This document shows, piece by piece, positions 1 through 64,000 of a stretch of 64,000 bases of DNA. Both the position numbers and the translations under genes were made by a program. Every line of letters starts with the position of its first letter. Within the stretch, counting starts at the first letter, position 1. The notes under the pieces were generated by a model that saw only the letters and a program-made list of their open reading frames with translations, ran no database searches and was not told the origin of the DNA. The DNA is from Alkaliphilus serpentinus (GTDB lineage: Bacteria; Bacillota; Clostridia; Peptostreptococcales; Natronincolaceae): assembly GCF_009017255.1 (NCBI RefSeq), contig NZ_WBZB01000013.1:124001-188000 (forward strand), given 5' to 3'.

Positions 1-184
1 CTTCACCCTCAAGGCCTAATTCATCCAACACATCTTCTGTATTAAGGGCTGGTAATACAAACCTCTCTGTAATATTTAACCCAATATAGATTGCCAATAA
101 AGGTAGTACTATACAGAATAAAAAGGCTAGAATAAAACTACCCCTTCTTCTCCTTCGGTTAACCGTCAACCTGCTTCTTTTCAT
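1..184 (-). CDS. Single-pass membrane protein, N-terminal part (runs off window)
   Basis: Only the first 61 codons lie in the window; the gene continues past base 1. The start ATG (182-184) follows an AGGAGG Shine-Dalgarno site. The product begins with a very basic stretch (MKRSRLTVNRRRRRG), then one hydrophobic helix at about residues 17-38, then an acidic segment. That is a signal-anchor topology with the bulk of the protein outside the cell, as in SPOR-domain or sporulation stage II proteins of clostridia. The family cannot be decided from this fragment. Confidence 0.6.
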   Translation of the reverse strand, partial: MKRSRLTVNRRRRRGSFILAFLFCIVLPLLAIYIGLNITERFVLPALNTEDVLDELGLEGE

Positions 185-501
185 AAAATTTTCCTCCTAT
201 CGACTTAATCCTCTTATTCACTTTCTATCCTTAGACTTGTCTTTCTATATATATAATATGAAATAGCTAAAATATTCCTTTTGAAAGTTTAAACAATATT
301 CAAAAATTCGTAATAGAGTTAAAAGTATATGATTTAATGATCAACACTCCCTCACAACATTAGCTACTCTTAAATGTAACAGCTCAATTTAGACTTACTC
401 TTGTAACCAAAATTTTCCTGACAATAATGAAATTTCCTTATTTATTATAAAAACGAAATATAATATAACAAGGTTATCTTCCTAAAGAGAGGGGCTAGCG
501 G
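185..501. other. Intergenic region without recognisable gene
   Basis: AT-rich divergent gap between the minus-strand partial gene and the plus-strand gene at 502. A TATAAT hexamer sits at 459-464, well placed for the downstream gene, but no convincing -35 hexamer lies 17 bases before it. No small ORF with a ribosome-binding site, no tRNA and no terminator was seen. Confidence 0.4.
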
Positions 502-942
502 ATGAAGAATTTTTTTAAGGGAACAATTGTTATAGTTTTTATATCCTTTGCATTATTTCTAATTCATGATTATTGGCAGGTTAAAAATTTTTCTAGTGAG
601 TTTATTGGCTTTAAAGAAGTAGTAAGTTATGGAGTATTTGATGTTTTAATTTCCTTTATACTGTTTTTATTTATTACATTACTTAATAAAGATCTAAATT
701 GGTTAATAAGGGGCTGGAAAATTAAAGACATGATCATTATTCTGCAGTTTAGCCTATTGATTGGTTTATTTAGCCAAAGTTTTGGGAAAATACCCTATGA
801 ATACGGACAAACCTTACTTAATACTGATATTAAGTTCCTAGCATTATTGAGGTATATTATAATACCCCTGGCATTTTTTATCAGTAGCTTCATTTTAAAA
901 ATCACCACTAGAAAGCAAGATAAATATCGTATAAAATTCTAA
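502..942 (+). CDS. Hypothetical membrane protein (146 aa)
   Basis: Not recognised as a named family. Four hydrophobic segments are visible at about residues 7-23, 45-62, 77-95 and 112-134, ending in a short basic tail. That suggests a small polytopic inner-membrane protein. The ATG is preceded by a GAGAGGGG Shine-Dalgarno site. It stands alone, facing away from the partial gene upstream, and ends in a bidirectional terminator shared with the opposing 87-residue gene. No catalytic motif is visible. Confidence 0.6.
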   Translation: MKNFFKGTIVIVFISFALFLIHDYWQVKNFSSEFIGFKEVVSYGVFDVLISFILFLFITLLNKDLNWLIRGWKIKDMIIILQFSLLIGLFSQSFGKIPYEYGQTLLNTDIKFLALLRYIIIPLAFFISSFILKITTRKQDKYRIKF

Positions 943-963
943 AACTGGCATTTAGCCAGTTTT
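941..963. terminator. Bidirectional intrinsic terminator
   Basis: Stem AAAACTGGC (941-949) pairs with GCCAGTTTT (955-963) around a short loop, with U-rich sequence on both sides. It separates the convergent genes ending at 942 and 962. Confidence 0.8.
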
Positions 964-1225
964 AAATTTTATTAAACTCTTTATTAATATATTCCTTAAT
1001 CATTTTTTCTTCCTCTTTGGTAAATTCATATCCATGAACCGCCATCCCTTCATCCAACAATTGTACTGCCTCCAACTGCTTTTGACCGCTAGTAGAATAG
1101 GTAGCTTGAACCATTGGATTAACCAGCTCCCATCTTGAGGCAATCCTCTCTTCAGGGGTTACTTTCAAAAACACCTCCAGCTGATTATGACCATTTTCAA
1201 TACTTTCTATCCCTTCTATTTTCAT
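962..1225 (-). CDS. Hypothetical protein (87 aa)
   Basis: Soluble, charged protein of no recognised family, with no signal peptide or membrane segment. The ATG has an AGAGGTG Shine-Dalgarno site at a good distance. The C-terminal third (FTKEEEKMIKEYINKEF) looks helical and amphipathic. It is a single-gene unit ending in the terminator at 941-963. The function is unknown. Confidence 0.55.
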   Translation of the reverse strand: MKIEGIESIENGHNQLEVFLKVTPEERIASRWELVNPMVQATYSTSGQKQLEAVQLLDEGMAVHGYEFTKEEEKMIKEYINKEFNKI

Positions 1226-1440
1226 TTCAACACCTCTTTTTTACTTAGTTTAAGCAGAGTAATTAAAAATATAAGCTTAGATTTATTTTTCCATACTCAT
1301 GGTATTATTATGATCCTGAACCTTTGATTTAACATGTCTACTGTCTTCTTAATATATATGGAATAAGGCCTGTAAAATAGAGGATCCTCGTAATTATGAA
1401 AAAACAGTGGGGTAAAACCTCCATCATTGCTGCCAACAAT

Positions 1441-1473
1441 AAACAAAGCCCACCCATTTTTATATAGGTAGGC
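1441..1473 (-). terminator. Terminator of the NlpC/P60 gene
   Basis: On the minus strand GCCTACC (1467-1473) pairs with GGTGGGC (1448-1454), followed by a TTTGTTTATT tract. It lies just after the stop codon at 1480. Confidence 0.6.
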
Positions 1474-1479
1474 CTAATA

Positions 1480-2523
1480 TTAATCTGTTATTCTTCTTGC
1501 CTTCAAATATCGATTATAGTAATACCCAGAGTTCATTGTGGCTATTTCCACTTTACCGTTGGAGCCCGATTCTGCATGAATAAAACTTCCATCTCCAATG
1601 TAGATCCCTACATGAGATACCCCTCCATTTCTATTCCTGCTGGTATCGAAGAAGACCAAATCTCCCATTTTTAAATCCTTTTTTTCTATAGCGGTTCCAA
1701 TGGTTGCTTGCTCACTAGAGCTCCTTGGAAGCTTAATCTCTAACTGAGAAAAAACGTAGTATACAAAGCCAGAACAATCAAAGGCATTGGGGCCTGCTGA
1801 TGCCCATTTGTAGGGTTTACCAATTTCCTTCTTTGCCAACTCAAGGATTATATTGTCTCTTCCTCCACCCCTTGTTGCATAGGGATAATTCTTTAAGCTA
1901 ACAATCCCAGCACTAGGGTCTTCATCTTGGACTATATCAATGAATTCCTTCCTAATATATAGCTGATCATCATTAATCTGAATTTCATAATGGCCAGCTC
2001 GATAACCAACGATCTGTACAGTGTCACCTTCCTCCAACTTATATGACAAATCACCAGCATCGAGGGATGTACACTCCTTTAGCTTTCCAACAACTATATA
2101 CTCTAATTCTTCAATAAAATCGTTATGAACCCAACCTACTTCTCCTTCATAATCGATCTTCGTCCAATCCTCTGTTCTTTCTAGCTCTATCAATATCATA
2201 TCCTTTGACAGGGTTCTTATTATTGGATAATTTGTTCCTGCATCTTCTCTAAGATTTAGCACATTTACAGTAACCTTATGCTTTATAGTATCTTCAGTTA
2301 TTTTCAAAATCCTTTTCTTATCAATGGAGTATTCACCATCATAAATCCTTATAATATAGGTATCCGTGTTCTCGGCAAAAATAGTGACCTTTTCACCCTC
2401 ATAAAAGGTTTCTTCATTTACTAATGTATCCTCAAGTATAATACCTTCATCTGCAAATGCGATCATACAACTGCTTAAAATGATGGTAACAACCATTGAA
2501 ATAACAAAAACAGTTTTTTTCAT
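1480..2523 (-). CDS. Secreted SH3b-NlpC/P60 peptidoglycan endopeptidase
   Basis: Secreted cell-wall hydrolase of 347 aa, expected to cleave peptide bonds in peptidoglycan stems. Domains in order: signal peptide (about 1-24, cleavage after AFA); a bacterial SH3 domain at about 82-137 containing NVLNLREDAGTNYPII and GWVH; a second, weaker SH3-like segment at about 150-198; and a C-terminal NlpC/P60 domain from about 223. The catalytic Cys250 is in DCSGF, the His304 in SHVGIYIG and the third polar residue is His316 in FIHAE. It is monocistronic with its own terminator. The target bond is inferred from the family. Confidence 0.9.
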   Translation of the reverse strand: MKKTVFVISMVVTIILSSCMIAFADEGIILEDTLVNEETFYEGEKVTIFAENTDTYIIRIYDGEYSIDKKRILKITEDTIKHKVTVNVLNLREDAGTNYPIIRTLSKDMILIELERTEDWTKIDYEGEVGWVHNDFIEELEYIVVGKLKECTSLDAGDLSYKLEEGDTVQIVGYRAGHYEIQINDDQLYIRKEFIDIVQDEDPSAGIVSLKNYPYATRGGGRDNIILELAKKEIGKPYKWASAGPNAFDCSGFVYYVFSQLEIKLPRSSSEQATIGTAIEKKDLKMGDLVFFDTSRNRNGGVSHVGIYIGDGSFIHAESGSNGKVEIATMNSGYYYNRYLKARRITD

Positions 2524-2684
2524 TTTCAGCGCCCCTAAAATTTTGTTATTGTGTATAATAATTCCTCTTCAGTAACTATTTTATGCAATACAATGAAAAT
2601 CACAGTTAATAGGATTCTCTATTAAATTCAACAATATAATCAAAAATCCTTCTTTCTTATTAGGGAATAATACCTATAAATTTT

Positions 2685-2718
2685 AAAACAGTAGATTCTA
2701 TTGGAAGCTACTGTTTTT
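2685..2718 (-). terminator. Terminator of yebC
   Basis: AAAACAGTAG (2685-2694) and CTACTGTTTT (2708-2717) form a stem just after the yebC stop codon. T-rich flanks lie on both sides. Confidence 0.75.
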
Positions 2719-2729
2719 TGATTATCAAT

Positions 2730-3449
2730 CTACTCCTCCTGATTCCAATTATGATGAACCTCTTGCACATCATCATTGTCCTCAAGCATATCGATTAGTT
2801 TATTCATTTTTTTAACATCATCACCCTCTAGGGATGCGGTTGTTGAAGGGATTTGAACAATGTCTGCGTTGAGGAAGGTGTAGCCTTCCCCTTCAAGGAC
2901 TTCTTTTACTGTATTGAAGTCTTCTGGGGTTGTTATAATTTCAAAGGCCTCTTCATCTGGAAGGAAGTCCTCTGCCCCTGCTTCAATTGCAGTCATCATA
3001 AGACTATCCTCATCTATAGAGTCGTCATTTTCTAAAAGGATTTGACCCTTTCGTTCAAACATAAAGGATACACAGCCTGATGTTCCAAGATTTCCACCAT
3101 TCTTATCAAAGGCATGTCTTACGTCACCAGCTGTTCTATTTCTATTATCCGTTAGAACCTCAACAATTACGGCAACTCCGTTGGGTCCGTAGCCTTCATA
3201 AGTGATATGCTCAAAGTTATCTCCACCAGCTTCTCCAGTACCCTTCTTGATAGCTCGATCAATATTATCATTTGGCATATTTGCTGCCTTGGCTTTATCA
3301 ATAGCAGTTTTTAAAGTGGCGTTATACTCTGGGTCTCCACCACCCTGTCTTGCAGCAACGGTTATTAATCTTGCCAGCTTTGTATATATTTTTGCCTTTT
3401 TTGAATCCTGTTTATTTTTCCTATCAATAATATTGCCTATACGTCCCAC
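2730..3449 (-). CDS. yebC: YebC/PmpR/TACO1 family protein
   Basis: Member of the YebC/TACO1 family, 239 aa as called. These proteins help ribosomes translate polyproline stretches, and some act as DNA-binding regulators; which applies here cannot be told. Family landmarks are the N-terminal [20 protein letters not shown] stretch, [35 protein letters not shown] and [10 protein letters not shown]. The longest ORF starts at GTG 3458, but that codon overlaps the AAGGAG Shine-Dalgarno site (3458-3463). The GTG at 3447-3449, eight bases further on, gives the N-terminus MGRIGNII and is preferred. It is monocistronic. Confidence 0.92.
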
Positions 3450-3506
3450 AAAATTCACTCCTTATCTCTTACAGAAAATATATATGTATTGTATAGTATA
3501 TGGATA

Positions 3507-3550
3507 AAAGCATTTCATAGGAATTAATTCGAACCTATGAAACAAAATAC
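3507..3550. repeat. Inverted repeat resembling hairpin 1 of the dispersed element
   Basis: TTTCATAGG and CCTATGAAA form a perfect stem upstream of yebC. The same stem begins the multi-hairpin repeats near 16.4, 29.0 and 43.3 kb, so this may be a decayed fragment or an independent hairpin in the yebC leader. Confidence 0.35.
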
Positions 3551-3619
3551 ATCTCCATAGAAATGATGCACATTCATTTTAGCACAATTAATATCAGGTT
3601 GCAATCAATCCTTATAGGG

Positions 3620-4363
3620 CTATATTTTAGGATAAGGAGGCATTTCTCTTTTATGTTGTGATATTCTATGAAGTCTTTCAATTATTTCTTGATCTTTTTG
3701 TAAAATTTCCTCACCATTCAAAAAGGCATCTATGGCCTTATAGGTGGTTCCCATTTCTGCTTCATCCGTTTGACCCTCCCATAAACCAGCCGAAGGCTGT
3801 CTGTCTAGAATTTCTTGGGGTACTCCTAAAGCTTTGGCCCATTGATAAACCTCGTATTTTTTCAGGGTAGCAATTGGTAGTAAATCCACCCCTCCATCAC
3901 CATACTTCGTAAAGTATCCTGTATAAACCTCCGCTGCATTGTCAGTTCCAACAACTAAATAGTTTAATTGATTGGCTAAAGCATATAGAGTACTCATACG
4001 AAGCCTTGCCCTTAGGTTGGCATCGGTGAGCTTGTTATTACCCTCATTAAATAGGTTTAAAGCTTGAAGGGTCTTGTTTACCAAAGCCAACATTTCCTGT
4101 TGCTGAGGAGATAAATCAATAATAATATGGGTGATGCCCGATTGCTTAACCAGTAGAAGCCCATCTTCCACATCCTTGGGATTACTCTTTATAGGTAATA
4201 TTACCCCTAGCGAATTTTCAGGAAAAGCCTTTTTTATAAGATTGGCAACAACTGCAGAATCGATTCCCCCCGATATTCCAACCAATAGCCCCTTTGTACC
4301 CGAGACCTTAACCTTTTCTCTAAGCCACTCAACAACTTTATCAATCCTATTTTCTATATCCAC
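3620..4363 (-). CDS. nadE: NAD+ synthase (NH3-dependent)
   Basis: Last step of NAD biosynthesis: ATP-dependent amidation of nicotinate adenine dinucleotide. The 247 aa correspond to the stand-alone, ammonia-using form without the glutaminase domain. The ATP-pyrophosphatase P-loop SGGIDS is at residues 31-36. The NAD-binding region VVGTDNAAE, the KYGDGGVDLLPIA segment and ILDRQPSAGLWEGQTDE near the C-terminus are typical. Monocistronic between yebC and cysK, all on the minus strand with separate gaps. Confidence 0.95.
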   Translation of the reverse strand: MDIENRIDKVVEWLREKVKVSGTKGLLVGISGGIDSAVVANLIKKAFPENSLGVILPIKSNPKDVEDGLLLVKQSGITHIIIDLSPQQQEMLALVNKTLQALNLFNEGNNKLTDANLRARLRMSTLYALANQLNYLVVGTDNAAEVYTGYFTKYGDGGVDLLPIATLKKYEVYQWAKALGVPQEILDRQPSAGLWEGQTDEAEMGTTYKAIDAFLNGEEILQKDQEIIERLHRISQHKREMPPYPKI

Positions 4364-4434
4364 AAAGCCTACATCCCTTCTTTTTTATTATAAAACTATT
4401 TTAAACTAAAATGGCTTATTTATAAAGAAAAATA

Positions 4435-4491
4435 AGATTCTTCTCCTACCACAGTTATGATTAATATATAACTGAGGTTAGAGAAGAATCT
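4435..4491 (-). terminator. Long stem-loop after cysK
   Basis: AGATTCTTCT (4435-4444) pairs with AGAAGAATCT (4482-4491), with inner pairing AGTTAT/ATAACT. A U-rich stretch follows on the minus strand. Most likely the cysK terminator; a leader structure for nadE is the alternative. Confidence 0.5.
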
Positions 4492-4558
4492 AAATATTAC
4501 ACTCTCATTGTCTTACATCTGGATTATCTTAGTTCTTAATTCTTAATATCTCTACTAT

Positions 4559-5485
4559 CTAATCATCAAAGCTAAATAAGGGTGTACTTAAATACCTTTC
4601 ACCATAGGAGGGAATTACAACAACCACTTGCTTTCCTTTTCCTAGATCTTTAGCAACTTCTAAAGCTGCATAAATGGCTGCTCCTGATGAAATTCCCACC
4701 AACACCCCTTCAGTGGAGGCTGTTTTTCTTGCAAATTCCATTGCTACTTCATCTTCTACTTTTATAATTTCATCAATAATTTTAGTATTTAAAATACTTG
4801 GTATAAACCCTGCACCAATTCCTTGGATTTTATGGGGTCCTGGTTGTCCTCCTGAGATTACAGGAGATTTTTCTGGTTCTACAGCAACAATTTTAATATT
4901 TTTATTTTTTTTCTTCAATATTTCGCCTACACCAGTTATAGTTCCACCAGTTCCAACCCCAGCAACAAAAGCATCTATATTACCCTCCATTTGCGACCAA
5001 ATTTCCTCAGCTGTGGTCCTCCTATGTATTTCTGGATTTCCTAGATTCTCAAATTGTTGAGGCATAAAGTATTCTTTGTTTTCCTTACTAAGATCAGTGG
5101 CCTTATCAATTGCTCCCTTCATACCCTTTTCTCCTGGTGTCAGAATCAACTTAGCTCCAAAGGCCTTCAATAATCTCCTTCTTTCAATACTCATTGTATC
5201 AGGCATAACCAAAATAACATTATATCCCTTAGCAGCACCAATCATAGCCAACCCAATGCCTGTATTACCACTGGTGGGCTCAATTATAGTAGACCCTTCC
5301 TTTAATAGACCTTCTTCTTCTGCCCTTTCAATCATACTTAATGCTATTCTATCCTTTACACTTGAGCCAGGATTAAAAAATTCAAGCTTCATATAGATGT
5401 CGGCCATATCCTCTGATGTAATTCTATTTAACTTAACCAGAGGTGTACTTCCAATCAATTCATAGATATAATTTACTTTTTTCAC
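4559..5485 (-). CDS. cysK: Cysteine synthase A (O-acetylserine sulfhydrylase)
   Basis: PLP enzyme making L-cysteine from O-acetylserine and sulfide; 308 aa, the normal family length. The PLP-binding Lys44 is in SSVKDR, the substrate loop is [10 protein letters not shown], and the phosphate-binding loop is [11 protein letters not shown]. The C-terminal [10 protein letters not shown] segment is conserved. The start is GTG (5483-5485) with a GGAGG site upstream. A near-consensus sigma-A promoter lies directly before it. The divergent TauE/SafE pair suggests a shared link to sulfur metabolism, but this is inference. Confidence 0.95.
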
Positions 5486-5529
5486 CTTTTATCTCCTCCA
5501 ATTCCGAGTATTCTGATTGGTTTATACTA

Positions 5530-5558
5530 ATTATATGATGATTACGATATGCTGTCAA
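5530..5558 (-). promoter_or_regulatory. Sigma-A promoter of cysK
   Basis: On the minus strand TTGACA (5553-5558) is followed after exactly 17 bases by TATAAT (5530-5535), a perfect consensus pair. The predicted leader before the GTG start is only about 40 bases, so there is no room for an S-box or T-box riboswitch. Confidence 0.85.
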
Positions 5559-5629
5559 TCATATTGTAGTGAATAGTTTTATTATTTATGGATAAATTAT
5601 TCCTATGATGTAATGAGGTGAATTATTCT

Positions 5630-5992
5630 ATGTTAAGGCCTGTATATTGGATTAAAATTATTTTGGTAGGCATGTCTGCAGGTATTATAAATGGTCTATT
5701 TGGAGCTGGTGGCGGTACAATTATTGTTCCAGCTTTAACCTTTGTTTTTGGTGCAACTCAACATAAAGCCCATGCAACTGCTATTTCCATAATCCTTCCC
5801 TTCGCAGTCGTAAGTAGCTATATTTATTATAGGAATGGTTTTTTTGATATCAATACAACCCTGAAGGTGGCCCTAGGGGGAATAGTAGGTAGCTATTTAG
5901 GCTCTAAATGTCTTAACCACATATCTGCCAATTATCTAAGGAAAATCTTTGGTGTGTTTATGATTATTGCCGCTATTAGGATGATTTTCTAA
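5630..5992 (+). CDS. TauE/SafE family permease, half-size subunit 1
   Basis: Membrane protein of the sulfite/organosulfonate exporter family (TauE/SafE), but only 120 aa, half the usual 240-270. Hydrophobic helices are interrupted by the family signature GLFGAGGGTIIVPAL near the N-terminus. The ORF opens at GTG 5618, but the GAGGTG Shine-Dalgarno site overlaps it, so ATG 5630 is the likely start. Its stop codon overlaps the start of a second half-size paralogue (TAATG). The two probably form a heterodimer replacing one full-length protein. The substrate is not known; location opposite cysK hints at a sulfur compound. Confidence 0.8.
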   Translation: MLRPVYWIKIILVGMSAGIINGLFGAGGGTIIVPALTFVFGATQHKAHATAISIILPFAVVSSYIYYRNGFFDINTTLKVALGGIVGSYLGSKCLNHISANYLRKIFGVFMIIAAIRMIF

Positions 5993-6354
5993 TGCTGATT
6001 ATTCTACTAGGAATTATATCTGGATTCATTGGCGGTATGGGTATTGGCGGAGGAACCATCCTCATACCTGGACTAATATTGATTACTGGCCTTAAGCAGC
6101 AGACCATTCAAAGTGTTAATCTTGTATCCTTTATACCAGTAGCTTTAATAGCTCTAAGGGTCCACACTAAAAATAGAAATGTCGACTTCCGATTGGCAAT
6201 CCCTTTGGTGCTTCTTGGTTTATTAGGGGCTTGGATAGGATCTAGTATTGCTCTAAAGATTCCATCTGACACCCTCAGAAGGTTATTTGGAATATTTCTG
6301 TTGTCCATGGGTATTTATGAACTGATATATAAAGGAAAAAATAAAAACAGGTAA
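5992..6354 (+). CDS. TauE/SafE family permease, half-size subunit 2
   Basis: Second 120-aa half of the TauE/SafE pair, translationally coupled to the first through the TAATG overlap. The signature repeats as GFIGGMGIGGGTILIPGL near residues 9-26, and the C-terminal ALKIPSDTLRRLFGIFL matches the equivalent HISANYLRKIFGVFM of subunit 1. The equal length and parallel motifs show an internal duplication kept as two genes. Ends at a bidirectional terminator. Confidence 0.8.
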   Translation: MLIILLGIISGFIGGMGIGGGTILIPGLILITGLKQQTIQSVNLVSFIPVALIALRVHTKNRNVDFRLAIPLVLLGLLGAWIGSSIALKIPSDTLRRLFGIFLLSMGIYELIYKGKNKNR

Positions 6355-6367
6355 ATTACCTGTTTTT
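6343..6367. terminator. Bidirectional terminator
   Basis: AAAAACAGGTAA (6343-6354) pairs with TTACCTGTTTTT (6356-6367). It serves the TauE/SafE pair on the plus strand and the CoA-binding protein gene on the minus strand. Confidence 0.85.
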
Positions 6368-6374
6368 AGCATTT

Positions 6375-6767
6375 TTAACCTAGAGCTACCAAAACACAAT
6401 CATCGTATACTACTTTAATTCCATATTCCAGTGCTTGATCAATTACTTCACCATTATTGGTTCCTGGCTGAAACCACACATACTCAATTCCTAGCTCCTT
6501 TACTTCCTCCAAGAGCTTTAAGGCCAGAGTAGGATTAACAACAACATCAATACATTCTGGCTTTATTGGTAAATCCCTTAAACTACTATAGAGGGTTTCG
6601 CCATCAAGTTCTGAGTGCTTTGGATTTACTCCATAAACCTCATAATTAAAGCTTTTTAATTTTTTGAATATTTTATATCCAAATTTTGATGGGTCTGGTG
6701 TGGCTCCAACTACTGCCCATGTCTTCTTTTTAAGCATTTCCTTTTTATTGCTTTCAATTTGATCCAT
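6375..6767 (-). CDS. CoA-binding domain protein (YccU family)
   Basis: Small Rossmann-fold protein of the CoA_binding_2 family, 130 aa. The nucleotide-binding motif WAVVGATPDPSKFGYKI is near residue 20, followed by VYGVNPKHSELDGE and the family motif VWFQPGTNNGEVI near the C-terminus. The ORF extends to 6788, but those residues overlap the TAGGAGGG ribosome-binding site, so the ATG at 6765-6767 is chosen. The cellular role of the family is poorly defined. Confidence 0.85.
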   Translation of the reverse strand: MDQIESNKKEMLKKKTWAVVGATPDPSKFGYKIFKKLKSFNYEVYGVNPKHSELDGETLYSSLRDLPIKPECIDVVVNPTLALKLLEEVKELGIEYVWFQPGTNNGEVIDQALEYGIKVVYDDCVLVALG

Positions 6768-6809
6768 CTTGTTCCCTCCTATAACCATTTATATACCCTA
6801 ATCTATACC

Positions 6810-7457
6810 TTATAGAATAATCTTACCCTCAACCTCTGTTAAATAATCAACTGCTCCCTCAATTATTTCACATTTATCATTTGTCCAATCAATGATTTTT
6901 TCAATAAATTCCTCCACCTCACCCACCATAGTATATACTTGAATAATCACATAATCATAATATATTATGTCTTTAATGTAATACCCCTGTTGCAAAAGAT
7001 CATTCTGAAGCTTCCCTAATAATGTATAGTCAACTTTTATTTCGATTAATTGATATTTTTTCTTTGTAATGATTTTGGCAGCATCAAGGGCTATCTTAGC
7101 AGCTTTCGTATAGGCCCTTACTAAACCACCGGCCCCCAGCTTAATTCCACCAAAGTATCTAGTTACCACCACAACAGCATTTCGTAAATCTTCCTTCTTC
7201 AACACTTCCAGCACAGGTATACCGGCAGTGCCCGAAGGTTCTCCGTCGTCACTATATCTTTGTACCTCCATTTGACTCCCAATAATATATCCATGGACGT
7301 TATGATTAGCATCCCAATGCTTTGCCTTTATCTCTTTGATAAATTGTAAAGCCTCTTCCTCAGAGGAAACCGGCGTTGCATACCCAATGAATTTAGATTT
7401 CTCAATTATTATTTCATCCCAGGCTGATTTCATTATGGTTCTATACCCATCTGTCAT
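6810..7457 (-). CDS. YigZ/IMPACT family protein
   Basis: UPF0029/IMPACT family protein of about 215 aa. The N-terminal domain carries the family signature YSDDGEPSGTAGIPVLEVL followed by VVVTRYFGGIKLGAGGLVRA. The C-terminal DUF1949 domain follows from about residue 140. Eukaryotic IMPACT binds GCN1; the bacterial role is unsettled. An AAAGGG site favours the ATG at 7455-7457 over the one at 7466. Short gap to the CoA-binding protein, so the two may be cotranscribed. Confidence 0.9.
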   Translation of the reverse strand: MTDGYRTIMKSAWDEIIIEKSKFIGYATPVSSEEEALQFIKEIKAKHWDANHNVHGYIIGSQMEVQRYSDDGEPSGTAGIPVLEVLKKEDLRNAVVVVTRYFGGIKLGAGGLVRAYTKAAKIALDAAKIITKKKYQLIEIKVDYTLLGKLQNDLLQQGYYIKDIIYYDYVIIQVYTMVGEVEEFIEKIIDWTNDKCEIIEGAVDYLTEVEGKIIL

Positions 7458-7535
7458 AAATACCATCCCTTTGTGTTTGGTTTTAAGTTATTATAGCACA
7501 AAATTCTTCTGATAAAAATTCTTATGTCCATTAAT

Positions 7536-7564
7536 ATAGGCGTCAACTTTGAGCTGACGCCTAT
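7536..7564 (-). terminator. Terminator after apbE
   Basis: ATAGGCGTCA (7536-7545) pairs perfectly with TGACGCCTAT (7555-7564), 17 bases past the apbE stop codon. The U tract is weak. Confidence 0.6.
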
Positions 7565-7580
7565 GAAATGCTTTTTGGTT

Positions 7581-8663
7581 TTACTTTTGGTTGGTTGCTC
7601 CATAGCTCTTTAGAATTTTCTTCATACCTTCGGAAACCTTTACAGATCCATCTGGCATCACCCACACTGCTTCCACCCCTTCTAAGTCTTTTATAATTTG
7701 TGAGCTTTTCTCATGGGGTTCTAAAAAAACCACAGTTGAGAGAAAATCTGCTACACCTGCATCAGGAGCCACAATGGTTACAGCTTTATAATAGTTGGCG
7801 GGCATAAGGGTTTTAGGATCGATTAAATGGTGGACCAATTCATCCCCTACAAAATAGTATCGCTGATAATCTCCACTTGTGACAATGGAAGCATCATTGA
7901 CGAAAACTGCGTCTAAATCCTTATCCTCAGAAAATATTGATTTATTGGGATCTTGTATAGCTACAACCCATCTTTCTCGGATATTATCCATGGGCTTTCC
8001 TATAGTTCTTACATTGCCTCCGGCACTTATGATACCAGATTTCAACCCTGCCTTTTGAGCCTCTTGTACAACCAGTTCTGTGGCATAACCCTTTGCCACA
8101 GCTCCAACATCTAAACTCATACCCTTCTCCTGAAGAAAGACAGTACTATCCTCAACGTTAACCACTACCTTATCAATATCTGTTAATTTAAAAGCTTCAG
8201 TTAACTTTTCCATAGGAGGATACTTTGCATTTTCAGGGTCATCTATGCCTTCTTGGCGATAATCATGCCAAATTTTCAATACTGGCCCAAAGGCTATATT
8301 GGTATTTCCTCCAGTTTTTCTATTCCAATCCTTTGCAAATAATATAAGGTCAATTATTTCTTTATCAACCCTTACTGGTTTTATGCCAGCATTGTCATTT
8401 ATGGTTTTGATATTGTTTACACCATCATAGTTATTGTAAATATCATAAAGCTTATGGTATCTCTGAAAACCTTCTTGAATTAGTTTAAAGTAGTTTCTAA
8501 ACTCTTCCTCTGTCTCGGTATATGCAACTACTACCATTAAAGTGTCAAAGGTATCAAAAAAGCTGTCGCTGTACTTAGCATAATCTACTTGATCTGTCCC
8601 CTGACATCCAATTTGTGAGATCAACATAAAGATTGTTATGAACACAATAGTTATCTTTTTCAT
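7581..8663 (-). CDS. apbE: ApbE family FAD:protein FMN transferase (lipoprotein)
   Basis: Extracytoplasmic enzyme that transfers FMN from FAD onto Thr/Ser of target proteins. 360 aa with a lipoprotein signal (about 1-20, lipobox ISQIGC). Family motifs are SLDVGAVAKGYATE near residue 184, SAGGNVRTIGKP, and HLIDPKT near the C-terminus; the Mg/FAD-binding residues of these motifs are present. It lies directly downstream of the lipoprotein gene at 8731-9873, separated by a hairpin. That arrangement suggests the lipoprotein is its flavinylation substrate (inference). Confidence 0.93.
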   Translation of the reverse strand: MKKITIVFITIFMLISQIGCQGTDQVDYAKYSDSFFDTFDTLMVVVAYTETEEEFRNYFKLIQEGFQRYHKLYDIYNNYDGVNNIKTINDNAGIKPVRVDKEIIDLILFAKDWNRKTGGNTNIAFGPVLKIWHDYRQEGIDDPENAKYPPMEKLTEAFKLTDIDKVVVNVEDSTVFLQEKGMSLDVGAVAKGYATELVVQEAQKAGLKSGIISAGGNVRTIGKPMDNIRERWVVAIQDPNKSIFSEDKDLDAVFVNDASIVTSGDYQRYYFVGDELVHHLIDPKTLMPANYYKAVTIVAPDAGVADFLSTVVFLEPHEKSSQIIKDLEGVEAVWVMPDGSVKVSEGMKKILKSYGATNQK

Positions 8664-8698
8664 AGAATCTCCCTTTTAAACTACAATATTAAAATGAA

Positions 8699-8724
8699 AT
8701 CACTCCCCTTAATGGGGGAGTGAT
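8699..8724 (-). terminator. Hairpin between the lipoprotein gene and apbE
   Basis: ATCACTCCCC (8699-8708) pairs with GGGGAGTGAT (8715-8724). On the minus strand it is followed by TTTCATTTTAA, an imperfect U tract. It may terminate part of the transcripts and so set more lipoprotein than transferase. Confidence 0.6.
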
Positions 8725-8730
8725 ATGTGA

Positions 8731-9873
8731 TTATCTTGCTGTATTGTAAGCTTCTTCAACTGCAGCTATATAGCTTTCTATAGTTATTGTAACTAATGAA
8801 GTCAACTCGGGAACATCTGGTACATGTTTATGTCTTTCATCTACCTCTTTTACCTTCATTGCCTTTATTTCATCAACAGTCTTACCAATCATCCAATTTT
8901 GAAGCTCATTCATTTGCTCATACCATTCTTTTTGAATTCCAGAGGCCTTTTTCATACCATACTCATCTTTTTTCTCAGCCTTTGTTTTAAGCTCAGCTGT
9001 TTTATCAGAAGTAAGTTTGCCTTCTGCATCAAAATTCACTTTAATTTGAGCATTATCTATTAATGTACCTACTACCTTACCATCTTTATCAAAGGCAGTT
9101 GCTGCCATAACTGTATCAACCTGAGCTACAGGAAGAGTTTCTTTTCCGTTAGCATCTACGCTATAATCCTTTGACTTAGCTATTGATACATTATGACCTA
9201 ATCCTAGCTTGTCAAAGCCTTCAACTTCAATTGTGTTACTATAGGCCTTTTCAACTGCTTCAACGTAACTTTCAATGGTTATTGTAACTGAGGAAGTAAG
9301 TTCAGGAACATCTGGTACATGCTTATGATTTTCATCTACTTCTTTAACCTTCATTGCCTTAATTTCTTCGACAGTTTTACCAACCATCCAAGTTTCTAAG
9401 GCTTCTATTTGCTCAAACCACTCTTTTTGGATTCCAGAAGCTTTTCTCATACCATATTCATCTTTTTTCTCAGCCTTAGTTTTAATATCAGCTGCTTTGT
9501 CACTGGTAACCTTCATATCCTTATCAAAGTTCACTTTAGTTTGGGCATTATCAATTTTTACACTAACAACCTTACCATCTTGATCAAATACAACTGCTGC
9601 CATAACAGTATCAACCTGACCTAAAGCTAAGGTTTCTTTGTCATCTTGATTGCTATATTCCTTAGACCTTTTAATGGAGTTCACAACTCCTAAGCCTAAT
9701 TTAACAGTTTCTACAGTTTCTTCTTCAGCATCAGCTTCCTCTTCGCCTTCTGCTGGAGTTTCAGCTGGTGCTGGCTCAGGTGTTTCTGTTGCTGTATCCT
9801 TACTACAACCTGCCAACATAGCAAAGGCTAAAACAATTGTAAGTAAAATCATTAAAACTCTTTTCATTTTCAT
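8731..9873 (-). CDS. Two-repeat lipoprotein, candidate ApbE substrate
   Basis: Secreted lipoprotein of 380 aa: signal with lipobox LAGC (Cys23), an acidic Pro/Ala/Glu linker (about 30-57), then two repeats of about 150 residues. Each repeat contains QVDTVMAA, a VxIDNAQxKVNFD segment, KAEKKDEYGM and KVKEVDExHKHVPDVPELTS. The repeat ends ELTSSVTITIESYVEAVEKA and ELTSLVTITIESYIAAVEEA resemble the FMN-binding domain end, where ApbE modifies the Thr of D-x-x-SGAT; here SGAT is replaced by SSVT and SLVT. Proposed role: extracellular electron-transfer flavoprotein. The flavin site is not canonical, so this is inference. Confidence 0.7.
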   Translation of the reverse strand: MKMKRVLMILLTIVLAFAMLAGCSKDTATETPEPAPAETPAEGEEEADAEEETVETVKLGLGVVNSIKRSKEYSNQDDKETLALGQVDTVMAAVVFDQDGKVVSVKIDNAQTKVNFDKDMKVTSDKAADIKTKAEKKDEYGMRKASGIQKEWFEQIEALETWMVGKTVEEIKAMKVKEVDENHKHVPDVPELTSSVTITIESYVEAVEKAYSNTIEVEGFDKLGLGHNVSIAKSKDYSVDANGKETLPVAQVDTVMAATAFDKDGKVVGTLIDNAQIKVNFDAEGKLTSDKTAELKTKAEKKDEYGMKKASGIQKEWYEQMNELQNWMIGKTVDEIKAMKVKEVDERHKHVPDVPELTSLVTITIESYIAAVEEAYNTAR

Positions 9874-10022
9874 AATACCTCCTATAAGTGTAAAATATCT
9901 TCATGCAATATAATAATAACATATTGACAAATAATTAACAATAGAATTTATCACATAAAACAATTAAATTAAAGTAATAACATTTTTGTTTTATTTAACA
10001 TAATGGTAACATAATTGATTGC

Positions 10023-10050
10023 AAAAAAAGAGCAGTGAATCCTGCTCTTT
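10023..10050 (-). terminator. Terminator of the Nudix-like gene
   Basis: AAAGAGCAG and CTGCTCTTT form a stem at 10027-10050, with a run of seven T on the minus strand. Confidence 0.85.
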
Positions 10051-10064
10051 CGAAGTTTAAATAC

Positions 10065-10505
10065 TTATATAGCTATTGAAGTAGCTTTTTCCTTCATTAA
10101 TTCCTTGTATTTTTTATAGGAGAGACTAACTAAAGATTTATCTTGACTATAGGTAATCATTCTTAGGGCTTTATCTATTGGGAAAAAGCCACCATCTTTA
10201 AAGTTTAGTTCTTTGTTAACACTAAAATCCTTGGAGTTTGCCTGCATAATATACCAGGTAATTCTATTGTTTACTGGTATCTGTCTAGTGACAGAAAAAA
10301 ATTCGTAACTTGTTTCTCCTACAGTCGAAAGTATTTCAGCTTCAACACCAGCTTCAATCTTCACACGCTTTAAAGCTACTTCCGACGTTAGATCACCGTT
10401 ACGAATTGCACCTTTAGGTAATATCCATTCATTTTTTTCATTCTTCAAAAGCAAGACCTTGTTAGCATAAAAAACTACTCCACCTGCACAGTCTCTGAAA
10501 AGCAT
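10065..10505 (-). CDS. Nudix-fold protein with degenerate Nudix box
   Basis: Protein of 146 aa with the overall Nudix pattern: AGGVVFYANKVLLLKNEKN at the start, WILPKGAI, then the Nudix-box region at about residues 32-54. Against the consensus G-x5-E-x7-R-E-U-x-E-E-x-G-U the box reads D for the first Glu, K-R for R-E and I for the first Glu of E-E. Only the last Glu and the final Gly remain. Metal-dependent hydrolysis is therefore doubtful, and a binding or regulatory role is possible. Divergent from the DUF3189 gene. Confidence 0.75.
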   Translation of the reverse strand: MLFRDCAGGVVFYANKVLLLKNEKNEWILPKGAIRNGDLTSEVALKRVKIEAGVEAEILSTVGETSYEFFSVTRQIPVNNRITWYIMQANSKDFSVNKELNFKDGGFFPIDKALRMITYSQDKSLVSLSYKKYKELMKEKATSIAI

Positions 10506-10706
10506 ATGGCATTCCTCCTTCCATCATCTTATTATTATCATACACCAACTATTATAGTTTTACAACTTCTTTTCAGAAAATTAACGCATTTTTTCTTGAT
10601 TAATCCACGTAAATATATTATGGGCTGTCTTATTCCTTTTATGATACTAATATTATTCTCTATTTTCGTCATAATAATAACTAGATTGTTTTTTGGAGGT
10701 TTATTT

Positions 10707-11159
10707 ATGCATATCATTTACCACTGCGTTGGTGGATCCCATTCTTCAGTTGTAGCTACTGCTATTCACCTGAATAGGCTGCCCATAGATCAAAAACCCA
10801 GCATGTCTGATATTTTAAATATATCCTATTTCGATAAAATGACCATTCGAGATAGAGGGAAAATCATTTATAGAGGTACAGATGAGAAGGGTAATAAAAT
10901 CTATAACATGAGTAGACAATTCGTACCCCAATTGGTAATACCGTTAATAGAAGATACTTGGAATATGCTTGGAGGTAATCCCGAAGAGTTATTGATGGTT
11001 TCCACCATGAGCAGTGTTAATTTCTTAATGCGTTTAGGGGGCTTCACATCAAGAAGAATGAATTGGGTATCCTTTGGTAGGCCAATAGTAGCGTCGGGAG
11101 TACTGCAAACCTATTTCAATATTGTCAAAATAGTAGAAGAAACGAAAAAGAGGCTCTAA
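10707..11159 (+). CDS. DUF3189 family protein
   Basis: DUF3189 family member of 150 aa. Begins MHIIYHCVGGSHSSVVATAIHL, a nucleotide-binding-like loop, and ends with IVKIVEETK. The ORF is open from 10506, but a GGAGG site at 10695-10699 positions ATG 10707. The upstream extension would add a spurious transmembrane stretch lacking a ribosome-binding site. The family is restricted to Firmicutes and has no established function. Convergent with hflX. Confidence 0.8.
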   Translation: MHIIYHCVGGSHSSVVATAIHLNRLPIDQKPSMSDILNISYFDKMTIRDRGKIIYRGTDEKGNKIYNMSRQFVPQLVIPLIEDTWNMLGGNPEELLMVSTMSSVNFLMRLGGFTSRRMNWVSFGRPIVASGVLQTYFNIVKIVEETKKRL

Positions 11160-11167
11160 GCCTCTTC
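11146..11167. terminator. Bidirectional terminator
   Basis: AAGAGGCT (11148-11155) pairs with AGCCTCTT (11159-11166) between the convergent DUF3189 and hflX genes. Confidence 0.65.
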
Positions 11168-11172
11168 TCTTC

Positions 11173-12459
11173 TTAACTTATTTCATAATCCTTAATAAGA
11201 TGATAGTGAATGTAGGGTAATTTTAGTTTAATGTAGATTCCATTTTCTCTATATTCAGATTCAGTAACATTTCCTATTTCATAAAGCTTTGAAGATAGGT
11301 TCCCTTTATCATAGGGAAGTAAAACCTCAGTATCAACTAAACGATCTCCTATTTCCCTTCTAATCAACTCTAAAAGGAGCTGTAAATTATTACCCTTTAA
11401 GGCTGAAATGGCTATAGTATCGGAATCCTTGGGTAATATTGTAGGGTCCTCTAACTTATCTACCTTATTATAAACCTCAATAATTTTTTTATCTTCAACC
11501 TTTAATTCCTTTAAAACCTTTAGGGTGGTTTCTCTTTGTAGTTTATGATTTTCATTGGAGGCATCTATAATATGTAGCAATAAATCTGCATATTTAACCT
11601 CCTCTAGGGTTGCTTTAAAGGCATCCACTAAATCGTGGGGTAGCTTACTCACAAAACCAACGGTATCTGTTAATAAGAAATTTAGATTATCTGGATAACT
11701 CATCTTTCTTAAGGATACCTCTAGGGTTGCAAACAGCATATCCTCAGCATAAACCTCCCGTTCTACCTCGTAATCAAGGCTATTCTTCATAAAGGTGTTC
11801 ATTAGAGTCGATTTCCCTGAGTTGGTGTAGCCTACTAAAGCTACAATAGGAAGCTCAGATTTCTTTCTTTTAGATCTCTGTACCTCTCTATTTTTCTTAA
11901 CCTCCTTCAATTGATCCTTTATAAAGTCTATTCGCCTTTCTATGTGTCTCCTATCGGTTTCTAGCTTTGTTTCTCCGGGGCCCCTTGTTCCAATTCCAGC
12001 ACCTAATCTAGAAAGCTTTTTGCCTAAGCCCGTCAATCTTGGTAATCGATACTTTAATTGTGCCAGTTCCACCTGCAGCTTCGCATCCTTTGCGGTGGCT
12101 CTAGAGGCAAAAATGTCAAGAATTAGAGTTGGTCGATCAATTACATCCACTCCAATGACTTCTTCCAAATTTCTAATTTGAGAACCCGAAAGCTCATCAT
12201 TAAATATTACTAGGTTGGCATCAAGGTTTTTACATAAATCTCTTATCTCTTCGGCTTTACCTTTACCTATATATAATGCAGCATTTAGTGCACTGTTCCC
12301 TTGCACTGCCGACGCCAAAACCTCAACACCAGCAGCCTGGGCAAGCTCTGCCAACTCCTCCATCGATGTTTCTATATCAATGTTTTCATTCCTTTTAAAA
12401 TCATCCATACCCACTAAAATACCCCGATGCTGGATATTTTCTCTAGTCTCTATAGTCAT
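11173..12459 (-). CDS. hflX: GTPase HflX
   Basis: Ribosome-associated GTPase of 428 aa. HflX splits stalled 70S or 50S-30S complexes, and some Firmicute forms confer macrolide/lincosamide tolerance. The N-terminal HflX domain (about 1-185) includes GTRGPGETKLETDRR before a coiled-coil linker. The G domain follows: G1 GYTNSGKST, G2/switch region AEDMLFATLE, G3 DTVGFV and G4 NKVDK. A leader with its own promoter, a small ORF and mutually exclusive hairpins lies upstream (12460-12841), suggesting induction by ribosome stalling. Confidence 0.93.
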   Translation of the reverse strand: MTIETRENIQHRGILVGMDDFKRNENIDIETSMEELAELAQAAGVEVLASAVQGNSALNAALYIGKGKAEEIRDLCKNLDANLVIFNDELSGSQIRNLEEVIGVDVIDRPTLILDIFASRATAKDAKLQVELAQLKYRLPRLTGLGKKLSRLGAGIGTRGPGETKLETDRRHIERRIDFIKDQLKEVKKNREVQRSKRKKSELPIVALVGYTNSGKSTLMNTFMKNSLDYEVEREVYAEDMLFATLEVSLRKMSYPDNLNFLLTDTVGFVSKLPHDLVDAFKATLEEVKYADLLLHIIDASNENHKLQRETTLKVLKELKVEDKKIIEVYNKVDKLEDPTILPKDSDTIAISALKGNNLQLLLELIRREIGDRLVDTEVLLPYDKGNLSSKLYEIGNVTESEYRENGIYIKLKLPYIHYHLIKDYEIS

Positions 12460-12601
12460 ACTATCAACTCCATATATTAGATTTTAACTATTTCAAGTTA
12501 CCTTTTATATTCTTCATTTTTAACACCCCCGTAAACATCTTGTATGGCATTACTTAGGTATATCCTTATCTAATAGATTTAATACTTCATAAAATAAGCA
12601 A

Positions 12602-12627
12602 TGCCACAAGTAGACATACCTGTGGCA
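12602..12627 (-). terminator. Attenuator hairpin 3:4 in the hflX leader
   Basis: TGCCACA (12602-12608) pairs with TGTGGCA (12621-12627), with extra pairing inside. On the minus strand TTGCTTATTTT follows, a moderate U tract. The promoter-proximal strand (GCCACAG on the RNA) can pair instead with CTGTGGC at 12660-12666, so the hairpin can be switched off. Confidence 0.55.
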
Positions 12628-12656
12628 TAAAAAACTCTATTATAATTCATATCCAT

Positions 12657-12687
12657 TAGCCACAGACATTTAAGCAGTCTATGACCA
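12657..12687 (-). promoter_or_regulatory. Anti-antiterminator hairpin 1:2 in the hflX leader
   Basis: On the RNA, TGGTCATAGAC pairs with GTCTGTGGCTA (11 pairs including G-U) across a 9-base loop. Its 3' arm contains the CTGTGGC needed for pairing with the terminator strand. This gives a 1:2, 2:3, 3:4 arrangement as in classical attenuators. Seen in sequence; function inferred. Confidence 0.5.
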
Positions 12688-12707
12688 TTACAATAAGCAA
12701 AAAGTAC

Positions 12708-12776
12708 CTATTGAGGCATATAACTGCAGAAGTTATTATTTTGCATATTTAGACGAATTCTATTGAACTTGATCAT
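12708..12776 (-). CDS. Leader peptide upstream of hflX (22 aa)
   Basis: Short ORF MIKFNRIRLNMQNNNFCSYM plus Pro-Gln, stop TAG. It is preceded by a perfect AAGGAGG site (12786-12792) at 9-base spacing and lies 37 bases downstream of a promoter. An 8-bp inverted repeat (CTGCAGAA before the ATG, TTCTGCAG at codons 16-18) can fold over the initiation region, as in erm leaders. Ribosome stalling here would alter the downstream hairpins. No homologue is recognised; the call rests on position and ribosome-binding site. Confidence 0.6.
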   Translation of the reverse strand: MIKFNRIRLNMQNNNFCSYMPQ

Positions 12777-12812
12777 TTCTGCAGGCCTCCTTCATTTATT
12801 TACTACATCAAC

Positions 12813-12841
12813 ATTATAACTTTACTTGGAAATAATTGCAA
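12813..12841 (-). promoter_or_regulatory. Sigma-A promoter of the hflX leader
   Basis: Minus-strand TTGCAA (12836-12841), 17-base spacer, TATAAT (12813-12818). Transcription would begin near 12806, about 30 bases before the leader ORF and 350 bases before hflX. Confidence 0.75.
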
Positions 12842-12875
12842 CAATTATCTGTAATCTACAGAAATTATATGGAAA

Positions 12876-12944
12876 GTAAGGGTCTATTTAATATTCAACT
12901 GAACATAAATTCTTAAGTTACTTAACCATATTCATAGACCTTAC
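12876..12944. repeat. Imperfect 69-bp inverted repeat
   Basis: GTAAGGGTCTAT (12876-12887) faces ATAGACCTTAC (12934-12944), with further AATAT/ATATT pairing inside. It lies between the hflX promoter and the terminator of the sulfatase gene. It is outside the hflX transcript. It could be a small mobile-element remnant; no second copy was seen in the window. Confidence 0.45.
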
Positions 12945-12970
12945 TATTAATTACTATGGCCAATGGGGAA

Positions 12971-12997
12971 AAAAACGAGTCATTTGGACTCGTTTTT
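12971..12997 (-). terminator. Terminator of the LTA-synthase-like gene
   Basis: AAAAACGAGTC and GACTCGTTTTT flank a five-base loop, just after the stop codon at 13004. Confidence 0.85.
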
Positions 12998-13003
12998 TAA
13001 GAT

Positions 13004-15151
13004 TTAATTTAATATAAATGTTTCTGAAGAAGCGATTACAATATTTTTGCTATTTTTTAATTTAACGATAACCTCAACTTGGTTTTCTAAATTAATACTC
13101 ACTTCCGATAGATTAAGTTCTAGTTCATTTGGGCTAATAAATGTGGGTTTAAATTCTTCTCCGTTAATTGAAACAATTGCATTGGGTACAAATCTGTTTC
13201 CTTCAATAACAATCTTATTGTTTTCAGTTTTTACACCACCTATAGTAATGTTATTAATATCTTCATTGTATTTAGGGTTGTTTTTAACGATCCACCGATC
13301 TTCATTATCCTTGTCTAAATAATTATTACCAAAGAATTGATCATATTGAACAATCCCATAATCATTAAATACTTTTTGAAATAGTTCCTCTTCATTATTA
13401 ATAACCTTATTATCTGAAGTTATCGCAAAACCTCTTCCAATCACAGGTAGCTTTTTAGAGAGACGATCCAGGTATTTAAAGTAATTTGGCATTTCCATAT
13501 TCATATACTGAAGTAGAAAAGGGCTTATAAACGAGGTGTTCATAGTTCCTATATCAATTTTTTCTGTTTCATAGTTTGCCCATACCAGTATAGGCACTCT
13601 TTCCATATTCAATGATTCTTCGTAGGTCCACTCAGATGGTTCAGCACTCTTTATATAGCCAGCTTCAGTAAACACTGAGTAGTTGTACCCTAGCATTGGT
13701 AAATGATCCCCAAAGAATACTACAATCGTAGGCTCATCTGATTTGCTAAGATAATTAGTTAGCTTTTCTAAAGACCTATCTGCAGCCGATAGACCTTGTA
13801 AATAGGTTTCTAATATAACTTTTGACTCGTTGGAAATATCATTTTCTACTTTAATTTTATTTTCAGGATACCTGACTTGGTTATATGGGCCATGATTCTG
13901 CATCGTAACTGCATAAACAAAAGAAGGCTTATCATTCTCTTCAATTTCATCTATTATCATATCTGTTACTACCTCATCGGCAATATACCAACCATCATGT
14001 TTTAAATCGGTAAAGTATTCCTTACTAATAAATTTGTCAAAGCCTAAATTTTTATAGGATTGGATTCTATTCCAAAACCAGCCTTCATATGAATGAATTC
14101 CAATACTTTCATAGCCTTGTGCTTTTAAGATACTAGCTAGTGACATAGTTGGTTTACCTAGGTATTGCTGAAAAGCCATAGCTCCTGATGGTAGATGGTG
14201 CATAGAATTCCCCGTCATAACCTCAAATTCAATATTGGAAGTTCCTCCTCCATATTGGGGTGACCTAATCCAGCCTGAAGTATATTCATCATGAAGCTTT
14301 CTAAATACAGGTATAGGGTCACTGCTAAAACTTAAGTTTTCCATAACCGTAGGATCCCAGAAGGCTTCATTCATGATAATTATTAAATTAGGATCTTTTT
14401 CATTATGAACAGCTACGTCATCATTATTATTTAAAGCCTCTTGAGTAATGTATCTAATATTGTCTTCTGAATACTCTTTAGGTGGTGATATTATCACGTT
14501 TTTTGCATTTAATGAAAAGGCTAAAACAAAGCCGTTATCTCTATAACTTTGGAACTGGTTCCAATGTGTAATGCCTATATTGTGCTTAGCGTAAATAGGA
14601 TTACCCAAAAAGCTCTGTTTGAACCCTAAAGAATATATGAGGAAGACAGAAATTATTAAAAGTGGTACCCTATATTTTATTTTTAAAGACATCTTAGGCA
14701 ATATAAATCTCATTAATCCAAACCCGATAATTAATAAGAATAGCGTTGTTAAAAGAAGGATGTCTGACTTATTGGTAATATACTGTAGCATGTTTGTGCC
14801 TTCGTTACTTAGTAGTAAATCCCATGGAAATAATGGTTCACCTCTAAACTTTACCTTATAAACATTTACAACTGTTAGAAAGACTAGAAGAAGTCCACTT
14901 AGGGATACACCTATATATACACATCCAACTAAGGATGTAATAGCACTGACTATTGAAAGTATAATAAGGTAGTTAAATAAAAAGTGAATTTTGTTAGATA
15001 TTAACCACTCCAAAGCTTCAACAACGCTTACTCTATGGATTATTTCAATTGACACTGCTAATCCTAAAGAGAGTATTAATATTGCAAGAATAGATATTGT
15101 ACTTTTAATATTTATCTTGTTCATTTTGTTTAAAATTAAGTTTATATTCAT
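13004..15151 (-). CDS. LTA synthase family sulfatase, membrane-anchored
   Basis: Polytopic membrane protein of 715 aa: about five transmembrane helices in residues 1-185, then an extracellular sulfatase-fold domain at about 255-545. Metal-site residues are Glu in NEAFWDP, catalytic Thr in YGGGTSNIEFE, and the GDHLPMLG motif; the MQNHGPY segment is typical of LtaS. A further C-terminal domain of about 150 residues includes an Ig/IPT-like stretch near the end. LtaS enzymes polymerise glycerol phosphate on lipoteichoic acid; related clostridial proteins may use other headgroups. Monocistronic. Confidence 0.88.
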   Translation of the reverse strand: MNINLILNKMNKINIKSTISILAILILSLGLAVSIEIIHRVSVVEALEWLISNKIHFLFNYLIILSIVSAITSLVGCVYIGVSLSGLLLVFLTVVNVYKVKFRGEPLFPWDLLLSNEGTNMLQYITNKSDILLLTTLFLLIIGFGLMRFILPKMSLKIKYRVPLLIISVFLIYSLGFKQSFLGNPIYAKHNIGITHWNQFQSYRDNGFVLAFSLNAKNVIISPPKEYSEDNIRYITQEALNNNDDVAVHNEKDPNLIIIMNEAFWDPTVMENLSFSSDPIPVFRKLHDEYTSGWIRSPQYGGGTSNIEFEVMTGNSMHHLPSGAMAFQQYLGKPTMSLASILKAQGYESIGIHSYEGWFWNRIQSYKNLGFDKFISKEYFTDLKHDGWYIADEVVTDMIIDEIEENDKPSFVYAVTMQNHGPYNQVRYPENKIKVENDISNESKVILETYLQGLSAADRSLEKLTNYLSKSDEPTIVVFFGDHLPMLGYNYSVFTEAGYIKSAEPSEWTYEESLNMERVPILVWANYETEKIDIGTMNTSFISPFLLQYMNMEMPNYFKYLDRLSKKLPVIGRGFAITSDNKVINNEEELFQKVFNDYGIVQYDQFFGNNYLDKDNEDRWIVKNNPKYNEDINNITIGGVKTENNKIVIEGNRFVPNAIVSINGEEFKPTFISPNELELNLSEVSINLENQVEVIVKLKNSKNIVIASSETFILN

Positions 15152-15244
15152 AGTAAATCCTTTCTAATGTAAGAATGACCTTAATATCCTTTAATACTAT
15201 ACCATATTTTATAAGACTTGTTAATCTAAAAAATAATCTAAAGA

Positions 15245-15391
15245 ATGACCTTATCTATAGAAAGGCATTTAAATCAAAAAAATAGAGCACTAAAAAGGCT
15301 TCTGCACAGGCATTATCCCAGCAGTATTCCCTTATGGCTCATTGTAAATTTATGGGGATATTTCAATATATCGCTAAATATTTATGATTAA
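15245..15391 (+). pseudogene. Possible remnant of an Abi-like (AbiD/F) gene
   Basis: Open stretch of 48 codons without a ribosome-binding site. Its translation includes ERHLNQ and then LLHRHYPSSIPLWLIV, resembling from memory the HY-x-IPIWVLVE region of abortive-infection Abi_2 proteins, which are normally about 300 aa. No other part of such a gene is nearby, so it would be a decayed fragment. Chance similarity is possible. Confidence 0.3.
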
Positions 15392-15426
15392 AGCTATTAA
15401 TTAAACAGTTATAAAGAAGGCAATCA

Positions 15427-16119
15427 CTAATTCCCTCCATCATATAATGGAGTAATATTTAAAACTTCATCCTTTGGAACTTGTATATAGTTTGTTGGAA
15501 CCTTACCAACTATTATGGTTTCTGCAATGGGTACATAGGTGGTAACACCTATTCTATTGGTACTAAAGGGAACAATCACTCGGATATTGGTATTAATAAT
15601 TAGAAAGATTCTATGGCGGGTTTGGTTTATCCCCGATTGCTGAAACTCTGTACCAAAATTTACATCCACCATTCCTACAGGGGTGATGGTTAGCTTAATC
15701 TTAGGTCCATATTGGGCCAAGAGCTGACTACCCAGAGCATTCCCTAGGGGGATTCTATCGGAGGTGGTTTTAATCTGATTAAGCTGTTCTTGTATCGTTA
15801 AAGCAACATTAGAGGCCACCTTGTTCATGGCCATGGTATTAGCCTGCATTAATGTTACATTCCCCTCGCTATCCTCTTTAACAGAGATTAAGTCCTCATA
15901 ACGAACTTCACCGTCCTCAAGAACTAAGCTGACTGCCTGATTTACCGCTCTCGTGGTAACCTCCTGAGCCTTTAGTTCGCCCACAGCCTGTACAGTGGGC
16001 ATGATCTCTCTATCAATATAGATGAATAGCGCCGATGACCCCATAACAAACAGTATTAAAAAAAGCATCAGCTTCAACTTTATATTCCGTTTTCTCCTGC
16101 CTTTAATCTTTATATACAA
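15427..16119 (-). CDS. yunB: Sporulation protein YunB
   Basis: YunB family sporulation protein, 230 aa from the chosen start. A basic N-terminus precedes one membrane helix (about residues 15-35), with the rest outside the membrane. The family features are YIDREIMPTVQAVGELKAQ, the QANTMAMNKVAS segment, IPLGNALGSQLLAQYGPKI and INTNIRVIVPF. In Bacillus yunB is expressed in the mother cell and its loss lowers sporulation. The ORF opens at ATG 16158 without a ribosome-binding site; TTG 16117-16119 follows AAGGGGGG and is preferred. Divergent from the PBP gene. Confidence 0.88.
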   Translation of the reverse strand: MYIKIKGRRKRNIKLKLMLFLILFVMGSSALFIYIDREIMPTVQAVGELKAQEVTTRAVNQAVSLVLEDGEVRYEDLISVKEDSEGNVTLMQANTMAMNKVASNVALTIQEQLNQIKTTSDRIPLGNALGSQLLAQYGPKIKLTITPVGMVDVNFGTEFQQSGINQTRHRIFLIINTNIRVIVPFSTNRIGVTTYVPIAETIIVGKVPTNYIQVPKDEVLNITPLYDGGN

Positions 16120-16329
16120 TGGAGTTCCCCCCTTCTTACCATTATATGACCTAAACATTAAAATGGTGCCAATATTTTTTTACTCTATACTGTTTAGTTA
16201 GGGAAAAGTTGCATTTTTCATCAATTATTGCATAATACTTTATATATCAAAAAATTATGTTATAATTAGTTAGAATCCTAGTATCTGAATATGGTTTTAC
16301 AAGGCGATAATATGTGATATAATTTTCTT

Positions 16330-16497
16330 ATTTAATAGGAAAGTTCTCTTTTTTCCTATTAAATGGGGGATTTTAAGGGGGAAACCCCCTTATAGAAATA
16401 AGGAGAGTACAACGAAGTGTCCTAGAGAACGCATGGGTTCTCTGGAAAACAAAAGCATTTTAACCATAGAATATTAAAGCATGAAATGCTTTTGTTC
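16330..16497 (+). repeat. Multi-hairpin dispersed repeat, copy A
   Basis: A string of four hairpins: ATTTAATAGGA...TCCTATTAAAT, AAGGGGG...CCCCCTT, AGAGAAC...GTTCTCT, and AACAAAAGCATTT...AAATGCTTTTGTT. The same order and much of the same sequence recur, reversed, at 43083-43320, and a shortened version at 28984-29080. It lies between yunB and the PBP gene. No ORF inside. Confidence 0.8.
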
Positions 16498-16545
16498 ACC
16501 TATGCTTTCTAACTTGGAAAAGCATTTTTTAATGGAGGTATTTAA

Positions 16546-19110
16546 ATGGCAGAAAAAAAACCAACTGATAAAAAAACAAATGATAAAAAGAATAAAAAGA
16601 AAAGATACCGTATATTAAAGGTATTTGTATTGATTATTATACTTGCTGGCTTTATTGCCGGTGGTGCAACTGTTGGAGCAGTATTAGGGATTATTAAAGA
16701 AGCTGGTCCTATTGACGCTACCAATATTTATGAGTTATTGGATGAAAGCTCCTTTATCCTAGATTCAAATGGTGAGGTAATTGAAAAGGTTCAAAGTGAA
16801 GGTCTGCGTATTATCATAGACTATCAAAATATGCCTGAAGATTTGATAAATGCCTTTGTAGCCATTGAGGATGAGCGTTTTTGGATTCATAGTGGAGTGG
16901 ATATTAAAAGGATTTTTGGTGCTGCTTGGACCAACCTAAAAACTGGATCTAAGCAAGGTGCCAGTACCATTAATCAACAGCTGGCTAAGCTAATATTCTT
17001 AACAAAGGAACAAACCCTCACTAGGAAAATAACCGATGCCTATTATGGAATTTTAATCAATCGCCAACTATCAAAGGATCAGATACTAGAAGCCTATATG
17101 AATACCATTCCCCTTGGAAGTGGAGCCAATGGTGTTGAAGCAGCTGCACAAGTGTATTTTTCCAAGAGTGTAGGAGATTTAACATTAGCAGAGTCTGCCC
17201 TAATAGCAGGTATTACTCGAAATCCATCTAGGTATTCTCCAATGAGGACCATCACAAAGGATAAGGTTACAGAGGATCATCATATATTATATGATGGTGA
17301 TCCAACCTATACAATAGTCTATAACGACGACTATCAAGATCGAATGGAAACAGTGCTGGCAATGATGTTACAGCACAATTATATAACAGAAGACGAATAT
17401 AATGCCGCCCTTGATGAGGATATAAAGGCCAGCTTAAATCCTAACAGATTCTTTGCCGAGGAAATTTCTTCATACTTTGGTGATTTGGTAAAACGAGATG
17501 TTATTAATGCCCTTGAAAAGGAAGGTTATAGTAGCGAAGATGCAAATAGTCTATTACGCTCCGGGGGCTTAAGGATTTACAGTACCATGGATGTTAGGAT
17601 TCAAAAGATTTTAGAGGAAGAATATGATAATCCTGATAATTTCCCGGGTACCTTAAAGGATAGTGAAGGAAACCTACTGAGGGATGAGGAGGGAAATATT
17701 CAACCTCAATCAGCAATGGTTATTACTGATTATCATACTGGAGAGATTAAGGCTTTGGTTGGAGGTAGAATGATTTCAGGGCAAAAAATATTTAATCGTG
17801 CCCTCTCAACAAGACAGCCGGGTTCTTCTATGAAGCCACTGGCAGCCTATACTCCTGCCATTGATCAGGGCTTTACTGCTGCCACAGTAATAGATGATAC
17901 TCCTATTTATTTAGATAAAGATCATCCCGATAAACCTTGGCCCAATAACTGGTATAAAGAAGGCTACTATGGCCTAATTACTTTTAGAGAAGCTATACAA
18001 CAATCAAGTAACGTTGGTGCAGTAAAGGTTGCTACAATGTTGGGTGCCGATGAAACCTCAGCCATTGCTACAATGCTTGAGTATATAGAAAAGATGGGAA
18101 TTACAACCGTTGTACGAAGCTCCCACCCAGTAGTAAGGGGAAACAAAATATACTCAGATGAAACCTTTTCTACTGTCCTAGGAGGTATGACAATGGGCGT
18201 AACCCCTATTGATATGGCCAGTGCCTATGGTGTATATGCCAATGAAGGTGTTTATATAGAGCCTATTACCTTTACTAAAATCTATGACCGCCATGGAAAC
18301 TTGTTATATGAAAACAAACCTGAAGTAAGAAGGGTTTTGACACCCCAGGTATCCTATATCATGACAGATATGCTTAAGACAGCTGTATCAGCTGGAACAG
18401 GCTCTAGGGCTAGGTTAGATACAAACAATTCTGAAATTCCAGTTGCAGGTAAAACTGGTACAACCTCTGAAAACAAGGATGCATGGTTTGTAGGCTTTAC
18501 CCCTTACTACTCAGCCTCTGTTTGGATTGGTAACGATATTCCCAAAACCTTAGTGGATGGTAGCCGAATATCTACAGAACTATGGAAAAAGGTTATGGCT
18601 AGAGTTCATGAGGGATATACTCCTAAAAGCTTTACTATGCCTGAGGATATTATTAGAGTAAATGTATGTACTGAATCTGGAAAATTACCTTCAGAACTGT
18701 GTGCACTAGACCCAAGGGGTAGTAGAGTTAGATCTGAAGTATTTATTAGAGGTACTGAACCTAAAGAAGTTTGTGATGTTCATGTAATTGCTGATATCCA
18801 TGTGCCAACGGGTAAATTAGCTACAGAGCTTACGCCACCTTGGGAAATCGAATCTAAAGTATTTATTCAAAGAACAGTACCCTATTATCCAGAAGAGCAT
18901 AATGGCATAGAGCCAGCTGACTTTATTTATGAGTTACCCACTGAATCCTACGATCCTTTAACGGATTGGTTGGATGTAGACCCTAATATGCCAGGCTATG
19001 AAGAGTATTATGATGAATATTTTAATGATCCAAACGAAAACAATGAAGAGGATAACGACGAAGAAACTAACGAGGACCAAGACCCAATAATTGATTCTAA
19101 TAATGACTAG
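16546..19110 (+). CDS. Class A penicillin-binding protein (PBP1A type)
   Basis: Bifunctional peptidoglycan glycosyltransferase/transpeptidase, 854 aa. Lys-rich cytoplasmic N-terminus, one transmembrane helix (about 26-50), GT51 domain with catalytic Glu108 in IEDERFW and STINQQLAKL, then a transpeptidase domain with active Ser427 in SSMK, SSN (QQSSNVGA) and KTGT at 636-639. A Cys-containing region (VCTESGKLPSELC) follows, then an acidic Asp/Glu/Asn tail. A GGAGG site precedes ATG. Flanked by sporulation genes, but the full domain set suits general wall growth. Confidence 0.95.
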   Translation: MAEKKPTDKKTNDKKNKKKRYRILKVFVLIIILAGFIAGGATVGAVLGIIKEAGPIDATNIYELLDESSFILDSNGEVIEKVQSEGLRIIIDYQNMPEDLINAFVAIEDERFWIHSGVDIKRIFGAAWTNLKTGSKQGASTINQQLAKLIFLTKEQTLTRKITDAYYGILINRQLSKDQILEAYMNTIPLGSGANGVEAAAQVYFSKSVGDLTLAESALIAGITRNPSRYSPMRTITKDKVTEDHHILYDGDPTYTIVYNDDYQDRMETVLAMMLQHNYITEDEYNAALDEDIKASLNPNRFFAEEISSYFGDLVKRDVINALEKEGYSSEDANSLLRSGGLRIYSTMDVRIQKILEEEYDNPDNFPGTLKDSEGNLLRDEEGNIQPQSAMVITDYHTGEIKALVGGRMISGQKIFNRALSTRQPGSSMKPLAAYTPAIDQGFTAATVIDDTPIYLDKDHPDKPWPNNWYKEGYYGLITFREAIQQSSNVGAVKVATMLGADETSAIATMLEYIEKMGITTVVRSSHPVVRGNKIYSDETFSTVLGGMTMGVTPIDMASAYGVYANEGVYIEPITFTKIYDRHGNLLYENKPEVRRVLTPQVSYIMTDMLKTAVSAGTGSRARLDTNNSEIPVAGKTGTTSENKDAWFVGFTPYYSASVWIGNDIPKTLVDGSRISTELWKKVMARVHEGYTPKSFTMPEDIIRVNVCTESGKLPSELCALDPRGSRVRSEVFIRGTEPKEVCDVHVIADIHVPTGKLATELTPPWEIESKVFIQRTVPYYPEEHNGIEPADFIYELPTESYDPLTDWLDVDPNMPGYEEYYDEYFNDPNENNEEDNDEETNEDQDPIIDSNND

Positions 19111-19119
19111 TTTAGTATA

Positions 19120-19149
19120 AGAAGCTGCAGATTCTGCAGCTTCTTTTTT
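19120..19149. terminator. Bidirectional terminator
   Basis: GAAGCTGCAG (19121-19130) pairs with CTGCAGCTTC (19134-19143), then TTTTTT. It separates the convergent PBP gene and spoVAEa. Confidence 0.85.
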
Positions 19150-19708
19150 AATGACTCTGTTTCATTATTTCATTTAAAGCCTTTGTAATAATAGGGGCTC
19201 CGATTCTCCAATCGTCCTTCCCCTGCATTTTGCCGATATCTCCTATTCCAATGATGACTGGGGGCTTAGGCCCCTTTTCTAATACATCCACCGTATCGCC
19301 ATATAAAACCTCTTTTTCTGTTTCTATACCATCCTTATCCACGGGTTTCTTTGTAATTTTACCCAAAGCATCAATAGAAAAATCAACATGAACCCCATCA
19401 ACATCCTTGGTATTGGAAGCTACTGCTATTACTCCTAAAACCTCAATATCAGGGTGATTCATCAGGGTTTTGATTACCTTCTCGCCTATTCCAGTATTCT
19501 CGTTACCTTCATCATCGGTCATAACCACAACGGGATCATGGACGGCTTCCTTTATTAAAGCAATGATTTTTTCTGCAGATAAGGGTGTTGGATTTCCCCC
19601 TGATTGGGATATACATCTTCCTCCTATGTTTTTAACCGCCTTCTCTATTGTTCTTTGAGCGCATCTATCTCCATCGGTTACCACAATGATTTTTCTTTTG
19701 TTATACAT
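19148..19708 (-). CDS. spoVAEA: Stage V sporulation protein AE, SpoVAEa type
   Basis: Soluble 186-aa SpoVAEa protein. It begins with KIIVVTDGDRCAQRTIEKA, then VVVMTDDEGNENTGIGEKVI, and ends with PPVIIGIGDIGKMQGKDDWRIGAPI, all family landmarks. In Bacillus it lies on the outer surface of the spore inner membrane as part of the dipicolinic-acid channel complex. Last gene of the first spoVA operon, about 130 bases after spoVAEb. The second spoVA cluster has no counterpart. Confidence 0.9.
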   Translation of the reverse strand: MYNKRKIIVVTDGDRCAQRTIEKAVKNIGGRCISQSGGNPTPLSAEKIIALIKEAVHDPVVVMTDDEGNENTGIGEKVIKTLMNHPDIEVLGVIAVASNTKDVDGVHVDFSIDALGKITKKPVDKDGIETEKEVLYGDTVDVLEKGPKPPVIIGIGDIGKMQGKDDWRIGAPIITKALNEIMKQSH

Positions 19709-19805
19709 ATTGAATCAATCCTTTCTCAGGAAAAGCTTATAATTGAATATTTGCTAAGTGGAGATCTTTTTTTATCTTATCCTTTATTATTTCTTTTATT
19801 TTTTT

Positions 19806-19839
19806 CATTACTCATTTCAATTTACTCATTATTCATTCC
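19806..19839. repeat. Heptamer-period repeat
   Basis: Short AT-rich run with 7-base periodicity: TTACTCA, TTTCAAT, TTACTCA, TTATTCA, then TTCCTC. Located between spoVAEa and spoVAEb. Same style as the repeats at 30.6, 37.4, 51.6 and 53.6 kb. Confidence 0.45.
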
Positions 19840-19840
19840 T

Positions 19841-20194
19841 CTACTTCGTTTTAGGATTAAACAGAACTGCCATCATATATCCAAAAACTACAGCAGCTGT
19901 AATTCCACCAGCGGTTGCTTCTATTCCCCCAGTAAAAACTCCAAAAAAACCCTTTTCATTTACACCCTTTATAACTCCCTTTGCTAAGGAATACCCAAAC
20001 CCTGGCAAAGGAATTGTAGCCCCTGCACCCCCTAAATCTACCAAAGGTTGATATATACCTAATGCAGTAAGAATAACCCCTAAGGTTACGAAAATCACCA
20101 GCACATGGGCAGGTGCTAGCTTTGTTGTATCCATTAGGAGCTGTCCTATTACACAAATTAAACCTCCTACTATGAATGCCCATAGGTATGACAT
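19841..20194 (-). CDS. spoVAEB: Stage V sporulation protein AE, SpoVAEb type
   Basis: Integral membrane protein of 117 aa with about four helices. Sequence signatures are FIVGGLICVIGQLLMDTTKL and GGAGATIPLPGFGYSLAKG. SpoVAC and SpoVAEb form membrane parts of the channel moving dipicolinic acid into the forespore and out during germination. Positioned right after spoVAD as in other spore formers. Its paralogue is at 28399-28752. Confidence 0.93.
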   Translation of the reverse strand: MSYLWAFIVGGLICVIGQLLMDTTKLAPAHVLVIFVTLGVILTALGIYQPLVDLGGAGATIPLPGFGYSLAKGVIKGVNEKGFFGVFTGGIEATAGGITAAVVFGYMMAVLFNPKTK

Positions 20195-20215
20195 AGTAAA
20201 TCCTCCTATAAAATA

Positions 20216-21229
20216 TTAATTGCATTCAATGGTAACAGCGTGGGCTATACTTGGGATAGACTCTCCCTGTTGAAGACTTAAAGGAGAGAATAGCGCACCC
20301 GTAGAAACCAGCAATATTTTTCGATACTTTTTCTCTACTAACTTTTTATATAAATAGCCACAAAAAACTACTGCAGAACAACCACAACCACTGCCTCCTG
20401 CATGAGTATCCTGCTTTTTTCCATTGAAAATCTCTATCCCACAATCAGAGTAGTTTTTCATTATATCTAATCCTCGATTTCTAACCAACTCAATTGCAAT
20501 TTCTCCTCCATATATCCCTAGGTCTCCGGTAATAATTAAATCATAGTCTTCAGGCTTGAATCCAGTATCTGAAAAATGAGAAACGATGGTAGAGGCTGCT
20601 GCTGGGGCCATTGCAGCCCCCATATTGCTGGCATCAGCTATTCCATAGTCAAGAACCTTACCAGTTGTTACATGGGTAATCGTAGGCCCCTTCCCCTTTT
20701 CACTAAGAATGACAGCACCTGCACCTGTAACCGTCCATTGGGCTGTCAAAGGTCTTTGATTACCTAGCTCAAGAGGAAATCTAAACTGACGTTCTGCTGA
20801 AGAAAAGTGGCTGGAGGTAGCTGCTACAACTCGATCTGCAAAACCTCCATCGATTAAAATCCCTCCTAAGGCTAAGGATTCTGCCATTGTAGAGCAAGCT
20901 CCATATAGTCCTAAAAAGGGTATTTGAAGGTCTCTAGCCGCATAAGTGGTGGCAATTAGTTGGTTTAAAAGATCTCCACCAAGTAGGTATTGTATATCTG
21001 GTATTTTCAACTGTGCTTTATTAGTTGCTAAGCTGATGGCTTCCTTAGTCATTTTACTTTCTGCCTTCTCCCAACTAACCTCTTGAAACAAATCATCACT
21101 TAGGACTTTATCAAAATACTCCCCTAGTGGACCCTCTCCCTCCTTAGGTCCTACTATAGAGGCCGTTGATATCAATAATGGAGGATTGACAAATTTAATG
21201 GTTTGAGTACCTATTCTTTTAATAGCCAT
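20216..21229 (-). CDS. spoVAD: Stage V sporulation protein AD
   Basis: Soluble component of the spore dipicolinic-acid transport complex; 337 aa with a thiolase-like fold, known to bind dipicolinate. Hallmarks: GPKEGEGPLGEYFD near residue 30, FLGLYGACSTMAESLALGG, a Cys-rich HAGGSGCGCSAVVFCGY segment and SIPSIAHAVTIE at the end. The paralogue at 27383-28384 has the same segments. Operon order spoVAC-spoVAD-spoVAEb with gaps of about 10-21 bases. Confidence 0.95.
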   Translation of the reverse strand: MAIKRIGTQTIKFVNPPLLISTASIVGPKEGEGPLGEYFDKVLSDDLFQEVSWEKAESKMTKEAISLATNKAQLKIPDIQYLLGGDLLNQLIATTYAARDLQIPFLGLYGACSTMAESLALGGILIDGGFADRVVAATSSHFSSAERQFRFPLELGNQRPLTAQWTVTGAGAVILSEKGKGPTITHVTTGKVLDYGIADASNMGAAMAPAAASTIVSHFSDTGFKPEDYDLIITGDLGIYGGEIAIELVRNRGLDIMKNYSDCGIEIFNGKKQDTHAGGSGCGCSAVVFCGYLYKKLVEKKYRKILLVSTGALFSPLSLQQGESIPSIAHAVTIECN

Positions 21230-21239
21230 TATGAACCTC

Positions 21240-21689
21240 CTATTTCAGTAAATAGTATATTAAACCCACCAACACCGAGGATGTTATTCCATAGACAAGG
21301 ACTGGTCCAGCCAATGTAAACATTCTTGCTGCAACTCCAAAAATATATCCTTCCCTTTTAAACTCCATTGCAGGTGAAACTATGGAATTGGCAAACCCTG
21401 TTATAGGAACTATGGAACCAGCACCAGCCCTCTTCCCTATCCGATCATAAATTCCAAGACCTGTTAATAGTGCTCCAACAAATATCATGATTAAAATAGT
21501 AGCATTTGTCGCCTCAAGGTGGCTTAAATTTAACATTCTTTCAACACTATTATGAATAAACTGTCCGATCATAGAGATAAAGCCACCAACAAAAAAAGCC
21601 CAGGTGCAATTTTTAATATAGTGGGGTTTAGGTGATATCTCTTTAACCAACTGTTGATACCTTTTCTTATTCTCCGTTTGTCTTTTCAT
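21240..21689 (-). CDS. spoVAC: Stage V sporulation protein AC
   Basis: Membrane component of the dipicolinate channel, 149 aa. In Bacillus it behaves as a mechanosensitive channel. A hydrophilic N-terminus with KEISPKPHYIKNCTWAFFVGG leads into about four helices; AGAGSIVPITGFANSIVSPAMEFKREG is the conserved loop region. Starts 9 bases after the small 48-codon gene and precedes spoVAD. Confidence 0.94.
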   Translation of the reverse strand: MKRQTENKKRYQQLVKEISPKPHYIKNCTWAFFVGGFISMIGQFIHNSVERMLNLSHLEATNATILIMIFVGALLTGLGIYDRIGKRAGAGSIVPITGFANSIVSPAMEFKREGYIFGVAARMFTLAGPVLVYGITSSVLVGLIYYLLK

Positions 21690-21698
21690 TTAGACCAC

Positions 21699-21845
21699 CT
21701 ATCGAATTTCACCGGTTGATTGCAGGATCTTAAGATTTTCTACCGTCATATCATAACCTTCTTGATTTATCTGATGAATTTTATTCTTTTCCTCTCGATT
21801 CTTCTGAAGAGGATTCCAAAACTCCTTATGATGATTTTTTCTCAT
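21699..21845 (-). CDS. Hidden 48-residue gene between spoVAB and spoVAC
   Basis: Small hydrophilic protein, MRKNHHKEFWNPLQKN at the start and LKILQSTGEIR at the end, rich in Lys, Asn and Glu. It has a TAGGAG ribosome-binding site before the ATG, is 11 bases after spoVAB and 9 bases before spoVAC, and fills the gap exactly. The tight spacing inside a sporulation operon supports it as a real gene. No signal or membrane segment and no recognised family; it may act in the forespore cytosol. Confidence 0.65.
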   Translation of the reverse strand: MRKNHHKEFWNPLQKNREEKNKIHQINQEGYDMTVENLKILQSTGEIR

Positions 21846-21856
21846 ATAATCAACTC

Positions 21857-22264
21857 CTAATATATAATCCAATTGATAAAGGAACCTATCACTTTACCAA
21901 AAATCAGGGCATATAGAATATAAATTACAAAGCCTTCTAGTCTAACTCGCCTTACGATAACTGGTAAAACATTCATTACCTCAGCTAAGGCCGATGCTAA
22001 AAGGCCGATAAATATACCCATAAATAACCCAGCTATCATTACCACTGAAGTATTCATAGGTATTGTATAATTTGTTAATGAAGTAAAAGCTGCTAAAACT
22101 GCTCCAGTTATAATCACATTTTCATACCATATAATATACTTAGTAGTGTTGGTTAGTTGTGCCAACCTAGGTATAATGTCAAGCAATGTAATTAAAGCAA
22201 CTATTCCACTTCCGACTACAACCCCATTTGAAAGACCAACAATCACAGCTATAATGTTTTTCAT
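21857..22264 (-). CDS. spoVAB: Stage V sporulation protein AB
   Basis: Membrane protein of 135 aa with four hydrophobic helices. Begins MKNIIAVIVGLSNGVVVGSG, with LARLTQL-like segment RLAQLTNTTKYI before helix 2, and AEVMNVLPVIVRRV near the end, matching SpoVAB. The precise function in the complex is unknown. Only three bases separate it from spoVAA upstream, so it is translationally linked. Confidence 0.9.
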   Translation of the reverse strand: MKNIIAVIVGLSNGVVVGSGIVALITLLDIIPRLAQLTNTTKYIIWYENVIITGAVLAAFTSLTNYTIPMNTSVVMIAGLFMGIFIGLLASALAEVMNVLPVIVRRVRLEGFVIYILYALIFGKVIGSFINWIIY

Positions 22265-22267
22265 CTG

Positions 22268-22882
22268 TTATCCCTTCCTCGAGGAGTTATCTGTACCTTT
22301 TAAATACACATCCATATTTTGCTGATATAAAAACATCTCTACTTCAAGGGGGCTAGGTTCTGTATTAATCCTTTTCTTAAAAATATGATTAAAAAAAACC
22401 GACATACCAACTCCAATCCCTATACTATAGGGTATTTGTAATAGTAGTGGTCTATCCTTCTCCTCACCAGTTATAATATGATACATGGTTTTATGAGCAG
22501 CCTTCATATCAACATCAGCGTGAAAATTAATAATAGCCGTCATTGATCCTACAAATAATAGAAGGGTTACGAAGGCCAGTCGTAAAATTTTAAATTTGTC
22601 TTTTTTATTGGATTCCTCCTGTAAATTTATTAATATATCAGGTTGACCTAGAACCATGATGATGATTTCAGAATCCTTTTCTTTAATGAGTTGAATGATG
22701 GCTAGTACTGATATTACCATGGTTTTTTTTAAACCTTTTGACTGTAAGGGGTATTCAATGGATTCTATTTCTTCCTTTACTTTTGAATCAGCATAAATAT
22801 CCACCAAATCTTTTATGAATAAAGTCTTATTTTTATAGGCTTCAACCTTTCCCTTTGATTGAATATAAATTTGATTTTCCAA
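22268..22882 (-). CDS. spoVAA: Stage V sporulation protein AA
   Basis: SpoVAA, 204 aa. The N-terminal half is a cytoplasmic domain (VDIYADSKVKEEIESIEYPL). Two transmembrane helices follow at about residues 107-125 and 150-172; the conserved FHADVDMKAAHKTMYHIITG segment lies between them. Starts with TTG (22880-22882), supported by a TAGGAGGT site. First of the classical spoVA genes in this operon, preceded by a small membrane-protein gene. Confidence 0.9.
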   Translation of the reverse strand: MENQIYIQSKGKVEAYKNKTLFIKDLVDIYADSKVKEEIESIEYPLQSKGLKKTMVISVLAIIQLIKEKDSEIIIMVLGQPDILINLQEESNKKDKFKILRLAFVTLLLFVGSMTAIINFHADVDMKAAHKTMYHIITGEEKDRPLLLQIPYSIGIGVGMSVFFNHIFKKRINTEPSPLEVEMFLYQQNMDVYLKGTDNSSRKG

Positions 22883-22894
22883 AGGTTTTACCTC

Positions 22895-23041
22895 CTACCT
22901 AAATGGATCCTTTATAACTAAATCTGCCTTATCTGGTGTGGGATTTGATCTACGTTGGCTTAGGAAATACCACGAACCCACTGCTAGGGTTAAAATAATA
23001 ATACCAATCAGTATGGTTTTCCTTTTACTTAGAAGCTTCAT
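22895..23041 (-). CDS. Hidden 48-residue single-pass membrane protein
   Basis: Short gene between the sigF terminator and spoVAA. MKLLSKRKT precedes one clear transmembrane helix (about residues 9-27, ILIGIIILTLAVGSWYF), then a polar tail ending VIKDPFR. A perfect AAGGAGGTG ribosome-binding site precedes the ATG, and its stop codon overlaps the spoVAA ribosome-binding site. It would be the first gene of the spoVA operon. No family recognised. Confidence 0.65.
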   Translation of the reverse strand: MKLLSKRKTILIGIIILTLAVGSWYFLSQRRSNPTPDKADLVIKDPFR

Positions 23042-23062
23042 GAATTCCACCTCCTTGATTTT

Positions 23063-23091
23063 TATTATTAACTAAAATGAAATTTTAATTC
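23063..23091 (-). promoter_or_regulatory. Possible sigma-G type promoter of the spoVA operon
   Basis: Minus-strand GAATT (23087-23091), 17 bases, then AATAATA (23063-23069), loosely matching the sigma-F/G pattern (GHATR and CATAMTA). The other spoVA cluster has a similar GAATA...AATAATA pair. spoVA is sigma-G dependent in Bacillus. One or two mismatches make this tentative. Confidence 0.35.
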
Positions 23092-23103
23092 TACACAAAA
23101 TAA

Positions 23104-23125
23104 AAGATGGCTGTTTAGCCATCTT
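23104..23125 (-). terminator. Terminator of the spoIIA operon
   Basis: AAGATGGCT pairs with AGCCATCTT, followed on the minus strand by TTATTTT. It separates spoIIA from the spoVA operon, so the two are separately transcribed. Confidence 0.85.
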
Positions 23126-23198
23126 CATATCCATCATAGTTTTTTGAATGTATTTCTCAATTTTAAAAGATTGGGGTTCTTCCATGACTCAAAATGGT

Positions 23199-23963
23199 TT
23201 AAGCCATCTTCATAGAATCCTTCATATTTTTCAGTATTTTCTTCTCTATCCTAGAAACCTGCACCTGAGAAATTCCTAAAACCTCTGCAATTTCTGTTTG
23301 GGTTTTGTCCTTAAAGTATCTTAAAATAATGATTTGTCTCTCTCTAGGCTCAAGCTTTGCTATTACATCCTTTAATAATATTCTATCCACCATGTCCCCA
23401 TCCTCTGAGGCTGCCTCCACCTTGTCCATTAAATGAATGGGAGCACCATCATCATGATGAATTACATCGTACAAATATTCAGGCTGAGTATTGGAATCCA
23501 AAGCCATTACAATTTCCTCTTTTGATATATTTAAGTCATCCGATATTTCTTGTAGGGTCACTTCCCTTCCCAGCTCCTTAGTTAAACGCTCCTTAGAGTA
23601 CTTAACCTTTGATGCTGTCTGTTTCAAAGATCTTGATACTTTGATAATTCCATCATCTCGCAAAAATCTTTTGATTTCGCCAACAATCATAGGTACTGCA
23701 TATGTAGAAAATCGCACATCAAAGCTGGTATCAAATTTATTAACTGCTTTAATAAGGCCTATACACCCCAGCTGAAAGAGGTCCTCCTTTTCATAACCTC
23801 TATTTGCAAATCTTTTTATAACACTTCGAACAAGTCCTAAATTACTACTAACCAATAGTTCCTGCGCATGACCATCACCAGCCTGAGCCTTTTTGATTAA
23901 TTTCATTGTCTCCTCATGCTGGATCAATTCATTTGATTCCCCTGATAATGCTGAATAAACCAT
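23199..23963 (-). CDS. sigF: RNA polymerase sporulation sigma factor SigF
   Basis: Forespore-specific sigma factor, 254 aa. Region 2 includes LVRSVIKRFANRGYEKEDLFQLGCIGLIKAVNKFD (the conserved polymerase-binding and -10 region), with region 3 ITL-like helices and region 4 ILRYFKDKTQTEIAEVLGISQVQVSRIEKKI as helix-turn-helix. It is held inactive by SpoIIAB. The ORF opens at 23990 inside spoIIAB; an AGAGGGG site selects ATG 23961-23963, which leaves a 13-base gap to spoIIAB. Third gene of spoIIA. Confidence 0.96.
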   Translation of the reverse strand: MVYSALSGESNELIQHEETMKLIKKAQAGDGHAQELLVSSNLGLVRSVIKRFANRGYEKEDLFQLGCIGLIKAVNKFDTSFDVRFSTYAVPMIVGEIKRFLRDDGIIKVSRSLKQTASKVKYSKERLTKELGREVTLQEISDDLNISKEEIVMALDSNTQPEYLYDVIHHDDGAPIHLMDKVEAASEDGDMVDRILLKDVIAKLEPRERQIIILRYFKDKTQTEIAEVLGISQVQVSRIEKKILKNMKDSMKMA

Positions 23964-23976
23964 TTTATCTTCCCCT

Positions 23977-24417
23977 CTATTCATCTGCAATGAGGCTTTT
24001 GAATTTTTTTACCATCCTTATTTTTGTTCCCAAACCTGCCTCAGAATATACATCAACTTCGTCCATAAAGGTCTCCATAACTGTAAATCCCATACCAGAT
24101 CTTTCGAGTTCAGGCTTAGATGTATAAAGGGGTTCCTTTGCCTTTTCGATATCTTCTATACCTCTACCTTCATCTTCAATAATAACCTCCAGCTCCTGAT
24201 TGATTATGTAGCAGGTTACCTTCACAATACCTGTGGTATTTTCGTATCCATGAATAATTGCATTGGTTACTGCTTCTGATACTGCAGTTTTAATATCGGT
24301 TATCTCTTCTATGGTTGGATCCAATTGGGCAGCAAAGGATGCAACCACAACCCTTGCGAAGGCTTCATTTTGTGACTTGCTTTCAAATTCAAGCTTCATA
24401 TAATTTTTGTATTCCAT
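23977..24417 (-). CDS. spoIIAB: Anti-sigma F factor SpoIIAB
   Basis: GHKL serine kinase and anti-sigma factor of 146 aa. It binds SigF and phosphorylates SpoIIAA. ATP-site motifs: N box [15 protein letters not shown]1 [10 protein letters not shown] and G2 [10 protein letters not shown]. Start chosen at ATG 24415-24417, preceded by AAAGGAG; the longer ORF to 24474 would overlap spoIIAA. Middle gene of spoIIA. Confidence 0.96.
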
Positions 24418-24430
24418 TGATAACACTCCT

Positions 24431-24766
24431 TTACATGCGATTAATGGCTTCCCGTTTATTTTGATATTTCTCAACTATACGATATAAACCTGCTAATGTA
24501 AATATTTTGTCAATTTTATCGGGGACCTCAACAACCGCAACCTTTCCTCCAAGCTTAGATATGTTTTTATATCTACCCATGATTACTCCAATACCTGAAC
24601 TGTCCATAAAATGAAGCAAACCCATGTCAAAGATTAGATTCCTTATACGCTTTCTCTCTATGATATCATCAAGCTCAATACGTATATCTTCTGCAACGTG
24701 ATGATCCAGTTCTCCCTCCAGTTCCACAATTAGTGTATTATTGTTGGTTTCATACTTTAATTGCAC
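24431..24766 (-). CDS. spoIIAA: Anti-anti-sigma factor SpoIIAA
   Basis: STAS-domain antagonist of SpoIIAB. It contains [16 protein letters not shown] and the phosphorylation-site loop [19 protein letters not shown], whose Ser in DSSGIG is the kinase target. The AAAGGAGG site lies one base before ATG 24775, too close for initiation. GTG 24764-24766, 10 bases downstream, gives [10 protein letters not shown] and is preferred. First gene of the operon, preceded by a sigma-H-like promoter. Confidence 0.93.
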
Positions 24767-24810
24767 CTTATCCATTCCTCCTTTGTTTGCCAATATGATT
24801 TTGTAGTTAA

Positions 24811-24840
24811 TACTTCTACCAATTGAAACCATATTCCTTC
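24811..24840 (-). promoter_or_regulatory. Sigma-H-like promoter of spoIIA
   Basis: Minus strand GAAGGAATA (24832-24840) matches the sigma-H -35 consensus RnAGGAWWW fully. After 12 bases GTAGAAGTA (24811-24819) matches RnnGAATWW with one mismatch. Transcription would start about 40 bases before the SpoIIAA start. spoIIA is sigma-H dependent in known spore formers. Confidence 0.6.
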
Positions 24841-24931
24841 ATCAAAAAAACACTTGTTTTGTAGTATTATGACTAGTTTTGACGGAAACATTGAATAGTT
24901 ATTTAATAAGATTCTTTTAAAGGGGTAGAAC

Positions 24932-24959
24932 AAAAAAGGATGTAGCCAAAGCCACATCC
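24932..24959 (-). terminator. Terminator of the YvlD-like gene
   Basis: GGATGT-A-GC (24938-24946) pairs with GC-C-ACATCC (24951-24959), followed on the minus strand by a run of six T. Confidence 0.8.
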
Positions 24960-24965
24960 AAAGTA

Positions 24966-25313
24966 TTATTTCTTAACTCCAGTTAAGGAACCAAGAACCA
25001 TATTGGCAATACTTAATAGTATTGCACCAATAATTGCATCAAAATAGCCTTCCACTGTGAAGCCTTCAACAATTGAAGCAGTCATCTTTAAAAATCCACC
25101 GTTTATGATGAAGGTAAATAATCCTAAGGTCATAATATTGATGGGTAGTGTTAGAATGATCAGGATGGGTTTTACCAAGGTATTGGCTATCCCTAAAACA
25201 ACTGCAGCTATTATGGTTGCCTCAATACTATTAACGTGAATACCTTCCATTAGGTAAGCAATAATATAGATAGATAAAGCACTTACAGCCAATCTTAGAA
25301 TGAGTTTTCGCAT
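24966..25313 (-). CDS. Phage-holin-like four-helix membrane protein (YvlD family)
   Basis: Integral membrane protein of 115 aa, PF04020 (YvlD/phage holin 4_2 superfamily). Four hydrophobic helices; the signature GIANTLVKPILIILTLPINIMTLGLFTFIINGG spans helices 2 and 3. In Bacillus yvlD belongs to an envelope-stress regulon; no lysis function is implied by the family name. Divergent from mogA with a short AT-rich shared promoter region. Confidence 0.88.
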   Translation of the reverse strand: MRKLILRLAVSALSIYIIAYLMEGIHVNSIEATIIAAVVLGIANTLVKPILIILTLPINIMTLGLFTFIINGGFLKMTASIVEGFTVEGYFDAIIGAILLSIANMVLGSLTGVKK

Positions 25314-25406
25314 TTTATTCCTCCTTAAGTCAAAATATGGTATGCTATAACTATATTATAACATATAATAATTTTTACCATCAGATATTTAAGGAGGCAG
25401 ATAGTA

Positions 25407-25910
25407 ATGTTGTCTATAGGAATTATAACAGCCAGCGACAAAGGTTCTAAAGGAGAAAGGGTGGATACCAGTGGTCCATTAATCGAAGAGATACTAAAGG
25501 ATTTAGGGGCTGTTGTTAAGGAATATGCAATCCTTCCGGATGAAAGGGACAAGCTGGCAGATAAAATGAAATATATGTGTGATGAACTAAAGGTTGATTT
25601 AATATTTACAACCGGAGGTACTGGGTTTTCTCCAAGGGATGTAACACCAGAAGCTACATTGGATGTAATAGAAAGGAATGCTCCAGGGATTTCAGAGGCT
25701 ATAAGAATGAAAAGTCTGAGCATAACACCAAAGGCTATGCTTTCAAGGGCTGTAGCAGGAATTAGAAAGCAGACCTTAATTATAAACCTTCCAGGTAGCC
25801 CTAAGGGGGTTCGAGAGAGCATTGAGGTTATTCTACCGGCCCTCTCCCATGGTATTGGAATTCTAAAGGGTATTGATGGAGAATGCGGTAATGATCACCA
25901 TCACAAATAA
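25407..25910 (+). CDS. mogA: MogA/MoaB family molybdopterin adenylyltransferase
   Basis: MoCF-fold protein of 167 aa. It should adenylylate molybdopterin before molybdenum or tungsten insertion. Motifs GIITASDKGSKGERVDTSGP, the nucleotide-binding FTTGGTGFSPRDVTPEAT, and NLPGSPKGVRE are conserved. It ends in a His-rich tail (GNDHHHK). No other cofactor gene is in the window. MoaB and MogA cannot be told apart by sequence alone; the single-domain length fits either. Confidence 0.9.
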   Translation: MLSIGIITASDKGSKGERVDTSGPLIEEILKDLGAVVKEYAILPDERDKLADKMKYMCDELKVDLIFTTGGTGFSPRDVTPEATLDVIERNAPGISEAIRMKSLSITPKAMLSRAVAGIRKQTLIINLPGSPKGVRESIEVILPALSHGIGILKGIDGECGNDHHHK

Positions 25911-25911
25911 A

Positions 25912-25938
25912 GGGAGGCATTAGCTTCCCCTATTTTTT
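25912..25938 (+). terminator. Terminator of mogA
   Basis: GGGAGGC (25912-25918) pairs with GCTTCCC (25923-25929), followed by TATTTTTT. It overlaps the 3' end of the decayed amidase tail on the other strand. Confidence 0.75.
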
Positions 25939-26056
25939 ACTCCTTTTTTAAGTACTCTATAATAACCCTTCCTTCTTTATCATCCCAAGTTACTTCATAT
26001 CCAAAGCTTTCTATAAATCGTATTGGTACATAATGTCTATTCTCTAAAAAAAGGCC
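25937..26056 (-). pseudogene. Untranslated C-terminal domain of the amidase (after in-frame TAA)
   Basis: In the same frame as the amidase and immediately after its TAA stop, 39 codons remain open to a second TAA. They read GLFLENRHYVPIRFIESFGY and then EVTWDDKEGRVIIEYLKKE. That is the typical end of a copper-amine-oxidase-like N1 (stalk) domain, which clostridial amidases often carry. The preceding residues KNIHVVIHGKEEVI are its first strand. A single base change, for example CAA or GAA to TAA, would explain the loss. No start codon of its own. Confidence 0.75.
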
Positions 26057-26719
26057 TTAGATTACCTCTTCTTTTCCATGGATCACCACATGAATATTCT
26101 TTCTTTCACAGGTGACATTTTCATTGATCAATGGATACACCTCCTTAACACTTTCAAAAATACCATCGGCGAGGGTTTCTCTATATTCCTCGGTTTTTAA
26201 TAAAGCCTCCTCCTCCGGATTTGTATGAAAGCCCATTTCCACAATGACTGCTGGCATTTTACTAGTTCTTATCACATAATAGTAATCTTTACCATAATTA
26301 GGTGAGGCGGGATCATTTATTATTCTGGTTTTAATCCCTCTATCATTTCTCCCTGTTTTTTTAATAAGTTTCCCCTGCAGGACCGTTGCATAATTCTTCG
26401 CCTCTTGACGAAATACATCTCCCCATTCTCCATTATAGCTATGAAAGGTTTCGATACCATTAGCTTTAGGTGTCGATGCCGCGTTGGTATGGAGGCTTAA
26501 ATAAAGCTCCCCCTGCCATTCATTGGCCATATCTGTTCGTGATGATAAGGATACAGTTTTATCGTCTTCTCTAGTCATTAAAACTTCATATCCTTCCTTT
26601 ATTAATTTTTCCTTTAATCTCAAACCGATATCAAGTACTCCATCAGCCTCAACATATCCTGTTGGGCCGATATTTGCCCGATCTTCACCACCATGACCTG
26701 GATCTATAACAATTTTCAA
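26057..26719 (-). CDS. N-acetylmuramoyl-L-alanine amidase (Amidase_3), C-terminally truncated
   Basis: Zn-dependent amidase cleaving the MurNAc-L-Ala bond; 220 aa. Zinc ligands: His9 in DPGHGG, Glu in YVEADG, His in SLHTNA; catalytic Glu in IVEMGFHTNPEE. There is no signal peptide, as in spore or mother-cell lysis amidases of the CwlC type. The frame continues after the TAA into the rest of a stalk domain (25937-26056), so the protein has lost its C-terminal domain or the stop is a sequencing error. The catalytic domain is complete. Confidence 0.88.
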   Translation of the reverse strand: MKIVIDPGHGGEDRANIGPTGYVEADGVLDIGLRLKEKLIKEGYEVLMTREDDKTVSLSSRTDMANEWQGELYLSLHTNAASTPKANGIETFHSYNGEWGDVFRQEAKNYATVLQGKLIKKTGRNDRGIKTRIINDPASPNYGKDYYYVIRTSKMPAVIVEMGFHTNPEEEALLKTEEYRETLADGIFESVKEVYPLINENVTCERKNIHVVIHGKEEVI

Positions 26720-26817
26720 TTTACTCCCCCCTTAAAGAAGCTCTAATTTATAATATTCTTTTATCAATAGATGTTTCCAAAACTCCTGTGATAAAGCCTT
26801 CTCATAATTGATTTATA

Positions 26818-26847
26818 GAATATCCTTATGGCTACAGGGCAATAATA
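26818..26847 (+). promoter_or_regulatory. Possible sigma-G type promoter of the second spoVA cluster
   Basis: GAATA (26818-26822), 18 bases, AATAATA (26841-26847); close to the sigma-F/G consensus with one mismatch in the -10. It lies about 56 bases before spoVAC2. Tentative. Confidence 0.4.
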
Positions 26848-26902
26848 GACTAGAAGATTCTTCTATATATATTAGAAAGAAAATTTTAAAGAAGGTGAAT
26901 AA

Positions 26903-27382
26903 ATGTCTAGTAAAAAGAAGAAAAAGCTATCACCAGCTCAACAGCAGTATCAAGCCTTCGCTAAAGCAAGGGAACCTAAAAGACCAGCAGTAACCAATAC
27001 AATAAAGGCTTTTTTTGTAGGCGGGACCATTTGCTTGATTGGTCAGACCTTACAATGGTTTTTCATTGAGTACTTTAACTTTACAGAAACAACTGCTGGT
27101 AACCCGACGGTGGCTGTGCTGATTATCGTTTCTGTCCTCTTAACAGGCTTTGGAGTTTATGATCATATAGCCCAATGGGCTGGAGCAGGAACAGCCATTC
27201 CCGTTACGGGATTTGCAAATACGGTTGCTTCATCTTCAATCGAGCATAGGAGTGAGGGCTTTGTTTTAGGAGTAGGAGGAAATATGTTTAAGCTGGCAGG
27301 CTCTGTTATTGCCTATGGAGTATTTTCTGCCTTTGTTGTTGCACTAATTAAAATAATTATCCAAAAGTTAGGTGGAATGTAG
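26903..27382 (+). CDS. spoVAC: SpoVAC paralogue (second spoVA cluster)
   Basis: SpoVAC family, 159 aa. Compared with the first copy it has a longer basic N-terminus (SSKKKKKLSPAQQQYQAFAK). Then come the same four-helix core with FFVGGTICLIGQTLQWF and AGAGTAIPVTGFANTVASSSIEHRSEG. An AAGAAGGTG site precedes ATG. First gene of spoVAC-spoVAD-spoVAEb-DUF1657, an arrangement like the heat-resistance spoVA-2mob operon of Bacillus. Confidence 0.92.
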   Translation: MSSKKKKKLSPAQQQYQAFAKAREPKRPAVTNTIKAFFVGGTICLIGQTLQWFFIEYFNFTETTAGNPTVAVLIIVSVLLTGFGVYDHIAQWAGAGTAIPVTGFANTVASSSIEHRSEGFVLGVGGNMFKLAGSVIAYGVFSAFVVALIKIIIQKLGGM

Positions 27383-28384
27383 ATGCTTAAGGGACATCAA
27401 ACATGGATCTTTGAAAATAGACCAGTGCTTCATTCTTGTGCTGCAATTGGGGGACCTTTTGAGGCAGCAGGTCCTTTATCTGCAGACTTTGACTTGTTAC
27501 ATGAAGATATTTGGTTGGGTCAAAATAGCTTTGAGAAGGCAGAAAAGAGGTTCTTGGAAGAGGCCTGTGAGTTTGCCATTAGAAAGGGAGGATTAAAGAA
27601 GGAGGACATTAATGTTTTTTTAAGTGGAGACTTAATGAATCAAATCATATCTTCTAGCTTTGCAGCAAGGACCATAGGAGTTCCTTTTTTAGGACTTTTT
27701 GGAGCATGCTCAAGTTCAATGGAATCTCTTGCAGTAGCTTCAGCTCTAGTAAATGGTAAATTTGCAAAATATGCCTTAGCAGCTGCCAGTAGCCATAATG
27801 CAGCAGCAGAAAAGCAATTTAGGTACCCCACCGAGTACGGTGCACAAAAACCTCCCACAGCCCAATGGACAGTTACTGGAGCGGGGGCAGCGGTGGTTAC
27901 CGATTCAGGTGATGGTCCATACATAACCTCTGCTACAGTTGGCAGGGTTGTTGACATGGGTATATCTGACCCCTTTAATATGGGAGGAGCTATGGCGCCT
28001 GCAGCAGTTGATACCATTCAGGCTCATTTTAGAGATTTGAATAGAGGTCTTGATTATTATGATATGATTGCCACTGGTGACCTCGGAAAGGTGGGACATA
28101 GGATAGCCACTGATCTTTTAACAGAGCATGGATTAAAAATAAACGAAGACATTTTTACAGATTGTGGACTTTTAATATATGGTGATAATAAACAGGTTTT
28201 CGCAGGTGGTAGTGGGTGCGCCTGCTCTGCTACTGTCACCTATGGTCATATTATGAATCGAGTGAAAAAGGGAGAGTTGAAAAAAATTCTTATAGTAGCA
28301 ACTGGCGCCTTATTGTCTCCAATGTCTTATCAACAAAAGGAAAGCATACCTTGTATTGCCCATGCAGTTTCAATTGAAGCTTAA
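27383..28384 (+). CDS. spoVAD: SpoVAD paralogue (second spoVA cluster)
   Basis: SpoVAD, 333 aa, thiolase-like dipicolinate-binding protein. Shared with the first copy: PFLGLFGACSSSMESLAVA, TAQWTVTGAGAAVVT, PFNMGGAMAPAAVDTI, FAGGSGCACSATVTYGH and SIPCIAHAVSIE. The ATG follows the spoVAC2 stop codon directly (TAGATG), implying translational coupling. Confidence 0.94.
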   Translation: MLKGHQTWIFENRPVLHSCAAIGGPFEAAGPLSADFDLLHEDIWLGQNSFEKAEKRFLEEACEFAIRKGGLKKEDINVFLSGDLMNQIISSSFAARTIGVPFLGLFGACSSSMESLAVASALVNGKFAKYALAAASSHNAAAEKQFRYPTEYGAQKPPTAQWTVTGAGAAVVTDSGDGPYITSATVGRVVDMGISDPFNMGGAMAPAAVDTIQAHFRDLNRGLDYYDMIATGDLGKVGHRIATDLLTEHGLKINEDIFTDCGLLIYGDNKQVFAGGSGCACSATVTYGHIMNRVKKGELKKILIVATGALLSPMSYQQKESIPCIAHAVSIEA

Positions 28385-28398
28385 GGAGGAGATGAAAG

Positions 28399-28752
28399 TT
28401 GGAGAAATTTTTATGGGCCTTTGTAGTAGGTGGAACCATTTGTGCCATTGGACAGGTTTTAATGGATGTATTTAAGCTCACTCCAGCCCATACCACCAGT
28501 AGCTTAGTGGTGGTGGGATCTATACTGGGGGGCTTAGGATTATATGAACCTCTAATTAAATTTGCTGGAGCTGGAGCAACGGTACCAATCAGTAGCTTCG
28601 GTAATGCCTTAGTAAAGGGCGCATTGATGGAGGCTGAAAGAAGCGGGTTAATTGGCGTTTTAACAGGTATTTTTGAGGTTACCAGCGCCGGAGTATCCTC
28701 TGCAATTGTTTTCGGGTTTATGGCCGCATTAGTATTTAGGCCTAAAGGATAA
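28399..28752 (+). CDS. spoVAEB: SpoVAEb paralogue (second spoVA cluster)
   Basis: SpoVAEb membrane protein of 117 aa, same length as the first copy. AFVVGGTICAIGQVLMDVFKL and GAGATVPISSFGNALVKGAL are the conserved stretches. Starts with TTG after GGAGGAGATGAAAG. The next gene encodes a DUF1657 protein 24 bases downstream, a partner seen in the mobile spoVA variant but not in the classical operon. Confidence 0.92.
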   Translation: MEKFLWAFVVGGTICAIGQVLMDVFKLTPAHTTSSLVVVGSILGGLGLYEPLIKFAGAGATVPISSFGNALVKGALMEAERSGLIGVLTGIFEVTSAGVSSAIVFGFMAALVFRPKG

Positions 28753-28776
28753 AACTTCTCGAAAGGAGGTGAATCA

Positions 28777-28983
28777 ATGACAGTAGGGTCTCAGATTCAA
28801 CAGACTATTGCCACAATCCAAAGTGCATCTGCATCTCTTAAAACCTTTGCATTAGAAACTCAAGATCAAACAGCAAAGACAGAATTTCAGCAGGCAGCAC
28901 AAAACTTAGATCATATTCTAACTACTTTAAAGAATAGACAAAATTATATTAATCAACAGGAGCCCCAATATAGACAACAGTAA
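28777..28983 (+). CDS. DUF1657 family protein
   Basis: DUF1657 small protein, 68 aa: MTVGSQIQQTIATIQSASAS then an amphipathic helical stretch and a Gln/Tyr-rich end. It is soluble and probably all helical. Preceded by AAGGAGGTG. Last gene of the second spoVA cluster. A paralogue sits on the opposite strand at 30018-30224 beside a DUF421 gene. In Bacillus, DUF1657 proteins occur in spoVA-2mob operons; molecular role unknown. Confidence 0.85.
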   Translation: MTVGSQIQQTIATIQSASASLKTFALETQDQTAKTEFQQAAQNLDHILTTLKNRQNYINQQEPQYRQQ

Positions 28984-29080
28984 ACAAAAGTATTCTATAC
29001 GTAATCTCCTTATTTTAAAAAGGGAGTGCCCCCTTAACAATCCCTATTTCATAAGAGTTAAAAAGCAACTATGAAATTAA
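28984..29080 (-). repeat. Multi-hairpin dispersed repeat, shortened copy C
   Basis: Read on the minus strand it has the ATTTCATAG...TTATGAAAT hairpin, GGGATTGTTAAGGGGG with the CCCTT partner, ATAAGGAGA, and then jumps to ACTTTTGTT. The third and fourth hairpins of copies A and B are missing. It lies between convergent DUF1657 and DUF421 genes. Confidence 0.65.
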
Positions 29081-29086
29081 TAAATA

Positions 29087-29119
29087 ACTGAAGGTTTACA
29101 AAAACCTTCAGTTTTTTAT
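29087..29119. terminator. Bidirectional terminator
   Basis: AACTGAAGGTTT faces AAACCTTCAGTT in 29087-29113, followed by TTTTTA. It separates the second spoVA cluster from the DUF421 gene. Confidence 0.75.
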
Positions 29120-29144
29120 TTAAATTAAATTTAAATAATCCTAG

Positions 29145-30002
29145 CTAAGCCATTAAATGGGGCTCCAGCTTTTCTTCTACCTCTTTTATCGCCTCCGCCA
29201 GTTTTAGATATTTCTCCTTCCATTTTTTATTTTCTGTTTCCAAAGAATAGCTAATAAAATCGGCTTCAACCTTTTGAAGTTGGGCTAATAATAGCTCCCT
29301 AGTTGAGGGCTTAGGCATCATAATAGAGTCGTCAAATAAATCTATATATAGCTCTCCCATAGAATCTACCTGGGATAAAAAGACATTTTCCTCAGCTACA
29401 CCAATTTTATCTAACTCTGTCTTCAACCATTTACGATTTAAGCCAAGGCTTGCCAATGGTTCATCTAACATGTTACCATCCATCATAACGGTTTGAGGTT
29501 CCTTTATTGAGCTTACATTAATTCTTAAATCCTTAGGCTTAAGGGGCTGTAACTCCCTTTTAGTAAGAACAGAAATATCTCCATTGGCTTCCATTACTGC
29601 AAACTCAACATCAGCCAGCTGAAAAACACTTTTTCTGCGGAGCTGTGATAAAAGCTCTTCCCCTGTTATACCTGTATAATGGAGATTTTCCTCCATAATC
29701 TTCCCCTCTTTTATAATCACAATCTCTTTTCCATAAATATGATCATGGAACCATTTAGACTTTTGTATTAAAAACCTGGTTACACCAATTAAGATAAACC
29801 AAAGGGCTATAGCGGTAATTCCAACTGCCAGATTATTAACTACACCTAAAACAACAAGACCAATCATATTGGCTGCTATTAGTCCAAAAAGTAAATCTAT
29901 ATGGATTAATGATGATACTGGTTTTCTACCGACTATTGGCATAATTAAAATAATGAGTAAAAAGGATAATCCCACACGAAGACTTATATTTAATAAATCC
30001 AT
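29145..30002 (-). CDS. DUF421 (YetF-like) membrane protein
   Basis: Membrane protein of 285 aa: three N-terminal helices (about 5-80), then cytoplasmic DUF421 domain with KEIVIIKEGKIMEENLHYTG and LLSQLRRKSVFQLADVEFAVMEANGDISV, and a helical charged tail from about 235. Bacillus 2Duf, which raises spore heat resistance, joins DUF421 and DUF1657 in one chain; here the DUF1657 protein is a separate gene directly upstream. The ORF begins at GTG 30011 overlapping the AAAGGGTG site, so ATG 30000-30002 is preferred. Confidence 0.85.
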   Translation of the reverse strand: MDLLNISLRVGLSFLLIILIMPIVGRKPVSSLIHIDLLFGLIAANMIGLVVLGVVNNLAVGITAIALWFILIGVTRFLIQKSKWFHDHIYGKEIVIIKEGKIMEENLHYTGITGEELLSQLRRKSVFQLADVEFAVMEANGDISVLTKRELQPLKPKDLRINVSSIKEPQTVMMDGNMLDEPLASLGLNRKWLKTELDKIGVAEENVFLSQVDSMGELYIDLFDDSIMMPKPSTRELLLAQLQKVEADFISYSLETENKKWKEKYLKLAEAIKEVEEKLEPHLMA

Positions 30003-30017
30003 ATTATTCACCCTTTC

Positions 30018-30224
30018 TTAAAAACCCTTATATTGCCCTTCTTCATTTTCGATCTCTTTAATTCTTGTTGATAGCTCTTGAATGGTACTACTGATTTTTT
30101 CTCTACATTCCAACATTAATTCCCTAGTTATTTTGTCAGGATGATGATTTGCATAGGTACTTATAGTTGCCTCAACTCCCTGCAGCATTGCATGGGTTTG
30201 CTTTATTTGGGATGCTACTGTCAT
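30018..30224 (-). CDS. DUF1657 family protein
   Basis: Second DUF1657 protein, 68 aa: MTVASQIKQTHAMLQGVEAT at the start, then a charged helix and EIENEEGQYKGF. Same length as the plus-strand copy. It precedes the DUF421 gene by about 15 bases and shares its transcript, facing the spoVAC-AD-AEb-DUF1657 cluster. AAGGAG-type ribosome-binding site. Confidence 0.83.
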   Translation of the reverse strand: MTVASQIKQTHAMLQGVEATISTYANHHPDKITRELMLECREKISSTIQELSTRIKEIENEEGQYKGF

Positions 30225-30396
30225 AAACTCCTCCTTAATCTATTTATTTTCAAAGATTGTTATTTGCAAATTATAGTATTTCAATCCTTTCTTTTAACCC
30301 TTTAAACACAAGATTTTTCAAGTTTGTTCTACCATCCCTACACTTTTTTCTTTATGGAATCTATGCTATGATATTATACTGAAGGGGGGTTACATC

Positions 30397-30549
30397 ATGA
30401 ATAAATGCAATAAGGAAGACTGTCTTTGCCCTAAAGCCAACTGCCCAAGACATGGCAACTGCTGTCAGTGTATTAATCATCATTTAAAAATACAAACCCT
30501 CGTGTATTGTATGAGGAGTATGGCAAAAAAAGAAAACCTTAAGGCTTAA
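30397..30549 (+). CDS. Cys-rich 50-residue protein
   Basis: Short gene below the usual length cut-off. Cysteines are arranged C-x4-C-x-C-x5-C-x6-CC-x2-C in the first 25 residues (MNKCNKEDCLCPKANCPRHG), plus one near residue 38. This looks like a small zinc- or iron-binding domain. A strong GGGGGG ribosome-binding site precedes ATG and a terminator follows. I recall similar short proteins in clostridia annotated only as hypothetical; function unknown. Confidence 0.7.
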   Translation: MNKCNKEDCLCPKANCPRHGNCCQCINHHLKIQTLVYCMRSMAKKENLKA

Positions 30550-30565
30550 TCAAGCTTTAAGGTTT
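30534..30565 (+). terminator. Terminator of the Cys-rich gene
   Basis: AACCTTAAGGCTT and AAGCTTTAAGGTT form an imperfect stem followed by TATTTATT; it overlaps the end of the coding region. Confidence 0.7.
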
Positions 30566-30601
30566 ATTTATTATGATATTGAAGATACAACATTAATTTT
30601 T

Positions 30602-30645
30602 AATGTTTAAATTCTCAACTTACAATCCTCAAATTTTCAATTTTT
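30602..30645. repeat. Heptamer-period repeat
   Basis: AATTCTC, AACTTAC, AATCCTC, then AAATTTTC and AATTTTT: a degenerate 7-base period just after the polysaccharide deacetylase stop codon. Confidence 0.4.
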
Positions 30646-30649
30646 ATTG

Positions 30650-31585
30650 CTATCTATTTACAACTCGATTAATCAAACGTAGCTCTATCATCTTATCGAT
30701 TTCTTCTGTAGATAGCTCTTCCACCGTTTTGAATCTATACCCTTCAGCTTTATAAAAGTCGATAATTTCTGGTAATACCTCCAGCATTGCTGTATTTCTT
30801 TCAGTATCATGGAATAAGATAACTATCAAATTCTTATCCTCTGACGCCTCCAATACATGATCTTTAATTGTGTTCCCATTAGTATCCTTCTTTGAATCAC
30901 CTGAGTCAATGTTCCAATCCATATAATAATAGCCCTTTTCATTAATATCAGCCGTTAAGATATTCATAAAGCTTTGACCACCATATTCAAAGGAACTATG
31001 GTTGGAAGACCCTCCAATAAAACGAAATATTGGAGGTGGATATGTGCCCAAAGCCTTTGTTAATGCCTCCTCAGCCTTATAAAAATCCTCATAAAAGGAC
31101 TCTAGGGTACTATATATGGCATAGTCATGACTATAGGAATGGGGTAATATGGAATGTCCTGCCTCTTGAGTTTCCTTTAATATTTCAGGATTTCTTTCGA
31201 TTAATTTTCCCAATGTAAAGAAGGTGGCCTTTACTTCTTTTTCTTCTAGAACCTCTAAAACCAATGGGGTTAGTTTTGTAGGTCCATCATCAAAGGTTAA
31301 AAAAACCACTTTACCCTCATCTAAAGGGATTTTCTCTTCATCAGGGTTGTCATTAACCTCACCAATGATTTCAATTACCTCTTCCCCTTCAGAAGAGTTT
31401 TCATCCTGTATGGGTGATTTAGAAGGATTATGATTTGATACATCCTCATTATTTGATGGAGTATTATCATTGGGTGGTTCATTATTACCTCTAAAGCCTT
31501 CGGCCCCAACCCCTACAACGAAAATTCCAACCATCAGAATAAAAGTAATCATTACGATTCCTGTAAACTTTATAGGCTTTTTCAA
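30650..31585 (-). CDS. Polysaccharide deacetylase (NodB domain), membrane-anchored
   Basis: Metal-dependent deacetylase acting outside the cell, 311 aa. N-terminal membrane anchor (about 10-28), Asn/Pro/Ser/Glu-rich linker to about residue 87, then the NodB domain: FLTFDDGPT (motif 1), HSYSHDY (motif 2 His pair), RFIGGSSN (motif 3), DWNIDSGD and ILFHDTERN (motif 5). Motif 3 has Phe-Ile where Pro-Pro is usual. The likely substrate is peptidoglycan or another N-acetylated wall polymer; which one is not shown. Confidence 0.88.
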   Translation of the reverse strand: MKKPIKFTGIVMITFILMVGIFVVGVGAEGFRGNNEPPNDNTPSNNEDVSNHNPSKSPIQDENSSEGEEVIEIIGEVNDNPDEEKIPLDEGKVVFLTFDDGPTKLTPLVLEVLEEKEVKATFFTLGKLIERNPEILKETQEAGHSILPHSYSHDYAIYSTLESFYEDFYKAEEALTKALGTYPPPIFRFIGGSSNHSSFEYGGQSFMNILTADINEKGYYYMDWNIDSGDSKKDTNGNTIKDHVLEASEDKNLIVILFHDTERNTAMLEVLPEIIDFYKAEGYRFKTVEELSTEEIDKMIELRLINRVVNR

Positions 31586-31804
31586 TCTGTCACCCCATAT
31601 CCAATGTCTTTGTGATACTCACTAAAAAAAGATTTCTTTCATCCTTACCTCTATTATATTACATTTAACACTACATTTCCTAATAAATAAACAAGAAACC
31701 CCTCATCACAATATTACTATACTGATATCTCATAACAGCTTAATGTATCCTTTGGCTAATAAGAGGCCCCTTGAATTCCTACCCTCATCGGATTTACAAG
31801 AAAT

Positions 31805-31841
31805 AAAAAACCCACCCTCCGAAATCCATTCAAAAAGTGAG
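31805..31841 (-). terminator. Terminator of the tRNA-Thr gene
   Basis: On the minus strand CTCACTTTTTG pairs, with several G-U pairs, to TCGGAGGGTGGG, followed by TTTTTT. Confidence 0.6.
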
Positions 31842-31859
31842 CTTTAATTAGTATTTTAA

Positions 31860-31936
31860 TGGAGCTGATGAGCGGACTCGAACCGCCGAACCTCTTCCTT
31901 ACCAAGGAAGTGCTCTACCTGCTGAGCTACATCAGC
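31860..31936 (-). tRNA. tRNA-Thr (anticodon GGT)
   Basis: Reads GCTGATG for the 5' acceptor strand, a D-arm with TAGCTCAGCAGGTAGAGC, anticodon stem CTTCC/GGAAG enclosing loop TTGGTAA, T-arm GGCGGTTCGAGTCCGCT and CATCAGC with the CCA end encoded in the DNA. The anticodon GGT reads ACC/ACU threonine codons. Monocistronic, with a terminator downstream. Confidence 0.95.
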
Positions 31937-32024
31937 GCAATGTTTGTTTTTGAACACTAAATCATTATATATTATTTTTTCTATCTTGTAAAGGGAGTAT
32001 TCACATATTTTTTTGCCACTTTTT

Positions 32025-33293
32025 TCAGCCTTTTTCATAGTTTTTTAAGATTCTTATTCTCTTGACTCTATTTCTATCAAGTTTTTCAATTTTAAAGGTT
32101 AACCCATGAACCTTAAGGATCTCTCCAGCCTTTGGTAGCCTTCCTAACTCACCAATGATAAAGCCCCCTATAGAATCAAATTCCTCCGACTCTAGCTTTA
32201 GATTTAGTAAGTCATTAACCATACTCAACTTAATGCTACCCTCTACTATAAATTCATTGTCGTTGATTATTTCAATTTCAAACTCATTTTCATCATATTC
32301 ATCCTGAATCTCTCCAACAATTTCCTCCAGCATATCCTCCATGGTAACGATTCCTGCTGTTCCACCATATTCATCCAGTACCACAGCTATATGGTTTCTA
32401 TTTTTTTTCATTTCTTTAAAAACTTCTCTAATCTTTTTAAACTCAAAGGTATAATAGGGCTTCCGCATATAGTTTTTTATATGAAATTCTCCATCAACCC
32501 CTTCAGCAAAGAATAAATCCTTCATATAGAGAATCCCAACTATATTGTCAATACTATCATCATAAATTGGATATCTTGAAAACTGCTCCTCTTTAAAATC
32601 AGTAATAATCTCATGGTAGGGTGTGTTTATTTCAAAGGCTGTAATGTCAGTTCTTTGAACCATAACATCCCGTATACTCATATCGCCAAAACCAAATACA
32701 TTATGAATCATTTGCTTTTCATCAACCTCTAAAACACCCTCCTCATGGCTGACATTCACAATGGTTTTTAGTTCATCCTCTGTTATAAAGGGCTTTTCAA
32801 CATCCAATCTTACTCCAAATATTTTTAAAATGGCACTTGTTATGTATGTAAAAACAATAACGATTGGATTTAGAAGGGTAATGATTAAGGAAAGGGGCCT
32901 GATGATGGACAACGAAACCCGTTCTGCCTTCTTTGCCGCAATAGACTTTGGCGTAATTTCTGCAAAAATCAATACTAACACAGTCATAATAGCAGTGGCA
33001 ATGGCTACGCCCTCATTTCCATAATAGTCGATTGCAATAGAAGTAGCAAGGGCAGATGCACCGATATTTACGGCATTATTTCCAATTAAAATGGAGCTTA
33101 AAAGCTTTCCTGGTCTTTCGGTTAAGTAATGTATCAGCTCTGCCTTATCAATTTTTTCTTCCAGCATGTGCCTTATTCTAATCTTACTTAGAGCCATTAA
33201 TGCAGTTTCAGAGGCAGAAAAAAAACCTGATAACAGAAGTAATAATACTAATATTAAACCTCTTATATGGTAACTATTAATCAATATCCTCAC
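32025..33293 (-). CDS. CNNM/HlyC-CorC family transporter with CBS domains
   Basis: Hemolysin-C/CorC family protein of 422 aa. CNNM (DUF21) membrane domain with helices in about 10-175, starting LLSGFFSASETALMALSK; IFAEITPKSIAAKKAE is the conserved hinge. A pair of CBS domains follows (about 205-330, including VMVQRTDITAF and VVLDEYGGTAGIVTMEDMLEEIVGEI), then the CorC_HlyC C-terminal domain. Family members transport Mg or other divalent ions; hemolysin is a historical name. Starts with GTG. Confidence 0.9.
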   Translation of the reverse strand: MRILINSYHIRGLILVLLLLLSGFFSASETALMALSKIRIRHMLEEKIDKAELIHYLTERPGKLLSSILIGNNAVNIGASALATSIAIDYYGNEGVAIATAIMTVLVLIFAEITPKSIAAKKAERVSLSIIRPLSLIITLLNPIVIVFTYITSAILKIFGVRLDVEKPFITEDELKTIVNVSHEEGVLEVDEKQMIHNVFGFGDMSIRDVMVQRTDITAFEINTPYHEIITDFKEEQFSRYPIYDDSIDNIVGILYMKDLFFAEGVDGEFHIKNYMRKPYYTFEFKKIREVFKEMKKNRNHIAVVLDEYGGTAGIVTMEDMLEEIVGEIQDEYDENEFEIEIINDNEFIVEGSIKLSMVNDLLNLKLESEEFDSIGGFIIGELGRLPKAGEILKVHGLTFKIEKLDRNRVKRIRILKNYEKG

Positions 33294-33528
33294 CCTACTT
33301 CCTATTTAAATACAGGGAAATGTATATAAATAGTATAGCTATATATTCATAAAATATGATAGGAATATTGGAGGCAGTATAAATGACGGAGTTCTAAAGA
33401 ATTATTTTCATGTTTTTTTAGCTTAACTTTTTCTGAAAACTTACATAGAATTATCAATTTTCTTGAGATTGAAGTAAAAAGTTGTGGGTAGTAATAGAAA
33501 AGAGGTACACCAATGGGAGAGTGATATT
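33294..33528. other. Divergent intergenic region
   Basis: AT-rich gap between the minus-strand CNNM gene and the plus-strand VOC gene. No RNA gene, repeat or clear promoter pair stands out. Confidence 0.3.
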
Positions 33529-34398
33529 ATGTCTATACAATTAAATGGCCTTCATCTAAGTGATATAAACTTACAAATTTCATCATTAGAAGCCTCTTTA
33601 AAGTTTTATACAGAAGTTTTAGGTTTAAAGGTTATAAAACTAGATGGGAAATCAGTTAAGCTTTCAGCAACTGGTAAATCTCCAGCCCAAATTACTTTAA
33701 TCTTTAATGAGGGTGCTATTGAAAAACCCTATAAAACAACAGGCTTATACCATGTTGCTATACGCCTTCCAAACCGATTAGAACTGGCCAAAACCCTAAA
33801 ACATCTATTAAAATATCAATGGCCCTTGTATGGTCTATCAGATCATACCGTTAGTGAGGCTATCTATTTATGTGACCCTGATGAGGTGGGTATCGAAATA
33901 TATGCTGATAAAGATCCAACAGCAGATTATAGCAATAATTTGAGTTTGGCTATGGCAACTACTACTTTAATGGCCAATGAACTGCTGGTGGAACTTGAAG
34001 ACAAGGTATATTGTTGGGAAGGAATCCATCCAAGTACCGATATCGGTCATATCCACCTTCAGGTATCAGATTTGCAGAGATCTAAAAGCTTCTATTCTGA
34101 TGTTCTAGGTTTTAAGGTTACTCAGGAAAGATATCCTGGTGCAGTTTTCTTAGCTGCAGGTGGCTACCATCATCATATAGCCATAAATACTTGGGGTTGT
34201 GAAGGTGCATCCCATCCCCCAGTCAATAGTGTAGGCTTAAAATCCTATTCTATTATGATAAAAGCAAAGGATACAATATATGCTATTGCAAATAAGTTAA
34301 AGGAACTGGATTATGATTTCGAGGTCACTGAGTATGATAATGATATCACCCTTCAGTTATTGGATCCCGATGAAAATTTGCTTAGAATAAAAACGTGA
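33529..34398 (+). CDS. VOC family protein, catechol-2,3-dioxygenase-like
   Basis: Two tandem vicinal-oxygen-chelate modules in 289 aa: module 1 DINLQISSLEASLKFYTEVLG, module 2 at about residue 168 with IGHIHLQVSDLQRSKSFYSDVLG. Metal-ligand candidates: the His of YHVAIRL in module 1, the His of IGHIHL and the His pair of GYHHHIAINTWG in module 2, and the C-terminal Glu of DPDENLLRI. It resembles CatE-type extradiol dioxygenases, but the substrate is unknown. ATG 33529 follows GGGAGAG; the upstream GTG at 33484 is not supported. Confidence 0.85.
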   Translation: MSIQLNGLHLSDINLQISSLEASLKFYTEVLGLKVIKLDGKSVKLSATGKSPAQITLIFNEGAIEKPYKTTGLYHVAIRLPNRLELAKTLKHLLKYQWPLYGLSDHTVSEAIYLCDPDEVGIEIYADKDPTADYSNNLSLAMATTTLMANELLVELEDKVYCWEGIHPSTDIGHIHLQVSDLQRSKSFYSDVLGFKVTQERYPGAVFLAAGGYHHHIAINTWGCEGASHPPVNSVGLKSYSIMIKAKDTIYAIANKLKELDYDFEVTEYDNDITLQLLDPDENLLRIKT

Positions 34399-34422
34399 TT
34401 AATAAAGTACTTTTAAAGATAA

Positions 34423-34457
34423 ATGGCTAGTATAGGCGTAATCCCTATGCTAGCCAT
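34423..34457. terminator. Bidirectional terminator
   Basis: ATGGCTAG-T-ATAGG (34423-34435) pairs with CC-CTAT-G-CTAGCCAT (34443-34457) between the convergent VOC and YbjQ genes. Confidence 0.7.
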
Positions 34458-34467
34458 ATAAATTGGG

Positions 34468-34782
34468 TTATTTTAATTTAACTGCAGTTCCGTAGACAAG
34501 GATCTCTGCTGCACCTTGCATTACAGCTGATGTTGCAAATCTTACATTCAGGATTGCATCGGCCCTTAGGCTGGTGGCTTCCTTTATCATTAACTCCATA
34601 GCAGTATCCCTTGCTTCGTTTAGCATTTCTGTATATTCCGTTAACTCTCCCCCTACGATATGCCTTAATACAGCCATGATGTCCTTACCTATATGCTTTG
34701 CTTTAATTGTACTACCCTTAACGATTCCAATTACTTCAGAAACCTCTCTACCTGGAATCTCCGAGGTATTAATTACAATCAT
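34468..34782 (-). CDS. YbjQ family (UPF0145) protein
   Basis: UPF0145/YbjQ domain, 104 aa, a pentamer-forming dodecin-like fold sometimes called a heavy-metal-binding domain. Begins MIVINTSEIPGREVSEVIGIVKG. The family motif with two acidic and basic blocks, LNEARDTAMELMIKEATSLRADAIL, sits in the middle, then GAAEILVYGTAV. No cysteines, so metal binding is not evident. Next to the 5-oxoprolinase genes but apparently separate. Confidence 0.85.
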   Translation of the reverse strand: MIVINTSEIPGREVSEVIGIVKGSTIKAKHIGKDIMAVLRHIVGGELTEYTEMLNEARDTAMELMIKEATSLRADAILNVRFATSAVMQGAAEILVYGTAVKLK

Positions 34783-34816
34783 TTTTCACACCACCTTTAA
34801 ATTAATAATTATATTA

Positions 34817-35854
34817 TTAGCCCTTCAATTCTTCTACATCCACCTTATAAATCCTTCCATTAACATTTATATTATAGCTTTTTATAAATAGGTTTTTCCT
34901 ATTTGATGTATTATCTTCTTGATTCTTTAGCCCATCTATTTTAGACCTTTGCATAGCCAAAAGCTCCTGTGCTTCTTCTATGGAAACCTCCTTGAAGGAT
35001 ATCGAGTCTCCTGGCTTCAATTGAGCAAGATAAGGTATGTCTACCGAAATCACATTGGCTATTTTTGTATAACCACCAGTGGTTTGATGGTCAGCCATCA
35101 TAATTATGGGTTTACCCTCTCCAGGTACTTGTATTGCCCCGAGATTAATTCCTCCTGAAACAATATCTGCAGCCTTGGTATGGGAGACCTTGGGGCCATC
35201 AAATCTTAGCCCCATCCTGTCGGCTTGATTTGTCAATTGATATTGGCTATGAAGAAAGACTTCCTTTCCCTCCGGTGTAAAAGTATCATCCTCTGGTCCC
35301 ATAACTACTCTAATGGTCCTATTGGTTACTGTATAGTCCGGAATCATATTATGAGGAATCCTGTTAATTATGGGTTTTTCCGTAGGTTTATTTAATTGTA
35401 ATAAATCTCCATCCTTTAGTCTTTTTCCCTCTAAGCCCCCAAAGGCACCCCTTAAATAGGTAGATTTACTACCCATAATTATTGGTATGTCAAAGCCTCC
35501 GGCTACTGCTAGATAGCCTCTACACCCAGATTTCAGTCCTTTAAAGGAAAGTATATCACCTCTGTAGGCCCTTTGGGTTTGATACATCGTTATTGGATGA
35601 TTATTCAAAAGGGGTTGAAAGTCTCCACCAGTTACAGCAAAATCCACTTCACCATGAAAAGCGATGGATGGTGGCATCATTGTAAACTCTAATGCTCCTT
35701 CTGTTGCCTGATTCCCCACCAATAGGTTGGCTAATTCCAAGGAATAAAGATCCATTCCTCCAGATGTTGGTATTCCATACTGTTGATAGCCTATTCTACC
35801 GAAGTCCTGAATAGTAGTAAGAATTCCTGCCTTTAATATTTGTATTTTAGTCAT
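34817..35854 (-). CDS. pxpC: 5-oxoprolinase subunit C / KipA
   Basis: Biotin-dependent-carboxyltransferase-like subunit of the prokaryotic ATP-dependent 5-oxoprolinase, 345 aa. Signature: GIPTSGGMDLYSLELANLLVGN, GALEFTMMPPSI, RMGLRFDGP and IMMADHQTTGGYTKIA. The last 20 residues (SYNINVNGRIYKVDVEEL) look like the first strand of a biotin carrier domain, so the tail may be the start of a lost BCCP fusion. It overlaps pxpB by eight bases; order pxpA-pxpB-pxpC. Confidence 0.92.
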   Translation of the reverse strand: MTKIQILKAGILTTIQDFGRIGYQQYGIPTSGGMDLYSLELANLLVGNQATEGALEFTMMPPSIAFHGEVDFAVTGGDFQPLLNNHPITMYQTQRAYRGDILSFKGLKSGCRGYLAVAGGFDIPIIMGSKSTYLRGAFGGLEGKRLKDGDLLQLNKPTEKPIINRIPHNMIPDYTVTNRTIRVVMGPEDDTFTPEGKEVFLHSQYQLTNQADRMGLRFDGPKVSHTKAADIVSGGINLGAIQVPGEGKPIIMMADHQTTGGYTKIANVISVDIPYLAQLKPGDSISFKEVSIEEAQELLAMQRSKIDGLKNQEDNTSNRKNLFIKSYNINVNGRIYKVDVEELKG

Positions 35855-36599
35855 GGTCCTCTACCTCCTTAAAGGTAGTCTTCTGAACTTTATAAGTATT
35901 TTCTAATACTTCCTTTGATATTCTTATGAAGTCTTCCTCGGAAATTGAATAAAAGCTAAGGTACTGTCCTGCTTTAAAAAGGGTTACTTCCTCCCTCAGG
36001 GGATTAAATAGCTGTAAAGGGGTTCTTCCAATAATTTGCCATCCACCAGGGCTATCGATGGGATATATACCTGTTTGACTACCTGCAATTCCAACGGAAC
36101 CTGCAATGATTTTCTCTCTGGGAACAGTTAATCGGGGTGTAGCAATTTTCTCTGACATTCCTCCTAAATAAGGAAAGCCTGGGGTAAAGCCCATCATATA
36201 TATTAAATATCTTCCGCCGGTATGAATTTTTATAATCTCTTCAACTGTTAGATTGTTATGACTGGCAACGGATTCTAAGTCAGGACCATAGCTTCCTCCA
36301 TACACAACAGGAATCTGAATAACTTCCCTTGGAGCCTTTGAAATATCCTTATACTTTCCTTCTACCTTCTGCAATTTTAAACAAAGCTCTTTATAGTTAA
36401 TTTTTAAAGGATCATAAATCATTAAGATGGTTGTATAGGCTGGTATCATTTCAATAATTTGATATTCCTCTTTATGATCTTCGAAAAAGGCCATAAAGCT
36501 TCTGATTCTATTATGGGTTTCAACAGAGATTTCCTCTCCAAAGGTTATTAAGATGCCATTATCGCCTGATGGTTTAAAGGATAAGCTATATTCAGTCAT
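35847..36599 (-). CDS. pxpB: 5-oxoprolinase subunit B / KipI
   Basis: KipI-type subunit of 5-oxoprolinase, 250 aa. Contains VVYGGSYGPDLE, the conserved YLIYMMGFTPGFPYLGGM stretch, TPRLTVPREKIIAGSVGIAG and GWQIIGRTP. In Bacillus the homologue KipI also inhibits the kinase KinA, which controls sporulation; here its operon context supports the enzyme role. Translationally coupled to pxpC. Confidence 0.92.
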   Translation of the reverse strand: MTEYSLSFKPSGDNGILITFGEEISVETHNRIRSFMAFFEDHKEEYQIIEMIPAYTTILMIYDPLKINYKELCLKLQKVEGKYKDISKAPREVIQIPVVYGGSYGPDLESVASHNNLTVEEIIKIHTGGRYLIYMMGFTPGFPYLGGMSEKIATPRLTVPREKIIAGSVGIAGSQTGIYPIDSPGGWQIIGRTPLQLFNPLREEVTLFKAGQYLSFYSISEEDFIRISKEVLENTYKVQKTTFKEVEDHD

Positions 36600-36618
36600 T
36601 AATGTGTAAAACCTCCTT

Positions 36619-37380
36619 TTATCTAAGAGCTTTCAAAATAATATTCTCTGCCTGCAACCTCTCTCTTAAACCACAAGCAAAGGAAAGGGCCAATGGGTTA
36701 TCTCCATGGATACAAATGCTATCTGCCTTTAAGGAGATTTCAGCACCTTCTATGGATACAACCCTGCCTTCTTTAATCATTTTTACTACCCTAGCCTTAC
36801 ATAGTTCCTCATCATGAATAAGGGCCCCTTCTATATTTCTAGATACTAGAGTACCATCCATATTATAGCTTCTATCTGCAAAAACTTCATTTGCTCTAGG
36901 GATTCCTACATCATCTGCCGCTTTAATTAAATTGGAATTGGCCAACCCCATTAAGATTAATCCCTTGTCAAAAGCTGCTATGGCTTCTGCAATAGCCAAT
37001 GCCATGGAATAATCTGCTGCAGCCATATTATATAATGCACCATGGGGCTTAACATGCTGAAGGATTCCTCCATTGGCCTTTACAAAGGCATATAAGGCCC
37101 CAACTTGATAGGTAATATAGGCCTTTAACTCCTTAGGTGAAACAGCCATGTTTCTTCGACCAAAGCCCAAAAGGTCTGGAAAACCAGGGTGAGCCCCTAT
37201 CGCAACACCCTTTTCTATTGCCATCCTAACGGTTTTTTCCATGACTAAAGGGTCTCCACCATGAAAGCCACAGGCAATATTCACAGAGGTGACATAGTCT
37301 AGGATTGCCTCATCATTTCCAATTGTATATAAGCCAAAGCTTTCTCCAAGGTCACAATTTAAGTCTATAGTTTTCATCAT
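36619..37380 (-). CDS. pxpA: 5-oxoprolinase subunit A (LamB/YcsF family)
   Basis: LamB/YcsF subunit of 253 aa. PxpABC hydrolyses 5-oxoproline to glutamate using ATP. Landmarks: [11 protein letters not shown] at the N-terminus, [34 protein letters not shown] and [16 protein letters not shown] lies seven bases before the first ATG. It is the first gene of pxpABC and follows DUF4392 and DUF1445 genes on the same strand after a 140-base repeat-filled gap. Confidence 0.93.
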
Positions 37381-37402
37381 TAAATCACTCCTTTATTCTC
37401 CC

Positions 37403-37505
37403 TTCTACATTCTACATTCTTCATTTAACTTATCTGTCCTCATTTTGCATTTTGCATTTTTCAATTTCAACTTTCAACTTTCAACTTTCAATTCTCAATT
37501 TTCAT
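37403..37505. repeat. Heptamer tandem repeat array
   Basis: Two blocks with 7-base period: CTACATT, CTACATT, CTTCATT near 37405, and from 37441 CATTTTG twice, CATTTTT, CAATTTC, AACTTTC three times, AATTCTC and AATTTTC. The units change gradually, so this is a degenerate short tandem repeat. It fills the gap between pxpA and the DUF4392 gene. Confidence 0.75.
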
Positions 37506-37521
37506 TATTATTACCTGATTT

Positions 37522-38418
37522 TTAGCCTATTTCCCGATCAGCTTCCTTCAAAGCTCTTATAACTACTCCCCTAATTTTATTAAAAATATCTAGGTTAATC
37601 TCTAAACTTAAACCATCAACCGTCATTTCTCTTTTTTTGCTACAACCATCCACTCCACCAGCATTAACCATAGCCGATACCATTTTTACTTCCTCATGGG
37701 ATTGATGCAATAGCATTTCTGAGGCTAAAATCGATAAACCTGCTGTAATTCCGTGGCCTCCCCAGTTGGAAACACCTGCAATTATTAAATAGTCAGAGGC
37801 AGTTTCTGCCCATATCCTTTGACCTTCCTTTATCTCTTCATTAATTAAATGGATCACCTTCCCCATTCCCATTTCGTTCCCACCATCTCCGATGGCTATG
37901 GTTTTAATATTCTTTTCTTTAGCAAGGATGAAGAAATAGTCAGTATTGGGTACAAAGGGGCTTAAGTCCTCCCCCCTCATGGAGTAGCATTTTCCATCCC
38001 TTCCCCTACCGGGTCTCTCTATAGCTATAATATGGGTTGGATGAAACACCTCAATAAGCTTCTTGCAAAAACCCTTTGTATCACCAAAGGGTGTTATATA
38101 GATACTTGCATCAATATTCAATGCTCTACAGCATCCCTCAATTAAAGGACTAGAAAATTCATCTGTTACAAAAACCACATCCTTACCCAACTGCATCAAT
38201 CCATTTGCGATGGATACAGCCCCCAGGGGACCATCGGTTTCGCCAATCATTGCATCTTTAATGCAGAATCCTGTTATAATCATCACCCTTTGGGAGTTTA
38301 CATATAGCTCCTCGATAGAATCTTCAAGATCCCCTTTTTGAATCAATGATTTTAGCCCTCGTTTACCATAGTCCACCGATATAATTTCTTCAATTTCATC
38401 GAAAAACCCCTTATACAT
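37522..38418 (-). CDS. DUF4392 protein, D-glutamate cyclase-like C-terminal domain
   Basis: DUF4392 family, 298 aa. It contains VMIITGFCIKDAMIGETDGPLGA, IAIERPGRGRDGKCYSMRG and AIGDGGNEMGMGKV. Mammalian mitochondrial D-glutamate cyclase (DGLUCY) joins an N-terminal DUF1445 part to a C-terminal DUF4392 part. Here the two parts are separate overlapping genes. D-glutamate cyclase makes 5-oxo-D-proline from D-glutamate. The neighbouring pxpABC then handles oxoproline, which gives a coherent route (inference). Starts at ATG overlapping the DUF1445 stop by eight bases. Confidence 0.85.
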   Translation of the reverse strand: MYKGFFDEIEEIISVDYGKRGLKSLIQKGDLEDSIEELYVNSQRVMIITGFCIKDAMIGETDGPLGAVSIANGLMQLGKDVVFVTDEFSSPLIEGCCRALNIDASIYITPFGDTKGFCKKLIEVFHPTHIIAIERPGRGRDGKCYSMRGEDLSPFVPNTDYFFILAKEKNIKTIAIGDGGNEMGMGKVIHLINEEIKEGQRIWAETASDYLIIAGVSNWGGHGITAGLSILASEMLLHQSHEEVKMVSAMVNAGGVDGCSKKREMTVDGLSLEINLDIFNKIRGVVIRALKEADREIG

Positions 38419-39196
38419 CCTTCTTCAGCTCCTCATCCCTAACATCTGTAATAAACATATGACCTGGAGCATGGGTTATAACAAGATCGGGCTTTGCCCT
38501 CATTATTGCAACCTGAGGAGTAACCCCACATGCCCAAAATACCGGTACTTCATCATCCTTTATGGTTACCATATCTCCAAAATCTGGGAGGGTAATGTCT
38601 TTGATTCCGATCCCTTCTGGATTGCCGATATGAATAGGAGCTCCATGAACCTTAGGAAATTGAGATGTTATTTCCACAGCCTTTTCAACTAATCTTCTAG
38701 GTATGGGCCTCATACTCACCACCATTGTTCCACTAAATATCCCAGCAGGAGCACATTCAATATTGGTTATATACATTGGTACATTCCTTTCCTCTTCTAT
38801 ATGTCTAATTGGTATATCTTCTTTAAGCAATGCACTTTCAAAGGTGAAACTACATCCTAACAAAAATGAAACAAAGTCATCCTGCCAAATATCTTCAATA
38901 GATGTTACTTCCCTAGCTAGATTCCCGTCTTCATATATTCTATACTTAGGAATATCCCTTCTAATATCACCATTTGATGCAACCTTAGTTGTTGTATATT
39001 TTCCCCTTTCGCAGACCTCAAGAATAGGACATGGTCGAGGGTTTCTTTGACAAAAGAGTAAAAAGTCAAATGCATATTTATAGGGGAGGACAACTAAATT
39101 TGCTTGTGTATATCCTTGTGCTAGTCCAGGGGTTGGCCCTTCCCAGTTGCCCTCTCCTATGATTTTTCTAGCCATTTTTCCTGTATAAATTTCCAT
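38411..39196 (-). CDS. DUF1445 protein (putative hydro-lyase / D-glutamate cyclase N-part)
   Basis: DUF1445 family (YcsI-like), 261 aa. Core segments: GLAQGYTQANLVVLPYKYAFDFLLFCQRNP, CPILEVCERG, the DFVSFLLGCSFTFE motif and FWACGVTPQVAIM near the end, with APGHMFITDV closing. Annotated as putative hydro-lyase in general. Partner of the downstream DUF4392 gene. ATG 39194-39196 follows GGAGGG; the longer ORF to 39244 has no ribosome-binding site. Confidence 0.85.
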   Translation of the reverse strand: MEIYTGKMARKIIGEGNWEGPTPGLAQGYTQANLVVLPYKYAFDFLLFCQRNPRPCPILEVCERGKYTTTKVASNGDIRRDIPKYRIYEDGNLAREVTSIEDIWQDDFVSFLLGCSFTFESALLKEDIPIRHIEEERNVPMYITNIECAPAGIFSGTMVVSMRPIPRRLVEKAVEITSQFPKVHGAPIHIGNPEGIGIKDITLPDFGDMVTIKDDEVPVFWACGVTPQVAIMRAKPDLVITHAPGHMFITDVRDEELKKDV

Positions 39197-39360
39197 TATT
39201 ATTAATCCCTCCAAAAATGATATAGCATTGATAATATTCAACAAATATCTTGTAATACCTTCAATCTACTACAAAAACCTTAGCCTCCCTTGTGTATATT
39301 TACACTTTTTAACGCATAAACTAATTTGATTTTTTGTTCTAAGTATATTATAATATTTAT

Positions 39361-39375
39361 AATTTTCAGTTAAAT
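39361..39375. promoter_or_regulatory. CodY-box-like motif
   Basis: AATTTTCAGTTAAAT matches the CodY consensus AATTTTCWGAAAATT at 12 of 15 positions. It lies in the divergent region between the DUF1445 gene and the TAXI gene, a plausible place for nutrient-responsive repression of an amino-acid module. AT-rich DNA gives many chance matches. Confidence 0.3.
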
Positions 39376-39489
39376 GCAATTCTTTTAGTATTATTCTGTA
39401 GTTTTCTGTTGTCCAAATAGTATATTTAATTGATACTGTAATTACTTAACAATTAATGCATTGAAATATTATGCCATAATCAAAGGGAA

Positions 39490-39515
39490 TTAAAAAGATA
39501 ATATTATCTTTTTAA
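39490..39515. promoter_or_regulatory. 26-bp perfect palindrome before the TAXI gene
   Basis: TTAAAAAGATAAT is followed directly by its reverse complement. It sits 26 bases before the ATG of the solute-binding protein gene, just upstream of the AAGGGGG ribosome-binding site. It may be an operator or an mRNA-stabilising hairpin. Confidence 0.5.
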
Positions 39516-39541
39516 ATATAAAAAAATAAGGGGGAAATGAA

Positions 39542-40510
39542 ATGAATAAGCGAATTTTTTCATTATTACTGGCAGTTCTTCTAATAGCTGCTTTAGTAGT
39601 AGGCTGCTCCAGTACAAGCAATGAAACAACTTTTATCTCTATTGCAACAGGTGGTACATCTGGTACTTACTATCCTCTAGGTGGAGCCTTTGCTAAGGTA
39701 TTTAATGACAACGTAGAGAATGTGACAGCCAATGCTCAATCTACAAATGCATCTGTAGAAAATGTTGGACTTCTTGAAAAGGGTGAAGCTGAATTAGCCT
39801 TTATCCAAAACGATGTTACTTACTATGCCTACACTGGAACAGAAATTTGGGAAGGCAAAGAAAAAGTAACAAATGTACGTGGAATGGCGATGCTATATCC
39901 TGAAATCGTTCAAATCGTTGCTTTAAAGGATTCCGGTATTGAGTCAGTCGAGGATTTAGTTGGCAAGAAGGTGGCAATTGGTGCTCCTGGTTCTGGTGCA
40001 GAAGCCAATGCTAGACAAATTTTAGCTGCCCATGGAATTTCCTATGATGATTTAGGAAAAGCAGATTATTTATCCTTTGCTGAAGCAGCAGATCAATTAA
40101 AAAACAAGCAAATGGATGCAGCCTTTGTAACTGCAGGTATCCCTACCTCTGCTATAACAGAAGTAGCTCAAACTGCAGATGTTGTTGTAATTCCAATAAG
40201 TGCTGAAAAAATTGCTGAGCTTTCTAGTCAATATCCATTCTATGCAGAAGTTGTAATTCCTGCTGGAACCTATAAAGATCAAGATTCAGATATCACTACA
40301 GCTGCTGTTATGGCGATGTTGGTTGTTAAGGCAGATTTAGATGAAGATTTAGTTTATGAACTAACAAAAGCGATCTTTGAAAATAGACAAGTAATAATTG
40401 ACACTCATAACAGAGGAAACGACATAACCCTTGATACTGCATTGGCTGGAATGCCTATTGAAGTGCATCCTGGTGCTCAGAAATATTACGATGAGAAGGG
40501 TGTTAAATAA
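39542..40510 (+). CDS. TAXI family TRAP transporter solute-binding lipoprotein
   Basis: Extracytoplasmic binding protein of a TAXI-type TRAP transporter, 322 aa. Lipobox VVGC with Cys22. Mature part begins FISIATGGTSGTYYPLGGAFA, with ELAFIQNDVTYYAYTG, VGKKVAIGAPGSGAEANARQILAA and MPIEVHPGAQKYYDEKG, all typical. Known TAXI proteins bind glutamate, glutamine or related dicarboxylates. With the oxoproline/D-glutamate genes divergent from it, glutamate or 5-oxoproline is a reasonable guess. First of a three-gene operon. Confidence 0.93.
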   Translation: MNKRIFSLLLAVLLIAALVVGCSSTSNETTFISIATGGTSGTYYPLGGAFAKVFNDNVENVTANAQSTNASVENVGLLEKGEAELAFIQNDVTYYAYTGTEIWEGKEKVTNVRGMAMLYPEIVQIVALKDSGIESVEDLVGKKVAIGAPGSGAEANARQILAAHGISYDDLGKADYLSFAEAADQLKNKQMDAAFVTAGIPTSAITEVAQTADVVVIPISAEKIAELSSQYPFYAEVVIPAGTYKDQDSDITTAAVMAMLVVKADLDEDLVYELTKAIFENRQVIIDTHNRGNDITLDTALAGMPIEVHPGAQKYYDEKGVK

Positions 40511-40518
40511 TTTCTCTT

Positions 40519-40565
40519 AAGGAGGTTAAGGTATTGGGGGATCTCCCCCAATACCTTATTATCTA
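40519..40565 (+). promoter_or_regulatory. Shine-Dalgarno, 13-bp hairpin, then start codon of DUF1850
   Basis: AAGGAGG (40519-40525) is separated from ATG 40566 by a perfect stem (AAGGTATTGGGGG 40528-40540 with CCCCCAATACCTT 40545-40557) and tetraloop ATCT. Folding the hairpin leaves an effective spacing of about 10 bases. No other ribosome-binding site precedes the ATG. It could also be a partial terminator giving more binding protein than permease; the U tract is poor. Confidence 0.6.
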
Positions 40566-41090
40566 ATGAATAAAAGGTTAAAGTTATTAATATCAACCAT
40601 GGTCATAGTCATTACTTTAGCTTCTTTAGTTTCTATTAGTTATTTAGAAGCAACTGATTTTTTCAATAAAAACGTATTAGGTAGATGGGTAATAGACGAG
40701 AATTCCCAATTCACTATAAAATTTACCCACTCAGTTATGTTGACACCGGTTTATGAGGTGTATGAATTTAATGAAGATAATGAAATTCTACTGGTTGAAA
40801 CCACCTTTTATTCTTATGGTGCCGGACTACCAGAAACAACTGAGTACGACTTTGAAATGACAAATAATAGCTTTAGAATTTATAATATAAGCAAAATAAT
40901 CGACCCCTTGGTTTATAGAACAGGGGCAACTATTGGAAATACAACCCTAATCATTAATGAAGAAGAAATTCCATTTTTAGAGTTTTCAGATGGAGGAACT
41001 CCCGTGCATTTGGTTAAAAGAAAGAGACCACTTTCTGTTTTTATACTTGAGGAGGTAATATTGTGGATTTCAAAAACGATGAAGTTCTAG
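40566..41090 (+). CDS. DUF1850 domain protein of the TAXI-TRAP operon
   Basis: DUF1850 protein, 174 aa. One N-terminal helix (about 6-24) acts as signal or anchor, followed by an outside domain: FTIKFTHSVMLTPVYEVYEF, ETTFYSYGAGLPET. DUF1850 proteins are regularly found between the binding protein and permease of TAXI-TRAP operons; function unknown. Its 3' end overlaps the permease gene by 28 bases. Initiation seems to depend on a hairpin-bridged ribosome-binding site. Confidence 0.85.
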   Translation: MNKRLKLLISTMVIVITLASLVSISYLEATDFFNKNVLGRWVIDENSQFTIKFTHSVMLTPVYEVYEFNEDNEILLVETTFYSYGAGLPETTEYDFEMTNNSFRIYNISKIIDPLVYRTGATIGNTTLIINEEEIPFLEFSDGGTPVHLVKRKRPLSVFILEEVILWISKTMKF

Positions 41091-43078
41091 AAAATGAAAA
41101 TACAGAAGTTCGAGATGTCGATGAGCTTCTTGAAGAATTTGATAAAGAGGCATCTGCTGCCAGAAAAGTAAAGGGTATAATGGCTATTGTGATATCAGCT
41201 ATTGCCATATTTATGTCTTTATTTCATTTATATACTGCAGCCTTTGGAACCTTACTTTCTATTCGACAAAGATCATTACATCTTATTTTAGCCTTTACCT
41301 TAGGCTTTTTACTTTATCCAGCCTTTAAGAAGAGCAGTAAAGTAAAAATCGCTATTACAGATTATTTATTAGCAGCTTTATCTATTGTAGTTTTTGGATA
41401 TTTATTTGTAAACTTTGAAGCAATTGCCCTTAGGGGTGGAACAGTAGAGACGATGGATGCCGTCTTTGGTATGCTGGCTATATTAATCACTCTAGAGGTA
41501 ACCCGTAGAGTTGTAGGACCTGAACTGCCAATTGTCGCAATTATTTTCTTGATTTATGCAAAGTTCGGCCCCTACATGCCAGGTATATTAGCCCACAGAG
41601 GCTTTTCGTGGGAAAGAATCGTAAGTCATATGTATTTAACTACTGAAGGTATTTTGGGAATTCCAATTGGAGTTTCTGCCACCTTTGTATTTATGTTTAT
41701 TCTCTTTGGTGCATTCCTAGATAAAACTGGAGTTGGTAAATTCTTCATCGACTTAGCCTACAGCTTGACAGGTCACTTAAAAAGCGGTCCTGCAATGACT
41801 GCAGTTGTTGCCAGTGGTTTTATGGGATCAATATCTGGAAGTTCTGTTGCCAACACCGTTACAACTGGAGCCTTCACAATCCCACTAATGAAAAAAATTG
41901 GATACAAGCCTCACTTTGCTGGTGCAGTTGAAGCAGCAGCATCAACTGGAGGTCAAATTATGCCCCCTGTAATGGGTGCAGCCGCCTTTATTATGGCTGA
42001 GTTTACAGGTATCCCCTACATTCGAATTATTGCTGCGGCGGCTATACCAGCCTTTTTATATTATTTCGCAGTGGCTGCTATTGTTCACCTAGAAGCCTCC
42101 CGACTGGGGTTAAAGGGTATTCCAAGAGAACAGTTACCAAAATTAGGTGGTATTTTAAAGAAGCAAGGATATTTATTTATCCCTCTGTTTTCAATAGTAT
42201 TCTTCCTTATTCAAGGTAGAACTCCCCTATTGGCTGCCTTTTATTCTATCGTTATTTCAGTTGTGATAGCAACAATAGCAAGTATCGTTTCATGGAAGGT
42301 TTATGGAAAATTTACCTTTACTACAAAGGATTTAATTTCAGCCCTTCAGCATGGAGCTAAAGGTTCAGTAAGTGTTGCCTGTGCCTGTGCCTGTGCAGGT
42401 ATGATTGTTGGAGTAGTTACTCTAACTGGTTTAGGCCTACGTATTGCCGAGCTGATTGTTACACTTGCTCAAGGAAAACTAATTCTTACCCTACTGTTTA
42501 CTATGGTGGCTTCAATCATATTAGGTATGGGTCTTCCTACTACAGCAAAGTATATTGTATTGGCCACAATGGCAGTGCCTGCCTTAATTAAACTTGATGT
42601 AAACTTAATGTCAGCCCATTTATTTATTTTATACTTTGGTGTTATAGCCGATATTACCCCACCAGTAGCTCTAGCAGCTTATGCAGGGGCAGGTATAGCT
42701 GGGGCAAATGCCATGAAAACTGGATTCCAGGCCGTTAAACTGGCTCTGGCCGCCTTCCTGGTCCCCTATATATTTGCCTATAATTCCAATCTAATTTTAG
42801 TAAAAGAGGTAATTGATACTACAGTTGTATTCGTTCCATTCTTAACAGCAGTACCCGTAATACTATCATCGATACTGGGGATACTCTGTTTGGCATCAGG
42901 TGTATCTCAATATATGATTACTAAGAACAAAGTCTATGAAACGATATTATTACTTGTAGCTGCCATCAGCCTACTAAATCCAGGGATCTATTCCGATGTC
43001 TTTGGTTTAGTGGTATTTGGCACAATATATTTCCTACAAAGAAAACGTTCAAAAGAAGTTATTGAAATGACAGCATAA
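41063..43078 (+). CDS. TRAP transporter permease, 4TM/12TM fused
   Basis: Fused small and large membrane subunits of a TAXI-TRAP transporter, 671 aa, about 17 helices. Cytoplasmic acidic N-terminus of about 40 residues, then DctQ-like helices and a DctM-like part with SGFMGSISGSSVANTVTTGA, EAAASTGGQIMPPVMGAAAF and MGLPTTAKYIVLATMAVP. Sodium-driven uptake is usual for the family. GTG start (41063-41065) after GAGGAGG, inside the DUF1850 gene. Confidence 0.94.
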   Translation: MDFKNDEVLENENTEVRDVDELLEEFDKEASAARKVKGIMAIVISAIAIFMSLFHLYTAAFGTLLSIRQRSLHLILAFTLGFLLYPAFKKSSKVKIAITDYLLAALSIVVFGYLFVNFEAIALRGGTVETMDAVFGMLAILITLEVTRRVVGPELPIVAIIFLIYAKFGPYMPGILAHRGFSWERIVSHMYLTTEGILGIPIGVSATFVFMFILFGAFLDKTGVGKFFIDLAYSLTGHLKSGPAMTAVVASGFMGSISGSSVANTVTTGAFTIPLMKKIGYKPHFAGAVEAAASTGGQIMPPVMGAAAFIMAEFTGIPYIRIIAAAAIPAFLYYFAVAAIVHLEASRLGLKGIPREQLPKLGGILKKQGYLFIPLFSIVFFLIQGRTPLLAAFYSIVISVVIATIASIVSWKVYGKFTFTTKDLISALQHGAKGSVSVACACACAGMIVGVVTLTGLGLRIAELIVTLAQGKLILTLLFTMVASIILGMGLPTTAKYIVLATMAVPALIKLDVNLMSAHLFILYFGVIADITPPVALAAYAGAGIAGANAMKTGFQAVKLALAAFLVPYIFAYNSNLILVKEVIDTTVVFVPFLTAVPVILSSILGILCLASGVSQYMITKNKVYETILLLVAAISLLNPGIYSDVFGLVVFGTIYFLQRKRSKEVIEMTA

Positions 43079-43082
43079 AAGT

Positions 43083-43320
43083 AAGAACAAAAGCATTTCA
43101 TGCGTTAATTTTCTATGGTTAAAATGCTTTTGTTTTCCAGGGAACCCATGTGTTCCCTAGGACGTTTCACTTTCGGTCGTCTCACCGTCTCGACGCCGTT
43201 CGTAGCATAGTGTCACTTATTCGTGACACAACTCACCTCTCCTTACTTTAATAAGGGGGAACGCCCCCCTTAACAACCTCCCATTTCATAGGACTTAAAA
43301 CGAATTTTTCCTATGAAATA
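43083..43320 (-). repeat. Multi-hairpin dispersed repeat, copy B (longest)
   Basis: Reverse orientation relative to copy A. Read on the minus strand: ATTTCATAGGA...TCCTATGAAAT, GGGAGGTTGTTAAGGGGGG with CCCCCTTATT, TAAGGAGAG, then a 70-base insert with GTGTCAC/GTGACAC and GTC/GAC hairpins absent from A, then GGGAACACATGGGTTCCC and the AAAAGCATTT...AAATGCTTTT hairpin. It lies after the TRAP permease. Confidence 0.8.
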
Positions 43321-43352
43321 AAAAAGTGGAGGGTTCATTCCCTCCATTTTTT
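43321..43352. terminator. Bidirectional terminator
   Basis: AAAAAGTGGAGGG and CCCTCCATTTTTT flank a six-base loop between the TRAP permease and LiaF-like genes. Confidence 0.8.
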
Positions 43353-43379
43353 GAGTTTGTAGACAAAGTCGACAATATA

Positions 43380-44261
43380 CTATTCTATATGAAAATTGAT
43401 ATTTGCTACACCAGAATTAACATCTAAAATCAGTTTACTTTCAGCCTCTTCAAATCCAGGAGTAACATAATAATCATCGATCAACCTCCAGCCCTTAGAT
43501 TTAAGATTAGAATTATTTAGAGCTCCCTGAAGCTTAATTTTAGCCCCTATTTTATCACTAATATAGATATCTAAATCCGAAGCCCCAGAATCAATTTTAG
43601 CTCTGGTTTCAGTGTGGCTATCTCCAAAGATAATATCTAGCTTTCCTGCTCCCATTGCAATATCCAGTTCATGAATCTTTAAATCTGAAAAATCTAGGGT
43701 TCCTTTAACTGCCCCAACATCCGCATCAACATTCCATATTACATCCTTATTTAGTTTAAACTTACTGTCTAGATTCTTTCTACTCATCAGCTGAAATCTT
43801 TTAGACATATTCTCTATGGTTATGATTGCATGGGTATTGTCTTTTGTATATCTTATTTCAGGCTTATAATAACCTCCATCATATAGGGCATTCAATAAGC
43901 GATTCTCAGAGCTGTTTATGTCAAAGGTGGTTCCTCCTAGCTTAAGATTCAATTCTCCAGTTTCAACTCGAGGATTATAATCAATTGCTAGTTCATCACC
44001 CTTTACAAAATTGGTATTATAGCTGCCTTGATAGTATAATCCATACCCGATTAGAATCACAAAGAACAATATCCAGGTAACAGCCGAAACAATTTTATTC
44101 TTCTTGAAAATGGTATTAATTCCTATGGCTATTAAAATCAATGGCCAAAGATCTATGATACTATAAAAAATCGACCAGTTCAAATAGCCTAAGTTGGTTA
44201 GCAAAAAGATTACTCCAATGGAAATAAGAATGATTCCTCCAATTATTTTATCTTGCTTCAT
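43380..44261 (-). CDS. LiaI/LiaF-like membrane protein
   Basis: 293 aa. Three or four hydrophobic helices in about 1-80 form a LiaI-LiaF-like transmembrane region (GGIILISIGVIFLLTNLGYL, LWPLILIAIGINTIF). The outer part from about residue 90 is beta-rich with repeated Asp/Leu patterns (LDFSDLKIHELDIAMGAGKL), as in the toast-rack/DUF2154 adhesin-like domain. LiaF proteins restrain envelope-stress two-component systems. Follows the PspC gene by five bases, so the two form an operon. Confidence 0.8.
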   Translation of the reverse strand: MKQDKIIGGIILISIGVIFLLTNLGYLNWSIFYSIIDLWPLILIAIGINTIFKKNKIVSAVTWILFFVILIGYGLYYQGSYNTNFVKGDELAIDYNPRVETGELNLKLGGTTFDINSSENRLLNALYDGGYYKPEIRYTKDNTHAIITIENMSKRFQLMSRKNLDSKFKLNKDVIWNVDADVGAVKGTLDFSDLKIHELDIAMGAGKLDIIFGDSHTETRAKIDSGASDLDIYISDKIGAKIKLQGALNNSNLKSKGWRLIDDYYVTPGFEEAESKLILDVNSGVANINFHIE

Positions 44262-44266
44262 TTAAA

Positions 44267-44719
44267 TCACTTCCTTCCATTAACCAATAGGTATACACCC
44301 ACTGCAATAATGATTCCAGGGAAAACTAGCTTGAAGCTCAACCAATGCCAGTTAAAGAAGGTCTTTGAAAATAAAAAGCTACCCAATAGTACTAAGCCTA
44401 AGCCAACTAGAAGATTATTATTATTTTCCTTATCTTCTTCCTTGTGACTATTTCTAAATTCAGAATTAGGTGAATCATTAGGTACCATTATTTCTTCTGT
44501 ATCATCACTGGATACCTCTACTACGTAGCTACCAGCAGGCCTCTCTGTCATGATAATTGCAGCAGCTATATAAATAATTAGTCCTGTACCCCATGCAAAG
44601 GTAAAGAATACCCAAAATAGCCGTACTAAAGTAGGATCAACATCTAGATACTCTGCTATACCCCCACAAACACCTGCTAGCTTTTTATCTTTCCTTGATA
44701 GGTATAAACGTTTATTCAT
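44267..44719 (-). CDS. PspC domain protein
   Basis: PspC domain at the N-terminus of a 150-aa protein: KRLYLSRKDKKLAGVCGGIAEYLDVDPTLVRL followed by FWVFFTFAWGTGLIIYIAAAIIM. An acidic linker follows, then two more helices near the C-terminus resembling LiaI. Role in membrane-stress sensing is inferred from the family and from the adjacent LiaF-like gene. ATG 44717-44719 after AAAGGGAG is chosen over the unsupported start at 44773. Confidence 0.87.
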   Translation of the reverse strand: MNKRLYLSRKDKKLAGVCGGIAEYLDVDPTLVRLFWVFFTFAWGTGLIIYIAAAIIMTERPAGSYVVEVSSDDTEEIMVPNDSPNSEFRNSHKEEDKENNNNLLVGLGLVLLGSFLFSKTFFNWHWLSFKLVFPGIIIAVGVYLLVNGRK

Positions 44720-44892
44720 CTTAATACTCCCTTTCTCTTCCTGTAATATTTTTAAATCCTGCAGGATGAACATATAAGTTTTTCTTGCTTCAACCTATAC
44801 TACGGATTAAATTTTATTTTGTTTATTTAAAATAAAAAATTTTTCATAAAAAAAGAGTTATTTTGTTAAATAACCCTTTTAAAAGATTGATT

Positions 44893-45489
44893 TTAAGCCG
44901 GTTCTACTAACAAAGGAGGAAGATTAATCCTCTCTTTTACCATCTCCTTTAACATATCTATATCCCTTATCGTAGAGTCTAACCATAGCTCCAACTGATC
45001 ATCCTTCAATATAAGGGGCATTCGGTCATGGATATGTGCTAAATCCGACAAAGGATTGGTAGTGATTATGGTAAACCCATTGTAAGCTTCACCCTTTTTA
45101 TCATGAAAGCTACCATAGAGTCCAGCTAAGTAAAAATGCTTTTCACTCTTCATAAAAATTTTATGCTTAACCTTTTTACCCTCTTCAGCCTTCCATTCGA
45201 AATAATAACTTACTGGAATTACGCAGCGTCTTTCTTTAAAGGCACCCTTAAACATTGGCTTTGTATCTATGGTCTCTAATCTAGCGTTTATGATGATATT
45301 CTTCAGAAAGGGGGCAGAGAATCCCCATCTATAATGGGCCAAAATATTCTGCTTTTTATTTATAACTATGGGGAACTCATTTGAAGGAAAGATTTCTCCA
45401 TATTCTCTAGACCGATCATCCACTTCCTCAATTGCAAACTTCCTAATAACCTCCTCTAAATCCCCTTCAAAGAAAAATCTACCACACAT
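44893..45489 (-). CDS. SOS response-associated peptidase (SRAP/YedK)
   Basis: 198 aa. The catalytic Cys2 is in MCGRFFF. It forms a thiazolidine crosslink to abasic sites in single-stranded DNA and protects them. Also present: FPIVINKKQNILAHYRWGF, INARLETIDTKPMF, RCVIPVSYYFEW with its catalytic Glu and DRMPLIL with the conserved preceding His. Downstream of the ABC permease genes with an 18-base gap; possibly on the same transcript. Confidence 0.93.
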   Translation of the reverse strand: MCGRFFFEGDLEEVIRKFAIEEVDDRSREYGEIFPSNEFPIVINKKQNILAHYRWGFSAPFLKNIIINARLETIDTKPMFKGAFKERRCVIPVSYYFEWKAEEGKKVKHKIFMKSEKHFYLAGLYGSFHDKKGEAYNGFTIITTNPLSDLAHIHDRMPLILKDDQLELWLDSTIRDIDMLKEMVKERINLPPLLVEPA

Positions 45490-45507
45490 TTCCTCAACTC
45501 CTTTATT

Positions 45508-46518
45508 CTATATTTCCTCTAGGGAAGGATTAATGGTTTTGATCCCTAGAGTAAAGAAAACTACACCAAACATTAGTAAAATCCCTAAACTACTTAAATG
45601 TTCAACAATAGAAGCCCCTTCTGCAAGCTTATCGTAAACCTCCATAAACCATTTCTGAGGTATAAAGTTAGATAAAACCTTTAATGAATCAGGCAAAAAC
45701 TCTACAGGAAAGAAGCTTCCCCCCAGTAGGCAGGTTGGCACTGTAATAAAGGTGTTAAGGACACTATACCTCTGAGAATCTCTCACAAAGCCTGCTAAAC
45801 CAATTGAGATACCTGTGGCTGTTATCAAAAACACCCCAACGATGAAAAATAGCTCTATTAAGGGTATATGGTATTCTATTTTCATAATATATCTAGTGAT
45901 TAATATATAAGTTAAAACCTGCAGTCCTCCTAGTGTTAGAAAAGACATTAGGTATCCCAAAGATATATTTATTCTACCTAATGGAGAAGTATAAATTCGC
46001 ATCAGCGTTTTCATTCTTCTATCCTCTAATATATTACCAGTTACTGCACCCATAAACATTAAAATAAACATTGTTGAAAATCCCAATACCATTCTACCCT
46101 CATTAACTGGGTTTTCTACTTGGGCATTAATAACCTCTCCTTTAATGACCCCTTCAAGAGTAGACCTTAATTGTGCTAATCCATCATCCTTTTTAAGGGA
46201 ATAGATTTTGATCCTATTGTGATTATTATTCTCCTCAGTATTTGCCGCTATCACATAATTAACAGTTTTATCATTTAGGGCTTCTTCAATATTTTCTTCC
46301 TCTATCTTAACACCAATATATTGATCACTATTCTCTACTATACCTATAACCTCTTTGCTTAATCCTGGTTCTATGAAACCAATCCTTATAATGGGCTGCC
46401 GGGTCATAGCCATTGCCAATACTGCAGCCAAAATAGGAAAAATCAATAAATATAATAATGAGCTGGGTTCCTTAAGTAATCTTTTAAATACATTATTTGA
46501 GATTTTGAGACTATCCAT
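45508..46518 (-). CDS. ABC-2 type permease (LnrN-like)
   Basis: ABC-2 permease of 336 aa: one N-terminal helix (about 22-40), a large extracytoplasmic domain to about residue 150, then five helices. RRMKTLMRIYTSPLGRINISLGYL is the usual coupling region and GGSFFPVEFLP follows the fourth helix. It overlaps the other permease gene by eight bases; together with the ATPase they form a heteromeric exporter, placed like LnrN in the linearmycin resistance locus. Confidence 0.85.
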   Translation of the reverse strand: MDSLKISNNVFKRLLKEPSSLLYLLIFPILAAVLAMAMTRQPIIRIGFIEPGLSKEVIGIVENSDQYIGVKIEEENIEEALNDKTVNYVIAANTEENNNHNRIKIYSLKKDDGLAQLRSTLEGVIKGEVINAQVENPVNEGRMVLGFSTMFILMFMGAVTGNILEDRRMKTLMRIYTSPLGRINISLGYLMSFLTLGGLQVLTYILITRYIMKIEYHIPLIELFFIVGVFLITATGISIGLAGFVRDSQRYSVLNTFITVPTCLLGGSFFPVEFLPDSLKVLSNFIPQKWFMEVYDKLAEGASIVEHLSSLGILLMFGVVFFTLGIKTINPSLEEI

Positions 46519-47296
46519 TTATTCCTTCCCTCCTATAAACGATCGTTGCTAATACTGAAAGGGCTAAACCTAATGGAATCAGCACCATTAAGGAATGAGA
46601 TAAAGACGTAATTCCATTACCCTCCATAAGGTTTATATAGCCTTGACTAGCCCACCAATTTATTGTGAATTTACTAACCTCTCCAAAGCCAGTATTCATG
46701 GTTAATCCACCACTTAAAAAGGTCATTACTACAATGATCGTGGACATGACTCCTGATGCTACCTTTGAATTATCAAACATTCCTGAAAACACCATTCCCA
46801 TTGCAAGGGATACAAAAACAACTGTGATGGTGATGATAGCAAGGCCTATTAAAGAAGGCCCAAAGTCTATTTTAAAGATCATCTTCATAAGGAATATTAA
46901 AGAACTGGCGCTTAAACCAAGGATAATGAATTGTCCTGTAATACTTCCAATAATATATTGGCTTTTTTTGATAGGCGTAGAAAATATCCTAGCTATGGTT
47001 TTTTCTTCTCTTTCAGCTATTTCTGTGGTGGCCAGCAAAATACTGGTTAGCATTGTAAACATTACAACCATTGTAACCGCGAAGCCTTGAATCATACTTA
47101 AGGATGAAGCCTTTCCTATTAGAATAATCTCTACAATATCACTCCCCATTGGGTTTATAGCAGGTGATGGGATTTCATTAAATACTGAGGAAATTACAAA
47201 CATTTGAAACAAAGGCAAGCCTATTAATATTGGTATAAAAACAATATTTCTAAAAAAACCCTTAATTACTTTTTTTGCAATACTAAAAATCAACAT
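46511..47296 (-). CDS. ABC-2 type permease (LnrM-like)
   Basis: Second ABC-2 permease, 261 aa and shorter than its partner: one helix at about 14-33, a shortened extracellular segment, then five helices. EREEKTIARIFSTPIKKSQYIIG is the coupling segment and TFLSGGLTMNTGFGEVSKFTINWW lies near the C-terminus. It lies between the ATPase and the other permease. The substrate is unknown; position suggests a lipid-active antimicrobial. Confidence 0.85.
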   Translation of the reverse strand: MLIFSIAKKVIKGFFRNIVFIPILIGLPLFQMFVISSVFNEIPSPAINPMGSDIVEIILIGKASSLSMIQGFAVTMVVMFTMLTSILLATTEIAEREEKTIARIFSTPIKKSQYIIGSITGQFIILGLSASSLIFLMKMIFKIDFGPSLIGLAIITITVVFVSLAMGMVFSGMFDNSKVASGVMSTIIVVMTFLSGGLTMNTGFGEVSKFTINWWASQGYINLMEGNGITSLSHSLMVLIPLGLALSVLATIVYRREGING

Positions 47297-47307
47297 ACCA
47301 ACACCCC

Positions 47308-48243
47308 CTAATCCCTTAAGTTTCGCCCTGTAAGCTCGAGAAAAACATTTTCTAGATTAATTTCTTTAATGGATATATTCTTTAACTTCCCCTCATCCTT
47401 AACCAACATAAAAATAATATCCTGAAGTCTTTCTTGGGGTTCCTCTGCTATAATCTCTATCAAGCCCTCCTTTGAATCAACATGAATCACACCAGGAAGC
47501 TCCTTTATATTTCTTAAAGCTCTATCGTTATAATCATGGGCCTCAACTAGTATTTTTTCCTTAGTGGAGGCCTTTTGCTTAAGCTGTTGCTTACTTCCTA
47601 AAGCAATAAGTCTACCTTCATCTATAATCCCTATTCTATTACATATGGCTTCAACCTCTTCCATATAATGACTGGTATAAATCACGGTTGTGCCCCTATT
47701 GTTAAGCTCCATAATAGAATTTAGTATATGGTTTCTAGACTGGGGGTCAATTCCTACTGTAGGTTCATCCATTATAATGATCTCCGGATTATGGACTAAG
47801 GCGCAGGCTATATTTAATCTTCTTTTCATGCCTCCAGAAAATTTCTTTGGTTTTTCCTTAGCCTTCTCAGTTAAACCCGTAAAGCTTAAGGCCTCCTGTA
47901 CCTTTTCCTTTAGCTCACTTCCCTTTAATCCATATAGGCTACCAAAAAAGGTAACATTCTCTATAGCTGATAAATTAGTATAAATGGCTATATCCTGTGG
48001 TACAAGACCAAGCTTCTTTTTTGCTTCAATAGGATTTTTTATCACACTTATTCCATCTATGAATATTTCCCCACTATTGGGCTTTAATAATCCAGCCAGC
48101 ATTTTAATTGTAGTGCTTTTTCCAGCCCCATTAGGACCTAATAATCCAAATACCTCTCCCCGCTCAATTCCAAAGCTTATCTGGTCAACAGCAATATTAT
48201 GAGAATACCTTCTAATAACATTATCAAACTGAATATATGACAT
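47308..48243 (-). CDS. ABC transporter ATP-binding protein (LnrL-like)
   Basis: 311 aa. Walker A GPNGAGKST, Q-loop LVPQDIAIY, signature FSGGMKRRLNIACALV (variant of LSGGQ), Walker B IIIMDEPTVGID and H-loop YTSHYMEE. The C-terminal extension of about 90 residues is typical of drug- and lipid-exporting DrrA-type ATPases. First gene of the exporter operon, after a region with three half-sites that could bind the adjacent response regulator. Confidence 0.93.
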   Translation of the reverse strand: MSYIQFDNVIRRYSHNIAVDQISFGIERGEVFGLLGPNGAGKSTTIKMLAGLLKPNSGEIFIDGISVIKNPIEAKKKLGLVPQDIAIYTNLSAIENVTFFGSLYGLKGSELKEKVQEALSFTGLTEKAKEKPKKFSGGMKRRLNIACALVHNPEIIIMDEPTVGIDPQSRNHILNSIMELNNRGTTVIYTSHYMEEVEAICNRIGIIDEGRLIALGSKQQLKQKASTKEKILVEAHDYNDRALRNIKELPGVIHVDSKEGLIEIIAEEPQERLQDIIFMLVKDEGKLKNISIKEINLENVFLELTGRNLRD

Positions 48244-48312
48244 CTCTATCCCTCCAATTTCTCTTTATATTTAAATTATAGGATATTATTGGGGGAATCT
48301 CCATTACCCTAG

Positions 48313-48340
48313 GTCATTAAGATGAATGACGAAAGTCATT
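48313..48340 (-). promoter_or_regulatory. Candidate response-regulator operator
   Basis: On the minus strand AATGAC-4 bases-GTCATT (48325-48340) is followed after 6 bases by another AATGAC (48313-48318). Located 70-100 bases upstream of the ABC ATPase gene and after the terminator of the regulator gene. NarL/LuxR-type regulators bind such inverted half-sites; binding by this regulator is inference. Confidence 0.45.
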
Positions 48341-48356
48341 TCTTAGAATATACAAT

Positions 48357-48381
48357 AAAAAAAGCCTATAACAAGGCTTTT
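48357..48381 (-). terminator. Terminator of the two-component operon
   Basis: AAAAGCCT (48360-48367) pairs with AGGCTTTT (48374-48381), followed on the minus strand by TTTTATT. It separates kinase/regulator from the ABC genes. Confidence 0.85.
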
Positions 48382-48389
48382 ACATACTC

Positions 48390-49025
48390 TTATTTACTGC
48401 CTCCCTTCAAATAAAAAATTGCCATCTGGGTTCTATCCCTCAAATCTAGCTTGTGGAGGATCTCTGATATTTTATTCTTTACGGTTCCCTCCGATAGATA
48501 TACCCTATCAGCTATCTCTTTATTGGATAGTCCCTCAGCAATAAGCTCCATTATATTGATTTCTGTATCATTTAATCCATAAATATCCCATGAAGTCTCC
48601 TTTTTTATCTGTAGCATGGAGGTTAGCTTTAGGGCAACATCTTGATGTATAAGAATATTTCCATTATAAACTGCTTTGATTGCATCAATTAGCTTATCTG
48701 GTGAAACATTTTTTAATAGAAAACCCTTTGCACCATTTTTTAGAGCCTCATATACATATTCATCCTCATCAAAGGTTGTAAGGATGATGATCTTTACTTT
48801 AGGATATAAACTCATTATTTTTTTAGTTGCAGATACCCCGTCACATATAGGCATTCTTATATCCATTAAAATAACATCTATAGGATTATTTTTAATAGCA
48901 TCGATTGCCTCTCTACCATTACTACAGCTGGTAACCACCTCAATTGAAGAATCAGTTGCCAGAATGTAGCTTAAGCTACTGGTTATCATTTGGTCATCAT
49001 CCACCAGCATAACTCTTATTTTCAT
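48390..49025 (-). CDS. NarL/LuxR-type response regulator
   Basis: 211 aa. Receiver domain with VMLVDDDQMI, phospho-acceptor Asp in DVILMDIRMP, Thr in ILTTFDED and Lys in GAKGFLLKNV. The C-terminal GerE/LuxR helix-turn-helix is LNDTEINIMELIAEGLSNKEIADRVYLSEGTVKNKI. ATG 49023-49025 follows AAGGGGTG. It overlaps the kinase 3' end, so the pair is coupled. Likely controls the downstream exporter, as LnrK does. Confidence 0.93.
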   Translation of the reverse strand: MKIRVMLVDDDQMITSSLSYILATDSSIEVVTSCSNGREAIDAIKNNPIDVILMDIRMPICDGVSATKKIMSLYPKVKIIILTTFDEDEYVYEALKNGAKGFLLKNVSPDKLIDAIKAVYNGNILIHQDVALKLTSMLQIKKETSWDIYGLNDTEINIMELIAEGLSNKEIADRVYLSEGTVKNKISEILHKLDLRDRTQMAIFYLKGGSK

Positions 49026-50157
49026 CCACTTCACCCCTTCCTTGAACAGGTATTATCGTACTGATACTAAAGCCCCTTTCAAGTAGTTCAACTTTAATTT
49101 CACCCCCGAATAATGCTACCCTGTCCTCCATCCCACTGATGCCCATACCCTTAGATAGGTTATTGCAGCCGATGCCATCATCAATAACCGTCATCATAAG
49201 ACTATCATGATTATAATGAACTACGATATCTAAATTCTTTGCATTCCCATGCTTAATAGCATTGGTGGCAGCCTCTTGTAGATTTCTATATAGGGCAGTT
49301 ACTTCTCCCGGTAAGAGATCGTAAGGACTACCAACAATATTAAAGTTTGTTTTAGTGTCTGTTTCCCTACTAAATTCGTCAAGGAAATCTACTAAAGCTA
49401 ATATTCCGCTTCTATGCTTCTTGGGTTTAATATTTTTTACGGTTGATCTAAGGATGTTTACACAGTTTTTTAATAAGTCCCTTGAACTATATAGCAATTC
49501 CTCTGCCTTTTGAGGTTCCTTTTCCTTCACAATTAGAATAGCCTCCATCTGCATCAATAATGCCGTCAACTTATGACCTATTGTATCGTGTATTTCTACT
49601 GCTAATCTACTTCTTTCCTCTAGTTGGGCTTGATTTTCAACCTTTTTTGAGTAATCCTCCAAGGTTTTTTTCGCATTCTCCAGCTGGTAGCTATACCTTC
49701 GATTTCTATCATAGAGCTCTTCAATTTCTTCAATTTTTTCCTGAAGGCTATATAATTGATTTCCAAAAACCATCATAAATATGATGATCATGAAATTTAA
49801 GGCAAGGACCTCTAGGCCCGAATAATAGCTAAAATATATGATAATGGGAATAACCGAGTAGCTAAAAAACTTGTTTATCGAAACATTATCTAGAACTAAA
49901 ATATAAAAGAATAGATAGTTTGCCCTTTCGTATTGAATACAAAGAATCAATAATAAGCCTATATCAATTAAAGTAGATAGGGGATACCATTTATCCTTTA
50001 TAATATTAACCCTAAGCTGTGAATTAAAAATAAAGGCAAGAAAAATAAATATGTAAAAATCATTTACATCACTTCTGTTTATGATATTTATAGACACAAC
50101 AATGAAAATGATTAATAATCTAATAAGCTGAGATAAATTAACAAAGCTTTTTCTCAT
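48997..50157 (-). CDS. Sensor histidine kinase (DesK/LnrJ type, HisKA_3)
   Basis: 386 aa. About five helices in the first 120 residues without a large extracytoplasmic loop (intramembrane-sensing type), a coiled coil of about 130-180, then HisKA_3 with the phospho-His in LAVEIHDTIGHKLTALL. ATP domain: N box LYRNLQEAATNAIKHG, G box VIDDGIGCNN, GMGISGMEDRV. The ORF begins at GTG 50172 inside the GGAGG site; ATG 50155-50157 is chosen. Confidence 0.92.
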   Translation of the reverse strand: MRKSFVNLSQLIRLLIIFIVVSINIINRSDVNDFYIFIFLAFIFNSQLRVNIIKDKWYPLSTLIDIGLLLILCIQYERANYLFFYILVLDNVSINKFFSYSVIPIIIYFSYYSGLEVLALNFMIIIFMMVFGNQLYSLQEKIEEIEELYDRNRRYSYQLENAKKTLEDYSKKVENQAQLEERSRLAVEIHDTIGHKLTALLMQMEAILIVKEKEPQKAEELLYSSRDLLKNCVNILRSTVKNIKPKKHRSGILALVDFLDEFSRETDTKTNFNIVGSPYDLLPGEVTALYRNLQEAATNAIKHGNAKNLDIVVHYNHDSLMMTVIDDGIGCNNLSKGMGISGMEDRVALFGGEIKVELLERGFSISTIIPVQGRGEVDENKSYAGG

Positions 50158-50296
50158 GTTGTTTTCCTCCACCTATTGCAATTTAAACTATATTATAACT
50201 ATCATAGCATAGATTCTGGTTCACTAAAACATCAAAGGATGTATTCGAATGAAAAAACCAGCCCTACAATGAGTATAAGCTGGTTCTTATGAAATG

Positions 50297-50899
50297 CTAT
50301 TGTATCGTTTCCTTAAGATAATCCACTACTAAGGATTCTCCAAAAGCCCTTGCTTTGTGTTGGACCTCTTTGTCTTCATAAACTGGCTTTTCATCTACAT
50401 TTGAAATAAAGAAATTCCCTTTATATTCGGTGTTCACCGATCTAAAGAATAAATCAAAGATTGGTTCCACTGCAGACAATCCATAGGGCTGCTCCTTTGC
50501 CCCACCTGTAATTAAAACAAAACCAAATCGCACCTTATTTCTATCTATTAATGAGTTTTTTAAAGCATACTTACTAGACCAAATTACTTGATTTCTATCT
50601 ATTAAAGCCTTCAATTGGGCTGTTATGCTATTAAAATACAGGGGAGATGTAACGATAATCATATTGGCATCATTAAATTTTTCTATTAAACCCTTCATAT
50701 CATCCTTTATAACGCATCCTAACTTATGGCTACAGGCATCACAAGCTGTACAGCCAGCAATATTTAGATCTGCGGCATTGATTCTTTCAATTTCTACTTC
50801 CTCTGACTTTTCCTTTAAGCCTAATAAAAAGTTATCTAAAAGCGTATCGTTGTTCATTTTCTTCCTTGGACTACCCATGATTGCAAGAACCTTTATCAC
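50297..50899 (-). CDS. Flavodoxin-fold NAD(P)H-dependent FMN reductase family protein
   Basis: 200 aa, NADPH-dependent FMN reductase/iron-sulfur flavoprotein family. FMN-phosphate loop MGSPRKKMNNDTLLDN, then a Cys cluster AGCTACDACSHKLGCVIKDD, and TSPLYFNSITAQLKALIDR with GFVLITGGA. The compact C-x2-C-x2-C-x5-C spacing resembles the Fe4S4 site of iron-sulfur flavoproteins, although no cluster is proven. Monocistronic. Confidence 0.87.
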   Translation of the reverse strand: MIKVLAIMGSPRKKMNNDTLLDNFLLGLKEKSEEVEIERINAADLNIAGCTACDACSHKLGCVIKDDMKGLIEKFNDANMIIVTSPLYFNSITAQLKALIDRNQVIWSSKYALKNSLIDRNKVRFGFVLITGGAKEQPYGLSAVEPIFDLFFRSVNTEYKGNFFISNVDEKPVYEDKEVQHKARAFGESLVVDYLKETIQ

Positions 50900-51016
50900 T
50901 TTAAACTTACTCCTTTCTTAGTGGAATTTATGTATCTTGTCCATTATATAACAAAACTCCCATCAGCAGAATGATAATTTTGCAATTTACTTATAATAAT
51001 ATCAGATCTACACTAA

Positions 51017-51550
51017 ATGATTATGAAACTGGAGGTGTTTATTATAAAAAAAATAAAAACATTAGAACTTTGGGGGTGCATTTTTACCATCATCCTTGGA
51101 ACCCTATTTCATTTCGCCTATGAAGCAATTAATCAGTGGAGACCCTTAGCCTTTTTCTTTCCAATAAATGAAAGTGTTTGGGAGCATTTGAAAATGTCCT
51201 TCTGGCCCTTCATTTTCTTTGGAATCATAGAAGCCTTTATTTTAAAAAGTAGAATTTCTAATATCATTGTCTCTAAAACATTTGGGATTTATACTAGTAT
51301 TGTCCTAATAGTGGGAGTTCATTATCTGTATCGATCTATAGTAGGTCATCCAGTTGTGGTTGCTGATATCATTCTATTTATCACTTCCATTATAATTGGT
51401 TATTTAGTAAGCTATAGGGTTTTAATTAAGAAACATTTAAGTACAAGCCTTAAGCTGCTTTCCTATTTTCTAATACTTATGCTTGCTTTTATGATCATCT
51501 ATTTTACCTATTATCCACCTGACTTTTTCCTTTTTATAAGTGGTAGCTAA
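51017..51550 (+). CDS. DUF6512 family membrane protein
   Basis: 177 aa with five hydrophobic helices; LGTLFHFAYEAINQWRPLAFFFPINESVWEHLKM is the strongly conserved part. Function unknown. The start is unclear: ATG 51017 and ATG 51023 lie before the CTGGAGGTG site, while the codon correctly spaced after it is ATT or ATA. Translation could begin from one of these rare codons, giving a protein about eight residues shorter. Confidence 0.75.
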   Translation: MIMKLEVFIIKKIKTLELWGCIFTIILGTLFHFAYEAINQWRPLAFFFPINESVWEHLKMSFWPFIFFGIIEAFILKSRISNIIVSKTFGIYTSIVLIVGVHYLYRSIVGHPVVVADIILFITSIIIGYLVSYRVLIKKHLSTSLKLLSYFLILMLAFMIIYFTYYPPDFFLFISGS

Positions 51551-51565
51551 AGTTAGTAAACTAAA

Positions 51566-51602
51566 ATTTGCAAGTTGAATATTGAAAATTGAAAGTTAAG
51601 TA
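51566..51602. repeat. Heptamer-period repeat
   Basis: Reading the minus strand: AACTTTC, AATTTTC, AATATTC, AACTTGC, AAATTTT. Same unit family as the array at 37441-37505. Located after the DUF6512 gene. Confidence 0.5.
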
Positions 51603-51632
51603 CTTAGAATCAAAGGGAAAAATAAAATAATT

Positions 51633-51668
51633 AAAGAGATGCATTTAATGATTTAATGCATCTCTTTT
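51633..51668. terminator. Bidirectional terminator
   Basis: AAAGAGATGCATT and AATGCATCTCTTT form a long stem with nine-base loop. It ends the DUF6512 unit and serves the minus-strand xpt transcript. Confidence 0.75.
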
Positions 51669-51693
51669 ACATATTGATTAAAAATCAAACACA

Positions 51694-51816
51694 TTATGGG
51701 TCTATGGCACTAGATAACAGTTTTTGTAGAACAGATGCAATTACTGCAATCACAGTTGGAGCACCAGTGATGACTAAACCAATAATTATAAGGCCTGGGG
51801 CTTCGTCTAACTCTGC
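51694..51816 (-). pseudogene. Remnant of a small membrane protein gene
   Basis: Forty codons after xpt, reading AELDEAPGLIIIGLVITG and ending SSAIDP, with one clear transmembrane stretch. The frame is closed by TAG a short way upstream and contains no ATG, GTG or TTG start with a ribosome-binding site. Codon use looks coding. From memory it resembles DUF2975-like short membrane proteins, but this is weak. Probably the 3' end of a decayed gene. Confidence 0.35.
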
Positions 51817-51866
51817 TAGTAATAAATAAAGGGTATATTGCTAAGGCCTAAGAAATAAATTATTAG

Positions 51867-52439
51867 TTACTCTCGAAAGATGATTTTACCCTCCTTCATA
51901 CTATCTACTATAACTAAGGACTTTAGATTTATCCCTAAATCCCTTACAATTTTACCCCCCTGCTGAAAGCCCTTTTCTATCACAATCCCAACTCCCATCA
52001 ATTCAGCATGAGCTTCATCAATGATCTCCTTTAATCCAAGGATGGCCTGCCCCTCAGCTAAAAAATCATCTATTATAAGGACTTTATCCTCTTTGAATAA
52101 ATATCTTTTGGAGACCCTAATTTTGTATTTCATCCCTTTGGTATAGGAATATACTTCCCCCTCATAGGTCTCTCTATCTAAATTCTTTGATAAGGTCTTT
52201 TTAGCAAAGACAACAGGCACCTCTAGATACTGTCCAACGAAGACTGCTATGGCAATTCCAGAAACCTCTGCAGTTAAAACCTTTGTTATCCCCATACTCT
52301 TGAATCTCTTAGCAAACTCCTTACCCATCGCGTTTAAGAGAGGAATGTCCAATTGATGATTCAAGAAGCTATCAACCTTTAAAATTCCTTCTCCCTCTAC
52401 CCTTCCAACCTCAAGTATTTTTTTCTTTAACAACTCCAT
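51867..52439 (-). CDS. xpt: Xanthine phosphoribosyltransferase
   Basis: Purine salvage: xanthine plus PRPP to XMP. 190 aa. Begins MELLKKKILEVGRVEGEGIL, with LTAEVSGIAIAVFVGQ, VVFAKK and the PRPP loop VLIIDDFLAEGQA. ATG 52437-52439 follows GAGGAGG; the ORF extension to 52457 has none. A guanine riboswitch with terminator lies directly upstream, which fits xpt regulation in Bacillus. Confidence 0.95.
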   Translation of the reverse strand: MELLKKKILEVGRVEGEGILKVDSFLNHQLDIPLLNAMGKEFAKRFKSMGITKVLTAEVSGIAIAVFVGQYLEVPVVFAKKTLSKNLDRETYEGEVYSYTKGMKYKIRVSKRYLFKEDKVLIIDDFLAEGQAILGLKEIIDEAHAELMGVGIVIEKGFQQGGKIVRDLGINLKSLVIVDSMKEGKIIFRE

Positions 52440-52484
52440 AAAACTCCTCCTCGGCATTCATTCAATGTATAAACAAAAATTTAA

Positions 52485-52511
52485 AAACCCTATAGAAAAT
52501 CTACAGGGTTT
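52485..52511 (-). terminator. Terminator of the xpt riboswitch
   Basis: AAACCCTATAGA (52485-52496) and TCTACAGGGTTT (52500-52511) pair; on the minus strand TTTAAATTTTT follows. This is the expression platform of the riboswitch. Confidence 0.8.
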
Positions 52512-52560
52512 ATAATTGGCAGCAACTGAAGAAGGGCAGATCCCTCCTATAACTATAAAC

Positions 52561-52629
52561 TCCCGTAGTCAGATCCTTTACGGGGATCTGGTAGATACTT
52601 ATGGACCATATTTCCATTATTATACGAGA
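52561..52629 (-). promoter_or_regulatory. Guanine-class purine riboswitch
   Basis: Minus strand: P1 TCTCGTA/TACGGGA, P2 ATGGA/TCCAT, conserved GTATCTACC junction, P3 AGATCC/GGATCT with loop CCGTAAA, and GACTACG. The C in GACTACG corresponds to C74 of the xpt aptamer, which selects guanine or hypoxanthine over adenine. Binding should favour the terminator at 52485-52511 and stop xpt transcription. Confidence 0.92.
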
Positions 52630-52649
52630 ACCATATATAATTGAAATCT

Positions 52650-52678
52650 ATTTTATATTAAAAAATCAAGAAAAGCAA
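52650..52678 (-). promoter_or_regulatory. Sigma-A promoter of xpt
   Basis: Minus strand TTGCTT (52673-52678), 17 bases, TAAAAT (52650-52655), about 20 bases upstream of riboswitch P1. Confidence 0.55.
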
Positions 52679-52807
52679 TAGTTATTCAATTTATTCTGTT
52701 TACATAATATTGTTTTTCCTTTGAATATTTAGTAAAATAATATTAATCAATTATATAAAAAAAATTTTCACTTTTCTATAAAATACAATCTATATCAGGA
52801 GTTATTT

Positions 52808-53452
52808 ATGCTAAAAAAAATATTTCTTTCAAGAAAAAGCTATATACTTCACATGATGATATTCCTAACGATGTGGACCCTCTTTACCCTGTATCCTAAC
52901 CCCTACCGTCTGGTGGTTACAGTACATCGTTTTTTTGAGCCTGCCATCAGCCCTTCAGCTGTTAAGGATATTCTTCCTGAGGTTAAGGATTTGTCACCTG
53001 CAGAAATAGAAGCCTATGTGATTAAAAAAATTCCCTATCAATTTGATTGGCAAACCTATGGTTTGCCCCTATATTTCCCCACTGCAGAGGAAGCAATAGT
53101 TCATGGTAGAGGTGATTGCAAGGGACGCTTTGTAGTTTTGGCTTCAATATTTGAAGCCCTAGAGATACCCTATACTCAGAGCTTTTCCTTAAGTCATTTT
53201 TGGGTACACTATGAGGGTAAAGTAGAAACTAAGCTAGAAGCATCATCAAATGCACTTCTTTTGCGTACTGAAGAGGGTACAAAGCTGCAAATTCCAAAGG
53301 AAGATCTAAAGGAGATCTATGAAACTCTAAAGGAGGGCTTTTGGGATTATATGCCCCTCCACAGAAGAACTCTTTTCGTAGCAGGATTGCCATTAACCAT
53401 ACTGATGGGGATCCTATCAAGGAAAAAATTAAAGAAGCTTTCAAAAAATTAG
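52808..53452 (+). CDS. Membrane protein with transglutaminase-like Cys-protease fold
   Basis: 214 aa. N-terminal helix (about 12-33), then an extracytoplasmic domain with TAEEAIVHGRGDCKGRFVVLAS. The GDC Cys is followed by His in SHFWVHYEG, giving the Cys-His pair of transglutaminase-like proteases. The acid residue is not certain. A short helix near the C-terminus (about 190-205) precedes a basic tail. Role unknown; wall or protein processing possible. Confidence 0.75.
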   Translation: MLKKIFLSRKSYILHMMIFLTMWTLFTLYPNPYRLVVTVHRFFEPAISPSAVKDILPEVKDLSPAEIEAYVIKKIPYQFDWQTYGLPLYFPTAEEAIVHGRGDCKGRFVVLASIFEALEIPYTQSFSLSHFWVHYEGKVETKLEASSNALLLRTEEGTKLQIPKEDLKEIYETLKEGFWDYMPLHRRTLFVAGLPLTILMGILSRKKLKKLSKN

Positions 53453-53464
53453 CTCCTAATATAT

Positions 53465-53496
53465 AAAAATAGCTGTTGGATAATACAGCTATTTTT
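53465..53496 (+). terminator. Terminator of the transglutaminase-like gene
   Basis: AAAAATAGCTGT pairs with ACAGCTATTTTT, then TT. Confidence 0.85.
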
Positions 53497-53586
53497 TTGA
53501 ATTTAAATGTACTTAGTTCATTTGTACTTGACTCTACAATGAACATTAAAGGAGTTGGTTAATTTGTCATAAAGCATCCTATATCA

Positions 53587-53630
53587 TAATTCTTAATTCT
53601 TAATCCTTAATTCTTAATTCTTAATTCTTA
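53587..53630. repeat. Heptamer tandem repeat (AATTCTT)6
   Basis: Six near-identical copies of AATTCTT; only the third differs, reading AATCCTT. Directly after the stop codon of the NlpC/P60-like gene on the other strand. No spacers, so not CRISPR. Confidence 0.85.
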
Positions 53631-53637
53631 AAAGCCT

Positions 53638-54063
53638 CTACTCCACCATCCGAATAGCCCCTCTAAATTTTCTCCAATGGCGTTTTAGAGAATCAATGGA
53701 TATTCCTCTACTAGGGGACATATGAATAAAGTATTCATCATCTAGCATAATACCTGCATGGGTGATGATATTTCTCTTTATGGCAAAATATACTAAGTCT
53801 AAGGTTTTCAACTCATCAATTGGTACATCTCCTTTTCCTAAGGACTTTATTCCTCTAACATATCTCTCGGGGTCGTCTACATACCATCTTTTTTCTATGG
53901 GTTTACCATCACCGTCTGGAATATGAATGCCAAACTCTTTGTAAAATAAAACTAAAAACCCTAAACAATCAATGCCCTCCTCTAGACTGCGGCCATTTTC
54001 CTTAAATCTGGCATGACGAAAAGACTCTGCTACTTGGTATAGCCTTTCACTATTTATTTTCAT
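53638..54063 (-). CDS. Cytoplasmic NlpC/P60-like protein
   Basis: 141 aa with no signal peptide. The Cys of GIDCLGFLVLFY and the His of ITHAGIMLDDEYFIHM match the NlpC/P60 catalytic pair; GDVPIDELKTLDLVYF precedes the His block as usual. Absence of a signal peptide suggests an intracellular role, release by lysis, or a phage-type origin. The GGAGG site before ATG is sequestered in a hairpin (54069-54113). Confidence 0.78.
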   Translation of the reverse strand: MKINSERLYQVAESFRHARFKENGRSLEEGIDCLGFLVLFYKEFGIHIPDGDGKPIEKRWYVDDPERYVRGIKSLGKGDVPIDELKTLDLVYFAIKRNIITHAGIMLDDEYFIHMSPSRGISIDSLKRHWRKFRGAIRMVE

Positions 54064-54113
54064 AAAAAAACCTCCATTTTTAGCATTTTCAATACTATTC
54101 TATGCCGGAGGTT
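54064..54113 (-). promoter_or_regulatory. Hairpin sequestering a ribosome-binding site
   Basis: Minus strand AACCTCC (54107-54113) is complementary to GGAGGTT (54069-54075), which includes the Shine-Dalgarno site, with inner GCAT/ATGC pairing. Five more T follow and then ATG. The same element therefore has the form of a terminator and of a translation block. Confidence 0.45.
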
Positions 54114-54134
54114 ATAATAGGTGAAAAAGCGATA

Positions 54135-55364
54135 TTAAACTAGAGGCTTTTTATTTTTATTCTTATCTTGATACATTCTATTGTCGGCAATTGCCATAAG
54201 CTGATTCATCTCTAGAGTATCCGTTGGAAAATGGGCTATACCATAGCTAAACTCAATATTAAGCTTCTTACCATCAATATCTATGGGATTTAAGTCAAAA
54301 TATATTGCTATACGATTTGTTTTATCTCGTGTTTTATCTAAGGAAGCTTCAAAAAACACTGCTATAAACTCATCTCCACCATATCGAGCAAAAAGATCTG
54401 ATTGTCTAATATTTTTTGACATTACCTGTGCAAACTGTTTGATTAGTATATCCCCCACCTGATGCCCATAGGTATCATTGGTAACCTTAAGGTTGTTAAG
54501 ATCAAAAATAACTAAGGAGAAGCTTTCATTATATCTTTTTGCCTTATTTAAGTAGATTTCAAACAATTCTTCAAAGTATCCTCGACTATATACATTGGTT
54601 AATTTATCAAATTGAGAAAGATAAGTCATTTTATCAACCATTTTATGAATATGTATTGCAGTACTGGCTTGTTTTGCAAAAATTTCCATAATGACAACAT
54701 CTTCTTCTCTAAAGGCATTGTAATCATAGCTATCTACATTAATCATGCCATAAAGCTTTCCATCTACAAAAATAGGAGCTGAGATGGCTGATTTTGCTAC
54801 AAACAAATCACCCTCGCTGATAATGTCAAGGGCATCAAAATCTAAAACAGCCCGATCAAATTCTTCGACATTATCTATGATGCAAGCCTTTTCAATATTA
54901 CCATTACTCTTTATATATAGAAAAGAATCCTCAAGCTTTAGGCGAAATTGTGAAAATTTCTCTGAGTTTAAACCCACCAAAGCCTTAAACTCTAGCATAT
55001 TATTTTTATTTAATATCAGCAAGGAGCCCATTTCAGCCCTTCTTATAACCTCAACTGCCTTTTCTAGTATAAACTCAAAGAGGGTTTCTTCCTTCTCTAT
55101 TGTAAGGATGGAATCACTAATGGAGTTTAATCCCTCTAATAATTTTCTATAATCGTTAGAGTATTCTTCTTTTTTTAAATATCGCTGTCTTATAAGGCCA
55201 TTAATGATAAAAGCCACACTGATCAATACTGTAAAAATAAACACAGCTTCAATTAAAATGAACTGCTCCTTAAAATTGGAAAATAAAATATAGGTGCCAA
55301 TCAAGATTATTATTCCAGCTGTTATTAATATTCTATTGATCTTATTAAAATATCTAGTATTCAT
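54135..55364 (-). CDS. GAF-GGDEF diguanylate cyclase
   Basis: 409 aa. Two helices in residues 1-60, coiled coil, GAF domain at about 75-235 (GLNSEKFSQFR, SAPIFVDGKLYGMINVDSYD), then GGDEF domain from about 245: TNVYSRGYFEEL, FDLNNLKVTNDTYGHQVGD and RYGGDEFIAVF. The intact GGDEF supports c-di-GMP synthesis from GTP. No RxxD inhibitory site is obvious. ATG 55362-55364 follows AGAGGTG. Confidence 0.92.
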   Translation of the reverse strand: MNTRYFNKINRILITAGIIILIGTYILFSNFKEQFILIEAVFIFTVLISVAFIINGLIRQRYLKKEEYSNDYRKLLEGLNSISDSILTIEKEETLFEFILEKAVEVIRRAEMGSLLILNKNNMLEFKALVGLNSEKFSQFRLKLEDSFLYIKSNGNIEKACIIDNVEEFDRAVLDFDALDIISEGDLFVAKSAISAPIFVDGKLYGMINVDSYDYNAFREEDVVIMEIFAKQASTAIHIHKMVDKMTYLSQFDKLTNVYSRGYFEELFEIYLNKAKRYNESFSLVIFDLNNLKVTNDTYGHQVGDILIKQFAQVMSKNIRQSDLFARYGGDEFIAVFFEASLDKTRDKTNRIAIYFDLNPIDIDGKKLNIEFSYGIAHFPTDTLEMNQLMAIADNRMYQDKNKNKKPLV

Positions 55365-55468
55365 TAACGCACCTCTAAAATAGTAGTTTATCAACTACTA
55401 TAAATTTTCTACATATAATTGAAAACTCCTTTTTATGGGAGTTAGATTCACAGGATTTCTAATTATTT

Positions 55469-56326
55469 TTAATATTCATCTAAAAAAGTGAAGGTTTTAC
55501 CACCCTTTTTCCAGCCTAACATCGTATCAAGATTTACATTGCTGGTGGCTCTAAATATTGATTTATCAATGTCCTTAAAGTTCTTTTTTAATTCCTGAAT
55601 CAACTCTTTTATTTCATTCCTTTTACTACCTGTTTTTTTAGCAGCCACCATACATGCGCAGTTTAGTGGCCATATCCCACTACTTTGAATAAAATTAATA
55701 ATTGAATCCTCTTCAATTAGATATAGGGGTCTAATTAGCTCCATACCTTGGAAATTTTGAGATTTTAATCTGGGCAGCATAGTGCTGAAGTTACCAGTAT
55801 AAAAGAGGTTTAAAAGGGTGGTTTCAATAACATCATTGAAATGGTGGCCTAAGGCTAGCTTATTGCAGCCCAGTTCTTTAGCCTTTTTATATAAGGCCCC
55901 CCTTCTCATTTTTGCACACATGAAGCATGGGTAATCCTGTGCAATATCATCAACAATTCTAAAAATACCTGAATCAAATAGATGTATCGGTATATTTAAA
56001 TATGTACAGTTATCTATCAATAATTCCTTAATATTGTCATGATAGCCTGGATCCATTGCGATAAATTCCAATTGAAAATTATCCCGTCCATGACACTTAA
56101 GCTCTTGAAAGAGCTTAGCCATCAATAGACTATCCTTTCCACCAGAAATGGCTACTGCAATTTTATCATTATCTTCAATGAGGTTGTACTCCTTAATGGC
56201 CTTAATGAATTTTCCCCAGATATCCCTTCTGTACTTAGTTATGATAGATTTTTCTATATCTAAAAGGGGTTTCCTCTCACCAAGGGGTGTTATAACGTCA
56301 CATCCAGATCCTGCTATTCTACTCAT
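55469..56326 (-). CDS. TtcA-like PP-loop tRNA thiolase
   Basis: ATPase of the PP-loop/TtcA family, 285 aa. ATP-binding SGGKDSLLM at about residues 48-56; Cys pair in YPCFMCAKMRRGALYKKA; LALGHHFNDVIETTLLNLFYTGNF; a second pair near LNCACMVAAKK. TtcA thiolates C32 of tRNA using an Fe-S cluster bound by CxxC motifs. Some clostridial relatives may act on other substrates. The second ATG (56324-56326) has better spacing from AAAGGAGG. Confidence 0.85.
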   Translation of the reverse strand: MSRIAGSGCDVITPLGERKPLLDIEKSIITKYRRDIWGKFIKAIKEYNLIEDNDKIAVAISGGKDSLLMAKLFQELKCHGRDNFQLEFIAMDPGYHDNIKELLIDNCTYLNIPIHLFDSGIFRIVDDIAQDYPCFMCAKMRRGALYKKAKELGCNKLALGHHFNDVIETTLLNLFYTGNFSTMLPRLKSQNFQGMELIRPLYLIEEDSIINFIQSSGIWPLNCACMVAAKKTGSKRNEIKELIQELKKNFKDIDKSIFRATSNVNLDTMLGWKKGGKTFTFLDEY

Positions 56327-56479
56327 ATTCATACCTCCTTTAACAGTATATTATAACATTATTAAGTGGATTTGTCCCTTTAATATAAGGTAAATAATTC
56401 TTATGGATATTGTTATTAAATGTGGGTGTTAATATGTTATTATAATTCTATATGAATAAAACAGAAAGAAGCTGATAAA

Positions 56480-57166
56480 ATGTTGAAGCAGGAGTTATTG
56501 TTTGTAATAAAGAGATTACCAAGGCTGATACTGGGTCTTTTCATCTGTAGTGTTGCTATATTGTTAACCATCTATTCTGGTTTAGGAGCCGGTCCTTGGG
56601 ATGTTTTTCATATTGGGGCTATAAATCATATTGATATAACCTTAGGACAAATAAGTCAAATAGTTGGCTTAATAGTCATTACGGTGAGTTTCTTTATTGG
56701 AGTGGTACCAGGAATCGGGACATTATTAAATATTTATTTGGTGGGGGTTTTTATCGATGTTTTACAAAGCACCAATCTCCTTTTTACTCCCACCACTCTA
56801 TGGGGTAAGCTGTTAATGCTAGCGATAGGTCTTTGGATTTTCGGTTGGGGAAGCTACTTCTATATTGGGAGCTCCCTAGGGGCTGGTCCGAGGGATGGTC
56901 TAATGCTGGGTTTAATAAAAAAATCCAAAAAATCCGTATATTTTATAAGAACAATTATCGAAGTAACAGTATTAGTCATAGGCATCCTTTTAGGAGGGCC
57001 CTTTGGTATAGGTACCATTATCATATCCCTAACCATTGGTTATTCTGTCCAATCGGCCTTTAAACTAGGTGGTTATGACCCTAAGGCAGAGGAACATAGA
57101 ACCATTCTGAACTTAATTAATGGCTATAGATATGATCGCAGAAAGGAAACAGATGCTAAGGGTTAG
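56480..57166 (+). CDS. YczE/YitT-like membrane protein
   Basis: 228 aa, five hydrophobic helices in residues 14-195. Twice contains SGLGAGPWDVFHIG / SSLGAGPRDGLMLGL, the family repeat, with GIGTIIISLTIGYSVQ at the end. Related to YczE and YitT membrane proteins; function unknown. The C-terminal 35 residues are polar. Monocistronic, ending in a strong terminator. Confidence 0.8.
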   Translation: MLKQELLFVIKRLPRLILGLFICSVAILLTIYSGLGAGPWDVFHIGAINHIDITLGQISQIVGLIVITVSFFIGVVPGIGTLLNIYLVGVFIDVLQSTNLLFTPTTLWGKLLMLAIGLWIFGWGSYFYIGSSLGAGPRDGLMLGLIKKSKKSVYFIRTIIEVTVLVIGILLGGPFGIGTIIISLTIGYSVQSAFKLGGYDPKAEEHRTILNLINGYRYDRRKETDAKG

Positions 57167-57184
57167 TTCTTAGCATCTGTTTTT
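57147..57184 (+). terminator. Terminator of the YczE-like gene
   Basis: AAACAGATGCTAAG (57147-57160) pairs with CTTAGCATCTGTTT (57169-57182), followed by TT; it overlaps the last codons. Confidence 0.85.
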
Positions 57185-57250
57185 AAATACTTGAAGTTGA
57201 AGTTCATGTTCATGTTGAACTTTAGCTTTATTATTTGTGATCTTAATATA

Positions 57251-58309
57251 TCAATAACTAAAGCTTTTATCCCTCTTAAACTTCGTTTTTTTCTTTCTAT
57301 TCTCTTGTATTCTAGCCAATTGTAGCTTCTTATTTTCAAACCTCTTCATTTCCCTTTGAAGCTTTTTATAGCTCTTTAATCGATCTTCGGTAAGTACTCC
57401 CTCATTGATGGCAGCTATTACGGTACAGCCAGGCTCACTGGTATGCTGGCAATCTTTATAAAAACAGTTTTTTGCAATGGTTTCAATATCGTTAAAGGTT
57501 TCATGAACCCCATCTGTTCCATCCCATAATTGAAATTCCCGCATACCCGGAGTGTCAATTATTAATCCCCCATCCTTAAGTAGCACAAGCTGTCGATGGG
57601 TGGTGGTATGTCTACCCCTATCATCGGTTTCTCTAATGTCCTGTACCTCTAATAGCTCTTCTCCGGCTAAACAGTTAATTAGAGTTGATTTACCAACTCC
57701 AGAAGATCCCAGGATGGCAATGGTCTTTCCTTCTTTGCAATAGTTTTTTAGCTCTTCTAATCCCCTACCGTCGTAAGAGCTGATAATGTGAATGGTAACA
57801 CCTATAGCTATGGCCTCCAGTTGGCTGATGTAGGCCTCAATATCCTGACATAAATCTGCCTTACTTAAAATTATAACAGGATTGCCTCCACTTTCCCATG
57901 CCATTGTTAAATATCTTTCAATTCGTCTTATGTTGAAATCCCTATTTAATGAGCTAATAATAAAAACCGTATCGAAGTTTGCTGCAATGATTTGCTCTTC
58001 CGTTTCAACCCCGGCTACCTTTCTGGAGAATTTACTCCATCGAGGTAATGTAGCATGGATGGTAGCCTTCATTTCCTGAGGTCTAATTGTAATGACTACC
58101 CAATCTCCTACTGCTGGATAATCGGTGTGGCTTGAGGCATGAAACCTCATTTTTCCTGAAACCTCACCTAATACCTCCCCAACGGAGGTAAGGATTCTAT
58201 AGATGTGCTTGTGCTCGATAACAATCCGTCCTACCTCAAAACTTTTTTCCTTATATTCCATAAAACTTTTTTCTAAAAACTCATTCCAACCATATTTCTT
58301 TAGATTCAT
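57251..58309 (-). CDS. rsgA: Ribosome small subunit-dependent GTPase A
   Basis: RsgA/YjeQ, 352 aa, late 30S assembly GTPase. OB domain at about 20-100, then the circularly permuted GTPase: G4 ILSKADLC, G1 GSSGVGKST, G3 DTPGMREF. The zinc site follows: C-x4-C in NCFYKDC, His in QHTSEPGC and that Cys. ATG 58307-58309 follows AGAAGGAA; the longer ORF to 58351 is not supported. Confidence 0.94.
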   Translation of the reverse strand: MNLKKYGWNEFLEKSFMEYKEKSFEVGRIVIEHKHIYRILTSVGEVLGEVSGKMRFHASSHTDYPAVGDWVVITIRPQEMKATIHATLPRWSKFSRKVAGVETEEQIIAANFDTVFIISSLNRDFNIRRIERYLTMAWESGGNPVIILSKADLCQDIEAYISQLEAIAIGVTIHIISSYDGRGLEELKNYCKEGKTIAILGSSGVGKSTLINCLAGEELLEVQDIRETDDRGRHTTTHRQLVLLKDGGLIIDTPGMREFQLWDGTDGVHETFNDIETIAKNCFYKDCQHTSEPGCTVIAAINEGVLTEDRLKSYKKLQREMKRFENKKLQLARIQENRKKKTKFKRDKSFSY

Positions 58310-58349
58310 TTTATTAAATTCCTTCTTTCTATTATTTAAAATTAGACAC

Positions 58350-58380
58350 AAAAAAACCGCAGTCTATAACCCGCCCGCGG
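58350..58380 (-). terminator. Weak hairpin before rsgA
   Basis: On the minus strand CCGC...GCGG followed by seven T. It lies about 40 bases before rsgA and could attenuate it or terminate upstream transcription. Confidence 0.4.
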
Positions 58381-58392
58381 AATTTTAAGCAT

Positions 58393-58417
58393 AAAAAAAA
58401 CACGATAACCTACCGTG
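58393..58417 (-). terminator. Terminator upstream of rsgA
   Basis: Minus strand CACGGTA-GGT-TATCGTG followed by eight T. It ends a transcript from the short ORF region at 58432-58566. Confidence 0.75.
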
Positions 58418-58431
58418 CTCTGATGTTACTA

Positions 58432-58566
58432 CTATTCAGGCTTATGGTTATTTCTTTTAACAGTCGACAAAAAGAAACCTAATAACCCTATTAGATAAAA
58501 AAGGTTACATTCTCTTTTTGCCCTATGAAATTAAGATTTTCTCACCTCTATTAGTACTTTTGCCAT
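58432..58566 (-). pseudogene. Short ORF interrupted by TAA, possible small membrane protein
   Basis: ATG (58564-58566) after GGAAGGAG opens MAKVLIEVRKS, then TAA (58531-58533). In the same frame 32 further codons follow, containing LFYLIGLLGFFLST, a membrane-like stretch, to TAG. The ribosome-binding site and a downstream terminator suggest it was once a small gene. TAA rules out selenocysteine or pyrrolysine. Alternatively the 11-codon ORF is a regulatory peptide. Confidence 0.3.
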
Positions 58567-58679
58567 AATTCAACACTCCTTCCCGTTTAATATTGTTCAT
58601 CATTACCGGGCACCCTTTTATTATATGCATTATTTTAAGAAAAATCAAATAAAAATCTTTAAAATTCTGTAAAAATTCA

Positions 58680-58708
58680 TAAAAAAACCCACCAGGATGG
58701 TGGGTTTT
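58680..58708 (-). terminator. Terminator of the MerT-like gene
   Basis: AAACCCACCA and TGGTGGGTTT form a stem with loop GGA, followed on the minus strand by TTTTTTT. Confidence 0.85.
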
Positions 58709-58762
58709 AGATTGAAGACAAAGTGTTCAAGCTGCAGGCTAACTGGTGGGTTTCTAATCTAA

Positions 58763-59071
58763 TTACAGAATCTTATCTAAAAAAAGCGGTGAAAGTAAAA
58801 TTACCAACACAAGTATAGTTGAAATCCATATGACGATTTCAGAAGCTTTACTTACCCTTCCATTGGCCATGCGATAGTGGGAATAAATAAGTGAAATAAC
58901 TGCAAACACCTTAAAATATTGTTGATAAGGTCTTAATACAGAAATAAAAGATAATCCTATGCCGCTAAGACCTAGCGACGCAATTAATAATGGTAGCACT
59001 CAGCAAACTGATGACAATAGAGCTGATATAACTGATCCAACATTCAGTGCTGTATTTCTTACTTCCTTCAT
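58763..59071 (-). CDS. MerT-like membrane protein with in-frame TGA (candidate selenocysteine)
   Basis: 102 residues if TGA at 59000-59002 (codon 24) is read as selenocysteine. It starts at ATG 59069-59071 after GGGGGG, 21 bases past the topB stop. Three helices. The first reads SALLSSVCU then VLPLLIASLGLSGIG and matches the MerT region where a Cys-Cys pair in helix 1 carries Hg(II); the second Cys is replaced by U. SVLRPYQQYFKV matches the MerT loop. A SECIS-like hairpin lies downstream. MerT's second Cys pair is missing. GTG right after the TGA gives the short conventional ORF (58763-58999), without its own ribosome-binding site. Confidence 0.82.
58961..58979 (-). promoter_or_regulatory. 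SECIS-like hairpin
   Basis: On the RNA GTCGCTA pairs with TAGCGGC (seven pairs, one G-U) around a GGTCT loop. The hairpin starts 20 bases after the TGA and the loop G lies 27 bases after it. The E. coli fdhF SECIS also presents AGGUCU at its apex. Bacterial SECIS elements sit in the coding region at about this distance. Confidence 0.75.
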
Positions 59072-59092
59072 TTTAACCCCCCATTTCTAAGA

Positions 59093-61279
59093 TTATTTAA
59101 GCTTGAGCTTTGACAACGCGTCTGCCAAAGCAGTATTTATTGGTTCATCCTTCGTCTTGCTTTGTTCCTTCATAAATTTAGCAACCTCTTTTTTAGATGG
59201 CTTTCCAGTTTCATTTTTCTTTCTCTCCTTAAAGGCTGTAAGCTTTTCTTTATAGCCACATTGACAAACAAAAATCTGCCCCTCACCTTCACCTCTTAGC
59301 TCAAGCTTTTTATGACAATTGGGGCACCTTGCGTTGGTGACTTTTGATATTCCCTTTCTATAGCCGCATTCTCTATCCTGGCAAACATATAGCTTACCCT
59401 TTTTACCCTTAACCTCCAGTAAATATTTGCCACACTCTGGGCATTTGTTTTTGGTTAAGTTATCGTGCCTAAAGGTTTCATTACTATTTTTAATTTCATG
59501 AACAATGTCTTTTGTATAGTTGATAATTTCACCAATAAAGCCATCTCTATGAACTATTCCTTTGGCTATATCAGCTAGTTTTTGCTCCCACTCAGCTGTC
59601 AAAGCGGGTGATTTTATATCCTCCGGTGCTAGTTGTAGTAGTTGTAGACCTTTTGAGGTTATATATATCTCTCTACCCCTCTTTTCAATCACAAAGCTGC
59701 TGAAAAGCTTTTCAATTATATCAGCTCTGGTGGCTACTGTACCAATACCTCCAGCTTCACCTATGGTTTTAATCAATTCCTTATCGTCCTTAGGCATGTA
59801 CTGAACTGGGTTCTCCATAGCCGATAATAATGTTCCCTCATTAAAGGGTTGTGGGGGCTTAGTTTCTCCCTTGGTTTGATTTATGCTGACAATTTTAACT
59901 GTATCACCTTTGTTAACGGCTGGTAAAAATTGCTCTGCTGGATCATCGTCATCCTCATCAACTATAGAACTATTATAGACCATCTTCCAGCCCTGGTCTA
60001 TTATAATCTTACCCCTTGCTAAAAATACCTCCTCTCCTATTGCTGCTTTGATGGTGGTCTGTTGATAAATAAAGGGTGGATGTAAAACTGCTAAAAACCT
60101 TTTAACCACTAGGTCATATATCCTTTTTTCCTTTTCATTCAATGCTCCTAAAAAAGCCTTCACTTCAGTAGGAATAATTGCGTGGTGGTCTGTAACCTTA
60201 CTATCATCAACAAAGGATTTATGAACTTTTAAACTCTCCTTTAAAAGCTTCGTAGTAATTCCTTTATAGGGCCCAACTCCGCAAGCTGTAATCCGATCCT
60301 TTAAGGTATCCACGATATCCTTTGAAATATATCTTGAATCGGTTCTTGGATAGGTCAATAGCTTGTGATTTTCATACAAACTCTGCATAATAGATAAGGT
60401 TTCCTTGGCGGAATAGCCAAAGATGTTGTTGGCCTCCCTCTGTAGCTCTGTTAAACTATAAAGCTGAGGGGCGAAAACCTTTTTATTGGCTTTATCAATA
60501 TCTATGATTTTACCTTCTTTATTTCTAATGGATGACAAAATCATTTCAATTTTCTTTAAGTCAAAAGTTTTTGGTTCTTTGGTTTCTTTCTCCTGCCAGA
60601 TAAGCTTTAGATCCTCCGTCTGGGCAGTTATACCATAATAGGTCTTGGGCTTGAAGCTCTTAATCTCTTCCTCCCTTCTAGCAATCATGGCAAGGGTTGG
60701 AGTTTGTACTCGACCACAGGAAAGCTGGGCGTTATATTTAACTGTTAAGGCTCTTGTAGCATTAATACCCACTATCCAATCGGCTTCTGCCCTGGCGACT
60801 GCCGACTCATAGAGGTTCTCAAAGTCCTTTCCATTTCTAAGGTTATTAAATCCATCCTTAATGGCTTTATCTGTTACAGAGGATATCCACAACCTTTTTA
60901 TTGGCTTCTTTACTCTACATTTCTCAATAATCCACCTTGCAACAAGTTCTCCCTCCCTACCTGCATCGGTGGCAATAATAATTTCCGAAACATCCTTTCT
61001 AAGGATTTGTTCCTTAACAGAATGAAATTGTTTTCCAGTTTGCTTTATAACCACCAGCTTCATAGGCTTTGGTATTATTGGTAAATCTTCTATTCTCCAG
61101 GTTTTGAAGCGATCATTGTAAATTTCTGGATCGGCATGGGTTACCAGATGTCCAAGGGCCCATGTTACAACATAATGAGCCCCCTCTATATAGCCATTTC
61201 CTTTCTTGGTACAGCCCAAAACCCTTGCTATATCTCTAGCCACCGAAGGCTTCTCTGCTAAAACAAGCTTTAATCCCAT
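59093..61279 (-). CDS. topB: DNA topoisomerase III
   Basis: Type IA topoisomerase, 728 aa. Toprim domain with LVLAEKPSVARDIARVLG and IIATDAGREGELVARWI; strand-passage core with catalytic Tyr in TYPRTDSRYIS; GEAGGIGTVATRADIIEKL. Two C-terminal zinc ribbons: CPECGKYL...CQDRECGY and CPNCHKKL...CQCGY. The ORF extends to 61327, but the Toprim start motif places ATG 61277-61279 as the start, with AAGGGAG 11 bases upstream. The MerT-like gene follows in the same direction. Confidence 0.95.
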   Translation of the reverse strand: MGLKLVLAEKPSVARDIARVLGCTKKGNGYIEGAHYVVTWALGHLVTHADPEIYNDRFKTWRIEDLPIIPKPMKLVVIKQTGKQFHSVKEQILRKDVSEIIIATDAGREGELVARWIIEKCRVKKPIKRLWISSVTDKAIKDGFNNLRNGKDFENLYESAVARAEADWIVGINATRALTVKYNAQLSCGRVQTPTLAMIARREEEIKSFKPKTYYGITAQTEDLKLIWQEKETKEPKTFDLKKIEMILSSIRNKEGKIIDIDKANKKVFAPQLYSLTELQREANNIFGYSAKETLSIMQSLYENHKLLTYPRTDSRYISKDIVDTLKDRITACGVGPYKGITTKLLKESLKVHKSFVDDSKVTDHHAIIPTEVKAFLGALNEKEKRIYDLVVKRFLAVLHPPFIYQQTTIKAAIGEEVFLARGKIIIDQGWKMVYNSSIVDEDDDDPAEQFLPAVNKGDTVKIVSINQTKGETKPPQPFNEGTLLSAMENPVQYMPKDDKELIKTIGEAGGIGTVATRADIIEKLFSSFVIEKRGREIYITSKGLQLLQLAPEDIKSPALTAEWEQKLADIAKGIVHRDGFIGEIINYTKDIVHEIKNSNETFRHDNLTKNKCPECGKYLLEVKGKKGKLYVCQDRECGYRKGISKVTNARCPNCHKKLELRGEGEGQIFVCQCGYKEKLTAFKERKKNETGKPSKKEVAKFMKEQSKTKDEPINTALADALSKLKLK

Positions 61280-61415
61280 GTAAGTTATAACTCCCTTCAT
61301 TAAATAATACCTGTAATATTTTATCAAGTGTCTCTGATGGTGGTGCCCCCTGAGGGAATCTATTTAGTCGTTCTTCCAGCCGTTTGTAGGCTGATTTTCC
61401 TGTTATATGTGACAT
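61236..61415 (-). pseudogene. Truncated gene overlapping the start of topB
   Basis: ATG 61413-61415 after AGGGAGGGGG opens MSHITGKSAYKRLEERLNRF then PQGAPPSETLDKILQVLF. From memory this matches the N-terminus of a clostridial 4Fe-4S protein of about 300 aa. The reading then runs into topB in another frame and stops after 59 codons. It looks like the 5' end of a gene deleted up to topB, now donating its promoter and ribosome-binding site. Confidence 0.45.
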
Positions 61416-61509
61416 ATTTCCCCCTCCCTTTTACTAAGTATAGCACATTTTAAAGGATGATGTTAATTTCTACCTAATATTACATGTATTTTATGGTATT
61501 ATCCTCAGA

Positions 61510-61533
61510 AAGGTTTACATAATGTTAAACCTT
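61510..61533. promoter_or_regulatory. Inverted repeat within the promoter of the SleB-like gene
   Basis: AAGGTTTA (61510-61517) and TAAACCTT (61526-61533) frame eight bases and overlap the -35 and spacer of the promoter. A repressor operator is possible. Confidence 0.5.
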
Positions 61534-61542
61534 CTGTATAAT
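61514..61542 (+). promoter_or_regulatory. Sigma-A promoter of the SleB-like gene
   Basis: TTTACA (61514-61519), 17 bases, TATAAT (61537-61542). Transcription should begin near 61549, at the 5' end of the riboswitch. Confidence 0.7.
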
Positions 61543-61548
61543 TAACCT

Positions 61549-61672
61549 TATGCAACACCCTACACCTGCTGAATCCTGAAGATTTCAGGTACGGAGGAAC
61601 CATTCTAGGGGTTAATCCATTTATGGAGGGGAACCTTCTAAGCCCTAACCCGTCAGCTAACTTCGGAAGCAA
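61549..61672 (+). promoter_or_regulatory. Cyclic di-AMP riboswitch (ydaO/yuaA)
   Basis: Contains the ordered conserved blocks of the ydaO motif: GCTGAATCCTG, GGTACGGAGGAACCA, GGGGTTAATCC, GAGGGGAACCTTCTAAGCCC and TAACCCGTCAGCTAACTTCG. It ends about 20 bases before the ATG of the SleB-like gene. No terminator follows, so control may be by translation or by an overlapping fold. ydaO RNAs typically switch off wall hydrolases and K+ transporters when c-di-AMP is high. Confidence 0.92.
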
Positions 61673-61691
61673 AATAAAAGAAGGAGTGTGT

Positions 61692-62408
61692 ATGTACATG
61701 TTTAATAGAAAAAAAATCTTCATTGTAACACTTCTCTTGCTATTGGCTTTTTCTCTTCAATCCTTTATGGTTTTTGCAGGAGAAGGCTATAGCACCTTAA
61801 AGTTTGGAAGTAGAGGAAGTGAAGTAATAAGACTTCAACAAGCATTAAAAAATAAAGGGTATTTTCATGTTAATCCAACAGGTTATTATGGACCTATAAC
61901 CGAAAGGGCAGTCATCAATTTTCAAATTGATAGTAAGATTCGAATTGATGGAATTGCAGGGCCACAAACACAATCTACCTTATATGGCAGATCTTCTACC
62001 TCAACTGCAACTAGAGGGGCTACTGTTTCTAGAGTAAGCTCTTCAGGGGATGTTTATTGGTTATCAAGAATCATTCATGCGGAGGCAGCAGGTGAACCCT
62101 ATAGAGGAAAGGTTGCTGTAGGGAATGTGGTATTAAACAGAGTTAAATCTAAGGCCTTTCCTAATACCGTTTATAGTGTAATCTTTGAGTATTATGGAAG
62201 AATTCCTCAATTTAGTCCAGTAGAAGATGGCACCATTTATAACACACCTTGTAATGAATGTATACAAGCTGCTAAAGACTCTTTAAATGGATCAAGGCCT
62301 GTGGGTAATTCCACCTACTTCTTTAACCCTAGCAAAGCAGCTGGAACATGGATTGTAAGAAACAAATCCTATGTAACAAGAATTGGTGGACATGTATTTT
62401 ATCAGTAA
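61692..62408 (+). CDS. sleB: SleB-type cell-wall hydrolase with PG-binding domain
   Basis: 238 aa: signal peptide (about 1-29, cleavage after VFA), peptidoglycan-binding domain 1 (LKFGSRGSEVIRLQQALKN, GYYGPITERAVINFQ), linker, then the hydrolase_2 (SleB/CwlJ) domain with WLSRIIHAEAAGEPYRGKVAVGNVVLNRV, the Glu being the presumed catalytic residue, and NSTYFFNP. Related SleB proteins are spore-cortex lytic transglycosylases; the c-di-AMP riboswitch and sigma-A promoter instead suggest vegetative wall turnover. AAGGAG precedes ATG. Confidence 0.92.
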   Translation: MYMFNRKKIFIVTLLLLLAFSLQSFMVFAGEGYSTLKFGSRGSEVIRLQQALKNKGYFHVNPTGYYGPITERAVINFQIDSKIRIDGIAGPQTQSTLYGRSSTSTATRGATVSRVSSSGDVYWLSRIIHAEAAGEPYRGKVAVGNVVLNRVKSKAFPNTVYSVIFEYYGRIPQFSPVEDGTIYNTPCNECIQAAKDSLNGSRPVGNSTYFFNPSKAAGTWIVRNKSYVTRIGGHVFYQ

Positions 62409-62412
62409 TCAT

Positions 62413-62447
62413 AAAAAGGGTTAACCTGAACTGGTTAACCCTTTTTT
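62413..62447. terminator. Bidirectional terminator
   Basis: AAAAAGGGTTAACC and GGTTAACCCTTTTTT frame a six-base loop between the convergent SleB-like and CheX genes. Confidence 0.85.
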
Positions 62448-62522
62448 ATGATTGAAATCAGTTATTAGGCTAAGTATCTATTAAAATCAAATTATTGTTT
62501 TGAAATATGATCCACAAATCTA

Positions 62523-62984
62523 TTAAAGGACATTAAGGGCTACATTAATGTCTATATCTAAGTCTCCAACGGATAATCCAATACTGATGATATTTTGAGT
62601 CTTGGTCTTAACATGGATTTCCTCTCCATAGAAAAGAGTTGGAGGAGAAATATTAATATTAGTACCATTATTAGCAAAAATGATACTGGCATTGGCCGTT
62701 AACATATTGGTTAATTCTGAAATTGCACTTTGAGCCATTTCATTAAAATCCTCAACAGGCATCCCCATCATCATTTGAGATGCGATTCTTTTACCAGTTT
62801 CTTGATTCATTGTGTATATTACATTTCCCCTTATATCACCAATAATCCCTAAACTAATATTTATTTTGGCACTATCGATCTGGTTTATTACTCTAATATT
62901 TCTTTTTATAGGATTCTGAAAGCCTAATTGAGGCATCACAAAAAAGAAGGATTCCATGAAGGGATTTATGTATTTAACATCCAT
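62523..62984 (-). CDS. cheX: Chemotaxis protein CheX
   Basis: CheC/CheX family, 153 aa. It would dephosphorylate CheY-P. It begins MDVKYINPFMESFFFVMPQL. ASQMMMGMPVEDFNEMAQSAISELTNMLTANA carries the family phosphatase pattern E-x3-N (SELTNML). No other chemotaxis gene is in the window. CheX-like proteins in clostridia can also serve other phospho-receiver systems. Confidence 0.88.
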   Translation of the reverse strand: MDVKYINPFMESFFFVMPQLGFQNPIKRNIRVINQIDSAKINISLGIIGDIRGNVIYTMNQETGKRIASQMMMGMPVEDFNEMAQSAISELTNMLTANASIIFANNGTNINISPPTLFYGEEIHVKTKTQNIISIGLSVGDLDIDINVALNVL

Positions 62985-63241
62985 TACTTATCCCCCTTAG
63001 AGAAGTAAAGTCATAAATAAAGCATGGATTTATTCCGTCATGAACCATATTTCATCACCCACTTAGATTATAATTTTCTGTCAATGTTCCTTATTACATC
63101 ATATCATAATTACTCTCTAGTATACTCTAAAGAATAATATATTTTACAGCTTTATTATATTTTCTGATAAATAGTCTTTTTTGTCAAATAATCTTTTTTA
63201 GTTATGAGTAGATAAGCCTAATGGAAAATCCCTTTTATGCT
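62985..63241. other. Intergenic region, nothing recognised
   Basis: AT-rich gap between the secA-type gene and cheX, both on the minus strand. No terminator, RNA or repeat stands out. Confidence 0.3.
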
Positions 63242-64000
63242 TCAATATAATGATCTTAAGGAAAATAATGTTCCTTTAACGGTTCTTTTTGCGGATTTAA
63301 TTATAAAGGGTAATCTACTAAATTGGCTCTGACTATCACTAATGAGATAGGTCCAGGTTGAAGAAGGTGCCTTTAGGCCTTCCCCCTCTAAATCAACTCC
63401 ATGTTTTGTGATTTTCACCCTTCTAAAGCTTTCTATTATATCCTTCTCAATTCTATTTAAGGTCTCATTAAAAACTGTGATCACCTGACTATTAAATTGA
63501 TATAGGGGATTTTCTCCACCAATCACCACTAAATGAATCCCCTCCCTGATATAAGAGACACAATCGAGATAATCAGCCCAACAGCTATTGATATGGTATA
63601 GGGTAAGTTGTTTTTCAACCCTTCTTACTACATCCCCACCATATTTATGAAGATACTCTTGATATAAATCTGGACATTTGTTGGCTAATAAAGTTGTTGG
63701 AACCCTTCCCATCAACAGATCTAACCTGGTTTTATGCAGGATTCTTCTCTGTTCTTCAATTAAATAGGTATAGCGATAGAGTTGACGACGGATATCAGAA
63801 TTATAGCCTTCAATAATCCGTTGGCCACCTTCAATCTTTTTTCCTACTATAATGCTATCTATAGGATCTAATTGTTTCGTTGGATAGGCTTCGGTTGGTA
63901 TGAGCTGATCTATTTCGTATTTTTTAATCATTTCATCCTCAAGGCTTATGAAAAACCTGCTTTCACCAGAATCCCCTTGTCTTCCTGCCCTTCCCCTTAA
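63242..64000 (-). CDS. secA2: SecA-type preprotein translocase ATPase, C-terminal part (runs off window)
   Basis: The reading frame continues to the window end; only 252 C-terminal residues are visible. They open with [20 protein letters not shown], helicase motif VI of SecA. The helical wing/scaffold region follows ([22 protein letters not shown]). The end FSLRSLY has no basic linker and no C-terminal zinc-binding C-x-C-x8-CH motif, so it is more like an accessory SecA2 than the housekeeping SecA. The ATG at 63931 is internal, not the start. Confidence 0.85.

Follow-up and report, generated by a model that had tools for sequence, protein, structure and literature searches.

The locus raises the question of how a short minus-strand reading frame interrupted by a single TGA codon is decoded, and what its product might do for the cell. 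The frame lies within the window, by which we mean the whole 64,000 nt stretch of Alkaliphilus serpentinus DNA that was analysed. On a direct reading of the sequence, an ATG at 59071 (minus strand) opens a frame of 102 codons that runs to a TAA ending at 58763. The features of the region are, in the direction of transcription:

59093..61327, minus strand: topB (DNA topoisomerase III), the upstream neighbour, with a gap of 21 nt (ORF list and neighbour scan)
59077..59082, minus strand: probable ribosome-binding site GGGGGG, 5 nt 5' of the ATG (read directly)
58763..59071, minus strand: gene for a predicted selenocysteine (Sec)-containing MerT-like membrane protein (102 aa, Sec24; from the frame, the PF02411 match of 42 bits and the relatives)
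59003..59005, minus strand: Cys23 codon (TGC), directly 5' of the TGA and encoding the sole cysteine of the protein (sequence reading)
59000..59002, minus strand: in-frame TGA, read as Sec, residue 24 (48 frames, counting this one, have it at the aligned position)
58961..58979, minus strand: SECIS-like hairpin of 7 pairs with the loop GGUCU, the loop beginning at nt 28 after the UGA (folding and comparison)
58681..58708, minus strand: terminator-like hairpin with a T run, 3' of the MerT-like gene (by eye)
57251..58351, minus strand: rsgA-like GTPase gene, the next gene downstream, about 410 nt away (ORF list and neighbour scan)

An earlier note on this DNA had described an ATG ORF with a ribosome-binding site that reads through a TGA placed after a Cys codon, and had stated that annotation retains only the tail from GTG 58999. 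Both descriptions were borne out. The frame and its ribosome-binding site are present as described, and the mechanical ORF list contains a 78 aa tail alone, beginning at the GTG directly after the TGA, and no read-through frame. The topB gene and the MerT-like gene are probably co-transcribed. The terminator-like hairpin was absent among the sites given by the pattern scan, and the promoter scan returned 10 sites against 9.2 expected.

The selA, selB, selC and selD genes, which the earlier note had proposed looking for, were all found in the genome, the completeness of which is given as 99.75%. A tRNA-Sec with a UCA anticodon scored 72.7 bits, SelB (379 bits) and SelA (629 bits) are encoded by adjoining genes, and SelD scored 408 bits (L080, C34:32983-33906). 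The SelD frame itself contains one in-frame TGA (SAGUAGKIGP). Two other frames of this genome also carry an in-frame TGA. The first, L088 (C50:27841-28005), is a P-type metal ATPase frame with the TGA in its first HMA domain (GLDUASC), and resembles the catalogued UxxC kind of cation ATPase. The second, L098 on the reverse strand of C15, has the TGA in the context GAGUGFG and many Cys codons, and by eye resembles the C-GCAxxG-C-C selenoproteins.

Searches of family, class and phylum genomes, with each locus counted once, recovered 48 MerT-like frames, that of the window included, in which a single TGA occupies the aligned site, and five Cys-Cys forms. The window protein gave 13 matches in 12 of 20 family genomes (its own among them); 12 of these matches contain one TGA and one is stop-free. 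An alignment, A1, gave 11 matches in 391 class genomes, the new ones being six TGA forms and one without TGA, and 35 matches in 28 of 398 phylum genomes. Of the phylum matches, 32 had one TGA, two had none and one had a TAA, which is the end of a Cys-Cys form. One match of the class search, in G121, was dropped as junk (four TGA and two TAA codons, E 8.4e-4). Named genomes yielded nothing when scanned with the single protein and two loci when scanned with the alignment, and tblastn against plasmids and phages gave no match. The Pfam MerT model was too insensitive as a six-frame probe of the 391 class genomes, matching six genomes with one match over the cut-off; L034 and L037, two of these six matches, were dropped as frames that by eye are unrelated. 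The Cys that partners Sec stands at -1 in 33 of the 48 TGA forms (CU) and at -3 in the remaining 15 (CxxU). Sec is the prevailing form in the subfamily as sampled by these searches, which drew samples and started from the window protein.

SelB (E<=1e-60) was present in all 41 genomes with a TGA form, namely the 26 of the phylum set and all 15 from elsewhere. With SelB found in 266 of the 398 phylum genomes, 26 of 26 would occur by chance with a probability of 1.8e-5 (hypergeometric, genomes taken as independent). Among the eight family genomes with no MerT-like match, seven nevertheless have SelB. SelB is missing from three of the four genomes that have only Cys-Cys forms (G019, G220 and G768) and present in the fourth (G464). 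The earlier note had suggested looking for Cys at position 24 in homologues from species without selenium, and Cys is indeed found there in the three SelB-less genomes. In our tree, L025 and L042, both Cys-Cys forms, are each paired with a CU row (100/98 and 99/96), as would be expected if Sec disappeared together with its machinery.

A divergent Cys-Cys MerT-like type was also observed in SelB-bearing genomes, represented by L075 in G464 and by L093 in G613, the latter alongside TGA forms. Not every Cys form, therefore, reflects loss of the Sec machinery.

Purifying selection acts on either side of the TGA, with pN/pS values of 0.48 upstream, 0.45 downstream and 0.30 in the hairpin codons (28 pairs of eight close sequences). 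The recurrence of the TGA at one position in 48 frames led us to reject a sequencing error or dead gene. A reading of the TGA as Trp was rejected on the Cys aligned with it in five relatives and the presence of the Sec machinery. That translation stops at the TGA, leaving the GTG 58999 ORF as a separate gene or decayed remnant, would suit an ORF list showing the GTG tail alone and a GTG immediately after the TGA, but is extremely improbable given that the TGA, the frame and both flanks are conserved across 48 frames that span many families of the phylum, that pN/pS is below 0.5 on either side, and that Cys replaces the TGA in three SelB-less genomes.

The seven-pair hairpin with a GGUCU loop that had been claimed 20 bases downstream of the TGA is present as described, pairing 58979-58973 with 58967-58961 (minus strand). 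The fold is unremarkable in the window sequence alone (64 nt, z 0.54; an equally good fold in 144 of 200 shuffles), and we rejected the single-sequence fold as proof of a SECIS element on this z value. As good a hairpin arose in 4 of 60 synonymous recodings of the window sequence. In 41 of 42 distinct stretches the loop starts with GG, but a conserved Gly codon dictates these two letters, so GG by itself proves nothing.

Covariation was assessed in these 42 distinct downstream stretches, drawn from 44, with L093-L097 left out. Stem pairs were formed in 78% of cells, compared with 66% (sd 1.7) in shuffled sets and 32-50% in slid registers, and changes on both sides of a pair were seen in 42 cells, compared with 16 in shuffles. 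None of 500 shuffles reached either value, though these counts are not probabilities, as the sequences are related and shuffling does not remove relatedness. The number of pair types, a third measure of covariation, was not above shuffles (352 of 500 as high). Individual rows form three to seven of the seven pairs, four of the 42 forming only three in this register. Compared with synonymous recodings, the best SECIS-like hairpin had a mean z of -1.33 over the 44 Sec rows, as opposed to -0.14 over four Cys rows. Its loop falls at nt 26-29 in 38 Sec rows and at other positions in the remaining six. On this comparative evidence, the predicted stem covaries across the relatives and the place of the hairpin is kept in most of them. 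A search of Rfam over 58600-59400 gave 16 weak matches, none above the gathering score.

Two results of the comparison go beyond chance and support the Sec reading: 48 frames share the position of the TGA, and the stem covaries. We regard it as very nearly certain, on strong comparative support, that the UGA at 59002-59000 is decoded as selenocysteine. The claim that this codon specifies Sec is upheld by the four Sec genes, by Cys in the three SelB-less genomes and by the covarying stem.

The product had also been claimed as a relative of MerT, a transporter with Cys-Sec in place of Cys-Cys. With the TGA read as Cys, the window protein matched the Pfam MerT model (PF02411) at 42 bits against a cut-off of 32.9, a comparison made for the window protein only. 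The same model matched all 13 members of alignment A1, which come from the window protein's own taxonomic family, at E<=0.01. The relationship is thus supported, although the match was weaker in the six-frame genome search (36.3 bits, neighbours included). Classical MerT has three membrane helices, a vicinal Cys pair in helix 1 and a second Cys pair on a cytosolic loop. Cys23-Sec24 stands at the place of the vicinal pair of helix 1, where the relatives L025 and L042 have Cys-Cys, and the count of 48 TGA to five Cys-Cys forms at the aligned site shows the description of the pair to have been right. The second, cytosolic Cys pair was sought in the window protein and is absent, Cys23 being its only Cys. 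Similarly, 42 of 44 Sec proteins (a set that leaves out four of the 48 TGA forms) contain exactly one Cys, the partner of Sec.

A structure model placed helices at residues 2-32, 38-70 and 75-101, but is weak (three sequences, mean pLDDT 68.8), and the hydropathy profile is roughly three-peaked with a low middle peak. The weak model and the hydropathy are compatible with three membrane helices and a position of Cys23-Sec24 in helix 1. A profile search against solved structures found none.

We propose, with somewhat better than even confidence, that the locus encodes a Sec-containing MerT-like membrane protein with a role in handling soft metals. The product would be an inner-membrane protein of 102 residues in the MerT superfamily, probably with three helices, and its UGA would be decoded by the host SelA, SelB, SelC and SelD with the hairpin 20 nt downstream acting as SECIS. 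Cys23 and Sec24 of helix 1, at the classical MerT Cys-Cys site, would be its sole thiol and selenol. The pair would most likely bind a soft, thiophilic metal or metalloid ion, which may then be passed across the membrane to a soluble thiol. The existence of Cys-Cys relatives in genomes without SelB suggests that Sec serves in this protein as a stronger but exchangeable ligand. Many selenoproteins function as redox enzymes; a selenol as a ligand in the metal site of a transporter would test the use of Sec for metal affinity.

The window copy sits between topB and rsgA, with no metal gene directly adjoining, and by eye L021 and L025 also come after a topoisomerase-like frame. Metal-related context was found at several relatives, in a scan of ten proteins chosen as informative-looking among the neighbours of 48 loci, Cys-Cys loci included. 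L029, from the same taxonomic family, is followed by the genes for an ArsR-type regulator and a MerA-type reductase (the fetched stretch contains the first 219 residues of the latter). L053 is beside ArsR and a CopZ-like protein, L054 beside MerR, and L042 and L077 beside CopZ-like proteins; on the opposite strand, L025 has a metal-sensing repressor nearby and L063 has HMA domains. The CopZ-like downstream neighbour of L077 has an in-frame TGA of its own (GRUC), which would make two close selenoprotein genes.

In the genome of the window, no MerA scored above the cut-off, which is 454 bits. The two best matches to the MerA model (365 and 354 bits) resemble lipoamide dehydrogenases by eye, and lack a C-terminal Cys-Cys. 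The same genome encodes six HMA stretches, of which one contains a TGA, as well as a single CopZ-type zinc domain at another place. A classical mercury-resistance transporter, which would import Hg(II) and pass it to mercuric reductase with Sec in place of one Cys, would agree with the MerT family match and with the position of L029 upstream of an ArsR-type regulator and a partial MerA-type reductase. However, the genome without MerA over the cut-off, the neighbours topB and rsgA, and the missing second Cys pair make this function highly doubtful for the window protein.

The relatives of the CxxU type point in another direction. With a rhodanese profile built from eight neighbours, 53 loci were searched at E<=1e-5, in flanks of about 1.5 kb that are shorter at contig ends and in L093-L097. 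A rhodanese-like gene was found just downstream of all 15 CxxU forms (L057, L059, L060, L064, L065, L067, L070, L072, L073, L074, L078 and L094-L097), eight of whose neighbours had built the profile and seven had not, and at none of the 33 CU or five Cys-Cys loci. The Pfam Rhodanese model (PF00581) matched eight of eight neighbours scanned, and by eye 14 of the 15 rhodanese-like neighbours have a lipoprotein-type signal. When a tree was built from 46 rows and the motif columns were masked, three changes were required to explain CxxU and three to explain the rhodanese neighbour. There is one supported independent contrast between the two characters (three on all branches); all are concordant, and too few for a test. 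A single CxxU clade is weakly rejected (p-AU 0.04). The long branches L075 and L076 were omitted from this tree, and L093-L097 are in neither tree, nor in the hairpin and pN/pS sets.

It is possible, if on balance unlikely, that the selenoprotein is a membrane carrier for thiol/selenol redox or sulfur transfer rather than a metal transporter, with the Cys-Sec pair cycling between selenylsulfide and reduced forms or carrying persulfide sulfur. Such a role would be consistent with the rhodanese-like gene downstream of every CxxU relative and its frequent lipoprotein-type signal, with the single Cys, the partner of Sec, in nearly all Sec proteins, and with a genome that lacks a MerA over the cut-off. 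Yet the window protein is of the CU type and has no rhodanese neighbour, several CU relatives adjoin metal regulators, CopZ-like proteins or a MerA-type reductase, and the tree offers just the one supported contrast between the two types.

More tentatively still, both types could belong to one picture, which we think improbable as a whole. Sec would be usual in a widespread MerT-like subfamily with two alternative sites in the same helix, Cys-Sec and Cys-x-x-Sec. The Cys-x-x-Sec form, together with an exported rhodanese-type lipoprotein, would constitute a membrane sulfur/selenium transfer (or redox) relay, in which the MerT fold has turned from metal to chalcogen carrier; the stand-alone Cys-Sec form of the window, with no recognisable MerA, would not serve classical mercury resistance either. 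The link between Cys position and rhodanese (15/15 versus 0/38) is a testable hint of one fold with two chemistries. For the window protein itself, a soft-metal role of the Cys23-Sec24 pair is the reading that we prefer.

Proteins of this kind have been catalogued before. A 'putative mercuric transport protein' of PF02411 is tabled as a predicted selenoprotein (ABB16073.1; PMC9312934, PMC13188914), and the motif C/SxxU is given for the mercuric transport selenoprotein, credited to Zhang and Gladyshev 2007 (PMC13188914). An entry of the same name is tabled in PMC2398784, in a row that we take as two Sec sequences and one Cys homologue, and the roles of such selenoproteins in heavy-metal detoxification are said to need further study (PMC13188914). 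Going by these entries, Sec-MerT is already known as a predicted selenoprotein. Among the literature matches listed, from a collection that leaves out most subscription papers, titles and abstract openings showed no experimental work on Sec-MerT or a rhodanese partner. The present analysis adds the breadth of the family, the correlation with SelB, the two forms of the site (CU and CxxU) and the link between CxxU and rhodanese.

The stand-alone Sec form is one of a large group of proteins prone to be overlooked by automatic annotation. No NCBIfam model scored over its cut-off for the window protein or for the eight other stand-alone Sec forms (9/9 below), and automatic annotation is therefore likely to cut this form at the TGA. 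The model for RC607-type MerT (NF033560) was the top NCBIfam match for eight of these nine proteins, and the third for L024.

Compared by table entries, the window protein shares its Pfam family and a predicted Sec with the catalogued ABB16073.1, and its Ser at -3 from Sec fits the motif C/SxxU; the table passages are silent on a Cys directly before Sec, on neighbouring rhodanese genes and on how widely the family is spread. The protein is like RC607-type MerT (NF033560) and classical MerT (PF02411, NF010314) in size and in the site of the helix 1 Cys pair, but differs from them in having a predicted Sec in place of the second Cys, no further Cys and no mer operon. Its relationship to NF045683, the NCBIfam model for a MerT/CopZ fusion-like heavy metal transport selenoprotein of 235 positions, is confined to the N-terminal part (29.4 bits, residues 7-66). 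The window protein has no CopZ part and scores far below the cut-off of 375 for that model, which nevertheless, in keeping with the Sec predicted here, is named as a selenoprotein.
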